Positions 1-64,000 of a stretch of 64,000 nt of DNA are shown piece after piece. This DNA comes from Candidatus Bathyarchaeia archaeon (lineage in GTDB: Archaea; Thermoproteota; Bathyarchaeia; Bathyarchaeales; Bathycorpusculaceae). The translations under genes were made by a program, and so were the position numbers. The stretch lies in NCBI GenBank assembly GCA_038728085.1, contig JAVYUU010000003.1, forward strand, positions 62,001 through 126,000. Direction: 5' to 3'. The notes under the pieces are model-generated. The model was not told the DNA's origin. It ran no database searches and saw only the letters and a program-made list of their open reading frames with translations. The first letter of the stretch is position 1. The number at the start of each line of letters is the position of its first letter.

Positions 1-337
1 GGATTAGGACACGGACAACCGCGTCCACCATGCCCACATCGGCTTTCGCAGGGTAAACCATGACAAAGTAATGACCATTAAAGTGGTAAAGTTTAACCGT
101 TCCAAGGCTGCCGTTTAGGGTTACGGCTTCCACACCGCCTATGGCTTCAGCCCTCTCGAAAATGTCGTCAAAAGCGTCCACCACGTGAACCATGACCTTT
201 TGCGGAGTGCCCTCGTCTCCTGCGATTATTTCGCCGCTTTCATTGTAGACAAAGGCGTGTCGGATATCTGGGCAGACGTTCCGCATTTCCTCTAGGGCGC
301 TGTTTAGGGCTGTATTGTAGATTTCGCCATAATCCAT
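1..337 (-). CDS. Roadblock/LC7-domain protein (3' end outside window)
   Basis: The reading frame begins at ATG 337 (MDYGEIYNTALNSALEEM) and runs off the left edge, giving about 112 residues. It has the roadblock/LC7 pattern: an N-terminal helix, then FVYNESGEIIAG, then a second helix and the strands VEAVTLNG, TVKLYHFNG and YFVMVYPAKADVG. In archaea such proteins are usually small dimeric partners of GTPases or of polarity and motility modules. That role is family knowledge and nothing here proves a partner. A GGGTGA ribosome binding site lies at about 343-348. The coiled-coil gene is 31 nt upstream on the same strand, so the two are probably cotranscribed. Confidence 0.75.
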   Translation of the reverse strand, partial: MDYGEIYNTALNSALEEMRNVCPDIRHAFVYNESGEIIAGDEGTPQKVMVHVVDAFDDIFERAEAIGGVEAVTLNGSLGTVKLYHFNGHYFVMVYPAKADVGMVDAVVRVLI

Positions 338-368
338 GAAAATTCACCCTTTAACGTGGCTGAAAATG

Positions 369-794
369 CTAGGTTATTTTGAAGAGGATGCGCTCCGGCA
401 CACCATCGTTCTCCACAACGATATACTTTAGCCCTTCAGTGTCGCCAAGCTGATCCAACCACTTGAGGGCTTCTCTGGCCTTCTGAAGCATCAAAAGCCG
501 CTCCTGATAGCTGCGAACCACCTGCTCTATGGCTGTCAATTCATGGAAGGGGTTGGCATCCAACACTATGCTTAGGTTGCCAACAGTCACTTCGCCGAGG
601 CTTTCAGCTGCCGTCTTCTTTCCAGCCAACTTCATGACCACTTCGCGGATTTTCTTTGATTTCTCGGCTAAAGCCCTAATCTCGTCTAGGCGGCGCAAAT
701 ACTCGCCCAGAGTGCTTTTGGTTTCGGCAATCTGCTTTTCTAGGGTTTCGGCTATATCCTGCGCCGAAGCATACTCCTTTAACTCAACCACCAT
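369..794 (-). CDS. Coiled-coil protein, prefoldin-like helix-strand-helix layout
   Basis: The product is about 141 residues of unknown function. I place the start at ATG 794 (MVVELKEYASAQ) because a GGAGGTG ribosome binding site sits at 803-809. A frame extension to 821 would put that site inside the gene. Residues 1-55 form a charged helix likely to coil (ETLEKQIAETKSTLGEYLRRLDE in part), followed by strands around VTVGNLSIVLD. A second helix of about 35 residues and terminal strands (KYIVVENDG, ERILFKIT) follow. This layout resembles prefoldin or another small coiled-coil scaffold, but I do not recognise the family. Its tight link to the roadblock gene suggests a shared complex. Confidence 0.65.
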   Translation of the reverse strand: MVVELKEYASAQDIAETLEKQIAETKSTLGEYLRRLDEIRALAEKSKKIREVVMKLAGKKTAAESLGEVTVGNLSIVLDANPFHELTAIEQVVRSYQERLLMLQKAREALKWLDQLGDTEGLKYIVVENDGVPERILFKIT

Positions 795-891
795 ATTGCT
801 TACACCTCCAACATCACGCAAACAATAGATGGGGAAACTAGACGGAACCTAACACCCTACCCCCAATCCCAACGCGAAAGGCAAAGAAAAG

Positions 892-1305
892 CTATGAACT
901 TGGCGCAACAGCCGAGTAGTAGAACTGATTGCCCTTTGAAGTTACAACACGCACTTGATAGTTGCTTCCAGGGCTCCAAGTAAATGACACTTGAACTTCT
1001 TTTTGACTATTGGCGGGCACCGTTACATCAGATGCTAACAAATCTCCACTGGGGGTTGAGCCTCCAGCTATGTGTATTTCGGTTACTGTTATTGGTGCTG
1101 TACCTGTGTTTTGCAGGGTCACGTTTACTTTTCCACCACTCACGAATTCTACTTGGGTTATTTGTAGTTGTTCTGTTGCTGTGAATGTGAAGGTTAGGGC
1201 TCCCATCCATGCGGCTACGGCGATGCTGACGGCGACGGTTACGGCGATGAGTATGATGGTTGCTACTACGGGGCTTAGGGCTTTCCTACTCTTGAATAGT
1301 TTCAT
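892..1305 (-). CDS. Type IV pilin-like protein with class III signal
   Basis: This 137-residue protein starts MKLFKSRKALSPVVATI. A short basic leader (KSRKA) precedes about 25 hydrophobic residues (IILIAVTVAVSIAVAAWMGAL), which is the class III signal that archaeal prepilin peptidases cut, here after Ala9. The SPVVATIILIAVTVA stretch is the hallmark of archaeal pilins and archaellins. The remainder is a beta-rich extracellular domain (VNVTLQNTGTAPITVTEIHIAGG). It stands 46 kb from the secretion cluster at 47-61 kb, which encodes a matching peptidase, ATPase and platform. A TATA-like TTTAAAT lies about 56 nt upstream. Confidence 0.85.
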   Translation of the reverse strand: MKLFKSRKALSPVVATIILIAVTVAVSIAVAAWMGALTFTFTATEQLQITQVEFVSGGKVNVTLQNTGTAPITVTEIHIAGGSTPSGDLLASDVTVPANSQKEVQVSFTWSPGSNYQVRVVTSKGNQFYYSAVAPSS

Positions 1306-1658
1306 TTTCTTTCATATCCCTCCTTGTTTGTTGTCGTGTATGTTAGTGGAAACTGAGAATTTAAATCTTACGACTTAATACACCATATTAACTATTTGTA
1401 AAACAAAACAACAACACCAAACCACAAAAACTAGAGAGGGATAACCACTATTGGCTAAACCACCAACCAAACCAACATAAAAATCCAGAAAAACATCCCC
1501 TCACCACAAAAACCCAAATAGGGCAGTGTTTGGGGGTTAAATAACAAAGCACAAACATAACTTCAAGTCGAAAACGGGCAAGCAAAGAACCTTTAATAAC
1601 AAATCTGCAAACCTACTAAACCAAGACTCGCAAAGAGAAGAAGCCCTAACGCTGCTGG
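1306..1658. other. 353-nt gene-free stretch
   Basis: No convincing coding frame or tRNA is visible. The right part lies downstream of the minus-strand winged-helix gene. Read on the minus strand it contains repeated T runs between about 1480 and 1520, which could act as archaeal transcription terminators. The left part holds the promoter region of the pilin gene, with TTTAAAT at about 1360-1366 next to a CTTACGACTTA element. The plus strand is unusually rich in A and C (CAACAACACCAAACCAC). Nothing more can be supported. Confidence 0.5.
1360..1373 (-). promoter_or_regulatory. Putative TATA/BRE promoter of pilin gene
   Basis: On the plus strand the segment TTAAATCTTACGA occupies 1361-1373. Its near copy TTAAATATTACGT lies at 58421-58433, upstream of the secretion ATPase. 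In both places it is about 47-56 nt upstream of a minus-strand start codon, the expected place for a TATA box with its flanking element. The assignment is from pattern and position only. Confidence 0.45.
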
Positions 1659-2003
1659 CTATTTCTCCAGTTTATCAAAGAACTCCAGCAGAAGCTTCGC
1701 CACCTTCTCGCCTAGCTCAGTCTTCTCATACTTCTTCTTCAATGGATCTAAGCGCTCGCTTTTCGCCAAACCAAGCTCCTCAATCTCAATCATCCTAGCC
1801 CTGAAAGTGCCATCACTCAACGTTAAACCATTCTCCCGCATAAACTCCTTAGCCTCTTTCCACTTCCCCCGCCCCAAATAGAGCAGGAAAATACAGTCAA
1901 TAGCATGATCCTTCTCAAGCATAGCCTTAATCGCCGAAAGCTTCGGATCCGTCAATATACGCCGAATCTTCTCCTCTTCTCCACTCCCAACCATACAAAC
2001 CAA
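1659..2003 (-). CDS. Small winged-helix DNA-binding protein
   Basis: The 114-residue product (TTG start at 2003, or ATG at 1994) looks all-helical with a winged-helix layout: ILTDPKLSAIKAMLEKDHAIDCIFLLYLGRGKWKEAKEFM, then a recognition-helix region LSDGTFRARMIEIEELGLAKSE and a C-terminal helix ELGEKVAKLLLEFFDKL. The pairing of IEELGLAK with ELGEKVAK is typical of ArsR/PadR/HxlR-like archaeal regulators. It may be a transcription regulator acting nearby, but I cannot name the family or a target. Its promoter shares a 13-base TATA-region sequence with a pilin gene (see 2047-2059). Confidence 0.6.
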   Translation of the reverse strand: MVCMVGSGEEEKIRRILTDPKLSAIKAMLEKDHAIDCIFLLYLGRGKWKEAKEFMRENGLTLSDGTFRARMIEIEELGLAKSERLDPLKKKYEKTELGEKVAKLLLEFFDKLEK

Positions 2004-2046
2004 CCTTCCAATGCCCTTGTCTGTTATAGGCTGTTCTGCTTAAAAG

Positions 2047-2059
2047 ATTTAACCTATAT
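2047..2059 (-). promoter_or_regulatory. Putative TATA region shared with pilin promoter
   Basis: The plus-strand 13-mer ATTTAACCTATAT occurs here and again at 48708-48720. Here its near end is 44 nt upstream of the TTG start of the winged-helix gene (53 nt from the alternative ATG). At the second site it is 43 nt upstream of the pilin ATG at 48665. Read on the minus strand it is ATATAGGTTAAAT, compatible with a TATA box. Confidence 0.45.
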
Positions 2060-2174
2060 TACGATTTATGACTTATTATAAAGCATTACAAGTTAACTCC
2101 ACCACATCATTTCAAACCCGGAAACAACGGCGGAAACGGCAAACCCTTAAATTTTGAAGACAAAAATATCAAGC

Positions 2175-2951
2175 GTGGTTGAAGGACCAACAGCCAAAGC
2201 ATATGCAATAAAAATCACAACAAACTTCCAAGACGAAACCATCACAGAAATCTACACAAAATCCAAAAGAGTCTTCATACCCCTAGAGAAAATCCTTGGA
2301 AAAAGATTTCTGGAGGCAGATTCCCTAGGCAAAAACATCCTCCTATTCTTTAACGGTGATACAGCCATCAGAATCCACCTGATGATGTTCGGAGCCATCC
2401 ACATCTACGAAATAAACGAACCGCTCCAAAAACCAAAAGAAAGAGTGAGACTGATGGCAACAGGCGAAAAGAAGAAGCTCGTTGTCTACAATGCACCCAT
2501 CATCGAAGTGGACTACAGAGATAAAATTCTACAGAGGTTGAAGGGGGAGCTTGGCCCAGATCCTTTAAGCGGCGAATGTGACAAAGCAAAAGCCATCAGA
2601 AACATCATGAATCACCCAGACCAGAAAATTGGCGTAGCCTTACTAAACCAATCCGTCATAGCAGGCATCGGCAACATTTTAAGGAATGAAATTCTCTTCA
2701 GAGCTAAAGTGCATCCGGATAGAACCATCGCAAGCCTTTCCCTCCAAGAAATCGAGAAGATTGTCGATTACACTGAACAGATAAGCAGGGAATTTTTAAA
2801 CCGCAAGCTTCAAGGCAAGGGAATCAAAGATCTACTTTCCGTCTACAACAGGTTCAGCGGTTTCTGCATGGTTTGCGGGCACCCAATCAAATTTTACATG
2901 CAGAAGCCCATTAACAGGAAAACTTTTGTCTGCGAGAATTGCCAGAAGTAG
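2175..2951 (+). CDS. Fpg/Nei-family DNA glycosylase with N-terminal Val
   Basis: This is a base-excision-repair bifunctional DNA glycosylase/AP lyase of about 258 residues. I place the start at GTG 2175, because that gives MVEGPTAKAYA, aligning with the invariant N-terminal MPEGP of Fpg/Nei. A TTG seven codons upstream (2154) would bury the nucleophile. Other family features are SLGKNILLFF (conserved Lys), RIHLMMFG, the helix-two-turn-helix KIGVALLNQSVIAGIGN (about 155-172), and a C-terminal zinc finger with CMVCG and CENCQ, including the conserved Arg in INRKTF. The usual Pro nucleophile is Val, as in the vertebrate NEIL3 protein. It stands alone, divergent from the winged-helix gene. Confidence 0.85.
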   Translation: MVEGPTAKAYAIKITTNFQDETITEIYTKSKRVFIPLEKILGKRFLEADSLGKNILLFFNGDTAIRIHLMMFGAIHIYEINEPLQKPKERVRLMATGEKKKLVVYNAPIIEVDYRDKILQRLKGELGPDPLSGECDKAKAIRNIMNHPDQKIGVALLNQSVIAGIGNILRNEILFRAKVHPDRTIASLSLQEIEKIVDYTEQISREFLNRKLQGKGIKDLLSVYNRFSGFCMVCGHPIKFYMQKPINRKTFVCENCQK

Positions 2952-2962
2952 ATTAACCGCTT

Positions 2963-4093
2963 TTAAGCCGTTTCCTTGAGAATTTTGACATCGAATTCAA
3001 CGCCCGCCCTTTTCCCCTCCTCCATCAGCTCCCTCAAAACTTCTCTATGGATCGGTATCCCTATCCGCCTCCTTGTTTCCATGGTTAGCCAAGCCTTCTC
3101 CCCGGGAATCCAAACCTCAACATCCTCAGAAATCTTCGGTAAACCTTTCACATAGCGCTTATACTCCTCAACCCTATCGAGGAAATAGTCCAAGGACGTT
3201 AGCCTCTCTATATTTATGGCCATCATGAAGTGCCCCACGTTAGCCCGCTCTTTCTCCGTCGTATGCCTCACATGCCTGCCATAATTAGCCCCAGTTAACA
3301 CGCCGCACAAAATGTCCACAACGAGCGCCAAACCTGACCCCTTATGACCGCCAAAAATCTCGCCAAGTCCTCCTAGTGGCAGCAAAGCTCCCTTCCTAAC
3401 CAAAACTTCCTTAGGATCGTCAATGGGCTTGCCCTCCGGAGACAAGGCCCAGCCAAAGGGTATTCTTCTCCCCTCCTTAGCGTAAACCTCAATTTTTCCA
3501 ATGGGCACAACGCTTGTCGCTGCATCAAAAAGTATGGGCGGAGGCCTCCTTGTTGGAAAACCCACAGCTATAGGGTTTGTCCCAATATTCCTACCAACGG
3601 TGTGCGTGTAAGCCACCAAAGCCTCCGAGTTGGTCATCACAATGCCAATCATACTCCGTTCCATAGCCTGAAGAGCATAATAACCAGCCATACCGAAGTG
3701 ATGACTGTTCCTGACGCCCACAACGGATACACCAGCCCCGCGAGCCTTTTCAACAGCCAAATCCATAGCCCTATAGGCAACCACCTGCCCCAACCCAGAA
3801 TCTCCATCAACCAGCGCAGTGGAGGCTGACTCACCCACAACCTTAATGTTAGGTTTGGGATTCACAGAGCCCGCTTGAAGACCGCGGGTGTACCTTCCAA
3901 GCCTCTGAACCCCATGGCTTTCAACCCCCATAAGATCAGCAAATACAAGCACGTCGGCAGCAATACGCGAGGCATCTTCAGGAACACTGTAAGAGGCAAA
4001 GACTGCGGCTACAAAATCCCTCAGAGACTGATGATCAACCCTCACATACTCCTCTGGTGGCGCCGGAACGGTCTTCTCATACAGTTTGATCAA
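2963..4093 (-). CDS. Malate/L-lactate dehydrogenase family (type 2) oxidoreductase
   Basis: The product of about 376 residues is an NAD(P)-dependent 2-hydroxyacid dehydrogenase of the Ldh2/MDG2 family, which includes archaeal malate, sulfolactate and ureidoglycolate dehydrogenases. Family signatures are RVDHQSLRDFVAAVF, ADLMGVESHGVQRL, VVGVRNSHHFGMAGYYA (catalytic His), IGTNPIAVGFPT, LFDAATSVV and GGHKGSGLALVVDILCG. The substrate cannot be told from sequence. I favour the TTG at 4093 because GGTGGGG lies at 4099-4105; an earlier TTG at 4126 is also open. The small nuclease-like gene ends just upstream on the same strand. Confidence 0.85.
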   Translation of the reverse strand: MIKLYEKTVPAPPEEYVRVDHQSLRDFVAAVFASYSVPEDASRIAADVLVFADLMGVESHGVQRLGRYTRGLQAGSVNPKPNIKVVGESASTALVDGDSGLGQVVAYRAMDLAVEKARGAGVSVVGVRNSHHFGMAGYYALQAMERSMIGIVMTNSEALVAYTHTVGRNIGTNPIAVGFPTRRPPPILFDAATSVVPIGKIEVYAKEGRRIPFGWALSPEGKPIDDPKEVLVRKGALLPLGGLGEIFGGHKGSGLALVVDILCGVLTGANYGRHVRHTTEKERANVGHFMMAINIERLTSLDYFLDRVEEYKRYVKGLPKISEDVEVWIPGEKAWLTMETRRRIGIPIHREVLRELMEEGKRAGVEFDVKILKETA

Positions 4094-4129
4094 ATCAACC
4101 CCACCAAAATAGCAGTGCATGCACAACGT

Positions 4130-4471
4130 CTAAGAGGTTATATGCGCTATGAAAGTTTCAGGGGTGTACTGCAGTATCCCCCTAGCCTGGTAGGCAAAAC
4201 TTCTGGCAACAAGAACCTTCACGATTTTCTCTGGGAACAAACGCTGTCTAATGAGGAGTTCCAGGGCATGCGTATAGTTGCGGTTCAACTCCCGAACAGC
4301 CAAAACCTGCTGTTTGCGGGATAGGGCGTAATCCTTACATTCCACGAGATAAGCCAAGCTCATGTCGGGCTTAACCGCCAAAACATCGCAGTGATTCTGC
4401 CTCGTAAAAACTATGAAACCCTTTCTTCGAAAAGCCTCTGAAACGGCATCCTCAAGCAATGTGCCGCTCAT
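4130..4471 (-). CDS. Putative PD-(D/E)XK nuclease-fold protein
   Basis: This is 113 residues. The pattern is an N-terminal helix (GTLLEDAVSEAFRRKGF), then VFTRQNHCDVLAVKPDM, then LAYLVECKDY. The D...ECK arrangement (Asp near residue 29, Glu-Cys-Lys near 44-46) matches the metal-binding core of the restriction-endonuclease-like superfamily, which includes Mrr-type, Hjc and recombination nucleases. No DNA-binding domain or partner methylase is present. A nuclease role is an inference from these few residues. It ends a few nt before the dehydrogenase frame on the same strand. Confidence 0.55.
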   Translation of the reverse strand: MSGTLLEDAVSEAFRRKGFIVFTRQNHCDVLAVKPDMSLAYLVECKDYALSRKQQVLAVRELNRNYTHALELLIRQRLFPEKIVKVLVARSFAYQARGILQYTPETFIAHITS

Positions 4472-4537
4472 TTCAAGCCCAGCATAATGCTCCTTACAAT
4501 CTTGTTAAGTGTTTTTCGGTTCCATTGGACTAGGAAA

Positions 4538-4548
4538 GTTTAAATAAA
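4538..4548 (+). promoter_or_regulatory. TATA box of the rps13 operon
   Basis: GTTTAAATAAA preceded by purine-rich AGGAAA (BRE-like) stands about 40 nt upstream of the likely ATG of rps13 at 4582. With the usual archaeal spacing, transcription would start near 4565-4572. That argues against the upstream in-frame TTG at 4567 as the translation start. Confidence 0.6.
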
Positions 4549-4581
4549 CAGGGATTTACTTCTAGTTTGCTAAAACATTGG

Positions 4582-5064
4582 ATGAGTCAAATGTCAAGCC
4601 AAACAACCAGAGAATTCCGCCACATCCTCAGAATCACGGACACTGACGTAGATGGCACTCTAAAGGTGCCCTACGCCCTCAAAAGGATTAAGGGAATAAG
4701 CCTAAGCCTAGCCCGCGCCATACTGGCAAAGGCTGGAATAGACCCCCACATGAGAGCGGGATTCCTAACAGACGCTGAAATCGAGAAAATAGAGGAAATA
4801 ATAAAGAACCCAGTGAAACATGGCATACCAGGCTGGCTCTTAAATAGACGCAAAGACCTTGAAACCGGGAAAGACCTGCATCTCATAAGCGCAGACCTAA
4901 TTCTCAGAACAAAAATGGATATTGAAAAACTGAAGGAAATAAAGTCATGGCGAGGATACCGCCACGCCTACGGCTTGAAGGTTAGAGGACAAAGAACGAG
5001 GACAACTGGAAGAACCGGCAAAACCGTTGGAGTTAAAAAGAAAGCAGCCAAGGGAGGCAAGTAG
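4582..5064 (+). CDS. rps13: 30S ribosomal protein S13 (uS13)
   Basis: The protein of about 160 residues binds the head of the small subunit and contacts the large subunit. Family features are [38 protein letters not shown], and the basic C-terminal [24 protein letters not shown] 4582 or ATG 4591 is preferred over an upstream TTG because the TATA box predicts transcription starting beside the TTG. It opens the conserved archaeal run rps13-rps4-rps11-rpo3 and ends 2 nt before rps4. Confidence 0.97.
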
Positions 5065-5066
5065 CC

Positions 5067-5636
5067 ATGGGCGACCCTAAAAGGCAGAGGAAGAAGTATG
5101 AAACACCCAGATTCCCATGGCGCACAGACGTATTACAGGAAGAACTCAAACTTCTGGGGCAATATGGATTAAGAAACAAACGTGAATTGTGGCGCCATAA
5201 AACCATGCTCTCAAAGTTTAGGGGTATAGCCCGCTCCTTAATAGGCAAGCCTCCCGAAGAAAGAAAGAAAATGGAAGAGGAACTCCTCTCCCGCCTCAAA
5301 AAACTCGGCATAATCCATGAAACAGCAGTTCTAGACGACGTGCTAGATTTAACCGTTGAGGACATCCTTGAACGTAGACTCCAAACAATAGTCTTCAGAA
5401 AGGGACTGGCCAAAACAATACATCAAGCCCGCCAACTCATAACCCATGGGCACATAGCCATAGGAAATAGACGAGTAACCGTTCCAAGCTACCTAGTATC
5501 AAGGGAAGAGGAGGACAAGGTAAATTATGCACTTGACAGCCCACTGGCAAACTCAAGCCACCCACTACGCCAGATAATAGCGGTTGCCCCCACAGCCGCA
5601 ACAAGAGAAGGAAGCTCCGAGAGAGGTGAGGAGTAA
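5067..5636 (+). CDS. rps4: 30S ribosomal protein S4 (uS4)
   Basis: This 189-residue primary rRNA-binding protein has an archaeal N-terminus ([18 protein letters not shown]), a helical domain ([26 protein letters not shown]) and an S4 RNA-binding domain ([36 protein letters not shown], split here by position about 115-150). The length is normal for archaea. It is translationally packed between rps13 and rps11, 2 nt from each. Confidence 0.97.
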
Positions 5637-5638
5637 AA

Positions 5639-6058
5639 ATGAGCAGCAGCGGAACAACCTCCACAACAAAGAAAACCGAAAAGTGGGGCGTAGTCCACAT
5701 TTACAGCTCCTACAACAACACGATAGTGCACATAACCGATCTTTCAGGAGCAGAAACCATAGCCCGCACATCCGGAGGAATGTTCGTAAAAGCCGACAGA
5801 CTAGAGTCCTCGCCCTACGCTGCCATGCGCGCAGCCACAGCAGCTGCGGAAATAGCCAAAGACAAAGGGATAACCGCCATCCACATAAAAGTTAGAGCGC
5901 CAGGCGGAACAGGACCGAGAACGCCTGGACCAGGCGCTCAGGCGGCTATAAGAGCCCTTGCAAGGGCTGGCTTTAGAATAGGCCGAATAGAAGAGGTTAC
6001 GCCCATACCCCACGATGGCACACGAAGACCCGGCGGTAGGAGAGGCAGAAGAGTCTAA
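5639..6058 (+). CDS. rps11: 30S ribosomal protein S11 (uS11)
   Basis: This 139-residue platform protein of the small subunit shows [20 protein letters not shown], the Thr/Ser-rich [13 protein letters not shown], the central [11 protein letters not shown] and the C-terminal [18 protein letters not shown] with [13 protein letters not shown]-type tail (here [14 protein letters not shown]). It is cotranscribed with rps4. It is followed by a 115-nt gap containing an inverted repeat before rpo3. Confidence 0.97.
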
Positions 6059-6081
6059 ACCCAATTTTGCCAGCCACGTTT

Positions 6082-6113
6082 TGCACATTTCATAGAAAAA
6101 TTGAAATAATGCA
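6082..6113 (+). terminator. Inverted repeat after rps11, possible processing hairpin
   Basis: TGCACATTTCA (6082-6092) faces TGAAATAATGCA (6102-6113) across a 9-nt spacer, giving a stem of about ten pairs with one bulge. It is 24 nt after the rps11 stop. It could be a transcript-end or RNA-processing hairpin separating rps11 from rpo3. There is no strong T run after it, so a terminator role is unproven. Confidence 0.35.
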
Positions 6114-6173
6114 CTAGTATTCTATTCAACGGCATCACGGTTAAACCTCACATTTACGGTGGGTTAAAACCAA

Positions 6174-6995
6174 GTGGAAGTAAAAGTGTTAGAGAAAGAC
6201 GAGTTAAACATGCGCCTCCTAATAAAGGGAGTGGACACTTCGTTCATAAACGCCCTTAGGAGAAACGTTCTAGCCGAAGTTCCATGCATGGCAATAGACG
6301 AAGTGGTAATAATTGAAAACTCATCCGTGCTCAACGATGAAATAATAGCCCATAGGCTCGGGCTCATACCCCTAAAAACGGATCTAGACAGCTACAACCT
6401 TCCAGAAGAGTGCCCGTGCAAAAGCGAGTTTGGATGCAACCTATGCCGAGTAACATTGACGCTGGATCGGGAAGCAAAGGAGGGAACCATAACTGTTTAC
6501 TCGGGCGATCTTGTCTCCGAAAACCCGAACATAGTGCCCATAAGCGATAGAATCCCCATAGTCAAGCTTGCAAAGGGGCAAAAGTTGAGGCTTGAAGCCT
6601 ACGCAAGGCTTGGAAGAGGAAAAGACCATGCGAAATGGCAGCCTGTCTCCACATGCGCCTACAAATACCTCCCAAAGATAACCATTCACAAAAGCTGCGA
6701 CGCTTGCGGAAAATGTGTTGAAATATGCCCCAGAAAAGTTTTCGCCCAAAGAGGTGGAAAAATAGAGGTTCGCGATTTACTTGCATGCACTCTCTGTCAA
6801 GACTGTATGGACGCTTGTCCCAAAAACCCGCCAGCCATAGAAATCGAATGGGAAAGAGACATTTTCATATTTAACCTAGAATCCACAGGAGCCCTTCCAC
6901 CAGAAAGAATAATGATGGAGGCCGTTAAGGTCTTGAAGAAACACTTGACGGAGTTCATGTCCCAAATTGAGGTGCAGAAGCTTGAGGGAAACTAA
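6174..6995 (+). CDS. rpo3: RNA polymerase subunit Rpo3 (D) with ferredoxin-like domain
   Basis: This 273-residue protein (GTG start) forms the RNA polymerase assembly platform with Rpo11. The alpha-like part is recognisable from LLIKGVDTSFINALRRNVLAEVPCMAIDEV and HRLGLIPLKTDL. A CPCKSEFGCNLC knot lies near residues 82-93. At about residues 174-225 is an inserted double ferredoxin domain with two complete four-Cys motifs, CDACGKCVEICP and CTLCQDCMDAC, so two [4Fe-4S] clusters could bind. In archaea this domain is present in some lineages and partly lost in others. The gene overlaps rpl18e. Confidence 0.95.
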   Translation: MEVKVLEKDELNMRLLIKGVDTSFINALRRNVLAEVPCMAIDEVVIIENSSVLNDEIIAHRLGLIPLKTDLDSYNLPEECPCKSEFGCNLCRVTLTLDREAKEGTITVYSGDLVSENPNIVPISDRIPIVKLAKGQKLRLEAYARLGRGKDHAKWQPVSTCAYKYLPKITIHKSCDACGKCVEICPRKVFAQRGGKIEVRDLLACTLCQDCMDACPKNPPAIEIEWERDIFIFNLESTGALPPERIMMEAVKVLKKHLTEFMSQIEVQKLEGN

Positions 6996-7344
6996 AACGA
7001 CAAATCCGGAGCTTATAGGGCTTATTCGCTTCTTAAGAAAGCAGAGCCGTGAACACAAGGCGAAAATATGGAAAGCCATAGCTGAGAAACTGGCGGCTTC
7101 AAGGAGAAAGCGAGTAATTGTCAATATAAGCCGAATAAACAGATATACAAGCAAAAACGACACCGTTGTGGTTCCGGGAAAGGTTTTGGGTGCTGGTGAG
7201 CTGAATCACCCAGTGACGGTGGCAGCCTTCGCCTTCTCAGAAACTGCCAAGCAGAAAATAAAGAAGGCTAGAGGGAAGTGCCTAACAATACCCGAACTTG
7301 TCAAGAAAAATCCGAAAGGCTCAAATGTTAAGATTATAGGGTGA
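6982..7344 (+). CDS. rpl18e: 50S ribosomal protein L18e (eL18)
   Basis: About 120 residues starting from TTG 6982 (MRETKTTNPELIGLI). GAGGTG at 6969-6974 is a well-spaced ribosome binding site inside the end of rpo3, which decides this start over an upstream TTG at 6967. Typical features are KTNPELIGLIRFLRKQ, NISRINRYTSKNDTVVVPGKVLGAG and VAAFAFSETAKQKIKKARGKCLTI. It overlaps rpo3 by 14 nt, suggesting coupled translation. Confidence 0.95.
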   Translation: MRETKTTNPELIGLIRFLRKQSREHKAKIWKAIAEKLAASRRKRVIVNISRINRYTSKNDTVVVPGKVLGAGELNHPVTVAAFAFSETAKQKIKKARGKCLTIPELVKKNPKGSNVKIIG

Positions 7345-7349
7345 AGGCG

Positions 7350-7787
7350 ATGGAAGAATTGAAAGACTACACAGTGATAAACGCTGAAGGCTTAATCCTT
7401 GGAAGAATGGCAAGCATCGTAGCAAAACGCCTACTTAAGGGCGAAAAAATAGCCATTGTAAATGCTGAAAAAGCCGTAATCTCTGGCAAGAAGAAAAGCA
7501 GAATAGCGGAGGCAAAAGAGTTCCTCGAAGTAGGCCATCCTGGAAAGGGCCCATTCCACTACAGAAGGCCGGACAGAATTTTGAGGAAAACTATTAGGGG
7601 AATGCTTCCTTACAAGCAGCCTAAAGGCAAACAAGCCTTCAAAAGGCTTAGGGTTTTCATAGGCGTTCCAGACGAGTTGAAAAACGCAAAGATGGAGACA
7701 ATAGAGGAGGCTCAAGCCAAAAAGTTAACATGCCCCTATCTCACTCTTGGAGAGCTTGCAAAGGAAATAGGCTGGAGCGGAGAATAA
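7350..7787 (+). CDS. rpl13: 50S ribosomal protein L13 (uL13)
   Basis: About 145 residues. It carries the L13 signatures [55 protein letters not shown] and [14 protein letters not shown] 7350 is preferred; a GTG at 7341 overlapping the rpl18e stop is the alternative. The tight spacing to rpl18e and rps9 is the normal archaeal L18e-L13-S9 order. Confidence 0.95.
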
Positions 7788-7789
7788 AC

Positions 7790-8203
7790 ATGCCAGTACC
7801 AAAAAAGGTTTTAGTTGTAAGCGGGAAAAGAAAAACAGCCATAGCAAGAGCCGTAGTCAGACCGGGAATAGGCAGAATAAGGATCAATCGAATACCATTA
7901 GAGATATACGAGCCTGAGGTTGCCCGCCTGAAAATAATGGAACCCCTTATATTGGCTGGAGATGAAGTGTGGAAGCAATTGGACATAGACGTGAAAGTTT
8001 GGGGCGGAGGCTACATGGGACAGGCAGAAGCAGCTAGAATGGCCATAGCAAATGCCATACTGAAGTGGACGAAGAGCACACAATTACGCACAGCCTTCGT
8101 GGAGTATGACAGAACAATGGTGGTCGGAGACCCACGGAGAAAGGAACCCAAAAAGTTTGGAGGGCCGGGAGCAAGAGCCAGAGCCCAGAAAAGCTACAGG
8201 TAA
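7790..8203 (+). CDS. rps9: 30S ribosomal protein S9 (uS9)
   Basis: 137 residues from ATG 7790 ([22 protein letters not shown]). A longer open frame to 7730 lies inside rpl13 and is not needed. The S9 signatures are [34 protein letters not shown] and the basic C-terminus [27 protein letters not shown]-type (last residues QKSYR), which reaches the P-site tRNA in the ribosome. It starts 2 nt after the rpl13 stop. Confidence 0.96.
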
Positions 8204-8217
8204 AAGGAGGATTATGC

Positions 8218-8457
8218 ATGATAATACCAGTAAGATGTTTCACATGCGGCAAGCTTATTGGCGATAAATGGGAAGAGTTTGCCAGGAGAGTCAAAACGGG
8301 AGAAGATGCTGGCGACGTATTAGATAGTTTAGGAATTAAGAGGTACTGCTGCCGGCGTATGCTTTTGTCCCACGTTGAAATTATAGATGAAGTTTTACGC
8401 TTTTATGAGGAAGCTGAAAAAAGAAAAGAGGCTAGGAGCTATTATTTCCAGCAATAA
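8218..8457 (+). CDS. rpo10: RNA polymerase subunit Rpo10 (N)
   Basis: This 79-residue zinc protein anchors the Rpo3-Rpo11 platform. It has [16 protein letters not shown] and the paired Cys of [14 protein letters not shown], the atypical CX2C...CC zinc motif of the subunit. An AAAGGAGG site at 8203-8210 fixes the ATG at 8218. The C-terminal tail (about 15 residues, charged) is somewhat longer than the shortest archaeal versions. In many archaea rpoK follows; here the enolase gene follows directly. Confidence 0.96.
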
Positions 8458-8471
8458 ATGGAGAATTGGAA

Positions 8472-9725
8472 ATGTCCACGGTTATTGAGGATGTGATTGC
8501 AAGAAAAGTTTTCAACAGCCGCGGAGAAGAAACAATAGAAGTTGACGTCATAACAACCTCCGGTTTTGGAAGAGCCTCCGCCCCCGAGGGAAAAAGCCGG
8601 GGGAAGGCGGAGGTCACGTATTACCCAAAGGGCGGGGTTGACGAAGCCGTAAGGAAAGTTGAGGAGCTTATAGCCCCGGAGCTTGTGGGGTTAAATGCTG
8701 ACTTCCAAGAGGAGATAGACAGAACTCTTCACGAGATAGACAATACAAAGGACTTTAGGATAATCGGGGGAAACACGGCCTTTGCTGTTTCCTTGGCAAG
8801 CGCTGAAGCAGCTGCAAACTCGTATGGATTGCCCCTATTTCAGTATCTAGGGGGTTACGCAGCCCGCGAACTTCCATACCCCCTTGGAAACGTTATTAGC
8901 GGGGGAAGCCATACAAGCGGCAAGGCTCCAGACATTCAAGAGTTCCTAGTTTTGCCCGTAGGGGCGAAATCATTTCTGGAGGCAGCTGAAGCAAACGTGA
9001 AAGTTCATAGAAAAGTCAAGGAGATTCTAGAGAAGAAAGACAAACTGTTCACCTGTGGAAAAAGCGATGAAGGCGCATGGACGGCAAACATCACAAACAC
9101 CGAAGCGCTGGAAATTCTTGCAAAGGCTTGCGAAGAAATAAGTAAGGAGGTAAACTTCAAGTGCCGCCCGGGCATTGACGTGGCAGCATCAACCCTCTGG
9201 AGCAGCAAGACCAAGAAATATGTCTATGAGAGGGAAGGAAAGGAGCTGGATTCCGGAGAACAGTTAGAGTTCATTAAACAGCTCGTCGAGAAATACCATC
9301 TAGCCTACGTGGAAGATCCCTTCCACGATGAGGATTATGAAAGCTTTGCAGAGCTAATCAGAAAAGTGAAAGACTGTATAGTTTGTGGAGACGACCTTTT
9401 CGCAACAAACGCTGAAAGATTAGCCCATGGAATAAAAATGCATGCAGCCAACGCCATCATAATAAAGGTGAACCAAGTGGGAACATTAACAGACGCTTTA
9501 GAGACCATCGAGACTGCTAGAAGAGCTGGATACATCCCAGTCATGTCCCATCGCTCCGGAGACACATGCGACTGGCACATAGCCCACTTGGCCGTAGCCT
9601 TTAAATGTCCAATAATAAAGACTGGGGTGGTGGAAGGGGCCAGAATAGCAAAAATAAACGAGTTAATAAGGGTGGAAGAGTTTTTAGGGGACAGAGCTAA
9701 AATGGCTGAACTTCAAATATCATGA
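8472..9725 (+). CDS. eno: Enolase (phosphopyruvate hydratase)
   Basis: About 417 residues, interconverting 2-phosphoglycerate and phosphoenolpyruvate in glycolysis and gluconeogenesis. Features are VFNSRGEETIEVDVIT, GGNTAFAVSLASAEAAA, the metal and active-site stretch AYVEDPFHDEDYESF, CGDDLFATNAERL, IIIKVNQVGTLTDAL (catalytic Lys) and VMSHRSGDTCDWHIAHLAVA. The last motif differs from the common SHRSGETED-IADLAVA, but the His and Arg positions are kept. ATG 8472 is preferred over TTG 8466. Enolase next to rps2 and RNA polymerase genes is a conserved archaeal arrangement. Confidence 0.95.
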   Translation: MSTVIEDVIARKVFNSRGEETIEVDVITTSGFGRASAPEGKSRGKAEVTYYPKGGVDEAVRKVEELIAPELVGLNADFQEEIDRTLHEIDNTKDFRIIGGNTAFAVSLASAEAAANSYGLPLFQYLGGYAARELPYPLGNVISGGSHTSGKAPDIQEFLVLPVGAKSFLEAAEANVKVHRKVKEILEKKDKLFTCGKSDEGAWTANITNTEALEILAKACEEISKEVNFKCRPGIDVAASTLWSSKTKKYVYEREGKELDSGEQLEFIKQLVEKYHLAYVEDPFHDEDYESFAELIRKVKDCIVCGDDLFATNAERLAHGIKMHAANAIIIKVNQVGTLTDALETIETARRAGYIPVMSHRSGDTCDWHIAHLAVAFKCPIIKTGVVEGARIAKINELIRVEEFLGDRAKMAELQIS

Positions 9726-9736
9726 GGAGATGAAAG

Positions 9737-10411
9737 TTGAGCGACGAAGAAACAAGAAAAGAGAAACTTGAAGAGGAAACGGGGGTAAGCGCTGAAGAAG
9801 AGCTTTTACTGCCGCGAGACGCATTATTGTCGGCTGGAATACATATAGGAACCAGAATGAAAACACGGGATATGGAACAGTTCATATATCGTGTCAGGCC
9901 AGATGGACTTTTCGTGCTTGACATTAAAAAGACGGATGAACGTATAAGAGTTGCAGCCAAGTTTTTGGCAAGGTTTGACCCCTCGAGAGTGGCGGCTGCA
10001 GCTGCAAGGCTTTACGCCCAAGAACCCGTTAGAAAGTTCTGCGAACTAACAGGAGCTACGCCTGTTGTGGGACGCTTTATTCCAGGATTGCTTTCCAATC
10101 CGCTGTACCCAAACCGCATCGAGCCAGACGTTATAATAGTTTCCGATCCTAGAGCCGACTCTCAGGCTGTGAAGGAAGCTGCAGCAGTAGGTATTCCCGT
10201 GGTGGCCTTGTGTAGCACCGACAATGACTTTTCCGGAATCGACCTTGTGATTCCCACAAATAATAAGGGTAGAAGGGCGTTGGCTGTCATATATTGGCTT
10301 CTTGCCAGACAGGTTCTTAGGGAAAGAGGCGAGCTTCCACCAGATAAGGATCCGCCATTAACGATTGAAGACTTTGAGGCTAAAATCTCTAAGGAAGAAG
10401 AGGAGAGCTAG
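9737..10411 (+). CDS. rps2: 30S ribosomal protein S2 (uS2)
   Basis: 224 residues from a TTG preceded by GAGGAGA. After an acidic N-terminal extension (MSDEETRKEKLEEETG) comes LLSAGIHIGTRMKTRDMEQFIY, then FIPGLLSNPLYPNRIEPDVIIVSDPRADSQA in two parts, and VVALCSTDNDFSGIDLVIPTNNKGRRALAVIYW, all typical of archaeal S2. It lies between eno and the MEMO1-family gene in the usual archaeal order. Confidence 0.95.
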   Translation: MSDEETRKEKLEEETGVSAEEELLLPRDALLSAGIHIGTRMKTRDMEQFIYRVRPDGLFVLDIKKTDERIRVAAKFLARFDPSRVAAAAARLYAQEPVRKFCELTGATPVVGRFIPGLLSNPLYPNRIEPDVIIVSDPRADSQAVKEAAAVGIPVVALCSTDNDFSGIDLVIPTNNKGRRALAVIYWLLARQVLRERGELPPDKDPPLTIEDFEAKISKEEEES

Positions 10412-10416
10412 CGTAG

Positions 10417-11268
10417 ATGGCGAAGGTTAGGCATCCATGCCAAGCCGGAGCCTTCTACGCTGGAACAACTGAAGACCTAAAAAGACAAATTGAAAAATGT
10501 TTTCTCCACGAACTTGGCCCCGGAAAAATCCCATCAATTGCCGAGGTTGGGGCTAGACGAATAGTTGGGCTTGTCTGCCCCCACGCCGGCTATATGTATT
10601 CCGGCCCCGTGGCAGCCCACGCCTACTACAATCTAGCATTGGATGGAAAGCCAGATGTTGTGGTTATTTTCGGGCCAAACCACACTGGCTATGGAAGTGC
10701 TTTAGCCATCATGAACGAGGGCATCTGGCGCACACCTCTAGGCGATGTGGAAGTTGATAGCGAAACCGCAAACCAGATCGTCAAGGAATCCCGCATAGTC
10801 GATGTTGATGACATTGCCCACCGTTATGAACACTCAATCGAAGTTCAGCTTCCATTCTTGCAGTATCTTTTCGGCTCAAAGTTTAAGATTGTGCCAATAT
10901 GCTTCTTGATGCAGGACTTGCATTCCTCCGTCGAGGTTGGACAAGCCACAGCTAAGGTTTTGGCCGGAAAGAACGCTGTGATAATAGCTTCTTCGGATAT
11001 GACCCACTATGAGCCCCACAAAGTGGCGGAGCGAAAAGATAAGCTGGCTCTCCAAGCTGTTGTGGAGATGGATGAGGCGAAATTTTATTCGACAATCGAA
11101 ACGCATCGAATAACCGCATGCGGTTATGGCCCCATCGTTGCCCTTATCGCAGCGGCAAAGGCGTTGGGAGCGAAAGAGGCAAAATTATTATGCTATAAAA
11201 CCAGTGGAGATGTTAGCGGCGACTACTCAGCCGTCGTTGGGTATGCCGCCGTGCAATTCACAAAATAG
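10417..11268 (+). CDS. MEMO1-family protein (AmmeMemoRadiSam protein B type)
   Basis: 283 residues. The family shares a fold with class III extradiol dioxygenases and keeps conserved His residues: VCPHAGYMYSGPVAAHAYYN, FGPNHTGYGS, RYEHSIEVQLPFLQYLFG and IIASSDMTHYEP. The biochemical function in archaea is not settled. It is 5 nt after rps2 and 9 nt before mevalonate kinase, a pairing seen in many archaeal genomes, so a link to isoprenoid supply is often proposed but unproven. Confidence 0.88.
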   Translation: MAKVRHPCQAGAFYAGTTEDLKRQIEKCFLHELGPGKIPSIAEVGARRIVGLVCPHAGYMYSGPVAAHAYYNLALDGKPDVVVIFGPNHTGYGSALAIMNEGIWRTPLGDVEVDSETANQIVKESRIVDVDDIAHRYEHSIEVQLPFLQYLFGSKFKIVPICFLMQDLHSSVEVGQATAKVLAGKNAVIIASSDMTHYEPHKVAERKDKLALQAVVEMDEAKFYSTIETHRITACGYGPIVALIAAAKALGAKEAKLLCYKTSGDVSGDYSAVVGYAAVQFTK

Positions 11269-11277
11269 TGGTTTAGA

Positions 11278-12264
11278 ATGGGGGTAGTTGTCGCCTCAGC
11301 TCCCGCGAAAGTGATCCTTTTCGGAGAACACTTCGTCGTCTACGGCGAACCAGCCATAGTCCTAGCCATAGACAAAAGAGTCTACGCAAAGGTTGAAATC
11401 CGCCAGGATAAGAGGCTGTTCATCCACTCACAGAACCTCGGCGTGTCAGCCTTCTTCGAGGACGACGACATCAAAGTGGAGAAAGGCGACTTAAAAGAAG
11501 CGAAGATAAAACTTGAACCAATAAAATGCGCCGTGGAAAAGGTTCTCAAGAAAGCAGGAGAAAAGGTCGGCTTAAACGTTGAAGTCCACTCAACAGTGCC
11601 AGTTGCGGCGGGACTCGGCTCATCAGCGGCGGTAGCTTCGGCCGTGGCAGCGGCTGTTGGCGCGGCGCTAAATGTTGAAATGTCCAAAGAAGACGTTTTC
11701 CGCATAGCCTTTGAAGCCGAGAAAATTATGCACGGCACGCCTTCTGGGGTGGATCCGGCAATATCAACCTACGGGGGCACGATGCTTTTCCAATTGGACA
11801 CGGGGTTTAAACCACTTGAGGTTAAGGCGGATATTCCACTCGTCATCGGCAACACGGGGGTTGAAAGGTCAACACGCGTCCAAGTTGCAAAGGTCCGCGA
11901 GTTAAGGGACAAGTATCCACAGATTATCGAGCCCATGATGCGAACAGCCCGTGAGATAGTGCTTCAAGCCGTAGAAGCATTAAGAAAGGGCGATCTCCAA
12001 ACTCTCGGAGAACTCATGAATATAAACCATGCACTGTTATATGGCCTAGGAGTTTCAGATGAATCCCTCGAGTGGCTCATAAACGCTGCCCGAAGAGCTG
12101 GAGCACTAGGCGCAAAACTAACGGGAGCGGGAGGTGGCGGATGTATGATAGCCCTAGCCTCTATGGAGAGACTTGAAAAAGTTTTGGAGGCTGTTCAGAG
12201 GGCTGGAGCCAGCGCATTCATAGCCAGAAAGACAGATGAGGGAGTTAAAATTGAGTCAAGCTAA
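11278..12264 (+). CDS. mvk: Mevalonate kinase
   Basis: 328-residue GHMP kinase that phosphorylates mevalonate at C5 for isoprenoid lipid synthesis. Motifs are SAPAKVILFGEHFVVYGEPA (substrate side), the ATP loop PVAAGLGSSAAVASAVAAA at about 103-121, HGTPSGVDPAISTYGG and the C-terminal TGAGGGGCMIAL. ATG 11278 is 9 nt after the MEMO gene. It overlaps the downstream isopentenyl phosphate kinase gene by about 14 nt. Confidence 0.95.
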   Translation: MGVVVASAPAKVILFGEHFVVYGEPAIVLAIDKRVYAKVEIRQDKRLFIHSQNLGVSAFFEDDDIKVEKGDLKEAKIKLEPIKCAVEKVLKKAGEKVGLNVEVHSTVPVAAGLGSSAAVASAVAAAVGAALNVEMSKEDVFRIAFEAEKIMHGTPSGVDPAISTYGGTMLFQLDTGFKPLEVKADIPLVIGNTGVERSTRVQVAKVRELRDKYPQIIEPMMRTAREIVLQAVEALRKGDLQTLGELMNINHALLYGLGVSDESLEWLINAARRAGALGAKLTGAGGGGCMIALASMERLEKVLEAVQRAGASAFIARKTDEGVKIESS

Positions 12265-13051
12265 ACCAACAATCTTGAAGATAGGCGGCTCAGTCATAAC
12301 AGACAAAAGCAAAGAAATGAGTGTACGCATGGACATCATAAGCCGCCTAGCCGACGAAATCCTAGAGGCAGACCCGAAAAGCCTAATAATAGTGCATGGC
12401 GGAGGAAGTTTCGGCCACCCAGTAGCCCAGAAATATGCAATAAAAGAGGGGTTCAAAGATCCTTCCCAAATTATAGGATTTGCGGAAACACATCACGTCA
12501 TGACGGTGCTTAATGGACTTTTTATGGATGCATTGATTTGGCGTGGTATACCCGCCGTAAGCATAACCCCCTCATCCTGCATATTAACCAAAAATGGCAG
12601 AATAGCGTGTTTTGAAGACGCCCTATTGAAAAGGCTTTTGGAAATGGGGTTTATTCCGGTTCTTTATGGAGATGCTGTCCTTGACACGGAACTAGGGTTT
12701 ACGATATTGTCTGGAGATCAAATAACGGCATTTTTGGCTTTGAGGCTAAACGCAAAAAACGTTGTTATAGGCGTGGATGTGGACGGCCTCTATGATCAAG
12801 ATCCAAAAATCAACGCGGAAGCTAAAATGTTTGAACGCTTAACGTTAGACGAGCTTACGAGAATCAAAGGGAACCTTGGAGGTTCAAACGCGTGCGACAT
12901 AACCGGTGGGATGTCCAGCAAAATCAACGAACTAATACCAGTCATAGAGCGGGGAATCCCCGTTTTAATCGTTAATGCTTCAAAGCCAAAATACATTTAC
13001 AAAGCCCTTAAAGGAGAAAAAGTGAGGGGCACACTCATAGAGAAGGAATGA
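12251..13051 (+). CDS. ipk: Isopentenyl phosphate kinase
   Basis: About 266-residue amino-acid-kinase-fold enzyme converting isopentenyl phosphate to isopentenyl diphosphate, the hallmark of the archaeal modified mevalonate pathway. Features are ILKIGGSVITDK, IVHGGGSFGHPVAQKY (with the substrate His), LYGDAVLD, LSGDQITAFLA and DITGGMSSKINEL. TTG 12251 is chosen because GAGGGAG at 12238-12244 is its ribosome binding site. An in-frame ATG at 12236 lies before that site. It runs straight into idi2. Confidence 0.94.
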   Translation: MSQAKPTILKIGGSVITDKSKEMSVRMDIISRLADEILEADPKSLIIVHGGGSFGHPVAQKYAIKEGFKDPSQIIGFAETHHVMTVLNGLFMDALIWRGIPAVSITPSSCILTKNGRIACFEDALLKRLLEMGFIPVLYGDAVLDTELGFTILSGDQITAFLALRLNAKNVVIGVDVDGLYDQDPKINAEAKMFERLTLDELTRIKGNLGGSNACDITGGMSSKINELIPVIERGIPVLIVNASKPKYIYKALKGEKVRGTLIEKE

Positions 13052-13054
13052 CTG

Positions 13055-14167
13055 TTGGCTGAAAAAACACAAAAAAGGAAAGCAGACCACATTCGGATAG
13101 CCACAACCTACAATGTTCAAGCAAGAAAAAACACCACGGGATTTGAGGACGTCTACCTCGTTCATAAAGCCCTACCGGAGATCGACAAGGAGAAAATAGA
13201 TTTAGCGACAAACGTTTTCAATCATAGATTTTCAGCGCCAATAATGGTGAGCGCCATCACAGGTGGAACAGGCGAAGCCAAAAGGATCAATGCAGCAATC
13301 GCCACAGTTGTAGAGGAACTGGGACTTGGAATGGGTGTTGGAAGCCAAAGAGCCGCGCTAGAGGATAGACGCCTCGAAAGAACCTTCACAATCGTCAGGA
13401 GAAAAGCGCCAACAGCCTTTTTGGTGGCGAACATAGGTGGAGTGCAGCTTGTCCGTGGATATGGCCTAAAAGAAGTTCGGAGGGCTATTGAAATGATTGA
13501 TGCAGACGCCATCGCAATCCACTTAAATCCACTTCAGGAGGCTGTTCAGCCAGAAGGCGAAACAAGCTTTCAAGGAGTCCTTGAAAGGATAGGAGAAATA
13601 GCGAAAGAAATCGATAAACCAGTAATAGTTAAGGAAACAGGTGCCGGGATAGCCGCTGAAGAGGCAAGAAGGCTGGAGGCTGTGGGCGTGGGAGGCATAG
13701 ATGTGGGCGGTGCTGGCGGTACAAGCTTTGCGGCAGTGGAATTCTTCCGCGCTAGAGGCGAAAGAAACTTTCACCGTCGAAGACTCGGCGACGTTTTCTG
13801 GGACTGGGGCATACCTACAGCCATAAGCCTAGTGGAGGTTGTTCAAACAGTGAAAATCCCAGTCATAGCCTCAGGTGGAATACGCAGCGGGTTGGATGTA
13901 GCTAAAGCGCTGGCTCTTGGAGCGAGCTTAGCAAGCCTCGCCCAACCAGTTTTGCAGGCGGCAGTGGAGGGGGGCGTCAAGAAAACAAGGAAAATGTTGG
14001 CTATGCTGATTGAAGAGTTGAAGAATGCCATGTTCTTGGTTGGAGCTGAAAAACCGCAACGGTTACAGAGGGTGCCCGTGGTTATAACGGGGAAAACTGC
14101 TGAATGGTTAAGGCTGAGAGGATTTGATGTTGAGTCTTACGCTAGGAGGAGCAGTGTCCAAGCATGA
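13055..14167 (+). CDS. fni: Isopentenyl-diphosphate delta-isomerase, type 2 (FMN)
   Basis: 370-residue FMN- and NAD(P)H-dependent TIM-barrel isomerase of IPP and DMAPP. Motifs include APIMVSAITGGTGEAKRINAA, GMGVGSQRAALED, HLNPLQEAVQPEGETSF, PVIVKETGAGI, VGGAGGTSFAAVE and the FMN phosphate site VIASGGIRSGLDVAKALALGA. The TTG start is 3 nt after the IPK stop, and the end overlaps the prenyl synthase ATG by 4 nt (ATGA), so the three genes form one operon. Confidence 0.95.
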   Translation: MAEKTQKRKADHIRIATTYNVQARKNTTGFEDVYLVHKALPEIDKEKIDLATNVFNHRFSAPIMVSAITGGTGEAKRINAAIATVVEELGLGMGVGSQRAALEDRRLERTFTIVRRKAPTAFLVANIGGVQLVRGYGLKEVRRAIEMIDADAIAIHLNPLQEAVQPEGETSFQGVLERIGEIAKEIDKPVIVKETGAGIAAEEARRLEAVGVGGIDVGGAGGTSFAAVEFFRARGERNFHRRRLGDVFWDWGIPTAISLVEVVQTVKIPVIASGGIRSGLDVAKALALGASLASLAQPVLQAAVEGGVKKTRKMLAMLIEELKNAMFLVGAEKPQRLQRVPVVITGKTAEWLRLRGFDVESYARRSSVQA

Positions 14168-15234
14168 GCATCGAAAAACTTTTGGAAGAAAAAGCCCAGC
14201 TCATAAACAAAGCCATCGAGAAGTATATTCCAAGAACCTTCACGAAAAATGCCCTAGTCTTTAAGGTCAACCCGCCAAGATACGCCTACAATACTGAGGC
14301 TCTAAACAAGGCACTAGCCGAACCTATATGGGAGTTCCTAGACAGGGGAGGAAAACGTTGGCGTCCAACATTATTTCTGCTTATATGCGAAGCCCTAGGC
14401 AAAAATCCTGACGCTTACGTGGACTACGCCATAATACCGGAGGTTATCCACAACGGAACCCTAATCATAGATGACATAGAAGATGCCTCGGAATATCGTA
14501 GAGGGAAACCATGCACCTACAAGATTTACGGATTAGACATAGCCGTAAACGCTGGAAACACCATGTATTATCTGCCACTCTTGCCCCTCATGGAAAACCG
14601 TGAAAAAATAGGCGCAGAAAAACTGGCGAAAATATATGAGATTTACGTGCAAGAAATGATAAACCTAAGCCTCGGGCAAGCCATGGACATAGCATGGCAC
14701 AAAGGTTTGGCTGATGCTGATCAGATAAGCGAGGAAGACTACCTGCAAATGTGCGCCTATAAAACAGGAACCCTGGCAAGGATGGCGGCTAAAATCGCCG
14801 CAGTGCTAGCTGATGCAGACGACGAGCTCGTTAAGAGGCTTGGAGTTTTCGCGGAAAGCATAGGCGTAGCCTTCCAAATCCAAGATGACATTTTAGACCT
14901 AACCGGACAAGAGTTTGCGGAAAGGAAAGGAGGAAGAGGACAAGACATAACTGAGGGGAAAAGAACATTAATCGTAATTCACACACTAAAAATTGCAAAT
15001 GACGAGGATAGAAAGAGGCTTATCCAAATTTTGAGAATGCACACTTCAGATCAGAGACTTAGAGATGAGGCAATAGCTATAATGCAGAAATATGGGTCAA
15101 TAGACTATGCTAAAAACTTCGCAAGAAGGATTGTTGAAGAAAGCTGGAGCGAAGTGGAAAAGCTTCTTCCGCCATCAAACGCAAAGGAAAAGTTAAACGC
15201 CTTCGCAAAATTCCTTATTGAAAGAAGAATATAA
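14164..15234 (+). CDS. idsA: Polyprenyl (geranylgeranyl/farnesyl) diphosphate synthase
   Basis: 356-residue all-helical trans-prenyltransferase making the C15-C20 precursors of archaeal ether lipids. The two Asp-rich motifs are intact: LIIDDIEDASEYRRGKPC (first, near residue 101) and FQIQDDILDLTG (second, near residue 240). Other features are GGKRWRPTLFLL and a KTG in the AYKTGTLARMAAKIA stretch. Product chain length cannot be fixed by eye. The ATGA overlap with idi2 indicates coupling. Confidence 0.93.
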   Translation: MSIEKLLEEKAQLINKAIEKYIPRTFTKNALVFKVNPPRYAYNTEALNKALAEPIWEFLDRGGKRWRPTLFLLICEALGKNPDAYVDYAIIPEVIHNGTLIIDDIEDASEYRRGKPCTYKIYGLDIAVNAGNTMYYLPLLPLMENREKIGAEKLAKIYEIYVQEMINLSLGQAMDIAWHKGLADADQISEEDYLQMCAYKTGTLARMAAKIAAVLADADDELVKRLGVFAESIGVAFQIQDDILDLTGQEFAERKGGRGQDITEGKRTLIVIHTLKIANDEDRKRLIQILRMHTSDQRLRDEAIAIMQKYGSIDYAKNFARRIVEESWSEVEKLLPPSNAKEKLNAFAKFLIERRI

Positions 15235-15264
15235 CAATAAACAATAGCGAGAGCCCAAGCCTTG

Positions 15265-17013
15265 ATGGAAACATCTAAGGAACTGGAAGAACTGATCCGG
15301 AAATTCGCTCTAATAAATGCGGTTAAGCATGACGGAAGAGCCCAACCCGGACCTGTCATAGGCAAAGTTTTAGCCGAAAGGCCGGAACTGCGGACAAAAG
15401 CAAAGGAGATAGCAGCCCTTGTAGAGAAAATAGTTAGCGAAGTTAATAGTCTTCCACCAAACGAACAGAAACGCATAGTTGAGGGGAAATGGCCTGAAGC
15501 CTTCATGAAGGAGAAAATTGAGGAGGAGAAAAAGCTTCCACCATTGCCAAATGCAAGCAAATACCCGAAAATTGTTACGCGCTTTTCGCCGAACCCTGAC
15601 TGTGTTCTCCATTTGGGTTCAGCTAGGGCTATTGTCCTCTGCCATGAATATGCACGCATGTATAATGGAAAGTTTATCTTACGATTCGAAGATACGGACC
15701 CAAAGCTGAAAAGGCCGGTTTTAGAGTTTTATGACCGTATCCGCGAGGATCTCGCATGGTTAGATTGCCGGCCCGACGAGGAATACATCCAAAGCGATAG
15801 AATACCCATCTATTACGAATATGCAGAAAAGCTGCTTGAAGCTGGAAATGCTTATGTCTGCACATGTCAGCCTCAAACCTTCAGAGAAAGAATTTTAGCC
15901 CAAAAACCATGCCCATGCCGCGAGCTGCCACCGGAAGACCACATGGAAAGATGGCAACACATGCTGGACGGAGGATATAATGAGGGCGAAGCTGTTGTGC
16001 GTATAAAAACGGACTTAAGCCACCCAAACCCAGCCGTCAGAGACTGGCCAGCCCTACGCATAATAGATACCGAGAAGTTCCCCCATCCAAGAGTTGGAAG
16101 CAAATACCGGGTCTGGCCCCTCTACAATTTTGCATGCGGCCTCGACGACCACTTGATGGAAGTTACCCACATTATTCGCGGCAAGGAACACTTAACAAAC
16201 ATGGTTCGCCAAGAATACATGTACCGCCACTTGGGATGGGAATATCCAGAAGCCATACATTACGGTAGGCTTAAGATTGTTGGGGCTTACCTCAGCAAGT
16301 CGAAAATAGTCCAGGGGATAAAAGAGGGTCTTTATAAGGGTTGGGACGATCCAAGACTGGCAACTTTTGCAGCGCTGAGAAAGCGCGGAATAACTCCAGC
16401 AGCGATAAAGAGGCTTATAATCGACGTTGGACCTAAAACCTCAGATGTTGTTTTAAGCTGGGAAAACCTTTACGCATACAACAGAAAAATCCTGGATCCA
16501 GAGGTTAACCGCTACTTTTTCGTGCCGAACCCGGTCCAGCTAACGGTGCACGGGCTCCCCAGAGCCTTCACGGTTAGAGTGAGGCTGCATCCGGAACATC
16601 CGGAAAGAGGTTGGAGAGAGTATGTTATAAAGACCCCCGAGGGACAAGCCAGCGCTCTCTTTTGGATTTCAAGGGATGACTTGAAGAGTATGGTTGTTGG
16701 GAAAGTTGTCCGTCTTATGGAGCTTTTCAATATAAAAGTTGAAAGTGTTGAAGCGTACGCTGTTGAGGCATCCTTCATGAGCGAGGCTTATGAGGATGCA
16801 AAGAGGATGAACGCACCTCTCATACATTGGGTTCCCATAGGGAACGATGTGCCATGCCAAGTTGTCATGCCAAATGCCGCAATCGTTGAGGGAGTAGCTG
16901 AAGGAGCCTGCAGAAGCCTTAAGACCAATGACATAGTACAGTTTGAAAGGTTCGGCTTTGTGAGAATAGAAAAAGTTGACGAGAAAATTTTAGCCTATTT
17001 TGCCCATAAATGA
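15265..17013 (+). CDS. gltX: Glutamyl-tRNA synthetase, archaeal type
   Basis: About 582-residue class I aminoacyl-tRNA synthetase. The ATP-binding HIGH motif is present as TRFSPNPDCVLHLGSARA and the KMSKS loop as LSKSKIV. An N-terminal helical domain of about 95 residues precedes the catalytic domain, and a beta-barrel anticodon-binding region of GlnRS type follows (from about residue 420), as usual in archaea and eukaryotes. Such enzymes commonly charge both tRNA-Glu and tRNA-Gln in organisms using GatDE, which is not seen here. ATG 15265 or the preceding TTG may start it. Confidence 0.94.
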   Translation: METSKELEELIRKFALINAVKHDGRAQPGPVIGKVLAERPELRTKAKEIAALVEKIVSEVNSLPPNEQKRIVEGKWPEAFMKEKIEEEKKLPPLPNASKYPKIVTRFSPNPDCVLHLGSARAIVLCHEYARMYNGKFILRFEDTDPKLKRPVLEFYDRIREDLAWLDCRPDEEYIQSDRIPIYYEYAEKLLEAGNAYVCTCQPQTFRERILAQKPCPCRELPPEDHMERWQHMLDGGYNEGEAVVRIKTDLSHPNPAVRDWPALRIIDTEKFPHPRVGSKYRVWPLYNFACGLDDHLMEVTHIIRGKEHLTNMVRQEYMYRHLGWEYPEAIHYGRLKIVGAYLSKSKIVQGIKEGLYKGWDDPRLATFAALRKRGITPAAIKRLIIDVGPKTSDVVLSWENLYAYNRKILDPEVNRYFFVPNPVQLTVHGLPRAFTVRVRLHPEHPERGWREYVIKTPEGQASALFWISRDDLKSMVVGKVVRLMELFNIKVESVEAYAVEASFMSEAYEDAKRMNAPLIHWVPIGNDVPCQVVMPNAAIVEGVAEGACRSLKTNDIVQFERFGFVRIEKVDEKILAYFAHK

Positions 17014-17313
17014 ATGGGGAGGAAGATGCGCAAGCAAGATAAAGTGGTTCTGTGGCCCACATACTTCGACTCTACAAAGACACGAGGAGAAGGAAGAAAA
17101 GTGCCGAAAAACTTGGCTGTGCCCGTCCCGAGGATCTCCGAATTAAAGGAGGCTGTTGAAAAACTAGGTCTTGGACACGAACTTGTTCCAGACGCTTGTT
17201 ATCCCAAAACACCTTGGCTCAAAACGGGCATGCTTATTGTTGCGAAAAGGGAACCAAAGAACCAGATGCTAAAGAAAATAGCCAGACAATTACAGAAAAT
17301 TCGCGGTGTTTAA
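17014..17313 (+). CDS. srp19: Signal recognition particle protein SRP19
   Basis: 99 residues. SRP19 binds the tips of helices 6 and 8 of 7S RNA and lets SRP54 bind. Features are VVLWPTYFDSTKTRGEGRKVPKNLAVP (core read in parts), LVPDACYPKTPWLKTGMLIV and a basic C-terminus. The ATG directly follows the gltX stop. The next gene is convergent and 11 nt away. Confidence 0.93.
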   Translation: MGRKMRKQDKVVLWPTYFDSTKTRGEGRKVPKNLAVPVPRISELKEAVEKLGLGHELVPDACYPKTPWLKTGMLIVAKREPKNQMLKKIARQLQKIRGV

Positions 17314-17324
17314 TGAGCGCTTTC

Positions 17325-17723
17325 CTAGTCAGCCTCTTCTTCGCTTACTAAAACAGCGTTTATCACACCATTTTGACCCGGACGAGAGGTTACCCGCGCA
17401 AGGCCTAGGCTGGTTTCGATTATTGTGCCTTTTGTTATTACGCCTCTTCTGTCATAGTCGACGTTTGCCGGATTTTTGACAACCCGAATTATTTCCACCT
17501 TCTCAGTTTTTCCAGTTTTTAGGTCGGTTACACAGGCGTATTTTTCACTTAAAACTCTGACCTTTAAGTTGCCGCCCCTTCTTCTTTCAACTTTTCTTTT
17601 CGGCTCGCCGAGGACTGTTTCCGTTGGGAATGAACCTTGTTCAAATTTCCGCTTACCCCTATATGGTTTCCTTTTGCCTCCTGTTGGTTTCCTCTTATGT
17701 AAATCTCCATGCCAAACGGACAT
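17325..17723 (-). CDS. rps8e: 30S ribosomal protein S8e (eS8)
   Basis: 132 residues. The signatures are SVWHGDLHKRKPTGGKRKPYRGKRKFEQG-type N-terminus (residues 2-30) and the C-terminal KGTIIETSLGLARVTSRPGQNG. It is convergent with srp19. The 59-nt spacer before scpB contains AT-rich sequence fitting a promoter on the minus strand. Confidence 0.95.
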   Translation of the reverse strand: MSVWHGDLHKRKPTGGKRKPYRGKRKFEQGSFPTETVLGEPKRKVERRRGGNLKVRVLSEKYACVTDLKTGKTEKVEIIRVVKNPANVDYDRRGVITKGTIIETSLGLARVTSRPGQNGVINAVLVSEEEAD

Positions 17724-17782
17724 GACGATCCCTTATTTAGGCTTGTTCATATCACACTACTTAAAATATAAACCTATCCATC

Positions 17783-18412
17783 CTAAAGTTGCCAAGAGCC
17801 AGCGTTTTCCGCCGTCTTTTCTGATATTCTATCTTTTTCGAGGATTCTCCTCAATTCCCTTTTCATTGTCTGAATGTCATGGCTTAAGCCGAAATAATCT
17901 GCAAAATAGTCGGTTGTTTTTAAAACAGCTGAGCGTCCCTTTCTCTCCACGGCGATAAGACCCATCTCCTTGAGAAGCCGGATATGCCCGTAGGCGTGGT
18001 GTCCCCGAACTTCCACAACCCGCTTCTGCGAGATAGGCTGTCTCAAAGCGATGTAAGCCAATGTTTTAAGTGGACCGGTGGAGAGAAGCGGTTTCTTGAC
18101 AAGCTTTTTCACATAAGGCGTGTATTCGACTTTAAGTTGTAGGACGTATCTTTCATCCTTTAACTCCAAAATTTCTAGAGCTGTATTTCTGCCGGCATAC
18201 TCCCGCATAAGGGTCTTGACAAGCTTTTCCACTTTACGCCGCGACCTAGTTTTCAAAACTGAACAAAGTTCAGATATTGTTAAGGGGCGACCAGAAACAT
18301 ATAGTGCGGCCTCAATGAGAGCTAGCTCATTTAACTTCTCTCCTTGTTCAGTTGGGCGAAGGGCTTTTGATTCAGCTGGTTGGCTTTTCGCTTCCAGCTC
18401 CGAAGCCTCCAA
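17783..18412 (-). CDS. scpB: Segregation and condensation protein ScpB
   Basis: 209-residue double winged-helix subunit of the SMC-ScpAB condensin. It shows LALIEAALYVSGRPLTISELCSVLK, ERYVLQLKVEYTPYVKKLV, LSTGPLKTLAYIALRQPISQKRVVEVRG (in parts) and GLIAVERKGRSAVLKTTDYFADYFG, all family features. The predicted TTG start at 18412 overlaps scpA by 41 nt, and the N-terminal 25 residues are low-complexity and may not all be translated. It works with the two genes just upstream. Confidence 0.9.
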   Translation of the reverse strand: MEASELEAKSQPAESKALRPTEQGEKLNELALIEAALYVSGRPLTISELCSVLKTRSRRKVEKLVKTLMREYAGRNTALEILELKDERYVLQLKVEYTPYVKKLVKKPLLSTGPLKTLAYIALRQPISQKRVVEVRGHHAYGHIRLLKEMGLIAVERKGRSAVLKTTDYFADYFGLSHDIQTMKRELRRILEKDRISEKTAENAGSWQL

Positions 18413-19067
18413 CAGTTATGTAAATTTCCTCTGTTTCCTCGTCTTGCCACAAACTCACTTTTTCGTTTTGAGCTAAGAACAGCAACAGAATGAATGTTCG
18501 AATAGCCTCCAACCGCGTCATTCCCTTAATTAAAGTTGAGAATTGGATAATCCCTGCACCCCTCACCATTTCACAAAGCCTTTTGTAGAGCCTTTCCATT
18601 TGAAGCTCGATTTCCACTAGATAGTAATCGAGTTGCGGAAAGATCTCTGAAGGAGCTGGGAGAACTGGTTCAGATTGTGCTTTCAGAGGTTTTAGGAGCA
18701 TCTCACTCTTCAAAACGTCATCTAAAACTTCCAATAGATGCCTTATAGTTGTAGCTGTTAACTCATGTCTGAGAGGAAGGAAGAGGGGAGGAGGAATAAA
18801 ATCTCGAGGAGGCTTTGGAGGAGGGGGAGGTTCCTGGAGGTGCAGCAGCAGCTTCGATTTCATGAGGTATATGAAGGCAGAAGAATCTAAAGCAACGCCT
18901 GAAGCCCTGAAGTCCACTTGTCCAGTTTTCTCCATCTCCTCTAGAAAAGTGGTTAGAAGATAGGCGATGTTAATGTTCCAAGGACTTAGCTTCTCAAGTT
19001 TATGGAACTCGAAAAGGACGTTCCATGGCGGTCGAAGGTAAAAGGGCTTCTTGATTACCATAGCCAT
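18372..19067 (-). CDS. scpA: Segregation and condensation protein ScpA (kleisin)
   Basis: 231-residue kleisin that bridges SMC heads. The N-terminal helix region (FEFHKLEKLSPWNINIAYLLTTFLEEMEK) matches the SMC-neck-binding domain, a variable linker with a PPPPPKPP stretch follows near residues 98-106, and the C-terminal winged helix (TRLEAIRTFILLLFLAQNEKVSLWQDEETEEIYI, read in parts) binds the SMC cap. Its ATG overlaps the smc stop by 1 nt, so translation is coupled. Confidence 0.9.
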   Translation of the reverse strand: MAMVIKKPFYLRPPWNVLFEFHKLEKLSPWNINIAYLLTTFLEEMEKTGQVDFRASGVALDSSAFIYLMKSKLLLHLQEPPPPPKPPRDFIPPPLFLPLRHELTATTIRHLLEVLDDVLKSEMLLKPLKAQSEPVLPAPSEIFPQLDYYLVEIELQMERLYKRLCEMVRGAGIIQFSTLIKGMTRLEAIRTFILLLFLAQNEKVSLWQDEETEEIYITVGGFGAGSEKPTS

Positions 19068-22000
19068 TAGCTTGGCACCTCAAGGAATTTTGCTGAAACA
19101 ACATTGGAGACTCCATTTCGCCCATAAACTCCATACACCTTTTGCGCCTTGTTAACCATTTCAGGCTTCAAGGTTATAACAATGAACTGAGCCTTCTCTG
19201 ACTCCTCCAAGAGAAGATCGGCGAGCTTTGAAACGTGAAACGGATCTAAGTGGGCGTCCACCTCATCCATAATGTAGAAGGCAGCGGGTGAAAACTCCTT
19301 TATGGCGAACAGGAAAGCTACAGCGGCAACAGAGCGTTCCCCACCACTGGCTCCGCTGACAACTATTGAGGGTTTGTTCGGGAACTGAACAATCATCTCT
19401 ATTCCACCGGTGAAAGGATCCTCGGGATTTTCAAGTTTTAAAGTGGCAAAGCCTCCTCCAGTGAGTTTGGAGAAGTATTTCTGTAGGTTTTGGTTTATCT
19501 TTTCGAAGGCTTCGAGGAAAACTCTGCGTTTTTTGCTTTCAATTTCCTCCATGAACTTGATTATGGCTTGTTTCTCCCTTTCAAGCTCGTTCATCCGCAG
19601 GGATAACTCCTTGTAACGTGCAATTTGCTCGGCATAATGCGATAATGCAAGCTGGTTTACACCTTCTATCCTCTCAAACTCGAATTTCAACATTTTCAAG
19701 ACAGCCTCGGCTTCCTCAACCTCTTTGGGCGTCACTTTTAACGGTTTATCATAGCCGAACTGTCTCAGCTGGTTTTGCCACTGCTCAAGCTGAATGAGGG
19801 ATGTCTGAATGTTTAACTGATACTGGTTCCATAGACGGTCTGCCTCCTCATATTCAGCGTCAAGTCCCCGAAGCACCTTGTCAATCTCATCTATCTGAGT
19901 GGTGAACTTCTGCGCCTCCTCCTTGGCGGACAAAACCGTTCTGGATAGCTCGTCGCGGTTTTTCTCCAGTTCAACCAGTTCCTGCTTGAGTTTCTCTCTT
20001 TCCTTTAACGCCTCTTCAACTTCAGCTTCAACCTTTTTTAGTTGCTGCTCAACTCTTAAAAGTTGGATCCTAGCGTTCTGGTAGCCCGTTCTCAAAACAT
20101 TGTCGTATTGCGATTGAAGAGTTGAGATCTCAGTTTGAACGGTGCTTAGTTTCTGCCTTAAAGTGTTTATTTCTTCTGCAATTTTCTCCCTCCTGGTTTC
20201 CATCTCTTGGATGTTTGCCGGATCAGCTTTCCTTCTTAAAACGGCCAATTCGCTCTGGAGCCTGCGGATCTCCTTTTGTATGGCGCTTTTCTCTGCTTGA
20301 CACGTCCAAATTTTTGTCTTTTCGGCTTCAATCTCACTTTCAATTCTCTTAATGTTAGAGTCTATTCTCTTAATGTTAACTCTTGTTCGCCTGATGCTTC
20401 TCTTGACCCTGGCTATTTCTCTGTCAAGCATAGTTATGGCTTCTGATAAACGGGCAATTTCAACACGGGTTTTATCTATCTCCTCTTCCAAAGAAGCTAT
20501 GTCGCTCTCCCTTCTGAGGAGGTGCTGCTGTAAAGCCTTCACCGCTTCATCGAGGCTTTTTATAGCTGCCTCGCTTGGAATGATTGCTGAGAAGTCTATT
20601 GGTGCTCGGTAGTAGCCGCTTTCCAAAGCACCGCCTGGCTCATATAAATCGCCGTTAACCGTAACAACTCTGTAGCCTTCATTGGATAGAGCTAAAGCAG
20701 TTTTATCTTCTTGAACGACCAGCGTGTCTCCAAGGACAAAGTACACTGCAGGTTCGTATTGTTTTGCACATTTCACAAAGGAAAAGGCAGCGCCATTAAC
20801 ACCCTTAACCTCCGGAACATTGACGGGTTTCACGTTGGAAACGCCTTCGAGGGGAATAATCTTTATGCGGCCAAGCTTCATTCTGCGCAGCGTTTCAGTG
20901 CACGTGAAAGCCGCGTCCAAGTCCTTAACAACTATGGCGTCCAACCATCCGCCGGCAGCAGCCTCAATTGCCTGTTGGTAGGCTTTGTCGATCTTTATTA
21001 GGTTGCGTAGTCTGCCATAAACTCCGGGTATTACACCAAGCTCGCCGAGTTCCTCTATACTCCTTAAGGCTTTCTCTTCGGCGGCTAGGGTTTCTGCGAG
21101 TTCCCTTTGGGTGGCGAATTCCACAACAGCCTCTCGTGCAGAGTCAGCTATTTTTCCGGCTTCGGCTATTTCCCGTTCTATGGCTTCTTTTTGGGCTATT
21201 CGCCTTTCAAGCATACGTTCCAAGTTTTTAAGTTGATTTTTCTGTTCCCCTTGAACTTTCTCCAGCTCAGCCTTAGACTTCTCTAATTCATCGAGGGTTT
21301 GGGCGAAACGCTCCCTTCGTTCCCTTAAGTCTTTAAGCCGTTTCTCACGGATTTTTATAGCTGTCTGGCTCTTCGCCTGCTCAGACCTCAAGAGTGCAAG
21401 CCTTTTATAGTTCTTATCAAGCTGCGACTCTATTTCGCGTATTCTCTTGCTGTTTTCGCCGAGACTCTCCCAAAGTTGGACAACTTCCCTTGCAAGGGCA
21501 TCGTGCTCCGCTTGCTTTGCATTTATCTCATCTAAAATCTGCTCATATTCTACTCTTAAACGCCTTATTTTCAGTCGGTTTTCGTGAATCTCGTTTCTAA
21601 TGGACTGGTATTGCTGAAGGTCGTTTTCTCTAACCCTTCTCAAACCTTCAAGGCTGGCTTTTCCAGAGCTTATTTTCGTCGTAAGTTCGGTGATTTTTGA
21701 TTTAAGCTCACCTATCTTCATTTGAACTCTCAGAACTTGAGAACTGCCCTCTTCAACAATTTCAGAACTTAGCTTTCGCCACTCATTCTCTATTTCTCTA
21801 CGCTTAAGTCTGTACCGATCTCGAACAGCCTTAATCTTTTCAAGTCTACTTTTAATTTTCTCAGCTTGGATGGAGTCGCGTTCTATCTTCTCCCGAATCT
21901 GGGTTATGTCGTAGGAAAGTTTAACAGCCTCAAACTTTTTGATTTCATTTTTCAGAAAGTTATAGCGGAGAAGTTCATTTCGCTCCCTCTCCAAGTCCTC

Positions 22001-22618
22001 GACGCGTCTCTGCACTTCGTCGATTCTGCCCATGGCAGTGCGTATTGAGAGGTCTGCAGCGCGTAGTTTCTCTTCAGCCTCGGCCTTTTCAGCGTCATAT
22101 TGGGCTATTCCAACAAGGTCTTCGATTATTTTGCGCCTTTCGATTGGAGAGACGTCCGCCAACCGTGTTATGGTGCCCTGTGGGATTATGTTTTGGCTTG
22201 TGAAGCTTATTCCAGCCATGGAGAGAATCTCGGTAAGATAGGCTCTCGAAATTCTTCTTCCATTAAGTCTGTACACGCTTTGACCGTTCCGGTAAACCTC
22301 ACGGGAAATTGTAACCGTGGTGGTGTCAACGGGTATACGTCCATCCGAATTATCAAATTGTATTACGACCTTAGCCATTCTAGCCTTTTCCAAGCCAGCC
22401 TTATCAGAACCTTGGAAAATTAGTCCTGCAGCTGTTTCTGCTCGAAGTCTTTTTACGCTTAACTCACCTAGGGCGAATAAGACAGCGTCAACGATGTTTG
22501 TTTTCCCGCTGCCGTTAGGACCGGTTATCGCTGTAAAACCTTTATCCAAAAGAATCTTGACAGTTTGCGGTCCGAAGGATTTGAAACCTTTAAGCTCTAT
22601 TTTCTTGATATAGGGCAT
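19067..22618 (-). CDS. smc: Chromosome segregation protein SMC
   Basis: 1183 residues, the normal SMC length. The Walker A GPNGSGKT is at residues 33-40, followed by two long coiled-coil arms. Between them is the hinge (about 520-690, beginning near LGVIPGVYGRLRNLI and containing GYYRAPIDFS). The ABC signature VVSGASGGERSVAAVAFLF is near 1085 and Walker B FYIMDEVDAHLDPF near 1115. It forms the ring of archaeal condensin that organises and segregates chromosomes, with ScpA and ScpB encoded directly downstream. Confidence 0.97.
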   Translation of the reverse strand: MPYIKKIELKGFKSFGPQTVKILLDKGFTAITGPNGSGKTNIVDAVLFALGELSVKRLRAETAAGLIFQGSDKAGLEKARMAKVVIQFDNSDGRIPVDTTTVTISREVYRNGQSVYRLNGRRISRAYLTEILSMAGISFTSQNIIPQGTITRLADVSPIERRKIIEDLVGIAQYDAEKAEAEEKLRAADLSIRTAMGRIDEVQRRVEDLERERNELLRYNFLKNEIKKFEAVKLSYDITQIREKIERDSIQAEKIKSRLEKIKAVRDRYRLKRREIENEWRKLSSEIVEEGSSQVLRVQMKIGELKSKITELTTKISSGKASLEGLRRVRENDLQQYQSIRNEIHENRLKIRRLRVEYEQILDEINAKQAEHDALAREVVQLWESLGENSKRIREIESQLDKNYKRLALLRSEQAKSQTAIKIREKRLKDLRERRERFAQTLDELEKSKAELEKVQGEQKNQLKNLERMLERRIAQKEAIEREIAEAGKIADSAREAVVEFATQRELAETLAAEEKALRSIEELGELGVIPGVYGRLRNLIKIDKAYQQAIEAAAGGWLDAIVVKDLDAAFTCTETLRRMKLGRIKIIPLEGVSNVKPVNVPEVKGVNGAAFSFVKCAKQYEPAVYFVLGDTLVVQEDKTALALSNEGYRVVTVNGDLYEPGGALESGYYRAPIDFSAIIPSEAAIKSLDEAVKALQQHLLRRESDIASLEEEIDKTRVEIARLSEAITMLDREIARVKRSIRRTRVNIKRIDSNIKRIESEIEAEKTKIWTCQAEKSAIQKEIRRLQSELAVLRRKADPANIQEMETRREKIAEEINTLRQKLSTVQTEISTLQSQYDNVLRTGYQNARIQLLRVEQQLKKVEAEVEEALKEREKLKQELVELEKNRDELSRTVLSAKEEAQKFTTQIDEIDKVLRGLDAEYEEADRLWNQYQLNIQTSLIQLEQWQNQLRQFGYDKPLKVTPKEVEEAEAVLKMLKFEFERIEGVNQLALSHYAEQIARYKELSLRMNELEREKQAIIKFMEEIESKKRRVFLEAFEKINQNLQKYFSKLTGGGFATLKLENPEDPFTGGIEMIVQFPNKPSIVVSGASGGERSVAAVAFLFAIKEFSPAAFYIMDEVDAHLDPFHVSKLADLLLEESEKAQFIVITLKPEMVNKAQKVYGVYGRNGVSNVVSAKFLEVPS

Positions 22619-22680
22619 TAAACTGCGCCCTCACCCGCCATGAAACTAGCAGCATTTTGACTTGGTTCTGTACGATTTCT

Positions 22681-22689
22681 CTATAAAAG
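22681..22689 (-). promoter_or_regulatory. TATA box of the smc-scpA-scpB operon
   Basis: CTTTTATAG on the minus strand, 63 nt upstream of the smc ATG, predicts transcription starting near 22655-22662 and a leader of about 40 nt. It lies in the 113-nt gap between smc and the unknown gene upstream. Confidence 0.5.
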
Positions 22690-22731
22690 TGTTGCATTAG
22701 CATGCTTTAACAGTTATGCACTTTAAAAAGG

Positions 22732-23253
22732 CTATTTGCAGACCTTCGAACCATAGAGTGTAGCCATTTTCTTGACAAACTGTTTAATACGCTCGTTCTC
22801 ACCGTAAACAAGCAGGTATCCGTCCACTTGCACCTCGGAAGAGAGTTTTAGCTCTTCCGCCAAAGCCTTAAGCGCGTCTATAGGTGTCTCTTCTGAGATT
22901 TTAACGCGAATCCAACGTTGATCTCGAGGGAGGCCGGGAACAAATCTCAAGGTAGCCTCGCCTTCATCTACTTTTCTGATAGCGTCTTCAAGTTTCTTAA
23001 GCCAGTCTTCAACATACTCTTCTCCAAACTTTTGCCCTTCTGAAAACAAAAAGGATTCCACGTTGTTTAGGCACTCCTCAATCTTCTGGCTTGTTTCAAG
23101 CCGTGAAGGGTCAGCCCTTAAAACGTTGATTAGGGTTCGCGTATGTTTCAAGTCATCAAAAATGCTGGTTGGGATTTGGACGCCTCTCCTCCGAAGGTCT
23201 GTTAGCATTTCCTCTAAAACTTTCCAAACCGCTAGGTAGCCCATACTTCCCAT
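22732..23253 (-). CDS. Archaeal protein of unknown function, possibly DUF2096
   Basis: 173 residues (ATG 23253, or ATG 23244 three codons in). Residues 1-90 are helical and charged (AVWKVLEEMLTDLRRRGVQIPTSIFDDLKHTRTLINVL). The C-terminal half reads as alternating strands and helices (GEATLRFVPGLPRDQRWIRVKI, TPIDALKALAEELKLSSEVQVDGYLLVYGENERI). This resembles the archaeal DUF2096 group as I recall it, but I am not certain. A TTTATAG box near 23272-23278 is only about 25-30 nt upstream, so the message may be nearly leaderless. It precedes smc on the same strand. Confidence 0.6.
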   Translation of the reverse strand: MGSMGYLAVWKVLEEMLTDLRRRGVQIPTSIFDDLKHTRTLINVLRADPSRLETSQKIEECLNNVESFLFSEGQKFGEEYVEDWLKKLEDAIRKVDEGEATLRFVPGLPRDQRWIRVKISEETPIDALKALAEELKLSSEVQVDGYLLVYGENERIKQFVKKMATLYGSKVCK

Positions 23254-23408
23254 CCAAGATTAAGCCGGGGATCCTATAAATGATTATTGATTTTGAATGA
23301 AATTTCGGTTTTAATAACGCCATGTGATTCCGCTGTTTAGGAAAAGGTTTTTAGTTAAGTTGCTATATGAGTGTTCAGCAAACATTTGGCAATGCGGAGT
23401 TGATGTTG

Positions 23409-24137
23409 ATGTCTGTATTTGCAGCTCCAGGAGCGTATGACCGCGCGATAACGGTTTTCTCACCGGACGGTAGGCTCTTTCAAGTTGAATATGCCATGGA
23501 ACTTGTCAACCGTGGTGCAACAATTATAGGAATAAAATGTCCAGAGGGGGTTGTTTTAGGGGCTGAGGAGACTATTGAGCCCCTAGAGGAGTCTGAAACC
23601 TCCTGGAAGATTTTCAAGATTGACGAGCATATAGGCGCGGCGATTGTAGGATTAAGCTCCGACGCTAGAGTTTTAATCGATAACGCTCGAATTTACGCGC
23701 AGAGCAACAGGCTCACATATGACGAGCCCATAGATGTGGAAGTTGTAACTAAAAGGGTCTGCGACATAAAGCAGCTTTACACGCAACATGGAGGCGTGAG
23801 GCCCTTTGGAGTTTCTTTAATATTCGGCGGCGTCGATAAGACTGGATGTCGTCTTTTTGCAACCCATCCAAGCGGCACTTATAGGGGACATAAAGCTATA
23901 GCGGTGGGTGCTGGAAAAGATACAGCCATGAGTATTCTTCGGGAAGAGTACCGCGATGGTATGAGCCTTGAGGATGCTATAAAGCTTGCAGTGAAGTGTT
24001 TAGTGAAGGCTCTTGAAGCTAGGGGGCTTCAGCCGAGGATAAAGATTGCGGTTATTCCAGCGGCTACGAAGAAAATGGAGATGCTCAGCGACGAGGTCGT
24101 TGAAAGCTACATGAAGAAACTGGGTTTAGGCAAGTGA
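23409..24137 (+). CDS. psmA: Proteasome subunit alpha
   Basis: About 242 residues forming the outer rings of the archaeal 20S proteasome. The gate and signature segment is YDRAITVFSPDGRLFQVEYAMELVNRG, followed by GVVLGAEE, DARVLIDNARIYAQSNRLTY and GRLFATHPSGTY-type DEGCRLFATHPSGTY (here TGCRLFATHPSGTYRG). ATG 23409 (MSVFAAPGAYDRAIT) is preferred because GCGGAG at 23394-23399 is spaced for it and the N-terminus then matches family length. An upstream ATG at 23367 would add 14 residues. TTTTAATAA near 23309 may be its TATA box. Confidence 0.93.
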   Translation: MSVFAAPGAYDRAITVFSPDGRLFQVEYAMELVNRGATIIGIKCPEGVVLGAEETIEPLEESETSWKIFKIDEHIGAAIVGLSSDARVLIDNARIYAQSNRLTYDEPIDVEVVTKRVCDIKQLYTQHGGVRPFGVSLIFGGVDKTGCRLFATHPSGTYRGHKAIAVGAGKDTAMSILREEYRDGMSLEDAIKLAVKCLVKALEARGLQPRIKIAVIPAATKKMEMLSDEVVESYMKKLGLGK

Positions 24138-24144
24138 ATTTGAA

Positions 24145-24834
24145 ATGAGCGAGAAATACACTATTGCCCGCATTTCAAAGGGAAACGAGCACTTTGAGAT
24201 CCTCGTGAAACCCGACAAAGCCTTAGACTATCGCATGGGAAAAATATCCGCCATAACCGAAGTTCTCGTTACGGAAACCATCTTTTCAGATGCCAGTAAG
24301 GGCACGAAAGTTTCAGAGGAGGCTCTCCGCAAAGCCTTTGGAACAACAGATCCCCTTAAAGTAGCAGACATAATTGTCAAAAAGGGCACGTTACAGTTGA
24401 CAACGGAACAACGTAGAAAAATGATTGAGGAGAAACGCAGACAAATAATCTCCTTTATATCAAAGAACTGTGTTGACCCAAGGACGAATCTGCCCCATCC
24501 ACCGATGCGCATCGAGCAAGCAATGGAACAAATTCACTATTCAATAGACCCGTTCAAGCCAACAGAAGAACAGGCAAGAGAAGTAATTAAGCTATTGCGA
24601 CAGGTTCTGCCACTAAAAATGGAGCAGGTTTCAGTCAGCGTTCATGTACCAGCAGAATATGCGGCAAAAGCCTATGGAACAATAAAGGCCATGGGAACCA
24701 TTAAGCGTGAAGAATGGCGAGCTGACGGCTCATGGCATGGAATACTGGAAATGCCAGCGGGTCTCTACGGGCCGTTCCTTGAAAAGATTGGGGAAGTAAC
24801 TAAAGGGAATGCTGAGGCAAAAATAATATCGTAA
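24145..24834 (+). CDS. sbds: Ribosome maturation protein SBDS/Sdo1
   Basis: 229 residues. In eukaryotes SBDS with EFL1 releases eIF6 from 60S subunits, and the archaeal protein is thought to act in large-subunit maturation. Family features are YTIARISKGNEHFEILVKPDKALDYR, KGTKVSEEALRKAFGTTDPLKVADIIVKKGTLQLTTEQRR (in parts), RTNLPHPPMRIEQAM and the C-terminal GSWHGILEMPAG. It lies 7 nt after psmA in the conserved psmA-sbds-exosome superoperon. Confidence 0.95.
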   Translation: MSEKYTIARISKGNEHFEILVKPDKALDYRMGKISAITEVLVTETIFSDASKGTKVSEEALRKAFGTTDPLKVADIIVKKGTLQLTTEQRRKMIEEKRRQIISFISKNCVDPRTNLPHPPMRIEQAMEQIHYSIDPFKPTEEQAREVIKLLRQVLPLKMEQVSVSVHVPAEYAAKAYGTIKAMGTIKREEWRADGSWHGILEMPAGLYGPFLEKIGEVTKGNAEAKIIS

Positions 24835-24846
24835 AATTATGGTTGG

Positions 24847-25554
24847 ATGTTTATGCCCACGTTTTTTGAAAGGAGACAGCTTGTTGTACCCGGGGACTTG
24901 TTAGCTGAAGGCGACTATATTGCCGGGGAGAACACCTTCAAATCAAATAATAGGATTTACGCTACCAGAATAGGCCTCGTGGAGTATGAGGACAAGAAGA
25001 TTAACGTTGTTGCTTTGAGGGCCTTTTATGTTCCAAGGGTTGGAGACACGGTTATAGGAACAGTTGTGGAGGTTGGATTCAACGGGTGGGTTGTTGACAT
25101 TAACGCACCCTATCTTGCATTATTGAGGGCCTCCGAGGTTTTGAACAGGCCCTTTAAACCGCAAAAGGATGATTTGACACAGGTTCTTGATGTTGGCGAT
25201 TTGGTTGTGGCGAAAATAGTCTCTTATGATAGAACGCATAATCCCCAGTTGAGTGTGGACGAACCGGGACTTGGGAAAATTACCCGTGGACAAATAGTGA
25301 AGATAACGCCCACAAAGATTCCCCGTGTGATTGGAAAGAAGGGTTCGATGATTTCCATGATAAAGCAGGAGACCGGATGTCACATAGTTTTAGGCCAGAA
25401 TGGAGTCATACTTATCACGGGGAAAAGCCTAGAGGATGAGGAGTTGGCGATGATGGCAATTCACAAGATTGAGGAGGAATCCCACACCATGGGGTTGACT
25501 GACCGCATATTACAGATGATTAGAAAGGAGAAGGAGAAAAGAGGGAGTAATTAA
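24847..25554 (+). CDS. rrp4: Exosome subunit Rrp4
   Basis: 235-residue RNA-binding cap protein of the archaeal exosome. The order is an N-terminal domain ([19 protein letters not shown]), an S1 domain ([29 protein letters not shown], about 60-125) and a KH domain ([29 protein letters not shown], about 155-190, in parts). The cap feeds RNA to the Rrp41-Rrp42 hexamer encoded by the next two genes. Confidence 0.95.
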
Positions 25555-25555
25555 A

Positions 25556-26290
25556 ATGAGCCAGAAAACCGAAAAACTTGTTGACAAAAAAGGATTGAGA
25601 CTTGATGGAAGAAAACCAGATGAGCTTAGACCCATAAAAATTGAGGTTGGTGTGCTTTCAAACGCTGACGGGTCAGCCTATATTGAACAGGGCAAAAACA
25701 AGATTTTAGCCGCCGTATATGGGCCGAAGGAGCTTCACCCCAAGCATTTAGCCTTGCCAGACCGCATGGTTTTAAGATGCCGTTATCACATGGCACCCTT
25801 TTCCGTTCAAGAACGCAAATCTCCGGCTCCTTCAAGACGGGAGATAGAGCTTTCAAAGGTTATTAGAGAAGCCATTGAGCCAGCTGTTTTCGTGGAGTAT
25901 TATCCGCGTACAGCAGTGGACATTTTCATTGAAGTTTTACAGGCTGATGGAAGCACAAGATGTACAAGTATAACGGCTGCCTCCTTGGCCTTGGCTGATG
26001 CTGGAATCCCAATGCGGGATTTGGTGGCAGCATGTTCAGCCGGCAAAGTTGAGGACATGATAGTTCTTGACTTAATGGATATTGAGGACAAGGTTGGCTC
26101 GGCGGATGTGCCAGTGGCTTACATGCCAAATTTAGGGGTCATCACACTTTTGCAGATGGATGGAATCTTAACACCGGAGGAGTTTGAGAAAGCTGTAAAC
26201 CTTGCTATTGAAGGTTGTAAGAAAATCTATGCCATGCAGAAGGAAGCCTTAAAAGCTAGGTATGTGAGCGTTAAGGAGGTTGAAGAGTAA
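25556..26290 (+). CDS. rrp41: Exosome complex exonuclease Rrp41
   Basis: 244-residue RNase PH-fold phosphorolytic 3'-5' exonuclease, the catalytic subunit of the exosome ring. Features are [42 protein letters not shown], the RNA/phosphate-binding Arg stretch [22 protein letters not shown] and the catalytic acidic segment [22 protein letters not shown]. It directly follows rrp4 and overlaps the rrp42 start by 1 nt. Confidence 0.96.
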
Positions 26291-27090
26291 TGACAACAGC
26301 GGCAACAACCGTTGTCCGTGTCAAGCAGAGGCAAATAGCTCAGCTCATCGCCAAGGGTAAAAGGCTTGATGGACGAGGACTAAACGACTACCGCGAGATA
26401 AAGGTTGAGCATGGGATAATTGAACGGGCAGAGGGCTCTGCAAGGGTTCTGCTTGGAAAAACAGAGGTTATGGTTGGAGTTAAAATTGAAACAGGTGAAC
26501 CGTTTCCAGACACTCCAAATGAGGGAGTACTAACAGTCAACGCTGAGCTTGTCCCGTTAGCCTCACCCACCTTCGAGCCTGGACCGCCGGATGAAAACGC
26601 CATAGAATTGGCAAGAGTTGTGGACAGGGGCATAAGGGAGTCGAAAGCCATAGACCTTGAAAAGCTTTGCATAGTGCCCGGCAAAAAGGTTTTTGTCATA
26701 TTTGTGGACATTTACGTGTTAAACCACGATGGAAACCTGATTGACGCCTCAGCCCTAGCAGCCATGGCAGCTCTGCTAAATACGAAAATGTTTAACTATG
26801 AGATTGAAAATGGTGAGGTGAATATAAAGCCCGGTTTCACACCGTTGCCCGTAAGAAGACATCCCGTAGCCGTCACGTTCGCAAAGATAAATGACAAGCT
26901 GGTGGTAGATCCGTGGCTTGAGGAGGAGCAAATAATGGATGCCAGGCTTACAATAACAACAGATGATGATGGAAACATATGTGCTGTTCAGAAGGGTGGA
27001 AGCGGATATTTCACGCCAAAGCAGGTGATGGAAGCCGTCCAAATAGCCAGAGAAAAAGCTTCAGAGATTAGGAAGAAATTGGGCTGGTGA
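26290..27090 (+). CDS. rrp42: Exosome complex subunit Rrp42
   Basis: 266-residue RNase PH-fold partner of Rrp41 in the exosome ring. It contributes RNA contacts but no active site in characterised archaea. Features are RLDGRGLNDYREIKVEHGII, GSARVLLGKTEVMVGVKIETGEPFPDTP (in parts), ELARVVDRGIRESKAIDLEKL and DIYVLNHDGNLIDASALAAMAAL. The ATG overlaps the rrp41 stop. Confidence 0.95.
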   Translation: MTTAATTVVRVKQRQIAQLIAKGKRLDGRGLNDYREIKVEHGIIERAEGSARVLLGKTEVMVGVKIETGEPFPDTPNEGVLTVNAELVPLASPTFEPGPPDENAIELARVVDRGIRESKAIDLEKLCIVPGKKVFVIFVDIYVLNHDGNLIDASALAAMAALLNTKMFNYEIENGEVNIKPGFTPLPVRRHPVAVTFAKINDKLVVDPWLEEEQIMDARLTITTDDDGNICAVQKGGSGYFTPKQVMEAVQIAREKASEIRKKLGW

Positions 27091-27094
27091 AAGT

Positions 27095-27400
27095 TTGGGA
27101 AAGAGAACCAAGAAGGTTGGCCCCACAAGGGGTTTGGGAGCCCGTTACGGTGCAACTGTTAGAAAGCGCTATACAAAAATAGTCACTGAACTGCGGAAGA
27201 GGCACAAATGTCCCCAATGTGGTCTCCCAAGGGTTAAAAGGATAAGTGTCGGCGTGTGGCAGTGCAGGAAATGCGGTTTTACGTTTACTGGTGGAGCTTA
27301 TACTCCGACGACAAAGCTCGGGATGGTTGCTAAGCGAATAGCTAAGGGTGCGGTTGAAGAGACCGAAGTCTCAACAGTGCTGGAAACCGAGGAAAAGTAG
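27095..27400 (+). CDS. rpl37ae: 50S ribosomal protein L37Ae (eL43)
   Basis: 101 residues, TTG start 4 nt after rrp42 (MGKRTKKVGPTRGLGARYGA). The C4 zinc ribbon is CPQCGLPRVKRISVGVWQC-RKCG. A charged C-terminal tail of about 20 residues extends past the usual end. In several archaea the RNA polymerase subunit gene rpo12 follows, but here the Brix-domain gene follows within 13 nt. Confidence 0.94.
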   Translation: MGKRTKKVGPTRGLGARYGATVRKRYTKIVTELRKRHKCPQCGLPRVKRISVGVWQCRKCGFTFTGGAYTPTTKLGMVAKRIAKGAVEETEVSTVLETEEK

Positions 27401-27412
27401 GGCTGAAAATGC

Positions 27413-27970
27413 TTGATACTTTTAACAACCTCTCGAAGACCAACTAGAAGAATTAGGACATTTTGTAAAGACTTATCTCATAGCATACCAAATACCACTC
27501 GAATAAACCGTGGAAAATTGAGCCTTGAAGGCTTAGCTGCAAAGGCTCTAGAACTGGGCGCGAATAAAGTCTTAATTATAGACCGATGGAAGGGTGGACC
27601 TGGAAAGATAGAACTTTTCAAGGTGGAGGGGGGCAGGCTTCAACCCATACCGCCTCTAATCTATTTGAGGGGCGTGAAGCTTCGAAGAGAGTTTGGAACT
27701 ATGCCGAGGGGGAGAAGGATAAAATCTACTGTGATATTGGCTTCGCCAAACGTTCCTCAAGAAGTCATCAGGCTGGAGGAGACGCTTTCAGATTTTTTCC
27801 AGATTCCAATAGCACACGTTGAGGAAGAGTGCAAACAGTATAGCGCGGTAATGGAGATTTCAATGAATGAAGTGGGTGAGATTGTGGTTTCTTTTAGGCT
27901 TCTTCCAGAGAATGTTGAAGTAGGTCCACGGATGAGGATATCACATCTTATATGGGATTTAACCCTATGA
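27413..27970 (+). CDS. Brix-domain ribosome biogenesis protein
   Basis: 185 residues starting from TTG (MILLTTSRRPTRRIRTFCKDLSHSIPN). The N-terminal LTTSRRPTRRIRTFCKDLSHSIP-type segment and NRGKLSLEGLAAKALELGANKVLIIDRWKGGPGKIELFKV (in parts) match archaeal Brix/Imp4 homologues, which act in rRNA processing in eukaryotes. It closes the exosome operon together with pcc1, whose ATG overlaps its stop. Confidence 0.88.
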   Translation: MILLTTSRRPTRRIRTFCKDLSHSIPNTTRINRGKLSLEGLAAKALELGANKVLIIDRWKGGPGKIELFKVEGGRLQPIPPLIYLRGVKLRREFGTMPRGRRIKSTVILASPNVPQEVIRLEETLSDFFQIPIAHVEEECKQYSAVMEISMNEVGEIVVSFRLLPENVEVGPRMRISHLIWDLTL

Positions 27971-28221
27971 AGGCGCATGCTATTGTACGCTTGAGAATGC
28001 CTTCAAGGGGGGTTTTGGAGATAGTTCAGCAGGCACTTGCGCCAGAGACAGCAAAACCTCCAACAAGTCGCTCTAGAGCGCGGCTAGAAGTTGAGGATGA
28101 CTGCCTAGTCTTAAAAGTCGAGGCAAGGGACACTGTGGCTTTGCGGGCTGCCCTAAATGCCTATTTAAGGTGGATATCAAGCCTCTGTGATGTTCTTTCA
28201 GTTTTAAATTCGCTTGGCTAA
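27967..28221 (+). CDS. pcc1: KEOPS complex subunit Pcc1
   Basis: About 84 residues. Pcc1 dimerises and scaffolds Kae1 in the complex that makes the t6A base of tRNA. Typical features are the N-terminal strand MKAHAIVRLRMPS, SRSRARLEVEDDCLVLKVEARDTVALRAALNAYLRWI (in parts) and the terminal helix. ATG 27967 overlaps the Brix stop (ATGA), which decides this start over an upstream ATG at 27952. Confidence 0.85.
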   Translation: MKAHAIVRLRMPSRGVLEIVQQALAPETAKPPTSRSRARLEVEDDCLVLKVEARDTVALRAALNAYLRWISSLCDVLSVLNSLG

Positions 28222-28229
28222 AACTCACC

Positions 28230-29309
28230 TTAACGTTCCCTTTCGCCCCGAATGTACTCTTCTACCCATTCTTTTGCCACGGGATCCGGAACTTGAATAG
28301 GGGGATGTTTGAAGGCGTAGGATGATATGCTTATCAATGGTCCAGCTATCTTCCGGTCCAGCGCCAGTTTTACGGCTCTAATTACGTCGATGACTACCCC
28401 AGCGCTGTTGGGCGAGTCTTCCACCTCAAGTTTAACGGTTATTGTGATGGGTCTATCGCCGAACTTTCTTCCTTTAAGCCAAATATAGCATATTTTTTTG
28501 TTTCCAAGGAAGGGCACATAATCCGATGGGCCGATACGTGTGGGCAGATCGTAGGGAACTAGGCTTTTAACGGCCTCCGTTTTGCTTATACGTTTTGTTT
28601 TAAGCCTTTCCTCAACGGTCATATTTAGAAAGTCTGTGTCGCCTCCAAGGTTTAGCTGGTATGTCTCATCAACAATGACACCTCTGTCAACGCAGAGGCT
28701 CACGAGATTTCTGTGGAGTATGGTTGCGCCGAGCTGGCTTTTAACGTCGTCGCCTGCTATTGGAAGTCCCTTATCCTCGAATTTTCGACTCCATTCTGGA
28801 TCTGAAGCTATAAACTCCGGAATGCAGTTGATGAATGCGCATCCTGCTTCTAGGGCGGCCTGGGCGTAGAATTTTGTAGCCTTGTGGCTTCCCACAGGCA
28901 GATAGTTTACTAGGATTTCAGCTCTGGACTCTTTTAGAACGCTGATAACGTCTACTGGCTTTATTTCATTTTCACGGTAAACGTTGAATGTTTCCCTCAT
29001 GTGGTCGGCTACGCCGTCCAGCACCGGTCCAGGTTGAACAGTCACGCCTAGTTTTGGCACATCGGCGAATTTTGCACAGCAATTGGGTTTTGTAAATATG
29101 GCCTCAGACAGGTCTTTTCCAATCTTGTTTTTGTTCACGTCGAAGGCTGCGACAAATTTTATGTCTCGAACATGGTATCCGCCAAAGTTCACGTGCATAA
29201 GCCCCGGAACAGTCTCGTCTTCTCTAGCGTTTTTATAGTATTGCACGCCTTGAACCAAGGCGGATGCAGAGTTTCCTACGCCAACTATTGCTACTCGGAT
29301 TTCAGCCAC
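28230..29309 (-). CDS. ino1: Myo-inositol-1-phosphate synthase
   Basis: 359-residue NAD-dependent enzyme converting glucose 6-phosphate to inositol 3-phosphate, precursor of archaeal phosphatidylinositol-type lipids. Features are VAIVGVGNSASALVQGVQYY (Rossmann), AAFDVNKNKIGKDL, ILVNYLPVGSHKATKFYA, FINCIPEFIASDPEWS, GDDVKSQLGATILHR, LNLGGDTDFLNM and LEVEDSPNSAGVVIDVIRAVK. It converges with pcc1 (8 nt apart) and has a strong inverted repeat in front of its start. Confidence 0.93.
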   Translation of the reverse strand: MAEIRVAIVGVGNSASALVQGVQYYKNAREDETVPGLMHVNFGGYHVRDIKFVAAFDVNKNKIGKDLSEAIFTKPNCCAKFADVPKLGVTVQPGPVLDGVADHMRETFNVYRENEIKPVDVISVLKESRAEILVNYLPVGSHKATKFYAQAALEAGCAFINCIPEFIASDPEWSRKFEDKGLPIAGDDVKSQLGATILHRNLVSLCVDRGVIVDETYQLNLGGDTDFLNMTVEERLKTKRISKTEAVKSLVPYDLPTRIGPSDYVPFLGNKKICYIWLKGRKFGDRPITITVKLEVEDSPNSAGVVIDVIRAVKLALDRKIAGPLISISSYAFKHPPIQVPDPVAKEWVEEYIRGERER

Positions 29310-29329
29310 GCTGCTGTCCCTCGTTTGAT

Positions 29330-29366
29330 GGAAAGGGTTTAGAGCTTGTGCTCTATAACCTTTTCC
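29330..29366. promoter_or_regulatory. Near-perfect 16-bp inverted repeat between divergent genes
   Basis: The left arm is 29330-29345 (GGAAAGGGTTTAGAGC) and the right arm 29350-29366 (GCTCTATAACCTTTTCC), around a 4-nt loop. The arms pair with one mismatch that is G-U in RNA and one bulged A. It sits 21 nt before the ino1 start. A minus-strand TTTTTAATCTT box at about 29381-29391 would place the ino1 transcription start inside the repeat, so an operator is as likely as a leader hairpin. Confidence 0.55.
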
Positions 29367-29422
29367 CAGTTCACGGCAAGATTAAAAAGGAGAGGTTCTT
29401 CCAAACTTAAAAGGTGAAAGTT

Positions 29423-29797
29423 ATGGATGAAGGTGCGGTGGACATAAAGTTCGAGCCTTTTAAGGAAATAGTCGTCATGGAACGGAACTTTTTCGCCACT
29501 CCGGAGGATATTGCAAGGTTTGCATCCATAATCGCCGGTGGGAAAACCGCTGGGCTATATTGGGCTGAGGGGGTTGTTTTCCTCTATTTCCCGCTTCCGG
29601 CTACAACGGAAACAGCGGCTAGAGCGCTTGTCGAGAATAAGCGGGTTTACTGGACCTTTGTGGGATATTCCCTTATGCCAAAGTATCAACCTCTGATTGA
29701 AACCAAGGAGAAAATTATTGTTCCCGTGATAGATATGTCCTCAAACCCCATGTTCAGGAAAGTGGCAAACTGGTTGAAAGAGCAAAAACAAGCCTAA
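29423..29797 (+). CDS. Protein of unknown function
   Basis: About 124 residues. ATG 29423 is preferred because AAGGTGA at 29411-29417 is a good ribosome binding site; a GTG at 29414 overlaps it. I do not recognise the family. It is a soluble alpha/beta protein: VDIKFEPFKEIVVMERNFFATPEDIARFASIIAGG, then strands TAGLYWAEGVVFLYFPLP, a helix ETAARALVENKRVYW, and a final segment EKIIVPVIDMSS-NPMFRKVANWLKEQ. It is divergent from ino1 and 10 nt before ribK, so it may belong to riboflavin or lipid metabolism only by location. Confidence 0.7.
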   Translation: MDEGAVDIKFEPFKEIVVMERNFFATPEDIARFASIIAGGKTAGLYWAEGVVFLYFPLPATTETAARALVENKRVYWTFVGYSLMPKYQPLIETKEKIIVPVIDMSSNPMFRKVANWLKEQKQA

Positions 29798-29807
29798 AGC
29801 CCGCTAA

Positions 29808-30221
29808 TTGTTCAGCGAGAGGATAGATATCAGAACAATCCGCATTAAGGGACAAGTCTTCTCTGGATTTGGTGAGGGCGCGAGGTTTACTGAGCTTTCA
29901 TGGTTTAAAGAGCAGGTGATGTCTAAACTGGGTTTTGTTCCCCATCCCGGGACGCTAAATTTGAAACTTGATGAAGAGGGGAAAAGGGCTAGGACGATTC
30001 TGGAAAAAGCAAAATCTGTGGTTATTGTGCCCAAAGAAGGGTTTTGCCACGGCAAATGCTTTAAAGCCCGTGTAATGGATTCCGTAGACGGGGCTATTGT
30101 GATTCCGGAGGTTAAAAGTTATCCAGATGACATGCTTGAGGTTATCGCGCCCATAAGTTTGAGGGAGAAGTTTAGGCTCAGAGATGGAGACACCGTGGTT
30201 CTAGACATACTGCTCGAATAG
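29808..30221 (+). CDS. ribK: CTP-dependent riboflavin kinase
   Basis: 137-residue archaeal enzyme making FMN from riboflavin with CTP. Family features are RIKGQVFSGFGEGARFTEL, FVPHPGTLNLKLD and KEGFCHGKCFKARV, with IAPISLREKFRLRDGDTVVLDIL at the end. The start is TTG 29808 as no better codon is near. It lacks the N-terminal helix-turn-helix domain that some RibK proteins carry. It converges with the acyl-CoA synthetase gene with 1 nt between stops. Confidence 0.92.
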   Translation: MFSERIDIRTIRIKGQVFSGFGEGARFTELSWFKEQVMSKLGFVPHPGTLNLKLDEEGKRARTILEKAKSVVIVPKEGFCHGKCFKARVMDSVDGAIVIPEVKSYPDDMLEVIAPISLREKFRLRDGDTVVLDILLE

Positions 30222-30222
30222 G

Positions 30223-31773
30223 CTATTTGCGCTTTTCCTTTAGAAAGTTTTGCACATATTCCTTGAAGGTGCCCTTTTTCTTTAGGTACAGCCCATACCG
30301 GACAAGGGCGGCCATTGCTCTGGCAGCATCTTCCGGAGAAGTGTATGCGGGGATTCCAAGCTTGTCGAAGCGTGAGCGAACATGAAGGGCCATTTCGGTT
30401 TCGCCTATATCGCATGCAACCATGGGCTTTTGGTATTTGCTGGCAACAGCTGCCACCTTATCCACATAGTCTTCTTGGAGGGCAGGTGTGTGATGCAGTC
30501 CAAGAAGTAGGACGCCATGAACCTCTGGATCCTGAAGGACAAGTTCGGCGGCGATTTCATACATTTCGGATGTGACTGAACCTGTAAGGTCTATAGGGTT
30601 GAGGGTTGATGCAAACTTTGGAATTTTACCCTCTTCCTTAAGCTTCTCGAATTTTTGAAGAGTTTTCTCCGAGAGCTTTTTAACTGTTAATCCTTGAAGT
30701 TCACATTCGTCTGCCGCCATTATGCCCGGACCGCCGGCATCGGTTATTATCGCTATGTTTTTTCCGGCGGCTGGAGGCTGCATAACCAATGCTTTTGCGG
30801 CATCGAAGAATTCTTCCATGTCGCGTACCCGCAGTATTCCGGCTTGGGTGAAGGCTGCAGCGTATATGTGGTCTGAGCCTGCGATTGCTCCTGTGTGGGA
30901 GGCTGCTGCTCTTGCTCCGGCTTCTGTTCTGCCGGCTTTTAGGGCTATCACCGGCTTTTTGCATGTGACTTTTGAGGCTGCTTCCAAGAAGGCTCTGCCG
31001 TTTTTCACATCCTCAACGTAGAGGAGAATCACTTTTGTTTCGTCGTCGTATAGCAGATATTGGAGCATTTCAGCCTCGTCCACGTCGCTTTTGTTACCGA
31101 AGCTTACAAATTTGCTGACACCCATCTGTCTGCCAGCCAGATAGTCTAGGGCTGCAGCGCCAAAGGCTCCGCTTTGAGTTACTATGGCAATGTGTCCCGT
31201 CATTGGTCTTGGTGTGGCAACAACCTCCTCGCCCGTTGTTAGGATTTTTGTTTCTGGCAGGAACAGCATGTCCACGCCTGTTTTTGAGTCGTAAACACCT
31301 AGACAGTTGGGTCCAAGCACTCTTATTCCGGCTTTTTTGGCTATGGCTACAACTTCTCTTTCAAGCTCGTGGTTTCCAATTTCCCCGAAACCGGAGCTTA
31401 TTATCACTACGGCTTTCACTTTTTTGGCTGCGGCGTCCCTCATTATTTCTGGCACAACTTGTGCTGGAACAACTATGACCACTAAATCGAGTTCTCCGGG
31501 GATTTTTGTTAGCCGTGGATAACATGGGAAGCCTAAAATGTAGTCTTCGTGGGGATTCACTGGGTAGATTTCACCCTTGAAAACGCCTCGTCTCTTGTTT
31601 TCGACGAAATTTTTGAAAATGACGTGCCCAGCTTTGTTTATCTTTTTGGTTGCGCCCACCACGGCTACAGACTTCGGGTTAAAGAAGGCGTCAAGCTGCC
31701 TTATAGAAGCCTCCAAACACTCCACCTTTCCATGCAGCATCCATGAGTGAGATGCTCTTTTGCTGTTTATCAT
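30223..31773 (-). CDS. Acyl-CoA synthetase (NDP-forming), alpha-type subunit
   Basis: 516 residues in an ADP-forming acetate/acyl-CoA ligase layout without the ATP-grasp beta domain. An N-terminal CoA-binding Rossmann domain (FFNPKSVAVVGATKKINKAGHVIFKNFVE, in parts) is followed by succinyl-CoA-ligase-like domains with LGPNCLGVYD, IVTQSGAFGAAALDYLAGRQMGVSKFVSFGN (in parts), the catalytic His segment ARAAASHTGAIAGSDHIYAAAF and ITDAGGPGIMAADECE. The reaction couples acyl-CoA to acid plus ATP. The beta subunit is not in this window. The first 20-30 residues may be non-coding, as ATG 31740 and later GTG/TTG codons also fit. Confidence 0.88.
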   Translation of the reverse strand: MINSKRASHSWMLHGKVECLEASIRQLDAFFNPKSVAVVGATKKINKAGHVIFKNFVENKRRGVFKGEIYPVNPHEDYILGFPCYPRLTKIPGELDLVVIVVPAQVVPEIMRDAAAKKVKAVVIISSGFGEIGNHELEREVVAIAKKAGIRVLGPNCLGVYDSKTGVDMLFLPETKILTTGEEVVATPRPMTGHIAIVTQSGAFGAAALDYLAGRQMGVSKFVSFGNKSDVDEAEMLQYLLYDDETKVILLYVEDVKNGRAFLEAASKVTCKKPVIALKAGRTEAGARAAASHTGAIAGSDHIYAAAFTQAGILRVRDMEEFFDAAKALVMQPPAAGKNIAIITDAGGPGIMAADECELQGLTVKKLSEKTLQKFEKLKEEGKIPKFASTLNPIDLTGSVTSEMYEIAAELVLQDPEVHGVLLLGLHHTPALQEDYVDKVAAVASKYQKPMVACDIGETEMALHVRSRFDKLGIPAYTSPEDAARAMAALVRYGLYLKKKGTFKEYVQNFLKEKRK

Positions 31774-31844
31774 TTGCCATTTATTTCCTTTTCCCAGAAA
31801 AATGGAGGAGCCTGAGGATTTTCAAACATTTTCTGCATTTTCTA

Positions 31845-31890
31845 GGGTACTTCAATTTTGGGATGATTGCAAACAACAAAATTGATACCC
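31845..31890. promoter_or_regulatory. Inverted repeat between acyl-CoA synthetase and V4R gene
   Basis: GGGTA-CT-TCAATTTTG (31845-31860) is repeated inverted as CAAAATTGATACCC (31877-31890) with a 16-nt spacer. The inner 9 bp are perfect. It is 72 nt upstream of the acyl-CoA synthetase ATG and about 100 nt upstream of the likely V4R start, a position suited to a shared operator. Function is inferred from location only. Confidence 0.45.
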
Positions 31891-31991
31891 CTCTATAGAT
31901 TTCACGAGGAACTGTGTTCTCTTTATTCTCACAAGCGTCTGATGTCGAGTTTGTATTTGAGGTAAGTTTTAAGTTTATTAGTGGGACAGAT

Positions 31992-32798
31992 ATGGTTGGT
32001 GTCTGCTTGAAGGGTTTTAATATAGGGAGATTTCTGTTCCTTCCCGGGAGGAAAGTTTTCGGCGTCTTAATTGAATCCGAGCTTAATCCCATGGTTTTAG
32101 AGAGAATTGCAAGTTTGGGGCTCAAGCATGGTGTTCTAGTACCCACCATGCAGTACAACATGGTTGAAGATGGCAAAATCGTTGGGTTAGGATTTGTAGA
32201 CTTAACTGATGCGGATGTTTCCATGGAGGAGTTCGCTGAAGAAATACGGAGAATTGATGGCATTAGAAGTGTGCAAATTCTCTATCCAACTGCTGAAGGC
32301 TTTGTAGCGGACTATCTTTCTGCTAGGCTTGTTTTGGCTGGCGACAGAACCATCATAATGCGAAGGCCGGGCTACGAGGGACTTATTGTTGGGATAAAGA
32401 CGCAGTTTGGAACGGCCGGTGAAACGTTTCTATACCATACTGGATACGAGGCTGGCATGAGATATGGCAGAGCCCATCAAGAGTTTGCGGACAAGTTAGG
32501 CATAAAGGATCCTATTCAAATCCTGCGTAAAATATCAGTGCCCTTGTATGCCAGCATGGGCCTCGGCAGATTGGAAGTTGTGGAGGCTTGTGTGGAGTCT
32601 CCACGAGTTGTTATAAAGGTTTACATGTGTTTTGAGTGTGAGCTTGGTGTTGAAGCCAAAAAACCTTACAGCAACTTTGTCCGCGGGATATTTGCAGGTC
32701 TTTTAGCCCAGCTGCTTAACAAAAGAATGGAGGCTAGGGAATTGCGTTGTATCGCGAAGGGAGATCCATACTGCGAATTTGAAATCACACCGGAGTAA
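31992..32798 (+). CDS. V4R-domain sensor/regulator
   Basis: About 268 residues from ATG 31992. The frame is open from GTG 31914, but a TTTTAAG box at 31967-31973 predicts transcription starting near this ATG, giving a leaderless message. Residues 1-105 look like an ACT-like domain (GVLIESELNPMVLERIASLGLKHGVLVPTM). Residues about 115-268 are a V4R (4-vinyl reductase) domain with TAGETFLYHTGYEAGMRYGRAH, the Cys-containing KVYMCFECELGVEA and LRCIAKGDPYCEFEI. V4R domains bind small hydrophobic ligands or metals. Its position, convergent with the ACDS operon, makes a regulatory role possible. Confidence 0.75.
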   Translation: MVGVCLKGFNIGRFLFLPGRKVFGVLIESELNPMVLERIASLGLKHGVLVPTMQYNMVEDGKIVGLGFVDLTDADVSMEEFAEEIRRIDGIRSVQILYPTAEGFVADYLSARLVLAGDRTIIMRRPGYEGLIVGIKTQFGTAGETFLYHTGYEAGMRYGRAHQEFADKLGIKDPIQILRKISVPLYASMGLGRLEVVEACVESPRVVIKVYMCFECELGVEAKKPYSNFVRGIFAGLLAQLLNKRMEARELRCIAKGDPYCEFEITPE

Positions 32799-32824
32799 AT
32801 GGGTGTAAATCGGAAAGGCGGGGT

Positions 32825-34261
32825 TTACGGGTTCTGCCACTTTTCCTGTAGGAATTTTGGAATTTCCGACGAGTCTCTGGGTCCGACTATTACTTGCCAC
32901 CCGCTTAGTTCTTCTATTTCTCCGCTTAGGCGGGCTGCCTTGCCGGGGATTATGAGTTTTCTATGTTTTACCTTGTTTTCTATGCCTGAGGCTTTTATGG
33001 CTTCGGCTACTTTCTCGGCTGTGAGTTTGCGTCCGGCAACGGCGCTGTCTACGGCTATGCCCTCTGTGTCTACCACGAGCAGGTAGGCGTTTATTTTTGC
33101 GGATTCTATGTCTGAGGCCACCGTGTAGTAGGTTAGGGCGAAGTTGGTTGTGAACATTACTGGCGAGTTTTCGTCCGGAGTGCCAAATACCCTTAAGCCG
33201 GGTTCAACGGCTACTGGTTTGCGGGGATCCGTGTAGATGTTAGCTCTCAAGATGATGTTTGGCAGCAGTGCCCATCCATCTAGGCTATGCATTATGAGGA
33301 TGTCGGCGTACCGCACAATGAGCATAGCTGCAAGGTAGGCTTCCCGCCATTTCACGATTTCAGGGGCTAAACCTGCGCTGTCAAGCCATACGGTCATGGG
33401 TACACCCATCAGCGGGTAGCCTAAAAGCTCGTCGCCCTGCTTGCAGGCTGCCCTCCTAATCATGGTGAAACTGTTCAGGGTATCGGCTAAACCGTCGCCT
33501 GGGAAAGTGCCGGGATCCAGCACAAGGTCTTGCACGCCATACTCTACGAGGGTTTTAGCCAAAGATTTCAGCAGCTTGATGTTGCCTGGCGCGAAGACGG
33601 TTAATGGACAATTGTGCATGAGGGCGAGTTCAGCCATGTCCCGCCAGTTGTCCTTGGTCGCCGCATATAGCAGAGGTCTCGCTTTAGGGGCAGCCATTAA
33701 GCCGGCTTCCAGAACCGTTGGGTTCAGCGAGCACAATATTAGGGGTAGTTTTGTGTTTTCGGCTACTTTGCGCACTATTGCCTTAAACTTGTCTGGGTCG
33801 TTGGATGTGGAGCGCACTGCAATCATGTCCAGCTTCAAAATTTGCCCGAGATATTCGTAGCGGAACTCTTCAACCCTCTTTATGCGGCTTAGGATTTCTT
33901 CTTCGGGCATTTCGTCCGTGACGTCTATGGCTATGGCTGTTGGGTTGAAGTAGGTGAGTTCATGGCGGTACATGACGAGTTTGCCGCCGACTTTAACAGC
34001 CCCTTCGCCGGTACCGATTATAATCTCCCTCACAGCTGGCTTCAGCATTTCCTTAAGCTGCTTGTAGGCTTTCTCAAAATCCTTCTTCAATAGGTGCGGG
34101 CACTTTTCGATGGGAACCTCCCGGTTCACAACTTTTGTGGCGAAAGCCATACAGTTTTCTTCGCCGCACTCCTTGCAGTTCGTGCGGGGCAGAAGCTTGT
34201 AAACGTCTATTGGACTGAGTTCCTTGACGCCAATCTTGCCCTTACCTTCTCTTTCGCTCAT
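32825..34261 (-). CDS. cdhE: Acetyl-CoA decarbonylase/synthase subunit gamma (corrinoid Fe-S)
   Basis: 478 residues. This large corrinoid iron-sulfur subunit carries the methyl group between tetrahydropterin and the A-cluster. The N-terminal [4Fe-4S] site is C29, C32, C37 and C54 (TNCKECGEENC ... EKCP). A TIM barrel that takes the methyl group and a C-terminal corrinoid-binding domain (LVVDTEGIAVDSAVAGRKLTAEKVAEAI region) follow. It is the last gene of the cdhABCDE array, 26 nt after cdhD. Confidence 0.95.
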   Translation of the reverse strand: MSEREGKGKIGVKELSPIDVYKLLPRTNCKECGEENCMAFATKVVNREVPIEKCPHLLKKDFEKAYKQLKEMLKPAVREIIIGTGEGAVKVGGKLVMYRHELTYFNPTAIAIDVTDEMPEEEILSRIKRVEEFRYEYLGQILKLDMIAVRSTSNDPDKFKAIVRKVAENTKLPLILCSLNPTVLEAGLMAAPKARPLLYAATKDNWRDMAELALMHNCPLTVFAPGNIKLLKSLAKTLVEYGVQDLVLDPGTFPGDGLADTLNSFTMIRRAACKQGDELLGYPLMGVPMTVWLDSAGLAPEIVKWREAYLAAMLIVRYADILIMHSLDGWALLPNIILRANIYTDPRKPVAVEPGLRVFGTPDENSPVMFTTNFALTYYTVASDIESAKINAYLLVVDTEGIAVDSAVAGRKLTAEKVAEAIKASGIENKVKHRKLIIPGKAARLSGEIEELSGWQVIVGPRDSSEIPKFLQEKWQNP

Positions 34262-34287
34262 TTTGCTTAAACCTCCATTTCAGCTGT

Positions 34288-35514
34288 TTAGACTTTGGCA
34301 GTAACCCATTCCACGAAGCGTTCAGCGTTGCCGGCCTTGCCGCCCATAAGCTGGGATATAACATCTTTGACTGTTTTGACTGCGGCTGGGTGCATCATCA
34401 TGAATAGGTCTACTCCCGCCAGTAGCAGCGTCAAAGCCGTAACAACCTCCCATAGGGGTCCTCGGAGCTCACGGGGCTCCCATTCTGGAGCCATTTTCAT
34501 CCAGGCTTCGCGGGCTGCCCAAGCGTTTGTTGTTCCAGAGGACATGGGATGCGCCAGTTCAGGGTCGCCCATCAAAGCCGCCAAGCGGGCGCGCTCCATG
34601 TTTGTGAAGGCGTAATCTAAACCATAGCCAAGAGCAGCCGTCGTCAAGTCCATTACAATATCTTCTTTTGGCAGGAAATCGTATAAGCGACGGTTCAGCT
34701 CTCTGGCAAGGTTTAAGTCCATGGGTGTGAAAGCCAAAGCCACATGCCCATTCTTCTTGATAAATTTGGCGCACCGCTCCACATCCATATCCCGAGTGAT
34801 GGAGCTTATTAGGAAGCGTTCGCCAGCAAAGGTTTCGCAGATTTCCTGAAAAACCTCCGTGTCCTTGGCTGGATCACCGCAACCTCCAATGATTAGCGGC
34901 ACGTCCACGGCTTGGGCGACAGCCTCAACGGTTTTAACAGCCTCCTTCGGCGAGGCATTCTTGACAAGAGGGTCAATACTAATGAGGTGAACTGTTACGA
35001 GATCTGCGCCGAACTTGTCCACAGCCAGTTTAGCCCAAGCCGCCGGGTCGCCCATAACATCTTTAACATGCATTTTCACGGCTTTGGCTAAGGGCACTTC
35101 CATATCGAAAACGTCTAGCGATATGACAGGCGGATGAGGTGTGGGTCTTTCAAAAGTGTAAAAGGCGGGGGTTGTTTCGCCGCCGATGATCACGGTTTTG
35201 CCACGGGTGCCTCCCTCGCCCCTTGTGGCGCCAAGTTTAACCTCGACAACTTTGCCCGGATATGTTTCGACTGGCGGAATGAACTCCGCTTCCAGTATCT
35301 GTGTTGGTTTAGCCTTAACCGGTGGCACAACAGCCTTGGGCGGCATCGTTGGAGCCGCTATGGCGCCGGGTTGAAGCCAAATCTCTAGCTCGCCAGCCTC
35401 CAACTCGAAGTCTTCAAGCTCAACCTCCTGCAGTTTAGCGAGAAGCTCCAGAAGCCGTGAGTTAAGCTTTAATCCTACAACAGCCTCGTCTTTTTTCTCC
35501 CCTTTTTCAGCCAA
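34288..35514 (-). CDS. cdhD: Acetyl-CoA decarbonylase/synthase subunit delta (corrinoid Fe-S small)
   Basis: 408 residues. CdhD is the smaller corrinoid protein subunit and partner of CdhE. A variable N-terminal region of about 115 residues includes VEDFELEAGELEIWLQPG-type strands and a Pro/Lys-rich linker. It is followed by TIM-barrel features: PPVISLDVFDMEVPLAKAVKMHVKDVMGDPAAWAKL (in parts), VPLIIGGCGDPAKDTEVFQE, ALAFTPMDLNLARELN and DLTTAALGYGLDY. It is 13 nt after cdhC. Confidence 0.94.
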   Translation of the reverse strand: MAEKGEKKDEAVVGLKLNSRLLELLAKLQEVELEDFELEAGELEIWLQPGAIAAPTMPPKAVVPPVKAKPTQILEAEFIPPVETYPGKVVEVKLGATRGEGGTRGKTVIIGGETTPAFYTFERPTPHPPVISLDVFDMEVPLAKAVKMHVKDVMGDPAAWAKLAVDKFGADLVTVHLISIDPLVKNASPKEAVKTVEAVAQAVDVPLIIGGCGDPAKDTEVFQEICETFAGERFLISSITRDMDVERCAKFIKKNGHVALAFTPMDLNLARELNRRLYDFLPKEDIVMDLTTAALGYGLDYAFTNMERARLAALMGDPELAHPMSSGTTNAWAAREAWMKMAPEWEPRELRGPLWEVVTALTLLLAGVDLFMMMHPAAVKTVKDVISQLMGGKAGNAERFVEWVTAKV

Positions 35515-35527
35515 GATTCTTCACCCT

Positions 35528-36949
35528 TCACTTTTTCTCGGGTTTTTCGCTTTTCACCGTCCGGATGATGACGCGTTTCGCATAGATTTTCGCGTCCTTC
35601 AGGATTATCCGGTATCCGCCAGCTGTTATGGGCAAAGTTGCCGCCGTAATAATCGGTGCCGCGGCTGGTGCAGCTTCCTCTCGCACTTCGGCCTCCGCTG
35701 TAACTGCTTCTGGAACCACAACAGCTTCCTCTTTCCAACGCTGAACAACCGGGTGGCCGCGAGCCTTCAAGAAGGCCTTTAACTCCTCAATGGTTTTTGC
35801 GTCCTCTTCGGTGGCGATTTTGTCCACAAGCTCGGGTGGAATGAAGTTTTTGACACGTTCCTTCACTTCTTTCGGCATCCATACAACGCGGCTGTAGCCA
35901 CCGTCAGCCTGCAGGAATTTAGGCGAACGCATGTACTCGATGGATATGCCGTGGAAACCATCCACCTGTCGGCCGCCAGCCGTCGAATCTGCGAGAGTTG
36001 AGAAGGCTAGCCCGTTCACGGTTACATCCTTGTAGCCTCTGTGAACTATGCCGAAGCCGTCCACTTCGGGGATGTAAAAGGCGACGCCCTCAAAGCAGCC
36101 ACATGACGTGTGGGGATAGCCGAAGGCCGTGTAGAGCCAAACTCTTGTTATCTCGCCTAGAGTTCTCTTTTTGACGGCTTCATTTACGCCTGAATACTCG
36201 CCTCTAACGGGGTCTAAAAGTTCGCCTTTCTCGATTTCGAATATGGGGCCTTTCGGATCTATGTTGGCTGAGGCCCTCGCGTCAAACCAGCTTATGGCGC
36301 CGCAGTTAGAATACCGCTGGGGCGTTATGACACAGCAGTGGGTTGGCGCAAAGGATTGGCAGAGAACACATCCATAGAACTTGTCCACTTCCTCGTCTTT
36401 GAGGCCTCTGGCCCTCGCGTCCCGCGCCTCATAAATTTGTAGGGCTTGAGGGTAAAGCTCCTTAACTTTTTCAGCATCAGTTATGAAGGTTATCTGCATT
36501 TTCTCAATGATGGGCAATTCGCTCTTGAACAGCCTATGCAAAACCTTTCCGATATAGTGGAAGGAGTTTAAGCCCTTCTGGAAAGACTTTTTGCTGAGCC
36601 TTAGCCAGATGTCGTAGCGCTGGTTTAGGTGCATGAAGCCCTCAATGTAGTTGCAGTAGGCGTGGATTCGCCTTTCAATAACGCCCTCCAGCTCCGGCTC
36701 AAGCTTGGCGCCCGCCACCTCGATGATTATTCCGAAGGGGTAGGATTTACCTTCCTCCATGTCCTTGATGTCCGGGCCAATAATGATTATTTTTCCATCC
36801 TCAACCTCTTCGGGCTTCTTGACTCTGGCCAGCTCAAACTTTTCTTTGACGTCTGGTCCGCCGAGCTCCACGTACATGTCTTTTCTGCGGATGCGTTCGC
36901 CCTCGTAGATTACGCCCACATCGACGGGTATATCTTGAAACATGCTCAT
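35528..36949 (-). CDS. cdhC: Acetyl-CoA decarbonylase/synthase subunit beta (acetyl-CoA synthase)
   Basis: 473 residues of the archaeal short form, without the N-terminal CO-channel domain of bacterial AcsB. This subunit holds the Ni-Fe-S A-cluster that joins methyl, CO and CoA. The ligand Cys are in CVLCQSFAPTHCCVITPQRYSNCG (near 195-218, in parts) and HTSCGCFEGV (near 280). The C-terminal tail (about 410-473) has an acidic-Ala stretch (VVPEAVTAEAEVREEAAPAAAP, in parts) and a basic end. Confidence 0.95.
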   Translation of the reverse strand: MSMFQDIPVDVGVIYEGERIRRKDMYVELGGPDVKEKFELARVKKPEEVEDGKIIIIGPDIKDMEEGKSYPFGIIIEVAGAKLEPELEGVIERRIHAYCNYIEGFMHLNQRYDIWLRLSKKSFQKGLNSFHYIGKVLHRLFKSELPIIEKMQITFITDAEKVKELYPQALQIYEARDARARGLKDEEVDKFYGCVLCQSFAPTHCCVITPQRYSNCGAISWFDARASANIDPKGPIFEIEKGELLDPVRGEYSGVNEAVKKRTLGEITRVWLYTAFGYPHTSCGCFEGVAFYIPEVDGFGIVHRGYKDVTVNGLAFSTLADSTAGGRQVDGFHGISIEYMRSPKFLQADGGYSRVVWMPKEVKERVKNFIPPELVDKIATEEDAKTIEELKAFLKARGHPVVQRWKEEAVVVPEAVTAEAEVREEAAPAAAPIITAATLPITAGGYRIILKDAKIYAKRVIIRTVKSEKPEKK

Positions 36950-36967
36950 TTTCTATTCCGCCTCCTT

Positions 36968-37498
36968 TCAAACTTTTTCCAATATGACTTTGAGGTTTTT
37001 CACCCACTCTTCGTGGGAGAGATTTGGGAAAGACCAGCTTGCATGGGGATGATAAACGTTATCCAGTGAAATCGTCTTTAAGTGCTTGGCAAAATGCTTT
37101 AACCCCGACAAAATCGTCCACTCCATGTAATAGTAGAATCCCACAAACAAGGCTAGGTCATGCTGCCCCTTCTCATCCACACCGCTCCAAGAAGGATCTA
37201 CAAGCCTATTGCCTATGTCAACGGCCGGCATGAACGCGGCTGGCTTAAAGCCCCTCTTTGTAAACTCACCTATCATGTGGGCTGTCGCCACAACCGGTAT
37301 ACCGGTTTTCTTCGCAAAGTCTATAATGAAGTCTATGAGCTTTCCACCATCGAAATCCACCTCAGCGGCTTTATGGCCAACCACTAGGACTGGACGCTGC
37401 GCCCGCTTAATCATGGCGACGACAACTTCAGGCTTCGTTATGACTAAGGCCTTTTTAGGTCCAGGTATTTCCGCTGTCTGCCAGGGTTCAGCCGCCAT
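36968..37498 (-). CDS. cdhB: Acetyl-CoA decarbonylase/synthase subunit epsilon
   Basis: 176 residues. CdhB binds CdhA in the archaeal alpha2-epsilon2 CO dehydrogenase and has a DHS-like NAD/FAD fold, although its exact function is unclear. Features are KRAQRPVLVVGHKAAEVDFDGGKLIDFIIDFAKKTGIPVVATAHM (in parts), DIGNRLVDPSWSGVDEKGQHDLALFVGF and KTISLDNVYHPHASWSFPNL. It is 11 nt after cdhA and 18 nt before cdhC. This subunit is archaea-specific. Confidence 0.93.
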   Translation of the reverse strand: MAAEPWQTAEIPGPKKALVITKPEVVVAMIKRAQRPVLVVGHKAAEVDFDGGKLIDFIIDFAKKTGIPVVATAHMIGEFTKRGFKPAAFMPAVDIGNRLVDPSWSGVDEKGQHDLALFVGFYYYMEWTILSGLKHFAKHLKTISLDNVYHPHASWSFPNLSHEEWVKNLKVILEKV

Positions 37499-37509
37499 AC
37501 GCGTTCCTC

Positions 37510-39900
37510 CTACTCCTTCTTCTTCCTTATAAGTCTAGGCAGAAGCGTCGGGTCGGGAATCACCGTTTCCTTCCAGCCCTTCTCCTCGAGGATCTTTATT
37601 ATTTCATCCTTCATCGTGACAGGGATATCGGCAAGGGTTCGCACGAAGCGGTGTATGTCTTCGGGCATTGTTCCATAAAGGCGCTTATGCAGGTCAATGT
37701 AGTGGGTTAATTTTATGGCGCGTCCTTTTGTCGTGTCGTTAGGGCGCATGCAGAGCTTAGCAATCATAACCATGGCTTCCTCCTTGGTTTCAGCCGCGTA
37801 GAACAGGTGCTCCGGTGCTGGCCCTACATACACTTTTTCACCTGTCCTCGCATCGTAAACATACCAGTCTTCTTCGCGGTCAGCCCTTCCCAGAAGCATA
37901 CGCCTATACTTGATGCCGTGAGGCCCAACAATGACTGGGACTCCTAGACGCCAGAATCCAGCGGCTATCGAGGCGGCTTTTTGAGAATAGGCTCCCCAGG
38001 CTACGCCCACGGCGCCCACGCGATTGAGAATGTAGTCGGCGATTTCCTCATAGTTGGCGCGTAGGTTTCTTTTGGCAAATATATTGGCAATTTTTATGGC
38101 TGCACCGGCAATGTGAGCGTTGGCCACACATGAACCAACGTTCACCAAACAGCCAGCTGTAAATTCGCCCGTAAACTCCTCATAAGGCGTTTTACCTTCC
38201 TCGTTCTTGTACATGCCAGCGGTCATGGCTGCACATCCAGAAGTGACGACGATGTAGCGTCTGCTGGCGAATTCGCGGATCATTTCTGCAATTTCCATTC
38301 CGCCCTTTGGATAGTTGGCGCATCCAACGAAGGCCACTACGCCCGGAATCTCGCCGAGCACTATTGGGCTTCCAACGTTGCGAATTTCCACATCTTGGAT
38401 TGGGCCTCTTCCGGCCCGTATCTTGAAGGTTTCCTCTTTTAGCTTCTTCTCGCCAGCCTTAATAATGAAACTGTGGACTTGCAGGCCTACTGGACACGCT
38501 TCCTCACATCGGCCGCACCCAACACATAGGTCGTAAAGGTCTGCAAGTTTCGCCAAGGAGCCCTCCATAGCGGCTTTCATGGCCTCTGGAATGTGCAAAT
38601 CTTGGGGGCAAGCCCTACGGCAGTCGCCGCATTGACGGCACTCTTTCGCTTTCCGCAGAACCTCATCCACTTCTGGAATTGCCTTAAGCTTCTTCCTTAA
38701 AGGCGCAACCTTCAAGGCGACTTTGACGGCAACTTCGCCCACCTTTTCGGAGTCGAGGATTAATGCGCCGGGGATTTTGCCGCTTACGAGATCTTCAACT
38801 ATGGCGTCAGCTGGATCGTTGGTGCGGTTTGGCAAACCCATACAATTCTTTTCAGAAGTCACTATAACTGGCGCCTTTATACGCTGGGCCTCGTAGAGGG
38901 CGTCTGTGCGGATGCACTGCTCGTCCAGAACGACGACGTCTGGAACGCCGCTTCTTATGAAGCGTAATTGCCAAGAAATTGGCCCAATAATTTTGCCCCT
39001 CTTGTAGTAGCGGGTGATGTCGTGGGCTGTGCAGCATAAACCGCAAACTTCTATTTCGCCGTCCAGCCCGTTCTCTTTCATGTAGTCGATTATGCCAATA
39101 GAGGGAACAACGTTGTGGCCTATGCATAAGATGACGGGTTTTTCAATGTTTATTGTGCCGTAACCTAAATCTACAAGAGGTGCATCTGGATCGCCTTTCG
39201 GGAAGCCGTAAGCCGCTATTTGGGCTATGTCAGCCACTTCCATGCCCACATGATCCAGCATGCCAACATGGAAAACTTTTGATTCAAAGTCTAGGTTGCT
39301 GCCCTCCTGTCCGGTGTGGCAGACGGATAGGCAATGGGTAATCTGTGTTTCCACGTAGTCTAGGATGTCCTCCAAGTCGCCGAGGGTTTCGGGTTTAACC
39401 CCGCAGACAAGCCTCGTGACGGGAGCTTCTACTTGGATGTTTAGCCCGCCAACGTCTAATGGCATCCGTCTACCATACTTCTCGATTAGGTGCTCCACCA
39501 GGTGGCGAGCGTGTCCAGTGTGAGTTGCCGCTCCAATACAGCATGCAAGAAGCACTATGCGGGATTGCTGGGCAGCCATGTCTATGCCGCATGCTCCCCG
39601 CTTGCCGCCGGTGAGGTCGCACTTGCCAAAAGTGCAGAGGCAACAAACATCACAGAATGGTAGGTAAAACGGCTTATAGCGCTGTAAAAGCTTCATGTCC
39701 CATTCGCGGAGAGTTGTAAGCGAAGGAAAAGGTGTAGGACCCATCGGCTCAGCCCATTTCTCCTCAACAACCCTGCCGATGGACAATTCAAGGTTTTTAA
39801 TAAGCCCCAAGTCTGACTTCAATTCACCAATTTTGACATGTAATCCTTTCCTACTCAAGGTGAACACAACCCCGATGAGGTAGAGGTTTAATGTGGACAT
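37510..39900 (-). CDS. cdhA: CO dehydrogenase subunit alpha of ACDS
   Basis: 796 residues. It reduces CO2 to CO at a Ni-Fe-S C-cluster. N-terminal cluster ligands are in [27 protein letters not shown] (in parts). Two ferredoxin-type motifs that bind the extra archaeal clusters are [12 protein letters not shown] (about 421) and [12 protein letters not shown] (about 461). C-cluster region motifs are [34 protein letters not shown] and [12 protein letters not shown]. The first 15-20 residues may not be translated, as other in-frame starts exist. It heads the cdh genes. Confidence 0.95.
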
Positions 39901-39965
39901 CCTAGCGTTTTAAGCTTTTTCTAGGGAACATTCGTGATAAAACATGAAATGCGTATACTGTTCTG

Positions 39966-40739
39966 TTAACCCTTCTCGTATCCGGCATTCTTCATAATCA
40001 GCCTAACCGAAAGGTATGCTGGTGTGTCAGATGGCAGTGTAAGCAGGGATTTTCCGGAGAGGACATACTCTTCAACCTTTTCGTCATAGGATATTCTTCC
40101 CAAAAACTTGAAAGGCAAAACGTTTTTGGCGTGACTCTCCAAGTTTTCGGGGAATCTAAAACCGCCGACCACGTAGAAGTTCTTGAAGTCTATTTTGACC
40201 TCCTTTGCCACACGATAGGCGCGTTGCACATGGTCAAAGGACTTTTTGGATGGATCTATCACATCGAAAACATCATTCACCTTAGAGGTTATCCGCCTAT
40301 TAAGATGCTCCAGACCTGCTGGTGAATCAATCAGGACATAACGGTAATTTTTTGTAAGCGACTCTAGAGCCCCTTTCAGAGCGGCGTTTGGCAGACAATA
40401 GCACCCCTCCACCCACTTTGTTCCCAGGGCTATGAAGTCGAAGTGTTCGCCTTCATACATGCCATGCGCCCAGATGCGGCTTTCAATCCGCTCCGTTGGT
40501 GGCACACCGACAGTGGTTCCGCCCTCCTCTAGGAAAGTCTCCACGAGGAGTTCGGATATGGTTTTCTTGCCAGCTTCGTGGAGGTCTACGCCAACCATCT
40601 CGCCCAAATTTTGGTCTGGATCCGCATCCACCAGAAGCAGCGGAGCTTCGCCTAATTCAATGAAGTATTTTGTCATTAAAGCGACGAAGCTTGTTTTGCC
40701 CGTTCCGCCCCTCCCCATTGTAACCAAAATTTTCGTCAA
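39966..40739 (-). CDS. CooC-like maturation ATPase with altered P-loop
   Basis: About 257 residues from TTG 40739 (MTKILVTMGRGGTGKTSF). An extension to 40814 would overlap the upstream cooC gene by 31 nt and add an unlikely N-terminus. It is a MinD/CooC-type P-loop ATPase with deviant Walker A GRGGTGKT, LLVDADPDQNLGEMVG, YVLIDSPAGLEHLNRR and the Cys motif GCYCLPNAAL, equivalent to the Cys pair that binds nickel in CooC. The signature Lys of the deviant Walker A (GKGG) is Arg here. It is probably a nickel-loading factor for CdhA or CdhC. Confidence 0.85.
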   Translation of the reverse strand: MTKILVTMGRGGTGKTSFVALMTKYFIELGEAPLLLVDADPDQNLGEMVGVDLHEAGKKTISELLVETFLEEGGTTVGVPPTERIESRIWAHGMYEGEHFDFIALGTKWVEGCYCLPNAALKGALESLTKNYRYVLIDSPAGLEHLNRRITSKVNDVFDVIDPSKKSFDHVQRAYRVAKEVKIDFKNFYVVGGFRFPENLESHAKNVLPFKFLGRISYDEKVEEYVLSGKSLLTLPSDTPAYLSVRLIMKNAGYEKG

Positions 40740-40783
40740 GTTTGTACTCCCCGTTTTGCTGGTATCATAGGTTTTTCGGCTTA

Positions 40784-41563
40784 TTAGGTGTTGCCTTGCA
40801 GAAGCTTGTCGCATAACCTTTCAATAGCCTTTACAGCAGCTGCATCCCCATATTTTAGGGGTGTTTCGCCCCGCATTTCAGCCTCCACAACTCTCGGATC
40901 GAAGGGCAGGCAGTCTAGAACGGTTAAGCCGTTTTCTGATGCAAACCTTTCAATAACCTCTCTTTGGACATTATCTTCAACCTTATTTCCAACAAGAAGG
41001 ATGCGTTTCATTCCGGCTTTTGCACCCAGCTCATGGATGCGTTTTGCCGTTTCAAGCGTCTTCATGTTTGCATTGACAACCACCAGCATGACGTCTACAT
41101 GCTGAGCTGTGCCTCGCCCCATGTGCTCGACACCAGCCTCCATGTCGAGGACAACAGCCTCACCTCGTTCGACAACCAGATGCCTCAAGAGGGAGCGCAC
41201 AACAGCGTTGGCTGGACAAGTGCACCCAGCCCCCACGGAGCGCACCGTTCCCATGACAATCAGGTTTACGCCTAAAGGTGTGGGGACGGCATAGTCGCGG
41301 ACAATGTCGTCCACCGTAAATGTTAGGCGGTAAACACCGGCATAGCCAGTGCCTGTTTTCGCCTCGATAAGCTGCTTGTTCTCGGATATAGGCACTATGC
41401 GGCTGGCTTCCTCCGGCGACAAACCCAGAGTCAAGGCAAGGTTAGGCGAGGGATCAGCATCAATAGCAATGGTTCTAAAACCCCTTTTGGTAAAGGCGTA
41501 AGCCAAACCTCCGGCAACGAGAGTCTTGCCAACACCACCCTTGCCGGAGACAGCTACCTTCAT
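40784..41563 (-). CDS. cooC: CO dehydrogenase nickel-insertion ATPase CooC
   Basis: 259 residues. Canonical deviant Walker A SGKGGVGKTLVAGGL at residues 6-20, IAIDADPSPNLALTLG switch region, AVVLDMEAGVEHMGRGTAQHVD and the nickel-binding Cys pair GAGCTCPANA. CooC uses ATP to insert nickel into the C-cluster of CO dehydrogenase. It is the first gene of the cooC-cooC-like-cdhABCDE string, with a TATA box 50 nt upstream of its ATG. Confidence 0.92.
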   Translation of the reverse strand: MKVAVSGKGGVGKTLVAGGLAYAFTKRGFRTIAIDADPSPNLALTLGLSPEEASRIVPISENKQLIEAKTGTGYAGVYRLTFTVDDIVRDYAVPTPLGVNLIVMGTVRSVGAGCTCPANAVVRSLLRHLVVERGEAVVLDMEAGVEHMGRGTAQHVDVMLVVVNANMKTLETAKRIHELGAKAGMKRILLVGNKVEDNVQREVIERFASENGLTVLDCLPFDPRVVEAEMRGETPLKYGDAAAVKAIERLCDKLLQGNT

Positions 41564-41611
41564 GGAAACCCTCGAAATTAGCGACCTCTGCTATAACTTG
41601 AAGTGAGCACG

Positions 41612-41621
41612 TATAAAAATA
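41612..41621 (-). promoter_or_regulatory. TATA box of the cooC-cdh operon
   Basis: TATTTTTATA on the minus strand (plus-strand TATAAAAATA) is 49-58 nt upstream of the cooC ATG, predicting transcription near 41588-41593 and a short leader. It lies in the 66-nt gap after the upstream deoxyhypusine synthase gene, so the ACDS genes can be transcribed independently. Confidence 0.6.
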
Positions 41622-41629
41622 TGCACGGC

Positions 41630-42553
41630 TTAAAGTCTCTCAAGCAACGCCGCGTACATTATCGGTATAACAACCGTTGCATCCGCTTCTACAGTTACCG
41701 TTTTTGCTTTTTCCCGGATTTTGCCCCATGATATGGCTTCTCTTGGACGGGCGCCGGAGAGGCTTCCGTCATATTCGACGGCGGTTGTTATGTAAACCGC
41801 ATAGTCCAATCCCTTCTTGAATAGGTTCCACCACAAGACGTGATGTTTTGATATGCCTCCGCCTATTATTAGGGCTCCGGATTTTTTGGCTTGCCAAACC
41901 ATGTCATTTAAGAGCTGCTCGTCTTTGAGCACGTTAATTTTTAGGTCTTTGTGGTCTTGGCTGAAAAGCCACAATTGATAGCCCACTGCGCCGTCGGTTA
42001 TCCCTGGCACTATGACGGGAATGCGGTTTTTCCAGCACCAGTACAAGATTGAGTTTTCGTTTAGGCGTTTTCCAATCTCCCAGCAAAGCTCGTAGGTGGC
42101 TAACTCTCTTTTGCCATCGGCATAAATACTGTTCAAGAATTCCCGCATTTTCTCTTCTATTATCTCGCCATAGCTTGCATCTGGCACCAGCACGTTGCCT
42201 ATTCGGCTTATGCCCCGCTTGCGTAGTTCTTTATCGTCCATGTAGAAGTCGCCATGGTAATAGTCGCGGTAGCATCTTGCTAAATCATGATCTAAAGTGC
42301 CGCATGTCGTGACAACCACATGGAACCATTTTTGCTTAATCATGTCTCGGATTACGCCCCGCGTGCCAGTGGCAATGATGCATGCGGGGAAGGAGAGAAA
42401 GTTGAGGATGCTCTTTTCCTTCATCATGGCTTCGAGAATATCCACAGCCACGGCGAGGTTTTTGGCTGTGAAGCCTCCGCTCATGAGCATTTGTCGTATA
42501 AGGGTGTCTGCGGAAGCGCCCTTCGAAAGCTCGAAGTCCTTCACTTTTTCCAA
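41630..42553 (-). CDS. dhs: Deoxyhypusine synthase
   Basis: About 307 residues from TTG 42553 (MEKVKDFELSKGASADTLI), chosen because AAAGGGCG lies just upstream at the right spacing. A longer frame to 42628 overlaps the neighbouring gene. The enzyme transfers an aminobutyl group from spermidine, or a related amine, to a Lys of aIF5A. Features are ACIIATGTRGVI, GTLDHDLAR, GITDGAVGYQLW, the catalytic GGGISKHHVLWWN with His-His (about 234), VEYDGSLSGARPREAISWGKI with the active-site Lys in SWGK, and EADATVVIPIMYAAL. Confidence 0.92.
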   Translation of the reverse strand: MEKVKDFELSKGASADTLIRQMLMSGGFTAKNLAVAVDILEAMMKEKSILNFLSFPACIIATGTRGVIRDMIKQKWFHVVVTTCGTLDHDLARCYRDYYHGDFYMDDKELRKRGISRIGNVLVPDASYGEIIEEKMREFLNSIYADGKRELATYELCWEIGKRLNENSILYWCWKNRIPVIVPGITDGAVGYQLWLFSQDHKDLKINVLKDEQLLNDMVWQAKKSGALIIGGGISKHHVLWWNLFKKGLDYAVYITTAVEYDGSLSGARPREAISWGKIREKAKTVTVEADATVVIPIMYAALLERL

Positions 42554-42572
42554 TTCACTGCGCCCTTTAATC

Positions 42573-43658
42573 CTACTCCAATCCCCTAAACAGCCAGGAA
42601 AGATCCGGAACCTTCGCTCTTTTTTCAACCCTCTCTGCTAGGGCGTGGACAACTATTGGCAGGGCTATTGTCGCATCGCAGTAGCACTGCACATTGCGTC
42701 CTTCTTTGGCTTCCTTGCCCCAGCTTATGGCTTCCTCGAAGGTGCAGCCAGACAAGCCGCCCCAGTGCGGCGCATCTGTGGTGATTTGTATGGCATATTT
42801 ATGCGGGTAAACCCTCTCATATTTTCTGGATTCCGTTAGGCTTCTGCCAACGGTGGTAAGTTGAATGAAGTCTTTTGGGACGCCGCCGCCTATGTATATT
42901 ACGCCGCTCTCCGGCGCCGCCTTGGCCTTTACGTCTACAAGTTGTTCAAAATCCCGCATTTGGTCTATCGTTATGTCGAAGTTGCTGTCGGATTTCCGGT
43001 TAAGCAGGTAGGCTATGCCATAGCCGCTGTCGACTATGGCTGGACAGAAGACTGGCACTTTGTTTTCGTAGGCCGTCGCCACTATGCTTTTAATTCCCAT
43101 CTGGGAGAGCTCCCTTCCGAAGAGGTAGAGAAACTCTGCCGAGGAGTATTTGCGATTTGGACTCAATTTTTTCATGAAGTCGGCGATGAGGCGTTCCATT
43201 TGGCGATATTCAAGCTCATCGGCGAAGACGTCATAGAATCTGTCAATTTTGTACTCTAAAAGTTGGCTGTCATCGACAAGATGGTGCCCCTGCCAGTATG
43301 TGCCACCCATGGCTTCCAAAATGTCCTCTGAAATGTTTGCGCCTGTGGAAACAATCACGTCTATAAAGCGGTGTTCAATAAGCCAGTTAACAATCTTCCA
43401 CTGCCCAGTGGTGCTCATGGATCCGGCGAACCCGAAGAAGATTACGACGTCGTCCTTCAACATTTCCTCCCAGACTTCGACAACTTCGCCGAGCTTTCTG
43501 CCTTGAAAACCTGTTTTAGCCATTTCTGCAAGCAATTCCGAAATTTTTTTGGGAATTCTAACCTCTATTGGCTCAAGCTTCTTTTTAAAGAATGGAGTTT
43601 GCCTTTTCTCCCTAATCACTGCTTTTCCAACTCCACGATTTTGGATTGCATATTTCAA
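42573..43658 (-). CDS. Deoxyhypusine synthase paralogue lacking His-His motif
   Basis: 361 residues. It is clearly a DHS homologue: FFGFAGSMSTTGQWKIVNWLIEHRFIDVIVSTGAN (in parts), GTYWQGHHLVDDSQL, IVDSGYGIAYLLNR, IYIGGGVPKDFIQLTTVG and DAPHWGGLSGCTFEEAISWGKEAK. The Lys of SWGK is kept (about 314), but KHH of true DHS is KDF. Bacterial DHS-like and homospermidine synthase-like proteins share the GGGVPK form. It may make a different polyamine conjugate or homospermidine. It is 19 nt upstream of the true DHS gene, so the two are cotranscribed. Confidence 0.85.
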   Translation of the reverse strand: MKYAIQNRGVGKAVIREKRQTPFFKKKLEPIEVRIPKKISELLAEMAKTGFQGRKLGEVVEVWEEMLKDDVVIFFGFAGSMSTTGQWKIVNWLIEHRFIDVIVSTGANISEDILEAMGGTYWQGHHLVDDSQLLEYKIDRFYDVFADELEYRQMERLIADFMKKLSPNRKYSSAEFLYLFGRELSQMGIKSIVATAYENKVPVFCPAIVDSGYGIAYLLNRKSDSNFDITIDQMRDFEQLVDVKAKAAPESGVIYIGGGVPKDFIQLTTVGRSLTESRKYERVYPHKYAIQITTDAPHWGGLSGCTFEEAISWGKEAKEGRNVQCYCDATIALPIVVHALAERVEKRAKVPDLSWLFRGLE

Positions 43659-43721
43659 AAACCTCGCTTTTAAGTCTTTGGTTTGAATAATGACTTGAGC
43701 CCTTTACATGTTTATGCCAGT

Positions 43722-44245
43722 CTAAAATGTGTAGATGTTTCCAACACTGTTCCATACGAAGGCTTTGGGCAATAGCCTCTGCAATGGCGAATGCAGCCCT
43801 CCAGCCTGTGCAATGCATTGGCACGATGATGTCTTGATTAAAATTTTTCAGCATTTCCACGGTTTTGTCTATTCGCTCTTCGCATTCTTTCCCTGACAGG
43901 TGGAATCCGTCTATTACAGCGTGTATTTTCGATGATCCGGTGATTTGCTTCACGTGTAGGATTGTGTTGATTATTCCAGCGTAGGCGCAGCCTGACACCA
44001 TCACAAGCCCTTTGCCTTATCATCGCGGTGAACCGTTATCAGCATGATAAGCCATGCTCGGCTATTGGAAGGCGGAAGCATTGCTTAACCCACTTTTCAC
44101 CCATACACCTTGCAACCCACATCCTTACGTTTTGGACTCCCCACCTCTCCATGGACGACGTAAAATCTACGCAATTATCCATGAGGCAAACTATCTCCAA
44201 ACAGTCAACACGTTTAAGTCTAACAGTCTCCATACGCATGCCCAT
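43722..44245 (-). pseudogene. Decayed MBL-fold hydrolase (RFAP-synthase-like group)
   Basis: Pieces of one protein lie in all three minus-strand frames. The N-terminus is at 44245-44042 (MGMRMETVRLKRVDCLEIVC to LPIAEHGLSC), ending in a stop. The central half of the protein, with the expected HxHxDH metal motif, is missing. VHRDDKAKGL follows at about 44033-44007 in a second frame, and GLVMVSGCAYAGIINTIL to HCTGWRAAFAIAEAI is at 44010-43759 in a third. The end PKAFVWNSVGNIYTF with stop at 43722-43724 is in another frame. Single-base changes at GGG and GCCC runs explain the shifts. The active gene would be a metallo-beta-lactamase-fold enzyme. Confidence 0.8.
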
Positions 44246-44246
44246 C

Positions 44247-45005
44247 CTAAAGGAAAAGTTCTTTTTCTCGAGGTCTAACAAGCTCTGTCGCTTTGGCATC
44301 TTCAGACTTTATGAAACTGTATCCCCGTATAATAGCCGCTGGAATTCCCTCATCCGCCTGTCCTATAACAAGTTCGGCTGCTGAAGCCAACTCATCTGCA
44401 ACCGCTGTCTGTTTAACCCGCAAGACATAGCCAAACAAGTCCTTTTCGCCTCTCCGGTCCCTTATGGGCTTGATGCCAGAAACGCCGATCGCAACGTTTA
44501 CTTCACCCTCCCTTAACGGGCGCCCCTGAGTGTCAGAAATTATCACGGCAACCTCACAACCAGTTAACCGTTTAATCTCAAGCCTAATCCTCCCAGCAGA
44601 GGAGTCAGGATCTTCTGGCAGAAGCGCCACGCATCTCTCTCCGGGTACATTGGACTTGTCCACCCCAGAGTTGGCACAAACAAGGCCGTGCCGGGTTTCG
44701 GTTATTATTTTGCCGTCAAGCATCCTCCGGATACTTTTAGCCTCCCTAAGCACAACCTCGACCAAAGCAGGATCTTTATCATAAAGCTCAGCGATGTTTC
44801 TTGCAAGGACAGAAGGCGTAACTTCGTCTAGGTTTATGACACGTCCCTCAGCTCGGGACACAACTATGTGGGTTATAACTATTATGTCGCCGTCTTGTAT
44901 GGGGGTGCCCTGTCTCTCTGCGGCTTTGCATATAAGTTCGGCAAGGTTGTCTCCGGCTTTTACTATAGGTATACCCTTAATCCCAATTATTTGGATAATG
45001 CCCAT
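44247..45005 (-). CDS. cofE: Coenzyme F420-0:L-glutamate ligase (paralogue 1)
   Basis: About 252 residues from ATG 45005. GTG 45014 is also open, but a GTATAAAC box at 45031-45038 predicts a near-leaderless start here. CofE adds the gamma-linked glutamates to F420-0 using GTP. Features are VKAGDNLAELICKAAE, GDIIVITHIVVSRAEGRVINL, CANSGVDKSNVPGERCVALLPEDPDSSAGRIRLEI (in parts), VAVIISDTQGRPLREGEVNVAIGVSGIKPI and RGEKDLFGYVLRVKQTAVADELASAAELVIGQA (in parts). A second copy is at 61285-62058. Confidence 0.92.
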   Translation of the reverse strand: MGIIQIIGIKGIPIVKAGDNLAELICKAAERQGTPIQDGDIIVITHIVVSRAEGRVINLDEVTPSVLARNIAELYDKDPALVEVVLREAKSIRRMLDGKIITETRHGLVCANSGVDKSNVPGERCVALLPEDPDSSAGRIRLEIKRLTGCEVAVIISDTQGRPLREGEVNVAIGVSGIKPIRDRRGEKDLFGYVLRVKQTAVADELASAAELVIGQADEGIPAAIIRGYSFIKSEDAKATELVRPREKELFL

Positions 45006-45130
45006 GGTTGCCACGAAGGCTGTTTATTGTGTTTATACTTCTAACGGTTTCGCTTCAATGTTGTTTTGGCAGTTGGTTGCGAAAATTTTTAATTCAAAGC
45101 GCCTCTCTTCTTAGGGCGAGATGATGTTTG

Positions 45131-45856
45131 ATGAAGATATTGCACGAGTTTGTTCCAACCCGCAAATTTTTGAAACTTGCTGAGGAAGTCAAAGACCTTG
45201 TTGATGGATGGAATATAACGGACAGTGCCGCCGGCATGCCAGCGCCAAGCGGAACAGCAGTGGGCTGTGTGCTTAAAACCAAATATCCAGACAAAATAGT
45301 AATACCGATTTTTATATTACACTATAAGGGACCAGTCGAAGTTGGAGGCTTAGCCCTAGCCGCCGACGCCGTTGGACTCGATGGACTCGTCCTAACCATG
45401 GGGGATATACCAAAATACGGTGAACCAATAAAAATGTTCAAGTCTTCTGAGGAAGCCCGGGATTTCTTACGCAACACAATACGCTTGAAAACTGTTAAGT
45501 TGGGATGTCTATTAACAGCCCGCAAAACCGTTGAGGAAACCTTAGCCCGCGTGAGGGAGCCATGGGACTTCGTTTTCTTCATGAGGCTTGAAGACAAAAC
45601 CTTCCCGATGCTGGAGCAGGTTGCCAAAGAATGCAGGCGTTTAAACAAGCCTATCTACACATACTTCCTGATCGGCACACCGAAAAACGCTGAAATGGTA
45701 AAGATGATAGGCTGGCCAACCACCACAACAATAGACCGCGTCGAAGAAGTCGCCAGCAAACTCAACGGACTCGTGGACGGCGTAATAGCTACATGTGCCG
45801 GTGACTACGAAGGCGACAAGGAACTCCTAACAAAACTACAGAAATTCAGAAGCTAA
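45131..45856 (+). CDS. Short methylenetetrahydrofolate-reductase-like protein
   Basis: About 241 residues. A TIM-barrel protein with MTHFR/MetF features: NITDSAAGMPAPSGTAVG at the start, IFILHYKGPVEVGGLALAADAVGLDGLVLTMGDIPKYGEP (in parts; cf. the GD-P loop of MetF), LGCLLTARKTVEETLARV and a C-terminal MIGWPTTTTIDRV. It is shorter than bacterial MetF (about 290) and archaeal F420-dependent Mer is a different fold. It could reduce methylene-tetrahydropterin to supply the ACDS. ATG 45131 follows TTTTTAATT at about 45087-45094. Confidence 0.7.
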   Translation: MKILHEFVPTRKFLKLAEEVKDLVDGWNITDSAAGMPAPSGTAVGCVLKTKYPDKIVIPIFILHYKGPVEVGGLALAADAVGLDGLVLTMGDIPKYGEPIKMFKSSEEARDFLRNTIRLKTVKLGCLLTARKTVEETLARVREPWDFVFFMRLEDKTFPMLEQVAKECRRLNKPIYTYFLIGTPKNAEMVKMIGWPTTTTIDRVEEVASKLNGLVDGVIATCAGDYEGDKELLTKLQKFRS

Positions 45857-45913
45857 ACGTCCCATTTCTCCTCTTTTATTCACCATTTTCAGAGCCCAAT
45901 GGGATTATGGCGC

Positions 45914-46108
45914 TTACATTTCGCGGATTTCACATTGGAGCTTTTTGATGACTTCTTCGGCCCTTGAGGGGTCAACCTTTAACGTGTAAAGCATTCTCGG
46001 TGTGCGAAGCTTCAGTTTTACAATGTCCTTTAGACGCTTCACTGCGCAGTATTCGGCTCTTTTGCTCAATTCTACAAATTTGTCTATGTCGAAGATTTCC
46101 GTCGGCAT
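45914..46108 (-). CDS. rpl38e: 50S ribosomal protein L38e (eL38)
   Basis: 64 residues: MPTEIFDIDKFVELSKRA followed by EYCAVKRLKDIVKLKLR and the LYTLKVDPSRAEEVIKKL tail, matching eukaryotic and TACK archaeal L38e closely. An AGGAGGG site at 46115-46121 fixes ATG 46108. In archaea this protein is absent from most euryarchaea, so it helps place the genome in the TACK/Asgard range. Confidence 0.92.
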   Translation of the reverse strand: MPTEIFDIDKFVELSKRAEYCAVKRLKDIVKLKLRTPRMLYTLKVDPSRAEEVIKKLQCEIREM

Positions 46109-46155
46109 GATTGGCCCTCCTAAACTTTGATTCGCTTTCTCTAGAGAGGGAGGGG

Positions 46156-47271
46156 CTAACTTTTATCTGTTTTGGTCTTCCATTTTCCCTTAAGCTTGTC
46201 GCAGAACTTTATAAGCTGCTTGCGGGTGGGATATCGTCCCTCTCGATCTGAAATGTAGTAGGCTGCCACGGCGTTTGCCAGCGTAAGCCTAGCGGTATCC
46301 GAAAGCCCATAGGCATCGCCCAATATGTTCCCAGCGTTCCAAGCATCACCCGCACCCGTAGCCCTTAATACAGGCACTTTAAACGCTGGGATTATTGTCT
46401 GACTTTTCCTTGCGAAGGTTGCTGAGAAACTTGTAGTGTGCAGGTCTATTCTGACCTTTAAGTGTTCGGCTAATTTTTTGGCTGACTCCATGGCAAGTTC
46501 TTCAAGGGACACTTTTCCCTTAAGGTTGTTCGCTTCCGAGTTGTGATGGGCAGCATAGAAGACTGCCTCATTCTCGTTTAGGCTTAAAATGTCTACGAGG
46601 CCTGCCCGCAAAACCCTCTCTATTAATTCTGAGACTTTATCCTTGTTGGGGGTTGGATCGGCTGAATCAAAATAGTTTTTGCCTCTGCCCCTTTCCTTGA
46701 CATGCCGAAAAACCGTCTGAGCGAGGGCTGTTCCAAAATTTCTCATCCCAGCCCAGTTAAAAACACATACATAATCAGCCTCACTGATAACCGTGAAATC
46801 TTTATCCGTGAGGTTTTGAGGCCCGAAGTCCGCCAAGGACCCTACATCCCTCAGCATAACATTAGCCTTTCCATCAGCCGTTTGGAATTCTAAGGCTGTT
46901 GTCACAGATGGCTTTTCAACAATCTTGATATGAGATAGGTCAATTTTAGGCGATTTAACATGAAACTTTAGCAGTTTAAAGCCAAGTCTGTCAGTGCAAA
47001 CTATTAGCGTGACCTTTACGCCTAATTTGGCTAGGGCTGAAGCCGTGTTCACAGCGTTTCCGCCCCTGAAGTCCCTTTGGAAGATTCCATCGATGCTTCC
47101 GCCTTTCCGCCTAACAACATCCGCAATGATCTTTGTAAAGGCTTCTGGGGTCATGTCAAGGTGAATGAATCTGTCCAAAAAGAAGTCGGGCATGACAACA
47201 ACATGCTTCTCCTCATCGGCACTTAGTTCTCTCAAGGATTTTTTGGCTTCCTCCAGGCAGTTGTCCAGCAA
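46156..47271 (-). CDS. PfkB-family sugar kinase
   Basis: 371 residues, TTG start with GGAGAGG nearby. The ribokinase fold is shown by FRGGNAVNTASALAKLGVKVTLIVCTDRLG (in parts), DILSLNENEAVFYAAHH and the phosphate loop with catalytic base VLRATGAGDAWNAGNILGDAYG. The substrate is not clear. It is longer than ribokinase (about 310), with a charged N-terminal helix of about 25 residues and several insertions. It is followed 47 nt downstream by rpl38e and preceded by the prepilin peptidase. Confidence 0.88.
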   Translation of the reverse strand: MLDNCLEEAKKSLRELSADEEKHVVVMPDFFLDRFIHLDMTPEAFTKIIADVVRRKGGSIDGIFQRDFRGGNAVNTASALAKLGVKVTLIVCTDRLGFKLLKFHVKSPKIDLSHIKIVEKPSVTTALEFQTADGKANVMLRDVGSLADFGPQNLTDKDFTVISEADYVCVFNWAGMRNFGTALAQTVFRHVKERGRGKNYFDSADPTPNKDKVSELIERVLRAGLVDILSLNENEAVFYAAHHNSEANNLKGKVSLEELAMESAKKLAEHLKVRIDLHTTSFSATFARKSQTIIPAFKVPVLRATGAGDAWNAGNILGDAYGLSDTARLTLANAVAAYYISDREGRYPTRKQLIKFCDKLKGKWKTKTDKS

Positions 47272-47333
47272 CCTTTGCGCCTCTCCAGTAAATGGTTTTT
47301 GATTTGTTTAGTTAACTCTTTTGATCGAAAAGG

Positions 47334-48155
47334 CTATTCTAAAAGGAAACGCACGAAGTTCCAGACCATGTCGCCGTAAACCAGCGCGATTACAAGTCCA
47401 ACAGTCATAAATATGAGTAAGGGTAGTCCAGGAGTTGCCCAGATCTTTTCTTGGATCCCTCCGTTTTTTATAGCTTCTTCAAGTCTTTTGACCATGACGT
47501 CTCTGCTTTCATCTTTCGGGAAAATCACAAGCTTTCTCTTGACACCGTTTTCGGTTCTTTCCACGTCTTCCAGCGGATAGAGATGCCACTTCTCCTTAAC
47601 CCTTTCAATTGAAACCTTATAACCCGTCAAAAGCACCAGAAGCCTTTTGCCAACAGATTCTTTTCTCTGCTCACCCTCAAATAAGGGCCTACCAGTTTTC
47701 CACATCCACAGAATGTTGTATATGAGGAGGTAAACCGCCGACAAGGCGGCGAAGATTATGGCGTTGCTAAAAACTGTCAATGGGAAAAAGACTCGCATGA
47801 ATGGTGAAACCTCGCCGGACAAGGGCGAGAAAAGTTCCCGTGGATAGAAGGGTAAAGCCAAAGCCAAACACATTAAAGCCTTGGCATCCGCACCGCCAAA
47901 TCCACCAGCATAGAAAAGAATCACGGCAAAGGCTGCTGTTAGGATAAAACTTAAAGCGAAAATTGGTAAGGCGGAAAAATCAAAAAGGAAAAGTTCGGCA
48001 AATGTTAAAGCGAAAGCAAGCGGGGCGAAGAAGACCCAAACGTTATTGCTGACTTCGCGGGTTTTATAATCGCTCCATGAAGCATAAAGGAAGACCGTGA
48101 GAGACAGACAAATCTTCGCAGTTTCAATGAACACTCGCATAGCTCTTGCCGCCAT
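47334..48155 (-). CDS. Archaeal prepilin peptidase, A24 family
   Basis: 273-residue membrane aspartic peptidase that trims the leader of archaeal pilins. The two catalytic Asp are in ASWSDYKTREV (about residue 30) and AGGFGGADAKALMCLALALPF (about 90), matching the SD...GGADAK pattern of FlaK/PibD/EppA enzymes. Several hydrophobic segments (AFALTFAELFLFDF, ALSFILTAAFAVILFY, VFSNAIIFAALSAVYLLIYNILW and the C-terminal LPLLIFMTVGLVIALVYG) cross the membrane. A cytosolic loop of about 60 residues separates the last two. It directly follows the pilin at 48222-48665. Confidence 0.9.
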   Translation of the reverse strand: MAARAMRVFIETAKICLSLTVFLYASWSDYKTREVSNNVWVFFAPLAFALTFAELFLFDFSALPIFALSFILTAAFAVILFYAGGFGGADAKALMCLALALPFYPRELFSPLSGEVSPFMRVFFPLTVFSNAIIFAALSAVYLLIYNILWMWKTGRPLFEGEQRKESVGKRLLVLLTGYKVSIERVKEKWHLYPLEDVERTENGVKRKLVIFPKDESRDVMVKRLEEAIKNGGIQEKIWATPGLPLLIFMTVGLVIALVYGDMVWNFVRFLLE

Positions 48156-48221
48156 TAATAGCTACACGCAGTAAACCATTTTGGCGTCTAGAAACAATAT
48201 TAAAATTTTGAGAATAAAAGA

Positions 48222-48665
48222 CTATGGAGCTCTTCTGCTGAATTCCAACGGAGCACCGGTCTTTGGAACAACCTTGAAGTAATAGAGCACCCCACTATGC
48301 CAATGGTAGCCGTTTATCGTTATTGTTATTACGCCTCCATCCGCCGTGACCTTCCGTGAATTTGGATTGTAGGTCACATTGGTATATGGTGCCAGATTCG
48401 CTGACGACGTGCCTATGTACACTGCATCTATTGTGGCATCTGATGTCCCAACATTCCGCACATACAGTATTATTGTCCCATTCTCGGGCCAGCTTACCGT
48501 GTCGAGGACTAGTTGTACACCGGCTTGCTGTCCAGCGCTGCTCATATAGGTCATTATCCAAGCGTAGGTTACAACTATAGCTGCCACGGCTATAACGATT
48601 AGCAGAAGTGTTGCAAGGATTGGGGATATACCTCTCCTAGACTTTAACAAGGTTTTTGAGTTCAT
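48222..48665 (-). CDS. Type IV pilin-like protein (candidate major pilin)
   Basis: 147 residues from ATG 48665 (MNSKTLLKSRRGISPILATLLLI); an upstream extension to 48737 crosses its promoter. The class III signal is KSRRG, with cleavage expected before ISPILATLLLIVIAVAAIVVTYAWIM. The remainder is beta-rich (SWPENGTIILYVRNVGTSDATIDAVYIG, then GGVITITING). A TATA-containing 13-mer at 48708-48720 suggests its own promoter, allowing higher expression than the operon upstream. It is followed by the peptidase gene. Confidence 0.85.
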   Translation of the reverse strand: MNSKTLLKSRRGISPILATLLLIVIAVAAIVVTYAWIMTYMSSAGQQAGVQLVLDTVSWPENGTIILYVRNVGTSDATIDAVYIGTSSANLAPYTNVTYNPNSRKVTADGGVITITINGYHWHSGVLYYFKVVPKTGAPLEFSRRAP

Positions 48666-48707
48666 GACCGCACCTTCCATGCTAGTTAGGAATTCTGGGG
48701 ATTGCTT

Positions 48708-48720
48708 ATTTAACCTATAT
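48708..48720 (-). promoter_or_regulatory. Putative promoter of pilin gene
   Basis: ATTTAACCTATAT on the plus strand is 43 nt upstream of the pilin ATG and identical to 2047-2059 before the winged-helix gene. It lies in the short gap between the 786-residue protein gene (stop at 48744) and the pilin gene. Confidence 0.45.
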
Positions 48721-48743
48721 GAACTTGAAATCAACATTCAAAA

Positions 48744-51104
48744 TCACCCTTCAGCAACAACGCTTACAATAGGCGGATGCGCCACAAGAACCCACAAACC
48801 CGTTGGAACGCCATTGACCACCCGATATATAGGCGGGGTATTGTCAAAAACGACTACAGCTCCATACCAGCAAATGTCTAAACTCGAGGTGAAACCTGAA
48901 ACTCTGAGGCGCTTCACAGGCGAAAATTCGATAAGCTTACGGGAGTCTGAGACATTAAGGCATCCGGTATTGCCGCCAGCCATGGAATCAAAGTAATAAA
49001 GCTTAACGTTGGAGTCGCGTGGAAACATTATTCCAAAACCCCTCGTTAGAGAAGAATTCAATAATTGGCTCCAACGATGCTGCCAAACGCCGGACATGTT
49101 ATAGAAGAGGGTTCCCGCCGCAGAGACCCTTGGATATAGTCCTAATGTACCGTTTTCGGTTAAGGCGGAGAGCGTGACACCCGCTGTTGTTCTAATCCGT
49201 ATAGGACAAAGGTCTGTGATGGTTCTAGGTTTATCTGCTGATTCAAGGAATATAAGGCGCAGTTGGTAGGTATAGTATGTGGTGTTTGCAGGCAACGTTA
49301 TAACAACATGCGCATAAAAGTTGTAGCAGTCAGTTACACCTCCCGAGTATTCTGGCTCGCCGTGTATGATATCTCTGACAACTCCATTGTAGATGGTATA
49401 GGCCCATTCCGGATCTGTATCGTCATATCTAGTGTTTATGCGCATTAGATCAGCAATAGCGGTCATGCCACCTACAGTTGATGTTATTGTGAAACCAGAG
49501 GATGACCACTGAAGGGTGAGTCTTCCGTTCCGCAGTATCCTATTAGATGGATTATCATTGAAGTAGAAATTGGTGTAAGCGTATCGTGTTTGAACAGCTG
49601 TGTCGCGTCCATCCCACCATATAGTGACCTTTGAAACGTCTCGGTTCACGAGGAAAACAAGCATGTGCCTATTGCTGAAAACGCTCATATTATTCGCCAA
49701 GCCAAGGGGTATTTTATAGTCTGAAGCCCAGTCCTCAATTTGGAAGGGAACCTCGCGGTTCACACCGTTTATGGTCTGATTTACACGAATCGACTTCACA
49801 GGTATTGGTGGCACAGGTTTGGCTTGCATTGTAAACTGTAGTTTTTGGCCAAGCCATCGCATAGTGCCGTTTTGCAAAAGCTCAACAACCATTGGCTCGT
49901 TTGGAATTAATAAGCTGATTTCCTTTTTGACACTGACATAATCAACATATATGTACTCATCTTTCTCTACATCAACCGCTGACCACTGGATCTTGAAGTT
50001 TGATTTGAAATATCGACTGTCAGTCAACTTTTGGTAGTATCTTAGCCAACCTTGCCCAGAGGAATTTGCCCCAAGGTCGGCAATTGTTCTCCACGTATTT
50101 CCATCATAACATTGTAGCAGAAATTCGCCAGATGAACAGCCATCATTTCTGTACCAAAACTCTATGAGAATGGCTGAGGCATCAGAACAATTAAGGACAG
50201 GTGTCGTCAAATTTCCAGAGGCAATGTTGCCTTTCTTGCTAAAACTTGCTGAAAATGTTCCATTATATGTCACGTTCGCATTTACCCAACCATTATTTGC
50301 GCTCCACCCGGAGGGGGGCCAACTCCCTTCGAAAGATTCCCTGTCAATTAAGGTTATCTTGGGGTTCCAGTCAAATGTGTATGCGTATCGAGTGTGAGAG
50401 GAGGCTACAACAATTATGCCCCTCTGATCTTCTACTTGAACCATGTAGGAGTCTGGATCCACACCGGCTGGTAGGTCTATTATGTATGTTCCGTCCGACA
50501 AGGCTGTTGGTTCGATTGCGGGGTTAACGTGCTCCCACGAAGAGCGCTCATAGTTGTACTTGTAGAATTTGAAGTTGCTCTTTCCGAGGTTTATTAGGGA
50601 TTCATTTTCGTCCTTCATGATGCGTAGATATGCTCTGCCGTTTGCTGTTCCTATTATGTTTACGTTTAGCTTGCAGGTGACACCATAGGATATTCCGTAT
50701 ATTCCCAGACCCGTTAAGTTGTAGCTTACTTCTAGGTCGCCCATGCTGTAGCTCGCTTTCTCATACCAGCGGGCTTGAAGGCTCATTCTGTTCACTTTGA
50801 ATGATGTGCCCCAGTCCGGATGCATATTTGCTATGTTAGCAAGCCCGCTGTAAAGGTAGTTTTCAGCCAACATTTTTGCATATGTGGCATTGCCAGTCAC
50901 CTGCAGTACAGACCCGTAATAGCCTATTGTGAAACCCAAAACCTGTTTTAATGCAAAGTTGGTTTCGTCTATTGCGCTTAAAACCTGCGGCATATCTGAA
51001 ACAGGGCTGCTGCGGATGGCTGAATACGTGACTATTACCGTTGCAATTAATATAACAGCCACAAGCAAAGCCGCAATAATCGAAAATTGACCCTTCCGAT
51101 TCAT
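48744..51104 (-). CDS. Large pilin-like surface protein with adhesin-like domain
   Basis: 786 residues. The N-terminus MNRKGQFSIIAALLVAVILI has a short basic leader ending RKG, so cleavage before Gln6 by the archaeal prepilin peptidase is likely, followed by a 20-residue hydrophobic helix. The extracellular part is beta-rich. At about residues 255-395, ITLIDRESFEGSWPPSGW, FEFWYRNDG-type and DYVSVKKE resemble choice-of-anchor J/cleaved-adhesin jelly-rolls. A second beta-rich region (about 430-760) ends near GLWVLVAHPP. A pilin-type N-terminus on a 786-residue protein suggests a tip or adhesin subunit. It is 2 nt downstream of the 450-residue protein. Confidence 0.75.
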   Translation of the reverse strand: MNRKGQFSIIAALLVAVILIATVIVTYSAIRSSPVSDMPQVLSAIDETNFALKQVLGFTIGYYGSVLQVTGNATYAKMLAENYLYSGLANIANMHPDWGTSFKVNRMSLQARWYEKASYSMGDLEVSYNLTGLGIYGISYGVTCKLNVNIIGTANGRAYLRIMKDENESLINLGKSNFKFYKYNYERSSWEHVNPAIEPTALSDGTYIIDLPAGVDPDSYMVQVEDQRGIIVVASSHTRYAYTFDWNPKITLIDRESFEGSWPPSGWSANNGWVNANVTYNGTFSASFSKKGNIASGNLTTPVLNCSDASAILIEFWYRNDGCSSGEFLLQCYDGNTWRTIADLGANSSGQGWLRYYQKLTDSRYFKSNFKIQWSAVDVEKDEYIYVDYVSVKKEISLLIPNEPMVVELLQNGTMRWLGQKLQFTMQAKPVPPIPVKSIRVNQTINGVNREVPFQIEDWASDYKIPLGLANNMSVFSNRHMLVFLVNRDVSKVTIWWDGRDTAVQTRYAYTNFYFNDNPSNRILRNGRLTLQWSSSGFTITSTVGGMTAIADLMRINTRYDDTDPEWAYTIYNGVVRDIIHGEPEYSGGVTDCYNFYAHVVITLPANTTYYTYQLRLIFLESADKPRTITDLCPIRIRTTAGVTLSALTENGTLGLYPRVSAAGTLFYNMSGVWQHRWSQLLNSSLTRGFGIMFPRDSNVKLYYFDSMAGGNTGCLNVSDSRKLIEFSPVKRLRVSGFTSSLDICWYGAVVVFDNTPPIYRVVNGVPTGLWVLVAHPPIVSVVAEG

Positions 51105-51106
51105 GA

Positions 51107-52459
51107 CTACACGCCTCCCACCTGTCCAAGCTGCAGGACAACAAGTCTAGTGGCATCCACCGCCGTGTAGACGGACCGGTAAAGCCTAGGCTTAAAGGCA
51201 CATAAAAGCCCAAGAGCAGTGAGCCTAATATCTGGGGTTCTCGTCAATCCTAAGGCGAAGAATGACCCAGTGACTTTGTTATCACCGGCTGCAACATGGC
51301 GGAATACGGCTCCCGGCATCCACCAATCGTTGTTCTTGTAGACTTTATTGAAAACGTAAACGACGCGGGATTCTGGCAAATTGTATGTGGTAAGTATTGA
51401 CGCTGACAGAGCTCTTGTAGCCGTCTGACGGGGGGAGGGGTAGATGCCATAGTAATTGCAGTAATAAATAGCTGTGGGAGAAAGTTGAACGACACCTACG
51501 TCGTTTGCGATCCAGTTAGAATTGTAAGAGTAGCTTTTACCGTCTAGACCTTGGAGAAACGCGTTTAGTCCAGCAGGTCCTACGTCCCTCATCCCATAGA
51601 TTCCCCAAGTGTTATGCCCGTCTGGGAACAGGTTGACGTTGCTAACGTAGTATAGTGGATAACCAACTATACTGACCCATGTAAAGTTGTACAGCCTCAC
51701 TCTCTGTCCCAAGAGATAGCAGTATTTCGCGTAGGATCTCGCCTGTGAGTCATATCCTTGTGTGGCGTAGTACCCGGCGGGAATTGGCACAGCCTCTCCA
51801 AAAGTGTTTATTATTACCGCGCCTTGAACTACTTCGCCTTGTAGTGAAGTACCGTTCAATATTTTCGCAAGTTGATTTGTATTTTGCACCATTACTGTTT
51901 TTTGGAAGTATGACGATAGAAGATTGTAGAGGTCTTGGGCTAGGGTGTGAGCCGAATATCCTGTAATCCACCATCCTCTGGCGTCGCTGCAATTCAATAT
52001 ATATAGGGTCCCACCTACACCTCCCACATTCCCAATTTTTTCCGGAATAACTCTGAAGGTTACGTTGGAGGAAGCTACAAGATAAGACGAAGCTTCAGAT
52101 TGGATGCCCAAACTTTCAGCGTTTGAAATAGACTTTAGGGGTATGTAGAGCTGTTCTTCACTATCGCCGCGCACAGCATAGACTGTCAAGTTATAAACTA
52201 TGTTTGGTGGAAGGAGGGCTGAAAGGGCTACTTGAAGTTGGCTCCAGGCCTGTTCATAGTCTGGGTCGCTGGGATTTTTGAAGACTATGCTGCTTAGGGA
52301 GTAATCTGAATCCAAAACTTGGAGTGTTGTCAAAGCCAGCCTTCGAAGGTTTAAGGGTGAAACTCGTCTAGGCACTGGCAGCACGGCATAAAATGAGGCT
52401 ATGATGAAGGCTCCTGTAATTATGAGTATGACTAGGAAGACTTCTATTGTGCGCATCAT
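51107..52459 (-). CDS. Membrane-anchored extracellular protein of pilus operon
   Basis: 450 residues. An N-terminal hydrophobic helix (MRTIEVFLVILIITGAFIIASFYA) follows with no clear leader Gly or Ala, so it may be an uncleaved anchor. The outside domain is alpha/beta (ILNCSDARGWWITGYSAHTLAQDLYNLLSSYF, GAVIINTFGEAVPIPAGYYATQGYDSQARSYAKY, in parts). I do not recognise a family. It begins at the stop of the 411-residue gene (1-nt overlap) and is probably a structural or minor component of the same appendage. Confidence 0.65.
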   Translation of the reverse strand: MMRTIEVFLVILIITGAFIIASFYAVLPVPRRVSPLNLRRLALTTLQVLDSDYSLSSIVFKNPSDPDYEQAWSQLQVALSALLPPNIVYNLTVYAVRGDSEEQLYIPLKSISNAESLGIQSEASSYLVASSNVTFRVIPEKIGNVGGVGGTLYILNCSDARGWWITGYSAHTLAQDLYNLLSSYFQKTVMVQNTNQLAKILNGTSLQGEVVQGAVIINTFGEAVPIPAGYYATQGYDSQARSYAKYCYLLGQRVRLYNFTWVSIVGYPLYYVSNVNLFPDGHNTWGIYGMRDVGPAGLNAFLQGLDGKSYSYNSNWIANDVGVVQLSPTAIYYCNYYGIYPSPRQTATRALSASILTTYNLPESRVVYVFNKVYKNNDWWMPGAVFRHVAAGDNKVTGSFFALGLTRTPDIRLTALGLLCAFKPRLYRSVYTAVDATRLVVLQLGQVGGV

Positions 52460-53694
52460 TAGCCGATCACCTGGTAGCCTTCAAGACTCCATAGAGCTAG
52501 TTTAGCTTGGTAGGCAACGTTGCCCACTAGAACTTGACGTATGTCTGTGGCGACCCAAGTTTTGTTTGAGAGATCTTCGCCAAAAATCACAGGGAAGGCC
52601 AGAGAACTTATACCCCATGGCATTAGGACAACGCCTGAATCCTTGGGATTGGCGCTTTTGCGGTATGTTACAACCAATATGCCTGGATTATATGTGGGAA
52701 TCGTTATTATTTCATACGTGTGAGGATCATTACCATAGTTTAATAGTCCAACTCTTCCGGCGCCAAGCGGCATCTCTCGGAGCGTGAAATCTTCCGTCAG
52801 AATCACGAAAGTTGCATTGTATGTTACAGCGGCAGGATGATCGCCGCCATGTACATCCCAGCTGTGGGCGAGGAGAACTTTTCCACCTTCACTCCCAAGA
52901 TCGTAGAGGAAGGGGACTACATAGTTTTCCTTATTCAGAACATGTTCATAGCAGCCTGTCCCAATCAACCCTCCTTGATGCACATAGGCAATTAGTACGT
53001 ATGAGTCCTGGTTTTCGTTTATTGTGGAGAAGCTCAATATGGCTGAGCCAGCGGTGTTTGTGTGGGCTGTTCCATATTGTGTTATAAATGCTGGATACTG
53101 CCCCTGACCACCTGTGGGCTTAACTATGATTAGACAGTAGCTTACAACGGCGCCGGATAATGGGAAACCTGCCCCCTTCACGCTCACCGATAAGGTTACG
53201 GGGGTGGATTGTACCTTTGTTATTGAGACGCTGACTATGGGTGTTATAGTTAGTTGGAAGCCGTACGTTCCATTTACTCCGAGAAGCCTTGAGGCTAAGG
53301 AATAGTTGATGGCCTTTGTGTAGGGTACCAGGAGGAAGTTGCCGAATCCCATGGTTATGTTACTGCAGACTAATCCCAATTTTGGATAAGTCACCGGTTT
53401 ACCGGAGGTGGATACGAGACGCATCAGGGAGAAGGGGCTTAGCCGGTACTGGGTGAATTCCGGGTCCTGCAGTCCAAAGCTTGTGGGGATGATGTTGCTT
53501 TTTCCCCAGTTTTCCGGTATGCCCGGGTTTAGGAGTATGTTGTCTAGGAGGTCGCTGCATTTTGTTGCGAGATATCTGTTTCTCTGGTAGAGGATGGCTG
53601 TTTGAATTGTTTGATTAAACAAGCCAACAAAAATCAGTATTGCACCTAAGAAAACGGTCATGGCAATCATGTGGTCTATCGTCGAGCCAGCCAT
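52459..53694 (-). CDS. Pilin-like membrane protein with Ig-like region
   Basis: 411 residues. The N-terminus MAGSTIDHMIAMTVFLGAILIFVGLFNQTI could be cut after Gly3 or stay as an anchor. The segment TPIVSVSITKVQSTPVTLSVSVKGAGFPLSGAVVSYCLIIVKPTGG (about 160-205, in parts) resembles an Ig-like beta sandwich. The rest is beta-rich. The gene overlaps the next by 1 nt and follows the 163-residue gene by 6 nt. Confidence 0.65.
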   Translation of the reverse strand: MAGSTIDHMIAMTVFLGAILIFVGLFNQTIQTAILYQRNRYLATKCSDLLDNILLNPGIPENWGKSNIIPTSFGLQDPEFTQYRLSPFSLMRLVSTSGKPVTYPKLGLVCSNITMGFGNFLLVPYTKAINYSLASRLLGVNGTYGFQLTITPIVSVSITKVQSTPVTLSVSVKGAGFPLSGAVVSYCLIIVKPTGGQGQYPAFITQYGTAHTNTAGSAILSFSTINENQDSYVLIAYVHQGGLIGTGCYEHVLNKENYVVPFLYDLGSEGGKVLLAHSWDVHGGDHPAAVTYNATFVILTEDFTLREMPLGAGRVGLLNYGNDPHTYEIITIPTYNPGILVVTYRKSANPKDSGVVLMPWGISSLAFPVIFGEDLSNKTWVATDIRQVLVGNVAYQAKLALWSLEGYQVIG

Positions 53695-53700
53695 AACCCG

Positions 53701-54183
53701 TCATTCTCCAAAAGCCAAGAGGATTGTCTTGTTTTGGAATTTTTGGGCGATTATGCAAGCGTTCGGGGAATTGCTTATGAAGGTGGATTCCCGCCAGATA
53801 ACGTTTGGCCCCAAGAGGACTGTGGTTGTGGCTGTTATCTTTGTTTCTTTAAGTCTAAGCGTTATAGTTAGGACTTTGCTGGAGTTCATTTTCGGATCCA
53901 AGACCGTTTTCAACGTGGCGTTCCCGATATATGGAAGGTTTTCTATTAATGGTGGTACGTCGGGTTTTTGGATTAGGCTGCCAGTTGTGATGGTTAGATG
54001 GTTTAAGGTGAAATAGACTTGCTGGATTACGCTTCCAAGATGGCTTGCAACCTCTTGAAGGGCAAGGTTTCTCCGTGAGTCCACCCATATATTCATGAGC
54101 CAGCTTGCGGTTAAGGGGAAAAGCAGAATCTGCATTATTAAGATGGGAAGCATGATGATGTATTCGATAGTTATATGCGCCAT
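53701..54183 (-). CDS. Small pilin/TadE-like membrane protein
   Basis: About 160 residues from ATG 54183 (MAHITIEYIIMLPILIMQILL). AGGTGA just upstream, overlapping a GTG at 54192, decides this start. A single N-terminal membrane helix with an early Glu (ITIEYI) recalls pilin or TadE-type subunits. The remainder is a small extracellular domain (LTITTGSLIQKPDVPPLIENL, VLTITLRLKETKITATTTVLLG). It is 8 nt downstream of the 283-residue gene. Confidence 0.65.
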   Translation of the reverse strand: MAHITIEYIIMLPILIMQILLFPLTASWLMNIWVDSRRNLALQEVASHLGSVIQQVYFTLNHLTITTGSLIQKPDVPPLIENLPYIGNATLKTVLDPKMNSSKVLTITLRLKETKITATTTVLLGPNVIWRESTFISNSPNACIIAQKFQNKTILLAFGE

Positions 54184-54199
54184 AACAATCACCTAACTT

Positions 54200-55051
54200 T
54201 TAGCCATGTAATCCAAGCGAAACCACCACCGTTGCAGTGTAAAACTCTATGACGGAACCATTTGGAACGTTAAAGAGCTCCACCGTCCTTTCAAATTTGA
54301 AGAAGTCCTCGCCGAAACCTCCCCTTTGAAAGTTCTCTCTTGGAAAGTTTACGGTTATTTTGACACTATTGCATGTTCCAGTTTTAACGGAAATGGACCT
54401 TCCAGAGAGGGTTACCGACTGGGAGAGGTGTGGATGGTTTCCGGAAACCAGGAGGGGCAGAAAGAATCTAAAGTATTTTGCCGTGCCTACCGTTGAGTTC
54501 AAAACTCTTATGCATGGTGCTACAACTATTCTGATGAAGTTGCCGTCGCCCATTGGAAGTTTTTCTACAACAAAGACGTGGCTTGTAGATGCTGAGGTGC
54601 CCCTCTGTAAGAAAGAACCGTTCGACGGGAAAATCCTCTCATAGTAATTGTTGCCCATCGTATAGCTGCTTATTGGCACATTGAACAGAAGAATGCCCGT
54701 CGTGAAGTTTGCAAAAAACTTGTAGCCTGTTCCATCATGTAAATAAACGGTGTAGTTTAATACGCTGTCTTCGAATTTTACGTGTCCATATTTGCTTGCA
54801 TAACGAATTGTTTGGGTGCGCCCAGGTATCCATGCCACGTCGTCTATTTGGAGGGCTACTGTTTGCATGAACTGTTTCATGGCGCTGAATTCGTTTTCAG
54901 TCATTCTTGCACTTAGAAAGTTGTTTGCGAAAACTATCGTAACCAATAGAAGCGTTACTATGGCGCCTGTAAGTATGACTGTGGATATGGCTGGACTTAC
55001 GGCTTTACTATTTGACTTCAACTTTCCATGCAGCTGACTTTTAATTTTCAA
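54200..55051 (-). CDS. Type IV pilin-like protein
   Basis: 283 residues. After a basic leader of about 16 residues (MKIKSQLHGKLKSNSKA) comes VSPAISTVILTGAIVTLLLVTIVFANNFL, the class III arrangement with cleavage after Ala17. The extracellular part (about 230 residues) is beta-rich with Asn-linked sequon candidates. It starts 13 nt after the platform protein gene, so it is the first structural gene of the operon. Confidence 0.75.
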   Translation of the reverse strand: MKIKSQLHGKLKSNSKAVSPAISTVILTGAIVTLLLVTIVFANNFLSARMTENEFSAMKQFMQTVALQIDDVAWIPGRTQTIRYASKYGHVKFEDSVLNYTVYLHDGTGYKFFANFTTGILLFNVPISSYTMGNNYYERIFPSNGSFLQRGTSASTSHVFVVEKLPMGDGNFIRIVVAPCIRVLNSTVGTAKYFRFFLPLLVSGNHPHLSQSVTLSGRSISVKTGTCNSVKITVNFPRENFQRGGFGEDFFKFERTVELFNVPNGSVIEFYTATVVVSLGLHG

Positions 55052-55064
55052 GTTTCCCCCTCCT

Positions 55065-56768
55065 CTAGGCGCCGAATTTCACGAACATGGGTACTAGCTT
55101 GGCGGCTAGAACAGCGATGATGACAAGAATCGCAGCGTGTTTGAAGCCTGCGGCTATGGATTCCTCACTTATTTTGCCAGCCACTATGCCGATTAAATAG
55201 CTGTGGAATATGGCTGAGGTTACGAAGGTTGTTATCATGGGTCCCAAGTCTTTTGTTTGTCCCGTCCCTGCGACGCCTAGAGTGCCGGAGGTAAAGCCTA
55301 TCATCATCACCGTTGTTGCCACAAGGAGGATGGCGGCGAAGTATGGCATCATTATGTAGGGGCGGACAGCCATTTTCTTCTCCTTCTCAACTTCTTGGGT
55401 TAGGTTGTTAAATCTGGCGAGGGACTCGATCATGGCTATTGTGCCGCCGCCTACATCTATCGTCTCCACAAGGAGGAACATGACAAGTTGGGCCATCCAA
55501 CTCTTAACCCGCTTAACAAAGTCCATAATCACTTTTCTAACGGGGATGCCCCAAGAGATTTCAGAGCTTATTTTGCGGAGTTCCTTGCTGAACTCGCCGT
55601 AGTCGCGGTTAGCGAGGCTTTCAATACATTTTTCTGGAGATAAACCTGTCTTTCTAACTTCTGTTAGGTCTCTTAGGAAGCTTGTTATGCCCTGCTCCAT
55701 GCTGGCTTTTTTGCTGCTTACTTTGTGATGTACGATGGCAGCTGGAAAAGTGGCTACAAACAACGATAAGGCAATGGCCACTGGTAAGTCGAAGATGGCT
55801 TGGAGTTGACTGAAGAAAGGCAGCTGCATATAGCCGAAGAAGTCTGTTAGCAGAAGCAATAATATTATGCCGAAGATGCTTGAGATTCCAAATGCCTTAT
55901 AGGGCCTCATATCCACAACGGGTGTTTTGGGCTGCATGCTGTGAGCCAAGTATATGAACATTAACGAGAGCATGGGTGTGAAAATGTACGTGTAGAGGAT
56001 TATGCCTGAATACATCGAGATGCCAACGCTATATATGGATTCAACGCTGAATAGGATGTAGAAGCAAAGAGACATCAAAACCATGACTATGATGAATGTT
56101 TCTAGGAGCATTCCAAGTCTTTCAGCCGCAGCCTTAACCCGCATAGCCCTAATCTTGAAGATATCCTCCGCCTTTCTTTCAAGGAAGTGGCCTATGTCTC
56201 CGCCAATGATGACTGTTGAGGCGTATCCAGCCAGAAAGTCTCTGAATATATCTAGCGGGTTTCTTTTGGCGGCGTTTTCTATGGCCGTTAGCGGGTCTAT
56301 GCCGAAGATCTCCACATCCTTTATTATCTCCCTTGCCTCAGCCCTCATGGCTGGCATGAGCTCAACTTCTGCGAGTCGCTTAAAGCTGGTGTAGGGCGCT
56401 ATTCCCCCAGAAGCCATAACGCTTATGTAGGCGGCTGCGAAGGGCATTTCTCTTTCGAGGTTGGCGGCTCTTTCCCCGGCTCTTGAGATAGGGATTAGGA
56501 AGAATCCTATCATGATGTATACTGGAAGTGGAACTAGGAAGACAAGGGGGACAAAGCCGTAAAGGTATAGCAAAACTACAGCGAGGATTGATATAGGCGT
56601 TGTTAGAACAGCGAGAAACAGCATTAGCGAGACATAGGTTTCTGGGTAAATTTTGATTTTCGCCCTTTCCAAGTAGTCTTTAAACTCAACTACATGTTTC
56701 AGGAAGTATGGGGCTACTCTTCCGAAAATGCGGAAGGACCAGGCTTCAAGGGCTTCTAGGAGCGGCAA
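55065..56768 (-). CDS. Type II/IV secretion platform membrane protein (TadC/FlaJ-like)
   Basis: 567 residues with two GspF-like domains. The first cytoplasmic helical domain is around AAAYISVMASGGIAPYTSFKRLAEVELMPAMRAEAREIIKDVE (in parts), the second around ITSFLRDLTEVRKTGLSPEKCIESLANRDYGEFSKELRKIS (in parts). Membrane segments surround each (YVSLMLFLAVLTTPISILAVVLLYL, YSGIILYTYIFTPMLSLMFIY, VAIALSLFVATFPAAIV, IMMPYFAAILLVATTVMMIGF, AILVIIAVLAAKLVPMFV). It forms the inner-membrane platform for pilus assembly with the ATPase gene it overlaps by 23 nt. Confidence 0.9.
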   Translation of the reverse strand: MPLLEALEAWSFRIFGRVAPYFLKHVVEFKDYLERAKIKIYPETYVSLMLFLAVLTTPISILAVVLLYLYGFVPLVFLVPLPVYIMIGFFLIPISRAGERAANLEREMPFAAAYISVMASGGIAPYTSFKRLAEVELMPAMRAEAREIIKDVEIFGIDPLTAIENAAKRNPLDIFRDFLAGYASTVIIGGDIGHFLERKAEDIFKIRAMRVKAAAERLGMLLETFIIVMVLMSLCFYILFSVESIYSVGISMYSGIILYTYIFTPMLSLMFIYLAHSMQPKTPVVDMRPYKAFGISSIFGIILLLLLTDFFGYMQLPFFSQLQAIFDLPVAIALSLFVATFPAAIVHHKVSSKKASMEQGITSFLRDLTEVRKTGLSPEKCIESLANRDYGEFSKELRKISSEISWGIPVRKVIMDFVKRVKSWMAQLVMFLLVETIDVGGGTIAMIESLARFNNLTQEVEKEKKMAVRPYIMMPYFAAILLVATTVMMIGFTSGTLGVAGTGQTKDLGPMITTFVTSAIFHSYLIGIVAGKISEESIAAGFKHAAILVIIAVLAAKLVPMFVKFGA

Positions 56769-58374
56769 GAGCCTTCACCTCCTCCCCAGCAATAACCTTC
56801 TCATAAATCTGTTCTGGCCGCGCATAATATTCGGCGATTATTGCAGCCACATCCTTGTAGCTTCTGATGTTGCGCTCCCTCATCCAGTGGAGGATCTGTT
56901 TGCGCCTTTCAATTTCTTCAAGCAACTCTTTCCGTCCTATGCCTAGGCGTTCAGAAATGTTGGATAGCATTATGCTCTTATTTAGGGATTGAATGTGTTC
57001 GTCTTTGGCTGGATGCCACTTGAAAACTGTTCGGTAGTCCTCATAGTCGGCTATCTCGTTAACGTTCATCACTCGCCTGTAGGCTTTCCTTTCGCCGCCC
57101 TTCATCAGGTGGACCCGTTGGACGGAGAGAACTATGTTCATTAAGGGGATATAGGCGGGGGCTATGTCCATGGGTTTCTGGGTCAGCCTTTTCACTGCGG
57201 AGTCCAAGTTTTCGGCGTGCATTGTGCACATACCGCCGTGGCCTGTTGCCAGTGCCTGGAAAAGCACGTAGGCTTCTTGACCTCGCACCTCACCTACTAT
57301 GAGGATGTCTGGGCGATGCCTCATGGAGGTTTTCACAAGGTCGAAGAGGGTTACCTCGCCTACACTGCTTCCTCCTAAGCCGTAGCTCTGCCTCGCTATA
57401 AGGGAAACCCAGTTCTCGTGGGGGAGGTTGAGCTCCGCCGTCTCCTCAATCGTTATTATTTTGCTTCCAGGCTTGATTAAACATGCTAAAGCGTTTAGGG
57501 CGGTTGTTTTTCCGGCGGCGGTTCCGCCCAAAACCATGACTGAGGCTCGGTTTTCCAGGCACAGCCAGAAGTATGCCGCCATCTCTTCCGAGAATGTGCC
57601 CAAATTTATTAGGTCTATTATGGAGTATGGGTCTTCCCTGAACTTTCGGATGGTGAAGGCTGTTCCGAAGGGCGTTACCTCTCGCCTATAGCAAACTGCC
57701 AGCCTATGTTTTCCGGGAAGCGAGGCATCCACTATTGGGAAGGCTGAGCTTACATGTTTTCCAGCCATGTGGACAAGCTTAACAACCATATTGTCGAGTT
57801 CTTCATCCGTTTCGAACACGAGGTTTGTTTCAATGCTTTCGTAGGTTCTGTGCCATACATAGACAGGCTTGTTTACACCATCACATGAAATATCCTCTAT
57901 ATTGGGGTCTCTCATGAGAGGGTCGATTCTTCCAAAGCCCACAAGATCTCTTTCAGCGTGATAGAGAATCTTATACCACGATACGTCTGGAAGCCAGCCT
58001 AGGCTTATGCGGTACTTATCAACAATCTTTTTGGCTTCTTCCGCAAAGAATTTTCTGGGATCCTTTATCTCCTCTTTAGGAGACTCTATTTCCGCCAAGA
58101 GAATTTCTAATATACGGTTGTAAACGCCTCTCTCAAGGGGGTCAAGCTGAAGCTCATCCAATATGTACTTGTATTCGCCTGTCTTGGGGTTTTGAACTAT
58201 GGCTACATGAGCAAAGGGCTCGTAGAGAGGATACCTCTCAACAACCTTGAATCCTCTGGGTAAGGGCTTTGGTGGAGGTGGCGGGATAGCCACCTGTTTC
58301 GGTTTTCCAATGTTGAATTTTATTCGTATCTTTCTGAGTTTTGAAAGTTTATCCTTGAGTTGAAGTTTGGGCAT
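56746..58374 (-). CDS. Type II/IV secretion system ATPase (GspE/TadA-like)
   Basis: 542 residues. After an N-terminal domain of about 200 residues are VMVLGGTAAGKTTALNALA (Walker A, about 283-300), the Asp box IITIEETAELNLPHENWVSL, Walker B region DILIVGEVRGQEAYVLFQALATGHGGMCTMHAE, which contains the His box, and VMNVNEIADYEDY. It energises pilus assembly with the membrane platform encoded next. Like archaeal FlaI/PilB-type enzymes it has no zinc finger. Its gene opens the operon of seven genes down to 48744. Confidence 0.92.
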   Translation of the reverse strand: MPKLQLKDKLSKLRKIRIKFNIGKPKQVAIPPPPPKPLPRGFKVVERYPLYEPFAHVAIVQNPKTGEYKYILDELQLDPLERGVYNRILEILLAEIESPKEEIKDPRKFFAEEAKKIVDKYRISLGWLPDVSWYKILYHAERDLVGFGRIDPLMRDPNIEDISCDGVNKPVYVWHRTYESIETNLVFETDEELDNMVVKLVHMAGKHVSSAFPIVDASLPGKHRLAVCYRREVTPFGTAFTIRKFREDPYSIIDLINLGTFSEEMAAYFWLCLENRASVMVLGGTAAGKTTALNALACLIKPGSKIITIEETAELNLPHENWVSLIARQSYGLGGSSVGEVTLFDLVKTSMRHRPDILIVGEVRGQEAYVLFQALATGHGGMCTMHAENLDSAVKRLTQKPMDIAPAYIPLMNIVLSVQRVHLMKGGERKAYRRVMNVNEIADYEDYRTVFKWHPAKDEHIQSLNKSIMLSNISERLGIGRKELLEEIERRKQILHWMRERNIRSYKDVAAIIAEYYARPEQIYEKVIAGEEVKALAAPRSP

Positions 58375-58420
58375 TCTTTCTGCTCCCGTATTTCTGTTAT
58401 ATATCTATACACTTGGGTTA

Positions 58421-58440
58421 TTAAATATTACGTCTTACGA
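58421..58440 (-). promoter_or_regulatory. Putative promoter/operator of secretion operon
   Basis: TTAAATATTACGT (58421-58433) is followed by CTTACGA (58434-58440). TTAAATCTTACGA at 1361-1373 precedes the isolated pilin gene. On the minus strand this reads TCGTAAGACGTAATATTTAA: a TCGTAAGA and CGTAAT element directly before a TATTTAA box, 47 nt before the ATPase ATG. Confidence 0.5.
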
Positions 58441-58447
58441 AACACGT

Positions 58448-61111
58448 CTATTCCTCTTCCTCACCAAACGAAACCGAAACTACACCAGTTTTAACCAGCA
58501 CCACAAATGCTATCACCAGTATCACTGGAATCAAGACTAGCAGAATTACCAGCCAAGGTATGCCGCCAGCCTCTGCAGCCGCTGACACCGTTAAGAACAC
58601 AGACTGAGATGCGCCCAAGTAACCATATTTCTCGGCATTTACAACGATGGTTATTGAAGCCGTGTCTGAGATTTTCGGCGTCCAGAAGAGGAACTCATAA
58701 CATCCGCTGGAATTTGTTAAGGCCGAATTCTCCGAGAAGGTTCCCATGTCAGCTGAAACCGTGACGTTGGCATTTGCTATGGGCTTATCAAGGCATTTCA
58801 CATAAACTGTTATCCGCACCATTTCCTCGGATTTAACCCAGTAGGAGCTGGCAAAAACTATCACTGTGAGGTTTCCAGGCTTAACCGTTAACAATGTATT
58901 ATTGATGGCGCGAGCATAGCCTTGCTTAGAAGCCACAACAGTCAAGTTTATGTTTGTCTCGGTAGGAACCGGCGGCGCCTTAAAGAGGAAAGTTGAATTT
59001 CCATAGGCATCTGTAACTCCGTTTGTTGAACTCCACACTCCAGCATCAGCGGAAACTGTTATGTTCACATCTTTAACAGGGGATTCGCCATACCTCGTGT
59101 TAACAACAATGCTGATTTCCTCTTCCGAGACAACTGTATATCGCTCAGCCCTAACGGTTAAGGAGAGGATTTTCGGAATCACAAGCAGAACGGTTTGCCC
59201 TTCCCCATCCATATAGCCCGCCTTAGAGGCATGTACAACTATCGTTACATGGGTTTCATTAGACACTGGGGGAGTTGAAAACGTGAATGTAGCTCCACCG
59301 GTTGAATCAGTCAGCTTTTCAGTTTCCGCGAAGGTTCCACCAGCATTTGATGACACATTTACCGTTGCACCTTGAATCGGCATTCCGCTCCATGTGACGC
59401 GCACTGTTATGGTTGAGGGATCTTCGGAAATCACCGTTGAGGGTGTCGCAGCGACATCAACGCTTAGTGGCGGTATAACCTCCAAGTAGTCAAAGCTCGA
59501 GTCATCCGCGTAGCCTTGCATGGATGCTTTCGCAATGATTCGGACATTGGTCACGTCTACAACATCTGGTGCTGTGAAAGTTGTTGTGAAAAAGCCTGAA
59601 GAGTTCGTCAGCCCAGACTGCTGAGAGAAACTTCCGCCCCTTACAGAGTATAGGGCAACATTTGCACCTTCCACCGGGCCACCGTTGCTTGAAACGCGAA
59701 CCGTTATGGAAACTTCTCCGCCACGATGGATAATGTGGCGGCTGAGGCTTAACTCAACATTTAATGAGGGCAAATTCACAACTTGAATTGTTACGGGGGA
59801 TGATGTGCTCACGTTTCCAAAGTCGTCCATAACCGTTAACCGCGCCACGTAGGTTCCAGCGCTGCTGTATTTGTGGAAGAAAATCGACAGGGTTGTCCAA
59901 CCGCTGGTTCGTCCATCTCCAAAGTCGAAGAAGTATTTGTCGATACGTCCATCATCATACGAGTAGGCACCTATGAACGTGACCTCTTGACCGGGGGCCA
60001 CAGTGGTTTTATCTGCGCACAGAACCGCTATCGGCGGAGAATTTTGATGGTCTATTGGGGCTGTTAGGAAGAAGATGAAATCTATGTTGACGCCGTTTCC
60101 GCCTACTGGGTTGCCCTTTCCGCGGGGGTTGAGAGATTCATGGTATGGTCCGGTGAAGTGACCCCAATAGTTTTGAGTGGCGTTCACTCTGGCTTTATCT
60201 GAGGCTTCCATGCCCATTTTATTGTCGTAAATGTCGTTGAAGCGTATTGTATGGTTGCCTTGCTCATAAAGGGCGCCTACATCATTGGTGTGGATATAGT
60301 TTCGCGTTATGAACGTGGTGGCGTTTGTTGCAACGTAGAGGCCATACTTGCTTAGGAATACAGTGTTGCCGCTTATTAGAATGTTGCCGCTGGATTTTTC
60401 CATAGATAGAGATATGCCGCTGTTGCTGTTTGAGGAGATATTGTTCTGAATTATGTTTATTTGAGAGTTGGCAGAGATGTTGCCTCGAAGGGTTACCCCG
60501 TTCTCATTCAAAGTTATAATGTTATTTTGCAATGTTGTTGATCCGCCCTCAATTACAACGCCGTCAAAGTTGTTCTGTATTCTGTTTTGACTTACTGTTG
60601 TGGATCCACCTAAGAGCGTGATTCCACTTTCAGCGTTAAATTGTATGACGCTTTTTTGAACCGTTAATACACCGTCCTGGACTGTTAAGCCGACCACTCC
60701 ATACTCTATTATGCAGTTTTCCAGGAAGGATGGAGATTGACCGGCTCCATTGAAGTATATTGTCAGCCAGTCTCCAACCTTGGGGCTTTCTTTATTGGAC
60801 GTGAACTTTATCGGTTTTTCCTCTGTGCCCCTAGCAATGAGCGTTCCATCAACTATGATTGCGAAGGGTCCCCCGCCAAACCTCACTTCAACACCTGGCT
60901 CTATTGTTAGGGTGACACCCCTGCAGATGGTGACGTTTTGAGAGACTATGAAGGGGCTTTCTGCGAGGGTCCAGACTGTGTCTACGTTGATTTGACCCTC
61001 CACATAGGTTGCTTTCACGGCGGGAAATTTCCAAAGGAGGAGGCTAAATGGGGCGAGGGCTAAGATGGAAGTAAATAAAATGAGGAGAAAGTTTATTTTC
61101 TTTTTTGCCAT
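58448..61111 (-). CDS. Secreted beta-helix/PKD/Ig-repeat surface protein
   Basis: About 887 residues from ATG 61111 (MAKKKINFLLILFTSILALA). In order: a signal peptide (1-30); a right-handed parallel beta-helix (about 35-330) with NosD/pectate-lyase-like repeats such as GVVIEGGSTTLQNNIITLNENGVTLRG (in parts); a PKD domain (about 365-440, FIGAYSYDDGRIDKYFFDFGDGRTS); four similar Ig-like repeats of about 95 residues (450-845), each ending in a theme like VVHASKAGYMDGEGQ; and a C-terminal membrane anchor (WLVILLVLIPVILVIAFVVLV) with an acidic tail. It is probably a cell-surface adhesin or polysaccharide-binding protein. Confidence 0.88.
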   Translation of the reverse strand: MAKKKINFLLILFTSILALAPFSLLLWKFPAVKATYVEGQINVDTVWTLAESPFIVSQNVTICRGVTLTIEPGVEVRFGGGPFAIIVDGTLIARGTEEKPIKFTSNKESPKVGDWLTIYFNGAGQSPSFLENCIIEYGVVGLTVQDGVLTVQKSVIQFNAESGITLLGGSTTVSQNRIQNNFDGVVIEGGSTTLQNNIITLNENGVTLRGNISANSQINIIQNNISSNSNSGISLSMEKSSGNILISGNTVFLSKYGLYVATNATTFITRNYIHTNDVGALYEQGNHTIRFNDIYDNKMGMEASDKARVNATQNYWGHFTGPYHESLNPRGKGNPVGGNGVNIDFIFFLTAPIDHQNSPPIAVLCADKTTVAPGQEVTFIGAYSYDDGRIDKYFFDFGDGRTSGWTTLSIFFHKYSSAGTYVARLTVMDDFGNVSTSSPVTIQVVNLPSLNVELSLSRHIIHRGGEVSITVRVSSNGGPVEGANVALYSVRGGSFSQQSGLTNSSGFFTTTFTAPDVVDVTNVRIIAKASMQGYADDSSFDYLEVIPPLSVDVAATPSTVISEDPSTITVRVTWSGMPIQGATVNVSSNAGGTFAETEKLTDSTGGATFTFSTPPVSNETHVTIVVHASKAGYMDGEGQTVLLVIPKILSLTVRAERYTVVSEEEISIVVNTRYGESPVKDVNITVSADAGVWSSTNGVTDAYGNSTFLFKAPPVPTETNINLTVVASKQGYARAINNTLLTVKPGNLTVIVFASSYWVKSEEMVRITVYVKCLDKPIANANVTVSADMGTFSENSALTNSSGCYEFLFWTPKISDTASITIVVNAEKYGYLGASQSVFLTVSAAAEAGGIPWLVILLVLIPVILVIAFVVLVKTGVVSVSFGEEEE

Positions 61112-61284
61112 GTGGATGCATCCGTCCACGTTTTGTTGAGGTAATCCTTGGTCAAGGCTTGTTTAAGGGTTATGAATTTTGAATCAAGCTTGGAAATACC
61201 GACTTCCAATACTTCTTTGAACGTTAAAACAAGGCAATAGTTTTAACTTGAAAACATCACTAAGAAGGGGCGAGGTGGCCGTCT

Positions 61285-62058
61285 TTGAAGAGCTTCACAG
61301 CCATAGCCCTCGAAAACTTCCCATTAATAAAGCCCGGAGACAACTTGGCGAAGATAGTGGTGGAAACGGCGGAGAGAAACGGCGTGAAAATTGAGGATGG
61401 CGACATTATCGTTGTTGCCCAAAAGGTTGTTTCGAAGGCTGAAGGCCGTGTTGTGAGGCTTAGAGAAATTTTCCCCTCAGAGAAAGCCAAAGAAATAGCG
61501 GGGAAAACTGGCAGAAGCCCGAGGCTTGTGGAGCTAATTTTAAGGGAGACACGTAAAATTTTGAAGATTTCTCCTGAAACATTAATTGTGGAGGATACTC
61601 GTGGACTGGTTTGTATTAATGCTGGGATAGACAAGTCGAACATCGAAGGCGAGGATTCCTTCGCCCTTTTGCCAGAGAACCCTGATGCTTCGGCGGCTAG
61701 GTTCCGCATGGAAATTAAGAGGTTGACAGGCAGGAATGTGGCGGTGATTATATGCGACACATACAGCCGCCCATTTAGGCGGGGACAGGTAAACTTCGCC
61801 ATCGGCGTTTCAGGGATTAAGCCTCTTAAAGATTACAGAGGTAAACGGGACCTTTTCGGTTACATCTTGAGGGTTAAAAATGTGGCGGTGGTTGACGAAA
61901 TCGCCGCTGCAGCTGAATTGTTGATGGGTCAAGCAACTGAAGCCACTCCAGTTGTGGTTTTCAAGGGCTTACAAAATATTGTTGAATACTGCGAAAATGC
62001 AAGCATAAAAGAGTTAGAGATCACCCGTGAAGAGGACCTCTTCAGAGACGCCCTATGA
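61285..62058 (+). CDS. cofE: Coenzyme F420-0:L-glutamate ligase (paralogue 2)
   Basis: 257 residues. TTG 61285 follows GAGGTGG. All CofE features are present: IKPGDNLAKIVVETAERNGVKIEDGDIIVVAQKVVSKAEGRVVRL (in parts), CINAGIDKSNIEGEDSFALLPENPDASAARFRMEI (in parts), VAVIICDTYSRPFRRGQVNFAIGVSGIKPL and RGKRDLFGYILRVKNVAVVDEIAAAAELLMGQA (in parts). It resembles the copy at 44247-45005 over its full length. Possible roles are a different number of glutamates added, or a ligase for another cofactor. Neighbours give no help. Confidence 0.9.
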   Translation: MKSFTAIALENFPLIKPGDNLAKIVVETAERNGVKIEDGDIIVVAQKVVSKAEGRVVRLREIFPSEKAKEIAGKTGRSPRLVELILRETRKILKISPETLIVEDTRGLVCINAGIDKSNIEGEDSFALLPENPDASAARFRMEIKRLTGRNVAVIICDTYSRPFRRGQVNFAIGVSGIKPLKDYRGKRDLFGYILRVKNVAVVDEIAAAAELLMGQATEATPVVVFKGLQNIVEYCENASIKELEITREEDLFRDAL

Positions 62059-62064
62059 CTGATG

Positions 62065-62700
62065 TCAGCCCCAAACAAGGAAAGGGTTGCTTTTTTTCTC
62101 CTCTCCAATGGTTGTCGGCGGCCCATGTCCCGGATAAACCTTGAAGTGGTCGGGTAGGCTTTTCAATTTTTCAAGCGAATTCTTCATGTCTTTCTCAGAG
62201 CCCTGTGGGAGGTCTGTCCTTCCTATTGAGCCAGCAAAGAGAGTGTCTCCTGTAAAGACTTCTCCTTCACCCAGAAGGCACATGCTTCCGGGGCTGTGAC
62301 CCGGAGTATGCATGACTTTTAAGGTTAGGTTTCCGAACTTTACGGTGTCTCCGTCTTTGAGTAGGATATCCGCCGGCGGCGAGGAGTTCTTGAAGCCGAA
62401 GAGTTTGGCGACAACTTTTCCAAGAGCCCCAAGCATGAAGGCATCCCTCTCGTGGATAAGGATGGGCGTGTTAAATTGCTCCTTAACGATTCCATTTCCG
62501 CAGATGTGGTCCGGATGCCCATGAGTGTTTACTGTAAACTTTAGCTTTAACGATTTTTCCTCGACAAAATTGAAGATTTCAGCTGCTTCATTGGGGTTTT
62601 CGAAGCCCGGGTCGATTATTATGGCTTCCCTTGTGTCGGGGCAAGCGGCAATGTAGCAGTTTGTGAGAAGTTTTCCCACGACAAACATTTGAATAATCAT
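62065..62700 (-). CDS. Glyoxalase II-like MBL-fold metallohydrolase
   Basis: About 211 residues from ATG 62700 (MIIQMFVVGKLLTNCYIAA); an upstream TTG at 62727 is open. The dizinc site is intact: HGHPDHICG, HTPGHSPGSMCLL, GDTLFAGSIGRTDLPQG and GHGPPTTIGEEK. The family hydrolyses thioesters or persulfides, among others. The exact substrate is unknown. It converges with the second cofE, 6 nt apart. Confidence 0.88.
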   Translation of the reverse strand: MIIQMFVVGKLLTNCYIAACPDTREAIIIDPGFENPNEAAEIFNFVEEKSLKLKFTVNTHGHPDHICGNGIVKEQFNTPILIHERDAFMLGALGKVVAKLFGFKNSSPPADILLKDGDTVKFGNLTLKVMHTPGHSPGSMCLLGEGEVFTGDTLFAGSIGRTDLPQGSEKDMKNSLEKLKSLPDHFKVYPGHGPPTTIGEEKKSNPFLVWG

Positions 62701-62826
62701 TTTTGCTCTCTCATGATGGCTTGACAAACTTCATAATTCTCTGGATAGGTTTAAAGAATATTTTGGTCTAAACAGTAATCTATAAATTGTCAGCTTTCCC
62801 CACTCTCTTATTGGAGATTGGAGAGC

Positions 62827-63042
62827 TTGAAACTAGAGGAAATTTTGGCTGCTTCAGCCCAAATAACCCTATGTCCAAAATGCGGCTCTAAAGAGGGATT
62901 TTGGCTCGGATTCAAACGAGACCATGTCTACGTTCAGTGTAAGGGTTGCGGGGCAAACTTTGAACTCTACCAAATCTATAATCTAGGCGGAAAAAACAAT
63001 AAGGACAGAACTAGTCAAAGCCCAAGATTCTTGAGAAAATAG
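62827..63042 (+). CDS. Small zinc-ribbon protein
   Basis: About 71 residues from TTG 62827, with GGAGA at 62813-62817 upstream; TTG 62818 is also open. Four Cys form a zinc ribbon, ITLCPKCGSKEGFW ... VQCKGCGANFEL, followed by a basic low-complexity tail (GGKNNKDRTSQSPRFLRK). No further clue to function is visible. It stands alone in its orientation between the MBL hydrolase and a secreted-protein gene. Confidence 0.7.
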   Translation: MKLEEILAASAQITLCPKCGSKEGFWLGFKRDHVYVQCKGCGANFELYQIYNLGGKNNKDRTSQSPRFLRK

Positions 63043-63084
63043 GCTGAGACGAGTCTGGCGAAGCTGAGAAAAAATGGAGGTTGG

Positions 63085-63888
63085 TCAGAACCTTTCCCGT
63101 CTCTTCTTTGCTAAGGCAAGGATTATTGCGGTTATGGGCAGCAGCGCCATTGCTACAATCTTCCAATATTCTGGTATTATGTGCGATGTAAAGTAGACGC
63201 CTGTTGTTGGAGTTTGAGCCATGTTTCCAGCCAAGTCCACAGCCCTAATGTAGTATTGGATTGTTGTGCATGGCGGGTAACTGCTGCAAGGTATTGTGGC
63301 AGTATACTCGCCGCTGGCCGCCTTGGCCATTTGGATTTCCATCCATTGTGTAGCTGAAATGTTATAGTAGAGGGAGACCTTTTCGATGGCGAAATCTGTG
63401 ACCGAAACCTTTACTGTTATGTCGAAGCCTGCTTCCACATCCACACTCTCGCCAGGCTGAACTGTTTGTCCAGGTGGGTCTTGGTATGGGGTGGATATTT
63501 GGGGCGGAGTTGTATCTATCACTGTTAGATTCAGCGTTAGGAAGGTTCCTTGGCGGAAAATTATCCTAGTTACATTAATGTTTTCAACCCACAGGTCTAT
63601 TGGTATGCCGTCTGAGGATGCGCCGGCTCCTAGCATGTAATAGCCATTTGCGTTGGTTATCCATCTTTTTTGAGAGTCTTCAACGTTGATTATCTTTGTA
63701 CCCTCCTTTGCGTAGACGGCGAATCCCGCCGGAACCCTTATGTTTGTTCCGTCAACCCTATGAATAAACACATAGCCATCTATAGTCATTGGGATTGGCG
63801 GCACTTGGGATTTAGCCAATGAAACAGAAAGAGTTACAGCTAACATTGCCAGCAAAGCTATTGCCACAAGTTTTAGAGATCTCTCCAT
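63085..63888 (-). CDS. Secreted, membrane-anchored beta-sandwich protein
   Basis: 267 residues: signal peptide (MERSLKLVAIALLAMLAVTL ... AKSQ), an Ig-like or carboxypeptidase-regulatory-like domain (about 30-120, TIDGYVFIHRVDGTNIRVPAG), a second beta domain (about 125-235, FDITVKVSVTDFAIEKVSLYYN ... YYIRAVDLAGNMAQ) and a C-terminal membrane helix (YWKIVAMALLPITAIILAL) followed by KKRRERF. The layout is common in archaeal surface proteins. A partial gene with a similar style ends just upstream. Confidence 0.75.
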   Translation of the reverse strand: MERSLKLVAIALLAMLAVTLSVSLAKSQVPPIPMTIDGYVFIHRVDGTNIRVPAGFAVYAKEGTKIINVEDSQKRWITNANGYYMLGAGASSDGIPIDLWVENINVTRIIFRQGTFLTLNLTVIDTTPPQISTPYQDPPGQTVQPGESVDVEAGFDITVKVSVTDFAIEKVSLYYNISATQWMEIQMAKAASGEYTATIPCSSYPPCTTIQYYIRAVDLAGNMAQTPTTGVYFTSHIIPEYWKIVAMALLPITAIILALAKKRRERF

Positions 63889-63931
63889 TCCTTTTCTGCC
63901 TCCATACTTATTGGAGTAAAGAAAAGTGGGA

Positions 63932-64000
63932 CTATGGAATCGGCGGAATCAAGTCCTGATCTTGGTAGAGGTATATCCAGAAGGCTTGCCCCGGAGCTAA
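63932..64000 (-). CDS. C-terminal end of a probable secreted protein (partial)
   Basis: The minus strand reads LAPGQAFWIYLYQDQDLIPP followed by IP and a TAG at 63932-63934. The PGQAFWIYL motif is a common C-terminal feature of archaeal surface beta-sandwich proteins. Only 22 codons are present, so the call is tentative. The 43-nt gap to the next gene has a purine-rich AAAGGAATGG site. Confidence 0.4.
   Translation of the reverse strand, partial: LAPGQAFWIYLYQDQDLIPPIP

Follow-up and report, generated by a model that had tools for sequence, protein, structure and literature searches.

A conserved archaeal family of predicted Nei-branch DNA glycosylases with valine or threonine in place of the N-terminal proline

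In the literature consulted, NEIL3 is described as the one departure from the proline nucleophile that Fpg/Nei DNA glycosylases use, and searches of the literature gave no archaeal counterpart of its non-proline N-terminus. A gene in the genome sequence of a Candidatus Bathyarchaeia archaeon (assembly GCA_038728085.1) raises the question of whether such counterparts exist and, if so, what they do and how they relate to NEIL3. The window analysed is 64,000 nucleotides of contig JAVYUU010000003.1, from position 62,001 to 126,000. The gene, at 2175 to 2951 on the forward strand of the window with its stop codon at 2949 to 2951, encodes a 258 amino acid Fpg/Nei-family DNA glycosylase beginning MVEGPTAKAYA. 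The original prediction was that valine replaces the catalytic proline here, as in NEIL3.

With translation from the GTG at 2175 to 2177, the following codons are GTT, GAA, GGA and CCA, and the valine encoded by GTT (2178 to 2180) is the presumed nucleophile. The reading frame is open upstream as far as TTG 2154, and Val2 would be an artefact if translation really began there or if the sequence contained an error. A start at TTG 2154 would add 7 residues that are absent from every orthologue. All orthologues with a readable N-terminus align from residue 1, with Val2 or Thr2, and an in-frame stop is present 15 nt or less upstream of the equivalent start in L003, L004, L025 and L053 to L060. Most have ATG at the position of the window's GTG, with GTG in L025, L050, L051 and L061 and TTG in L062. 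Five near orthologues (56 to 70% identity), found among 61 related genomes, have ATG-GT(T/C) exactly at the GTG-GTT of the window. The TATA-like box CTTAAA (2146 to 2151, forward strand) has its midpoint 26.5 nt ahead of GTG 2175, which fits the expectation for a leaderless archaeal transcript; in 15 of the 20 other Val2 members the best or tied-best match to TTTAWA, counting ties, is centred at -21 to -30. Based on the orthologue starts, the upstream in-frame stops and the TATA-like box, translation is assigned to GTG 2175, as originally chosen, and Val2 is read as genuine. It is almost inconceivable that Val2 is an artefact of the start codon or of sequencing.

Homologues were sought in the 61 related genomes, in 163 genomes of the order, in 398 across the phylum and in further classes. 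Homologues with proline had been named as evidence that would count against the original prediction, and none were identified within the family: among the 24 members whose N-terminus is readable, position 2 is valine in 21 and threonine in 3. The start M-V-E-G-[PL]-[TS]-A-[KR]-A is shared by eight more orthologues in the order of the window's genome and by 12 in other families of the phylum, and three deep members (L062, L135 and L136) begin MTEGPQA. The members are drawn from many independent assemblies. By these alignments the gene belongs to a conserved archaeal family, within the Thermoproteota, that has valine or threonine and never proline as its first residue after the methionine. The family is patchy, being found in 10 of the 163 genomes of the order, one of these copies being a fragment. 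It is present as a single copy in the window's genome and absent from the three other genomes of the genus that were sampled. One orthologue, L006 (1501 to 2223, reverse strand), begins MVEGL and has a C-terminus that, beyond the first of the zinc cysteines, diverges in a manner suggestive of frameshift or decay; it has lost the end of its zinc finger and is not among the 20 aligned members.

The protein has both domains of the superfamily, with the Fpg/Nei N-terminal domain (PF01149) at 33.1 bits against a cut-off of 25.5 and the helix-two-turn-helix domain (PF06831, residues 126 to 209, encoded at 2550 to 2801) at 68.3 bits against 34.7. The zf-FPG_IleRS model scores 13.1, below its cut-off of 21.3, yet the four zinc cysteines are present (C231, C234, C253 and C256) and, with the finger arginine Arg248, are encoded at 2865 to 2942. 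Glu3 (2181 to 2183), the conserved acidic residue of Fpg/Nei, is invariant across the 20 aligned members, as are Lys53 of the GKN motif (2331 to 2333; the counterpart of Nei2 Lys51 and NEIL3 Lys81), Asn167 in the motif G(I/V)GNILRNEILF, Arg248 and the four cysteines. The lysine, helix-two-turn-helix and zinc finger are thus intact, as originally described. The absence of proline after Met1 does not bar the protein from the superfamily, since NEIL3, which lacks it too, is counted as a member. The void-filling arginine and phenylalanine of Fpg are missing, as they are in NEIL3. Met70-Met71-Phe72 (2382 to 2390) are present and align with Gln69-Leu70-Tyr71 of E. coli Nei, which are presumably the void-filling residues of that enzyme. 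The ratio dN/dS is 0.09 to 0.15 in five close pairs, indicating that the gene is under selection; together with the invariant residues, it is in this sense that the earlier view of the gene as active is borne out. A structure prediction made from three sequences only gave a pLDDT of 52.8 and a pTM of 0.41, too low for a dependable model.

A profile built from six sequences of the family, searched against solved structures, matched NEIL3 best (85.5 bits), with MutM at 71.5 and E. coli Nei at 62.8. The NCBIfam equivalog cut-offs were all missed, at 88.5 against 252 for PRK10445 (Nei), 102.3 against 203.3 for TIGR00577 (Fpg) and 80.7 against 400 for NF040775 (Nei2), and the substrate therefore cannot be read from a family name. 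The nearest prokaryotic relative of NEIL3 found is another protein, L063 (1501 to 2214, reverse strand) in the Thermoproteota genome G441, at 103 to 106 bits, or about 104 where the next best stands at 56; it is the sole such protein among 81 genomes of its class. Across the 398 genomes, a profile of mouse NEIL3 and L063 gave 81 to 103 bits for the Val2/Thr2 family, against 52 or less for archaeal Fpg. With NEIL3 as the query, L063 (105.6 bits) is followed by the whole family at 48 to 67, and all bacterial rows are at 44 or less. Three scans of viral contigs identified no relative of either the family or L063. Relatives in phages and plasmids are at only 22 to 36% identity, and those inspected are ordinary Fpg, Nei and Nei2 with Pro2.

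Trees were made from 42 to 44 sequences, in which NEIL3 was represented by the mouse protein alone, NEIL2 by that of the opossum alone, and the bacteria by plasmid and phage records. Without NEIL2, the family forms a clade with NEIL3 and L063 with support of 99/96, which is kept at 99/94 and 95/86 when the first 12 residues are removed. With NEIL2 included, the family is sister to NEIL2, NEIL3 and L063 together (96/96), and it does not form a group with the single NEIL3 that excludes the single NEIL2. In AU tests of the tree without NEIL2, alternative placements were not rejected (p-AU 0.09 to 0.15), and the placement of NEIL3 floats once both L063 and the N-terminus are removed. The family stands apart from the Fpg clade also in trees lacking the N-terminal columns, and the phylogeny places it on the Nei side of the superfamily.

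It is possible to propose a chemistry for such an enzyme. Valine is small enough for methionine aminopeptidase, so exposure of the Val2 amine is likely. The aminopeptidase would remove Met1, and the primary amine of Val2 would then replace the proline imino group as the nucleophile, with Glu3 and Lys53 completing the active site. The substrates would be oxidised bases, for the most part pyrimidines and hydantoins, and the AP lyase would be weak or uncoupled from the glycosylase. Studies of relatives bear upon these steps. Met1 removal is required for active NEIL3, according to a published report. Human NEIL3 is chiefly monofunctional, and the V2P change brings back coupled strand incision (PMC5727206). 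In Nei2, the AP lyase depends on Pro2 and Lys51, while the excision of 5-hydroxyuracil depends on Glu3 and Lys51 and not on Pro2 (PMC11323726). As the residues for excision are all present in the archaeal protein and the residue for an efficient lyase is missing, a glycosylase with a weak or uncoupled lyase is to be expected. The family is therefore probably one of working Nei-branch glycosylases, with Val2 in the main clade and Thr2 in the deepest members in place of proline, that excise oxidised bases with little or uncoupled AP lyase activity. True endonuclease IV is encoded in just 6 of the 24 carrier genomes and was not found in the window's own; this co-occurrence is uninformative as to whether an enzyme with little lyase activity has a partner of its own.

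Two other readings of the substitution have to be weighed against this one. Proline is otherwise nearly universal at this position, and its replacement could have abolished catalysis and left a damage-binding remnant. There is something of a precedent in the same phylum, where the Fpg-like group L019 to L022, which begins MS[VI]ELPEA with one extra N-terminal residue and has asparagine for the catalytic lysine (SRGNV for SRGKW), has lost the usual N-terminus and the lysine; these are probably non-catalytic paralogues. Such loss is not seen in the Val2/Thr2 family, where the catalytic and zinc-binding residues are invariant and dN/dS is low, and NEIL3 demonstrates that glycosylase activity is possible with Val2. 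A remnant is thus very unlikely. The other reading is that the protein is an archaeal NEIL3 proper, its Val2 coming from a common ancestor and its role being in crosslink unhooking or on single-stranded or forked DNA. The two share an identical MVEGP start, but the deepest archaeal members have Thr2. NEIL3 is the top match among the solved structures and ranks L063 and then the family above all bacteria as a query, yet it has C-terminal RanBP/GRF fingers that are missing from the archaeal protein, which ends at residue 258 after the Cys4 finger, and a single methionine in the void-filling loop where the family retains M70-M71-F72. The well-supported joint clade, which does not depend upon the N-terminus, is countered by the grouping of NEIL2, with its Pro2, with NEIL3 and L063 to the exclusion of the archaeal family, by the mobility of NEIL3 once L063 and the N-terminus are removed, and by the alternative placements that the AU tests did not reject. 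On balance this reading is unlikely.

By its domain content, with no C-terminal fingers, and by the tree that includes NEIL2, the archaeal Val2 protein falls outside NEIL3, and its M-M-F loop is Nei-like. Given Pro2 in NEIL2 and Thr2 in the deepest members of the archaeal family, a parallel or convergent gain of valine in the archaea and in NEIL3 is simpler than inheritance and is probably what occurred. The phrase 'as in NEIL3' stands as a description, the two being near by profile and tree, but their common valine probably arose independently in each. It would be a bolder proposal that the loss of proline is ancestral, in an archaeal lineage ancestral to NEIL3, such that the Val2/Thr2 enzymes and L063 are the prokaryotic roots, NEIL2 regained its proline, and the uncoupled chemistry and crosslink unhooking of NEIL3 are shared; this is rather improbable. 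A strict single-strand preference is not predicted for the archaeal enzyme from its sequence, since M70-M71-F72 is nearer to the loop of E. coli Nei, likewise of three residues, than to the single methionine of NEIL3. The role in crosslink or single-strand repair that had been suggested would be an extrapolation only.

The surroundings of the gene are variable. No conserved operon partner is present: across 23 loci the most frequent neighbour of the glycosylase gene recurs in 5 and looks like a B-family polymerase, and no operon with an lhr helicase gene, such as characterizes Nei2, is seen. By eye, a B-family DNA polymerase-like gene is nearby in five of the loci (L113, L114, L117, L121 and L132) and a photolyase-like gene is within three genes in three (L121, L122 and L133), too few for functional inference. 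Ribosomal protein genes are downstream in the window, from 4567. Elsewhere in the window, 44247 to 45014 (reverse strand) and 61285 to 62058 (forward strand) are a related pair, 16 kb apart, that by eye resemble paralogues of the coenzyme F420 gamma-glutamyl ligase CofE.

Other departures from the N-terminal proline were seen. The Nei-like proteins L064 and L097 (genomes G526 and G547) begin MSEGPE and are outside the Val2/Thr2 family in trees; their Ser2 is, from the sequence, another loss of the proline. A Bathyarchaeia Fpg-type protein, L013, begins MEFPEL, compared with MPELPE in its relatives, and has no Pro2. The Val2/Thr2 family itself points to repeated replacement of proline within the Fpg/Nei superfamily, and annotation that relies on an MPE start would consequently miss such genes. 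The oddity of NEIL3 now has archaeal counterparts, and the Val2/Thr2 family provides small natural enzymes with which to ask how a primary-amine N-terminus affects the coupling of glycosylase and lyase.

Compared with known systems, the family adds a new and conserved archaeal variant to the Nei branch and is not a new kind of system. It shares with the NEIL3 glycosylase domain (mouse 3w0f; 8b9n and 7z5a) the valine at the nucleophile position of the MVEGP start, the retained lysine and glutamate, a Nei-type helix-two-turn-helix with GNI(I/L)(K/R)NE and a Cys4 finger with its arginine; it lacks the large N-lobe insertion of NEIL3 and is not its specific sister once NEIL2 is included. NEIL2 (opossum 6vji) is of the same Nei branch and larger clade and has the GNIIKNE motif, but differs in its Pro2 and extended N-lobe loop. 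L063 adjoins the family in trees, but begins M-E-G-P, with Met1 itself at the nucleophile position. The mycobacterial and actinobacterial Nei2 are similarly compact Nei-branch enzymes of 250 to 270 amino acids with a Cys4 finger, and rank with the nearest relatives that tblastn gave from bacteria, yet they have Pro2 (MPEGD) and an lhr-nei2 operon and form a separate clade. E. coli-type Nei (endonuclease VIII) shares the Y-[NS]-A-x-x-[IV]-E strand, the three-residue loop at the position of M70-M71-F72 and the GNxLRxEIL motif, and differs in having Pro2 where the archaeal protein has Val2.
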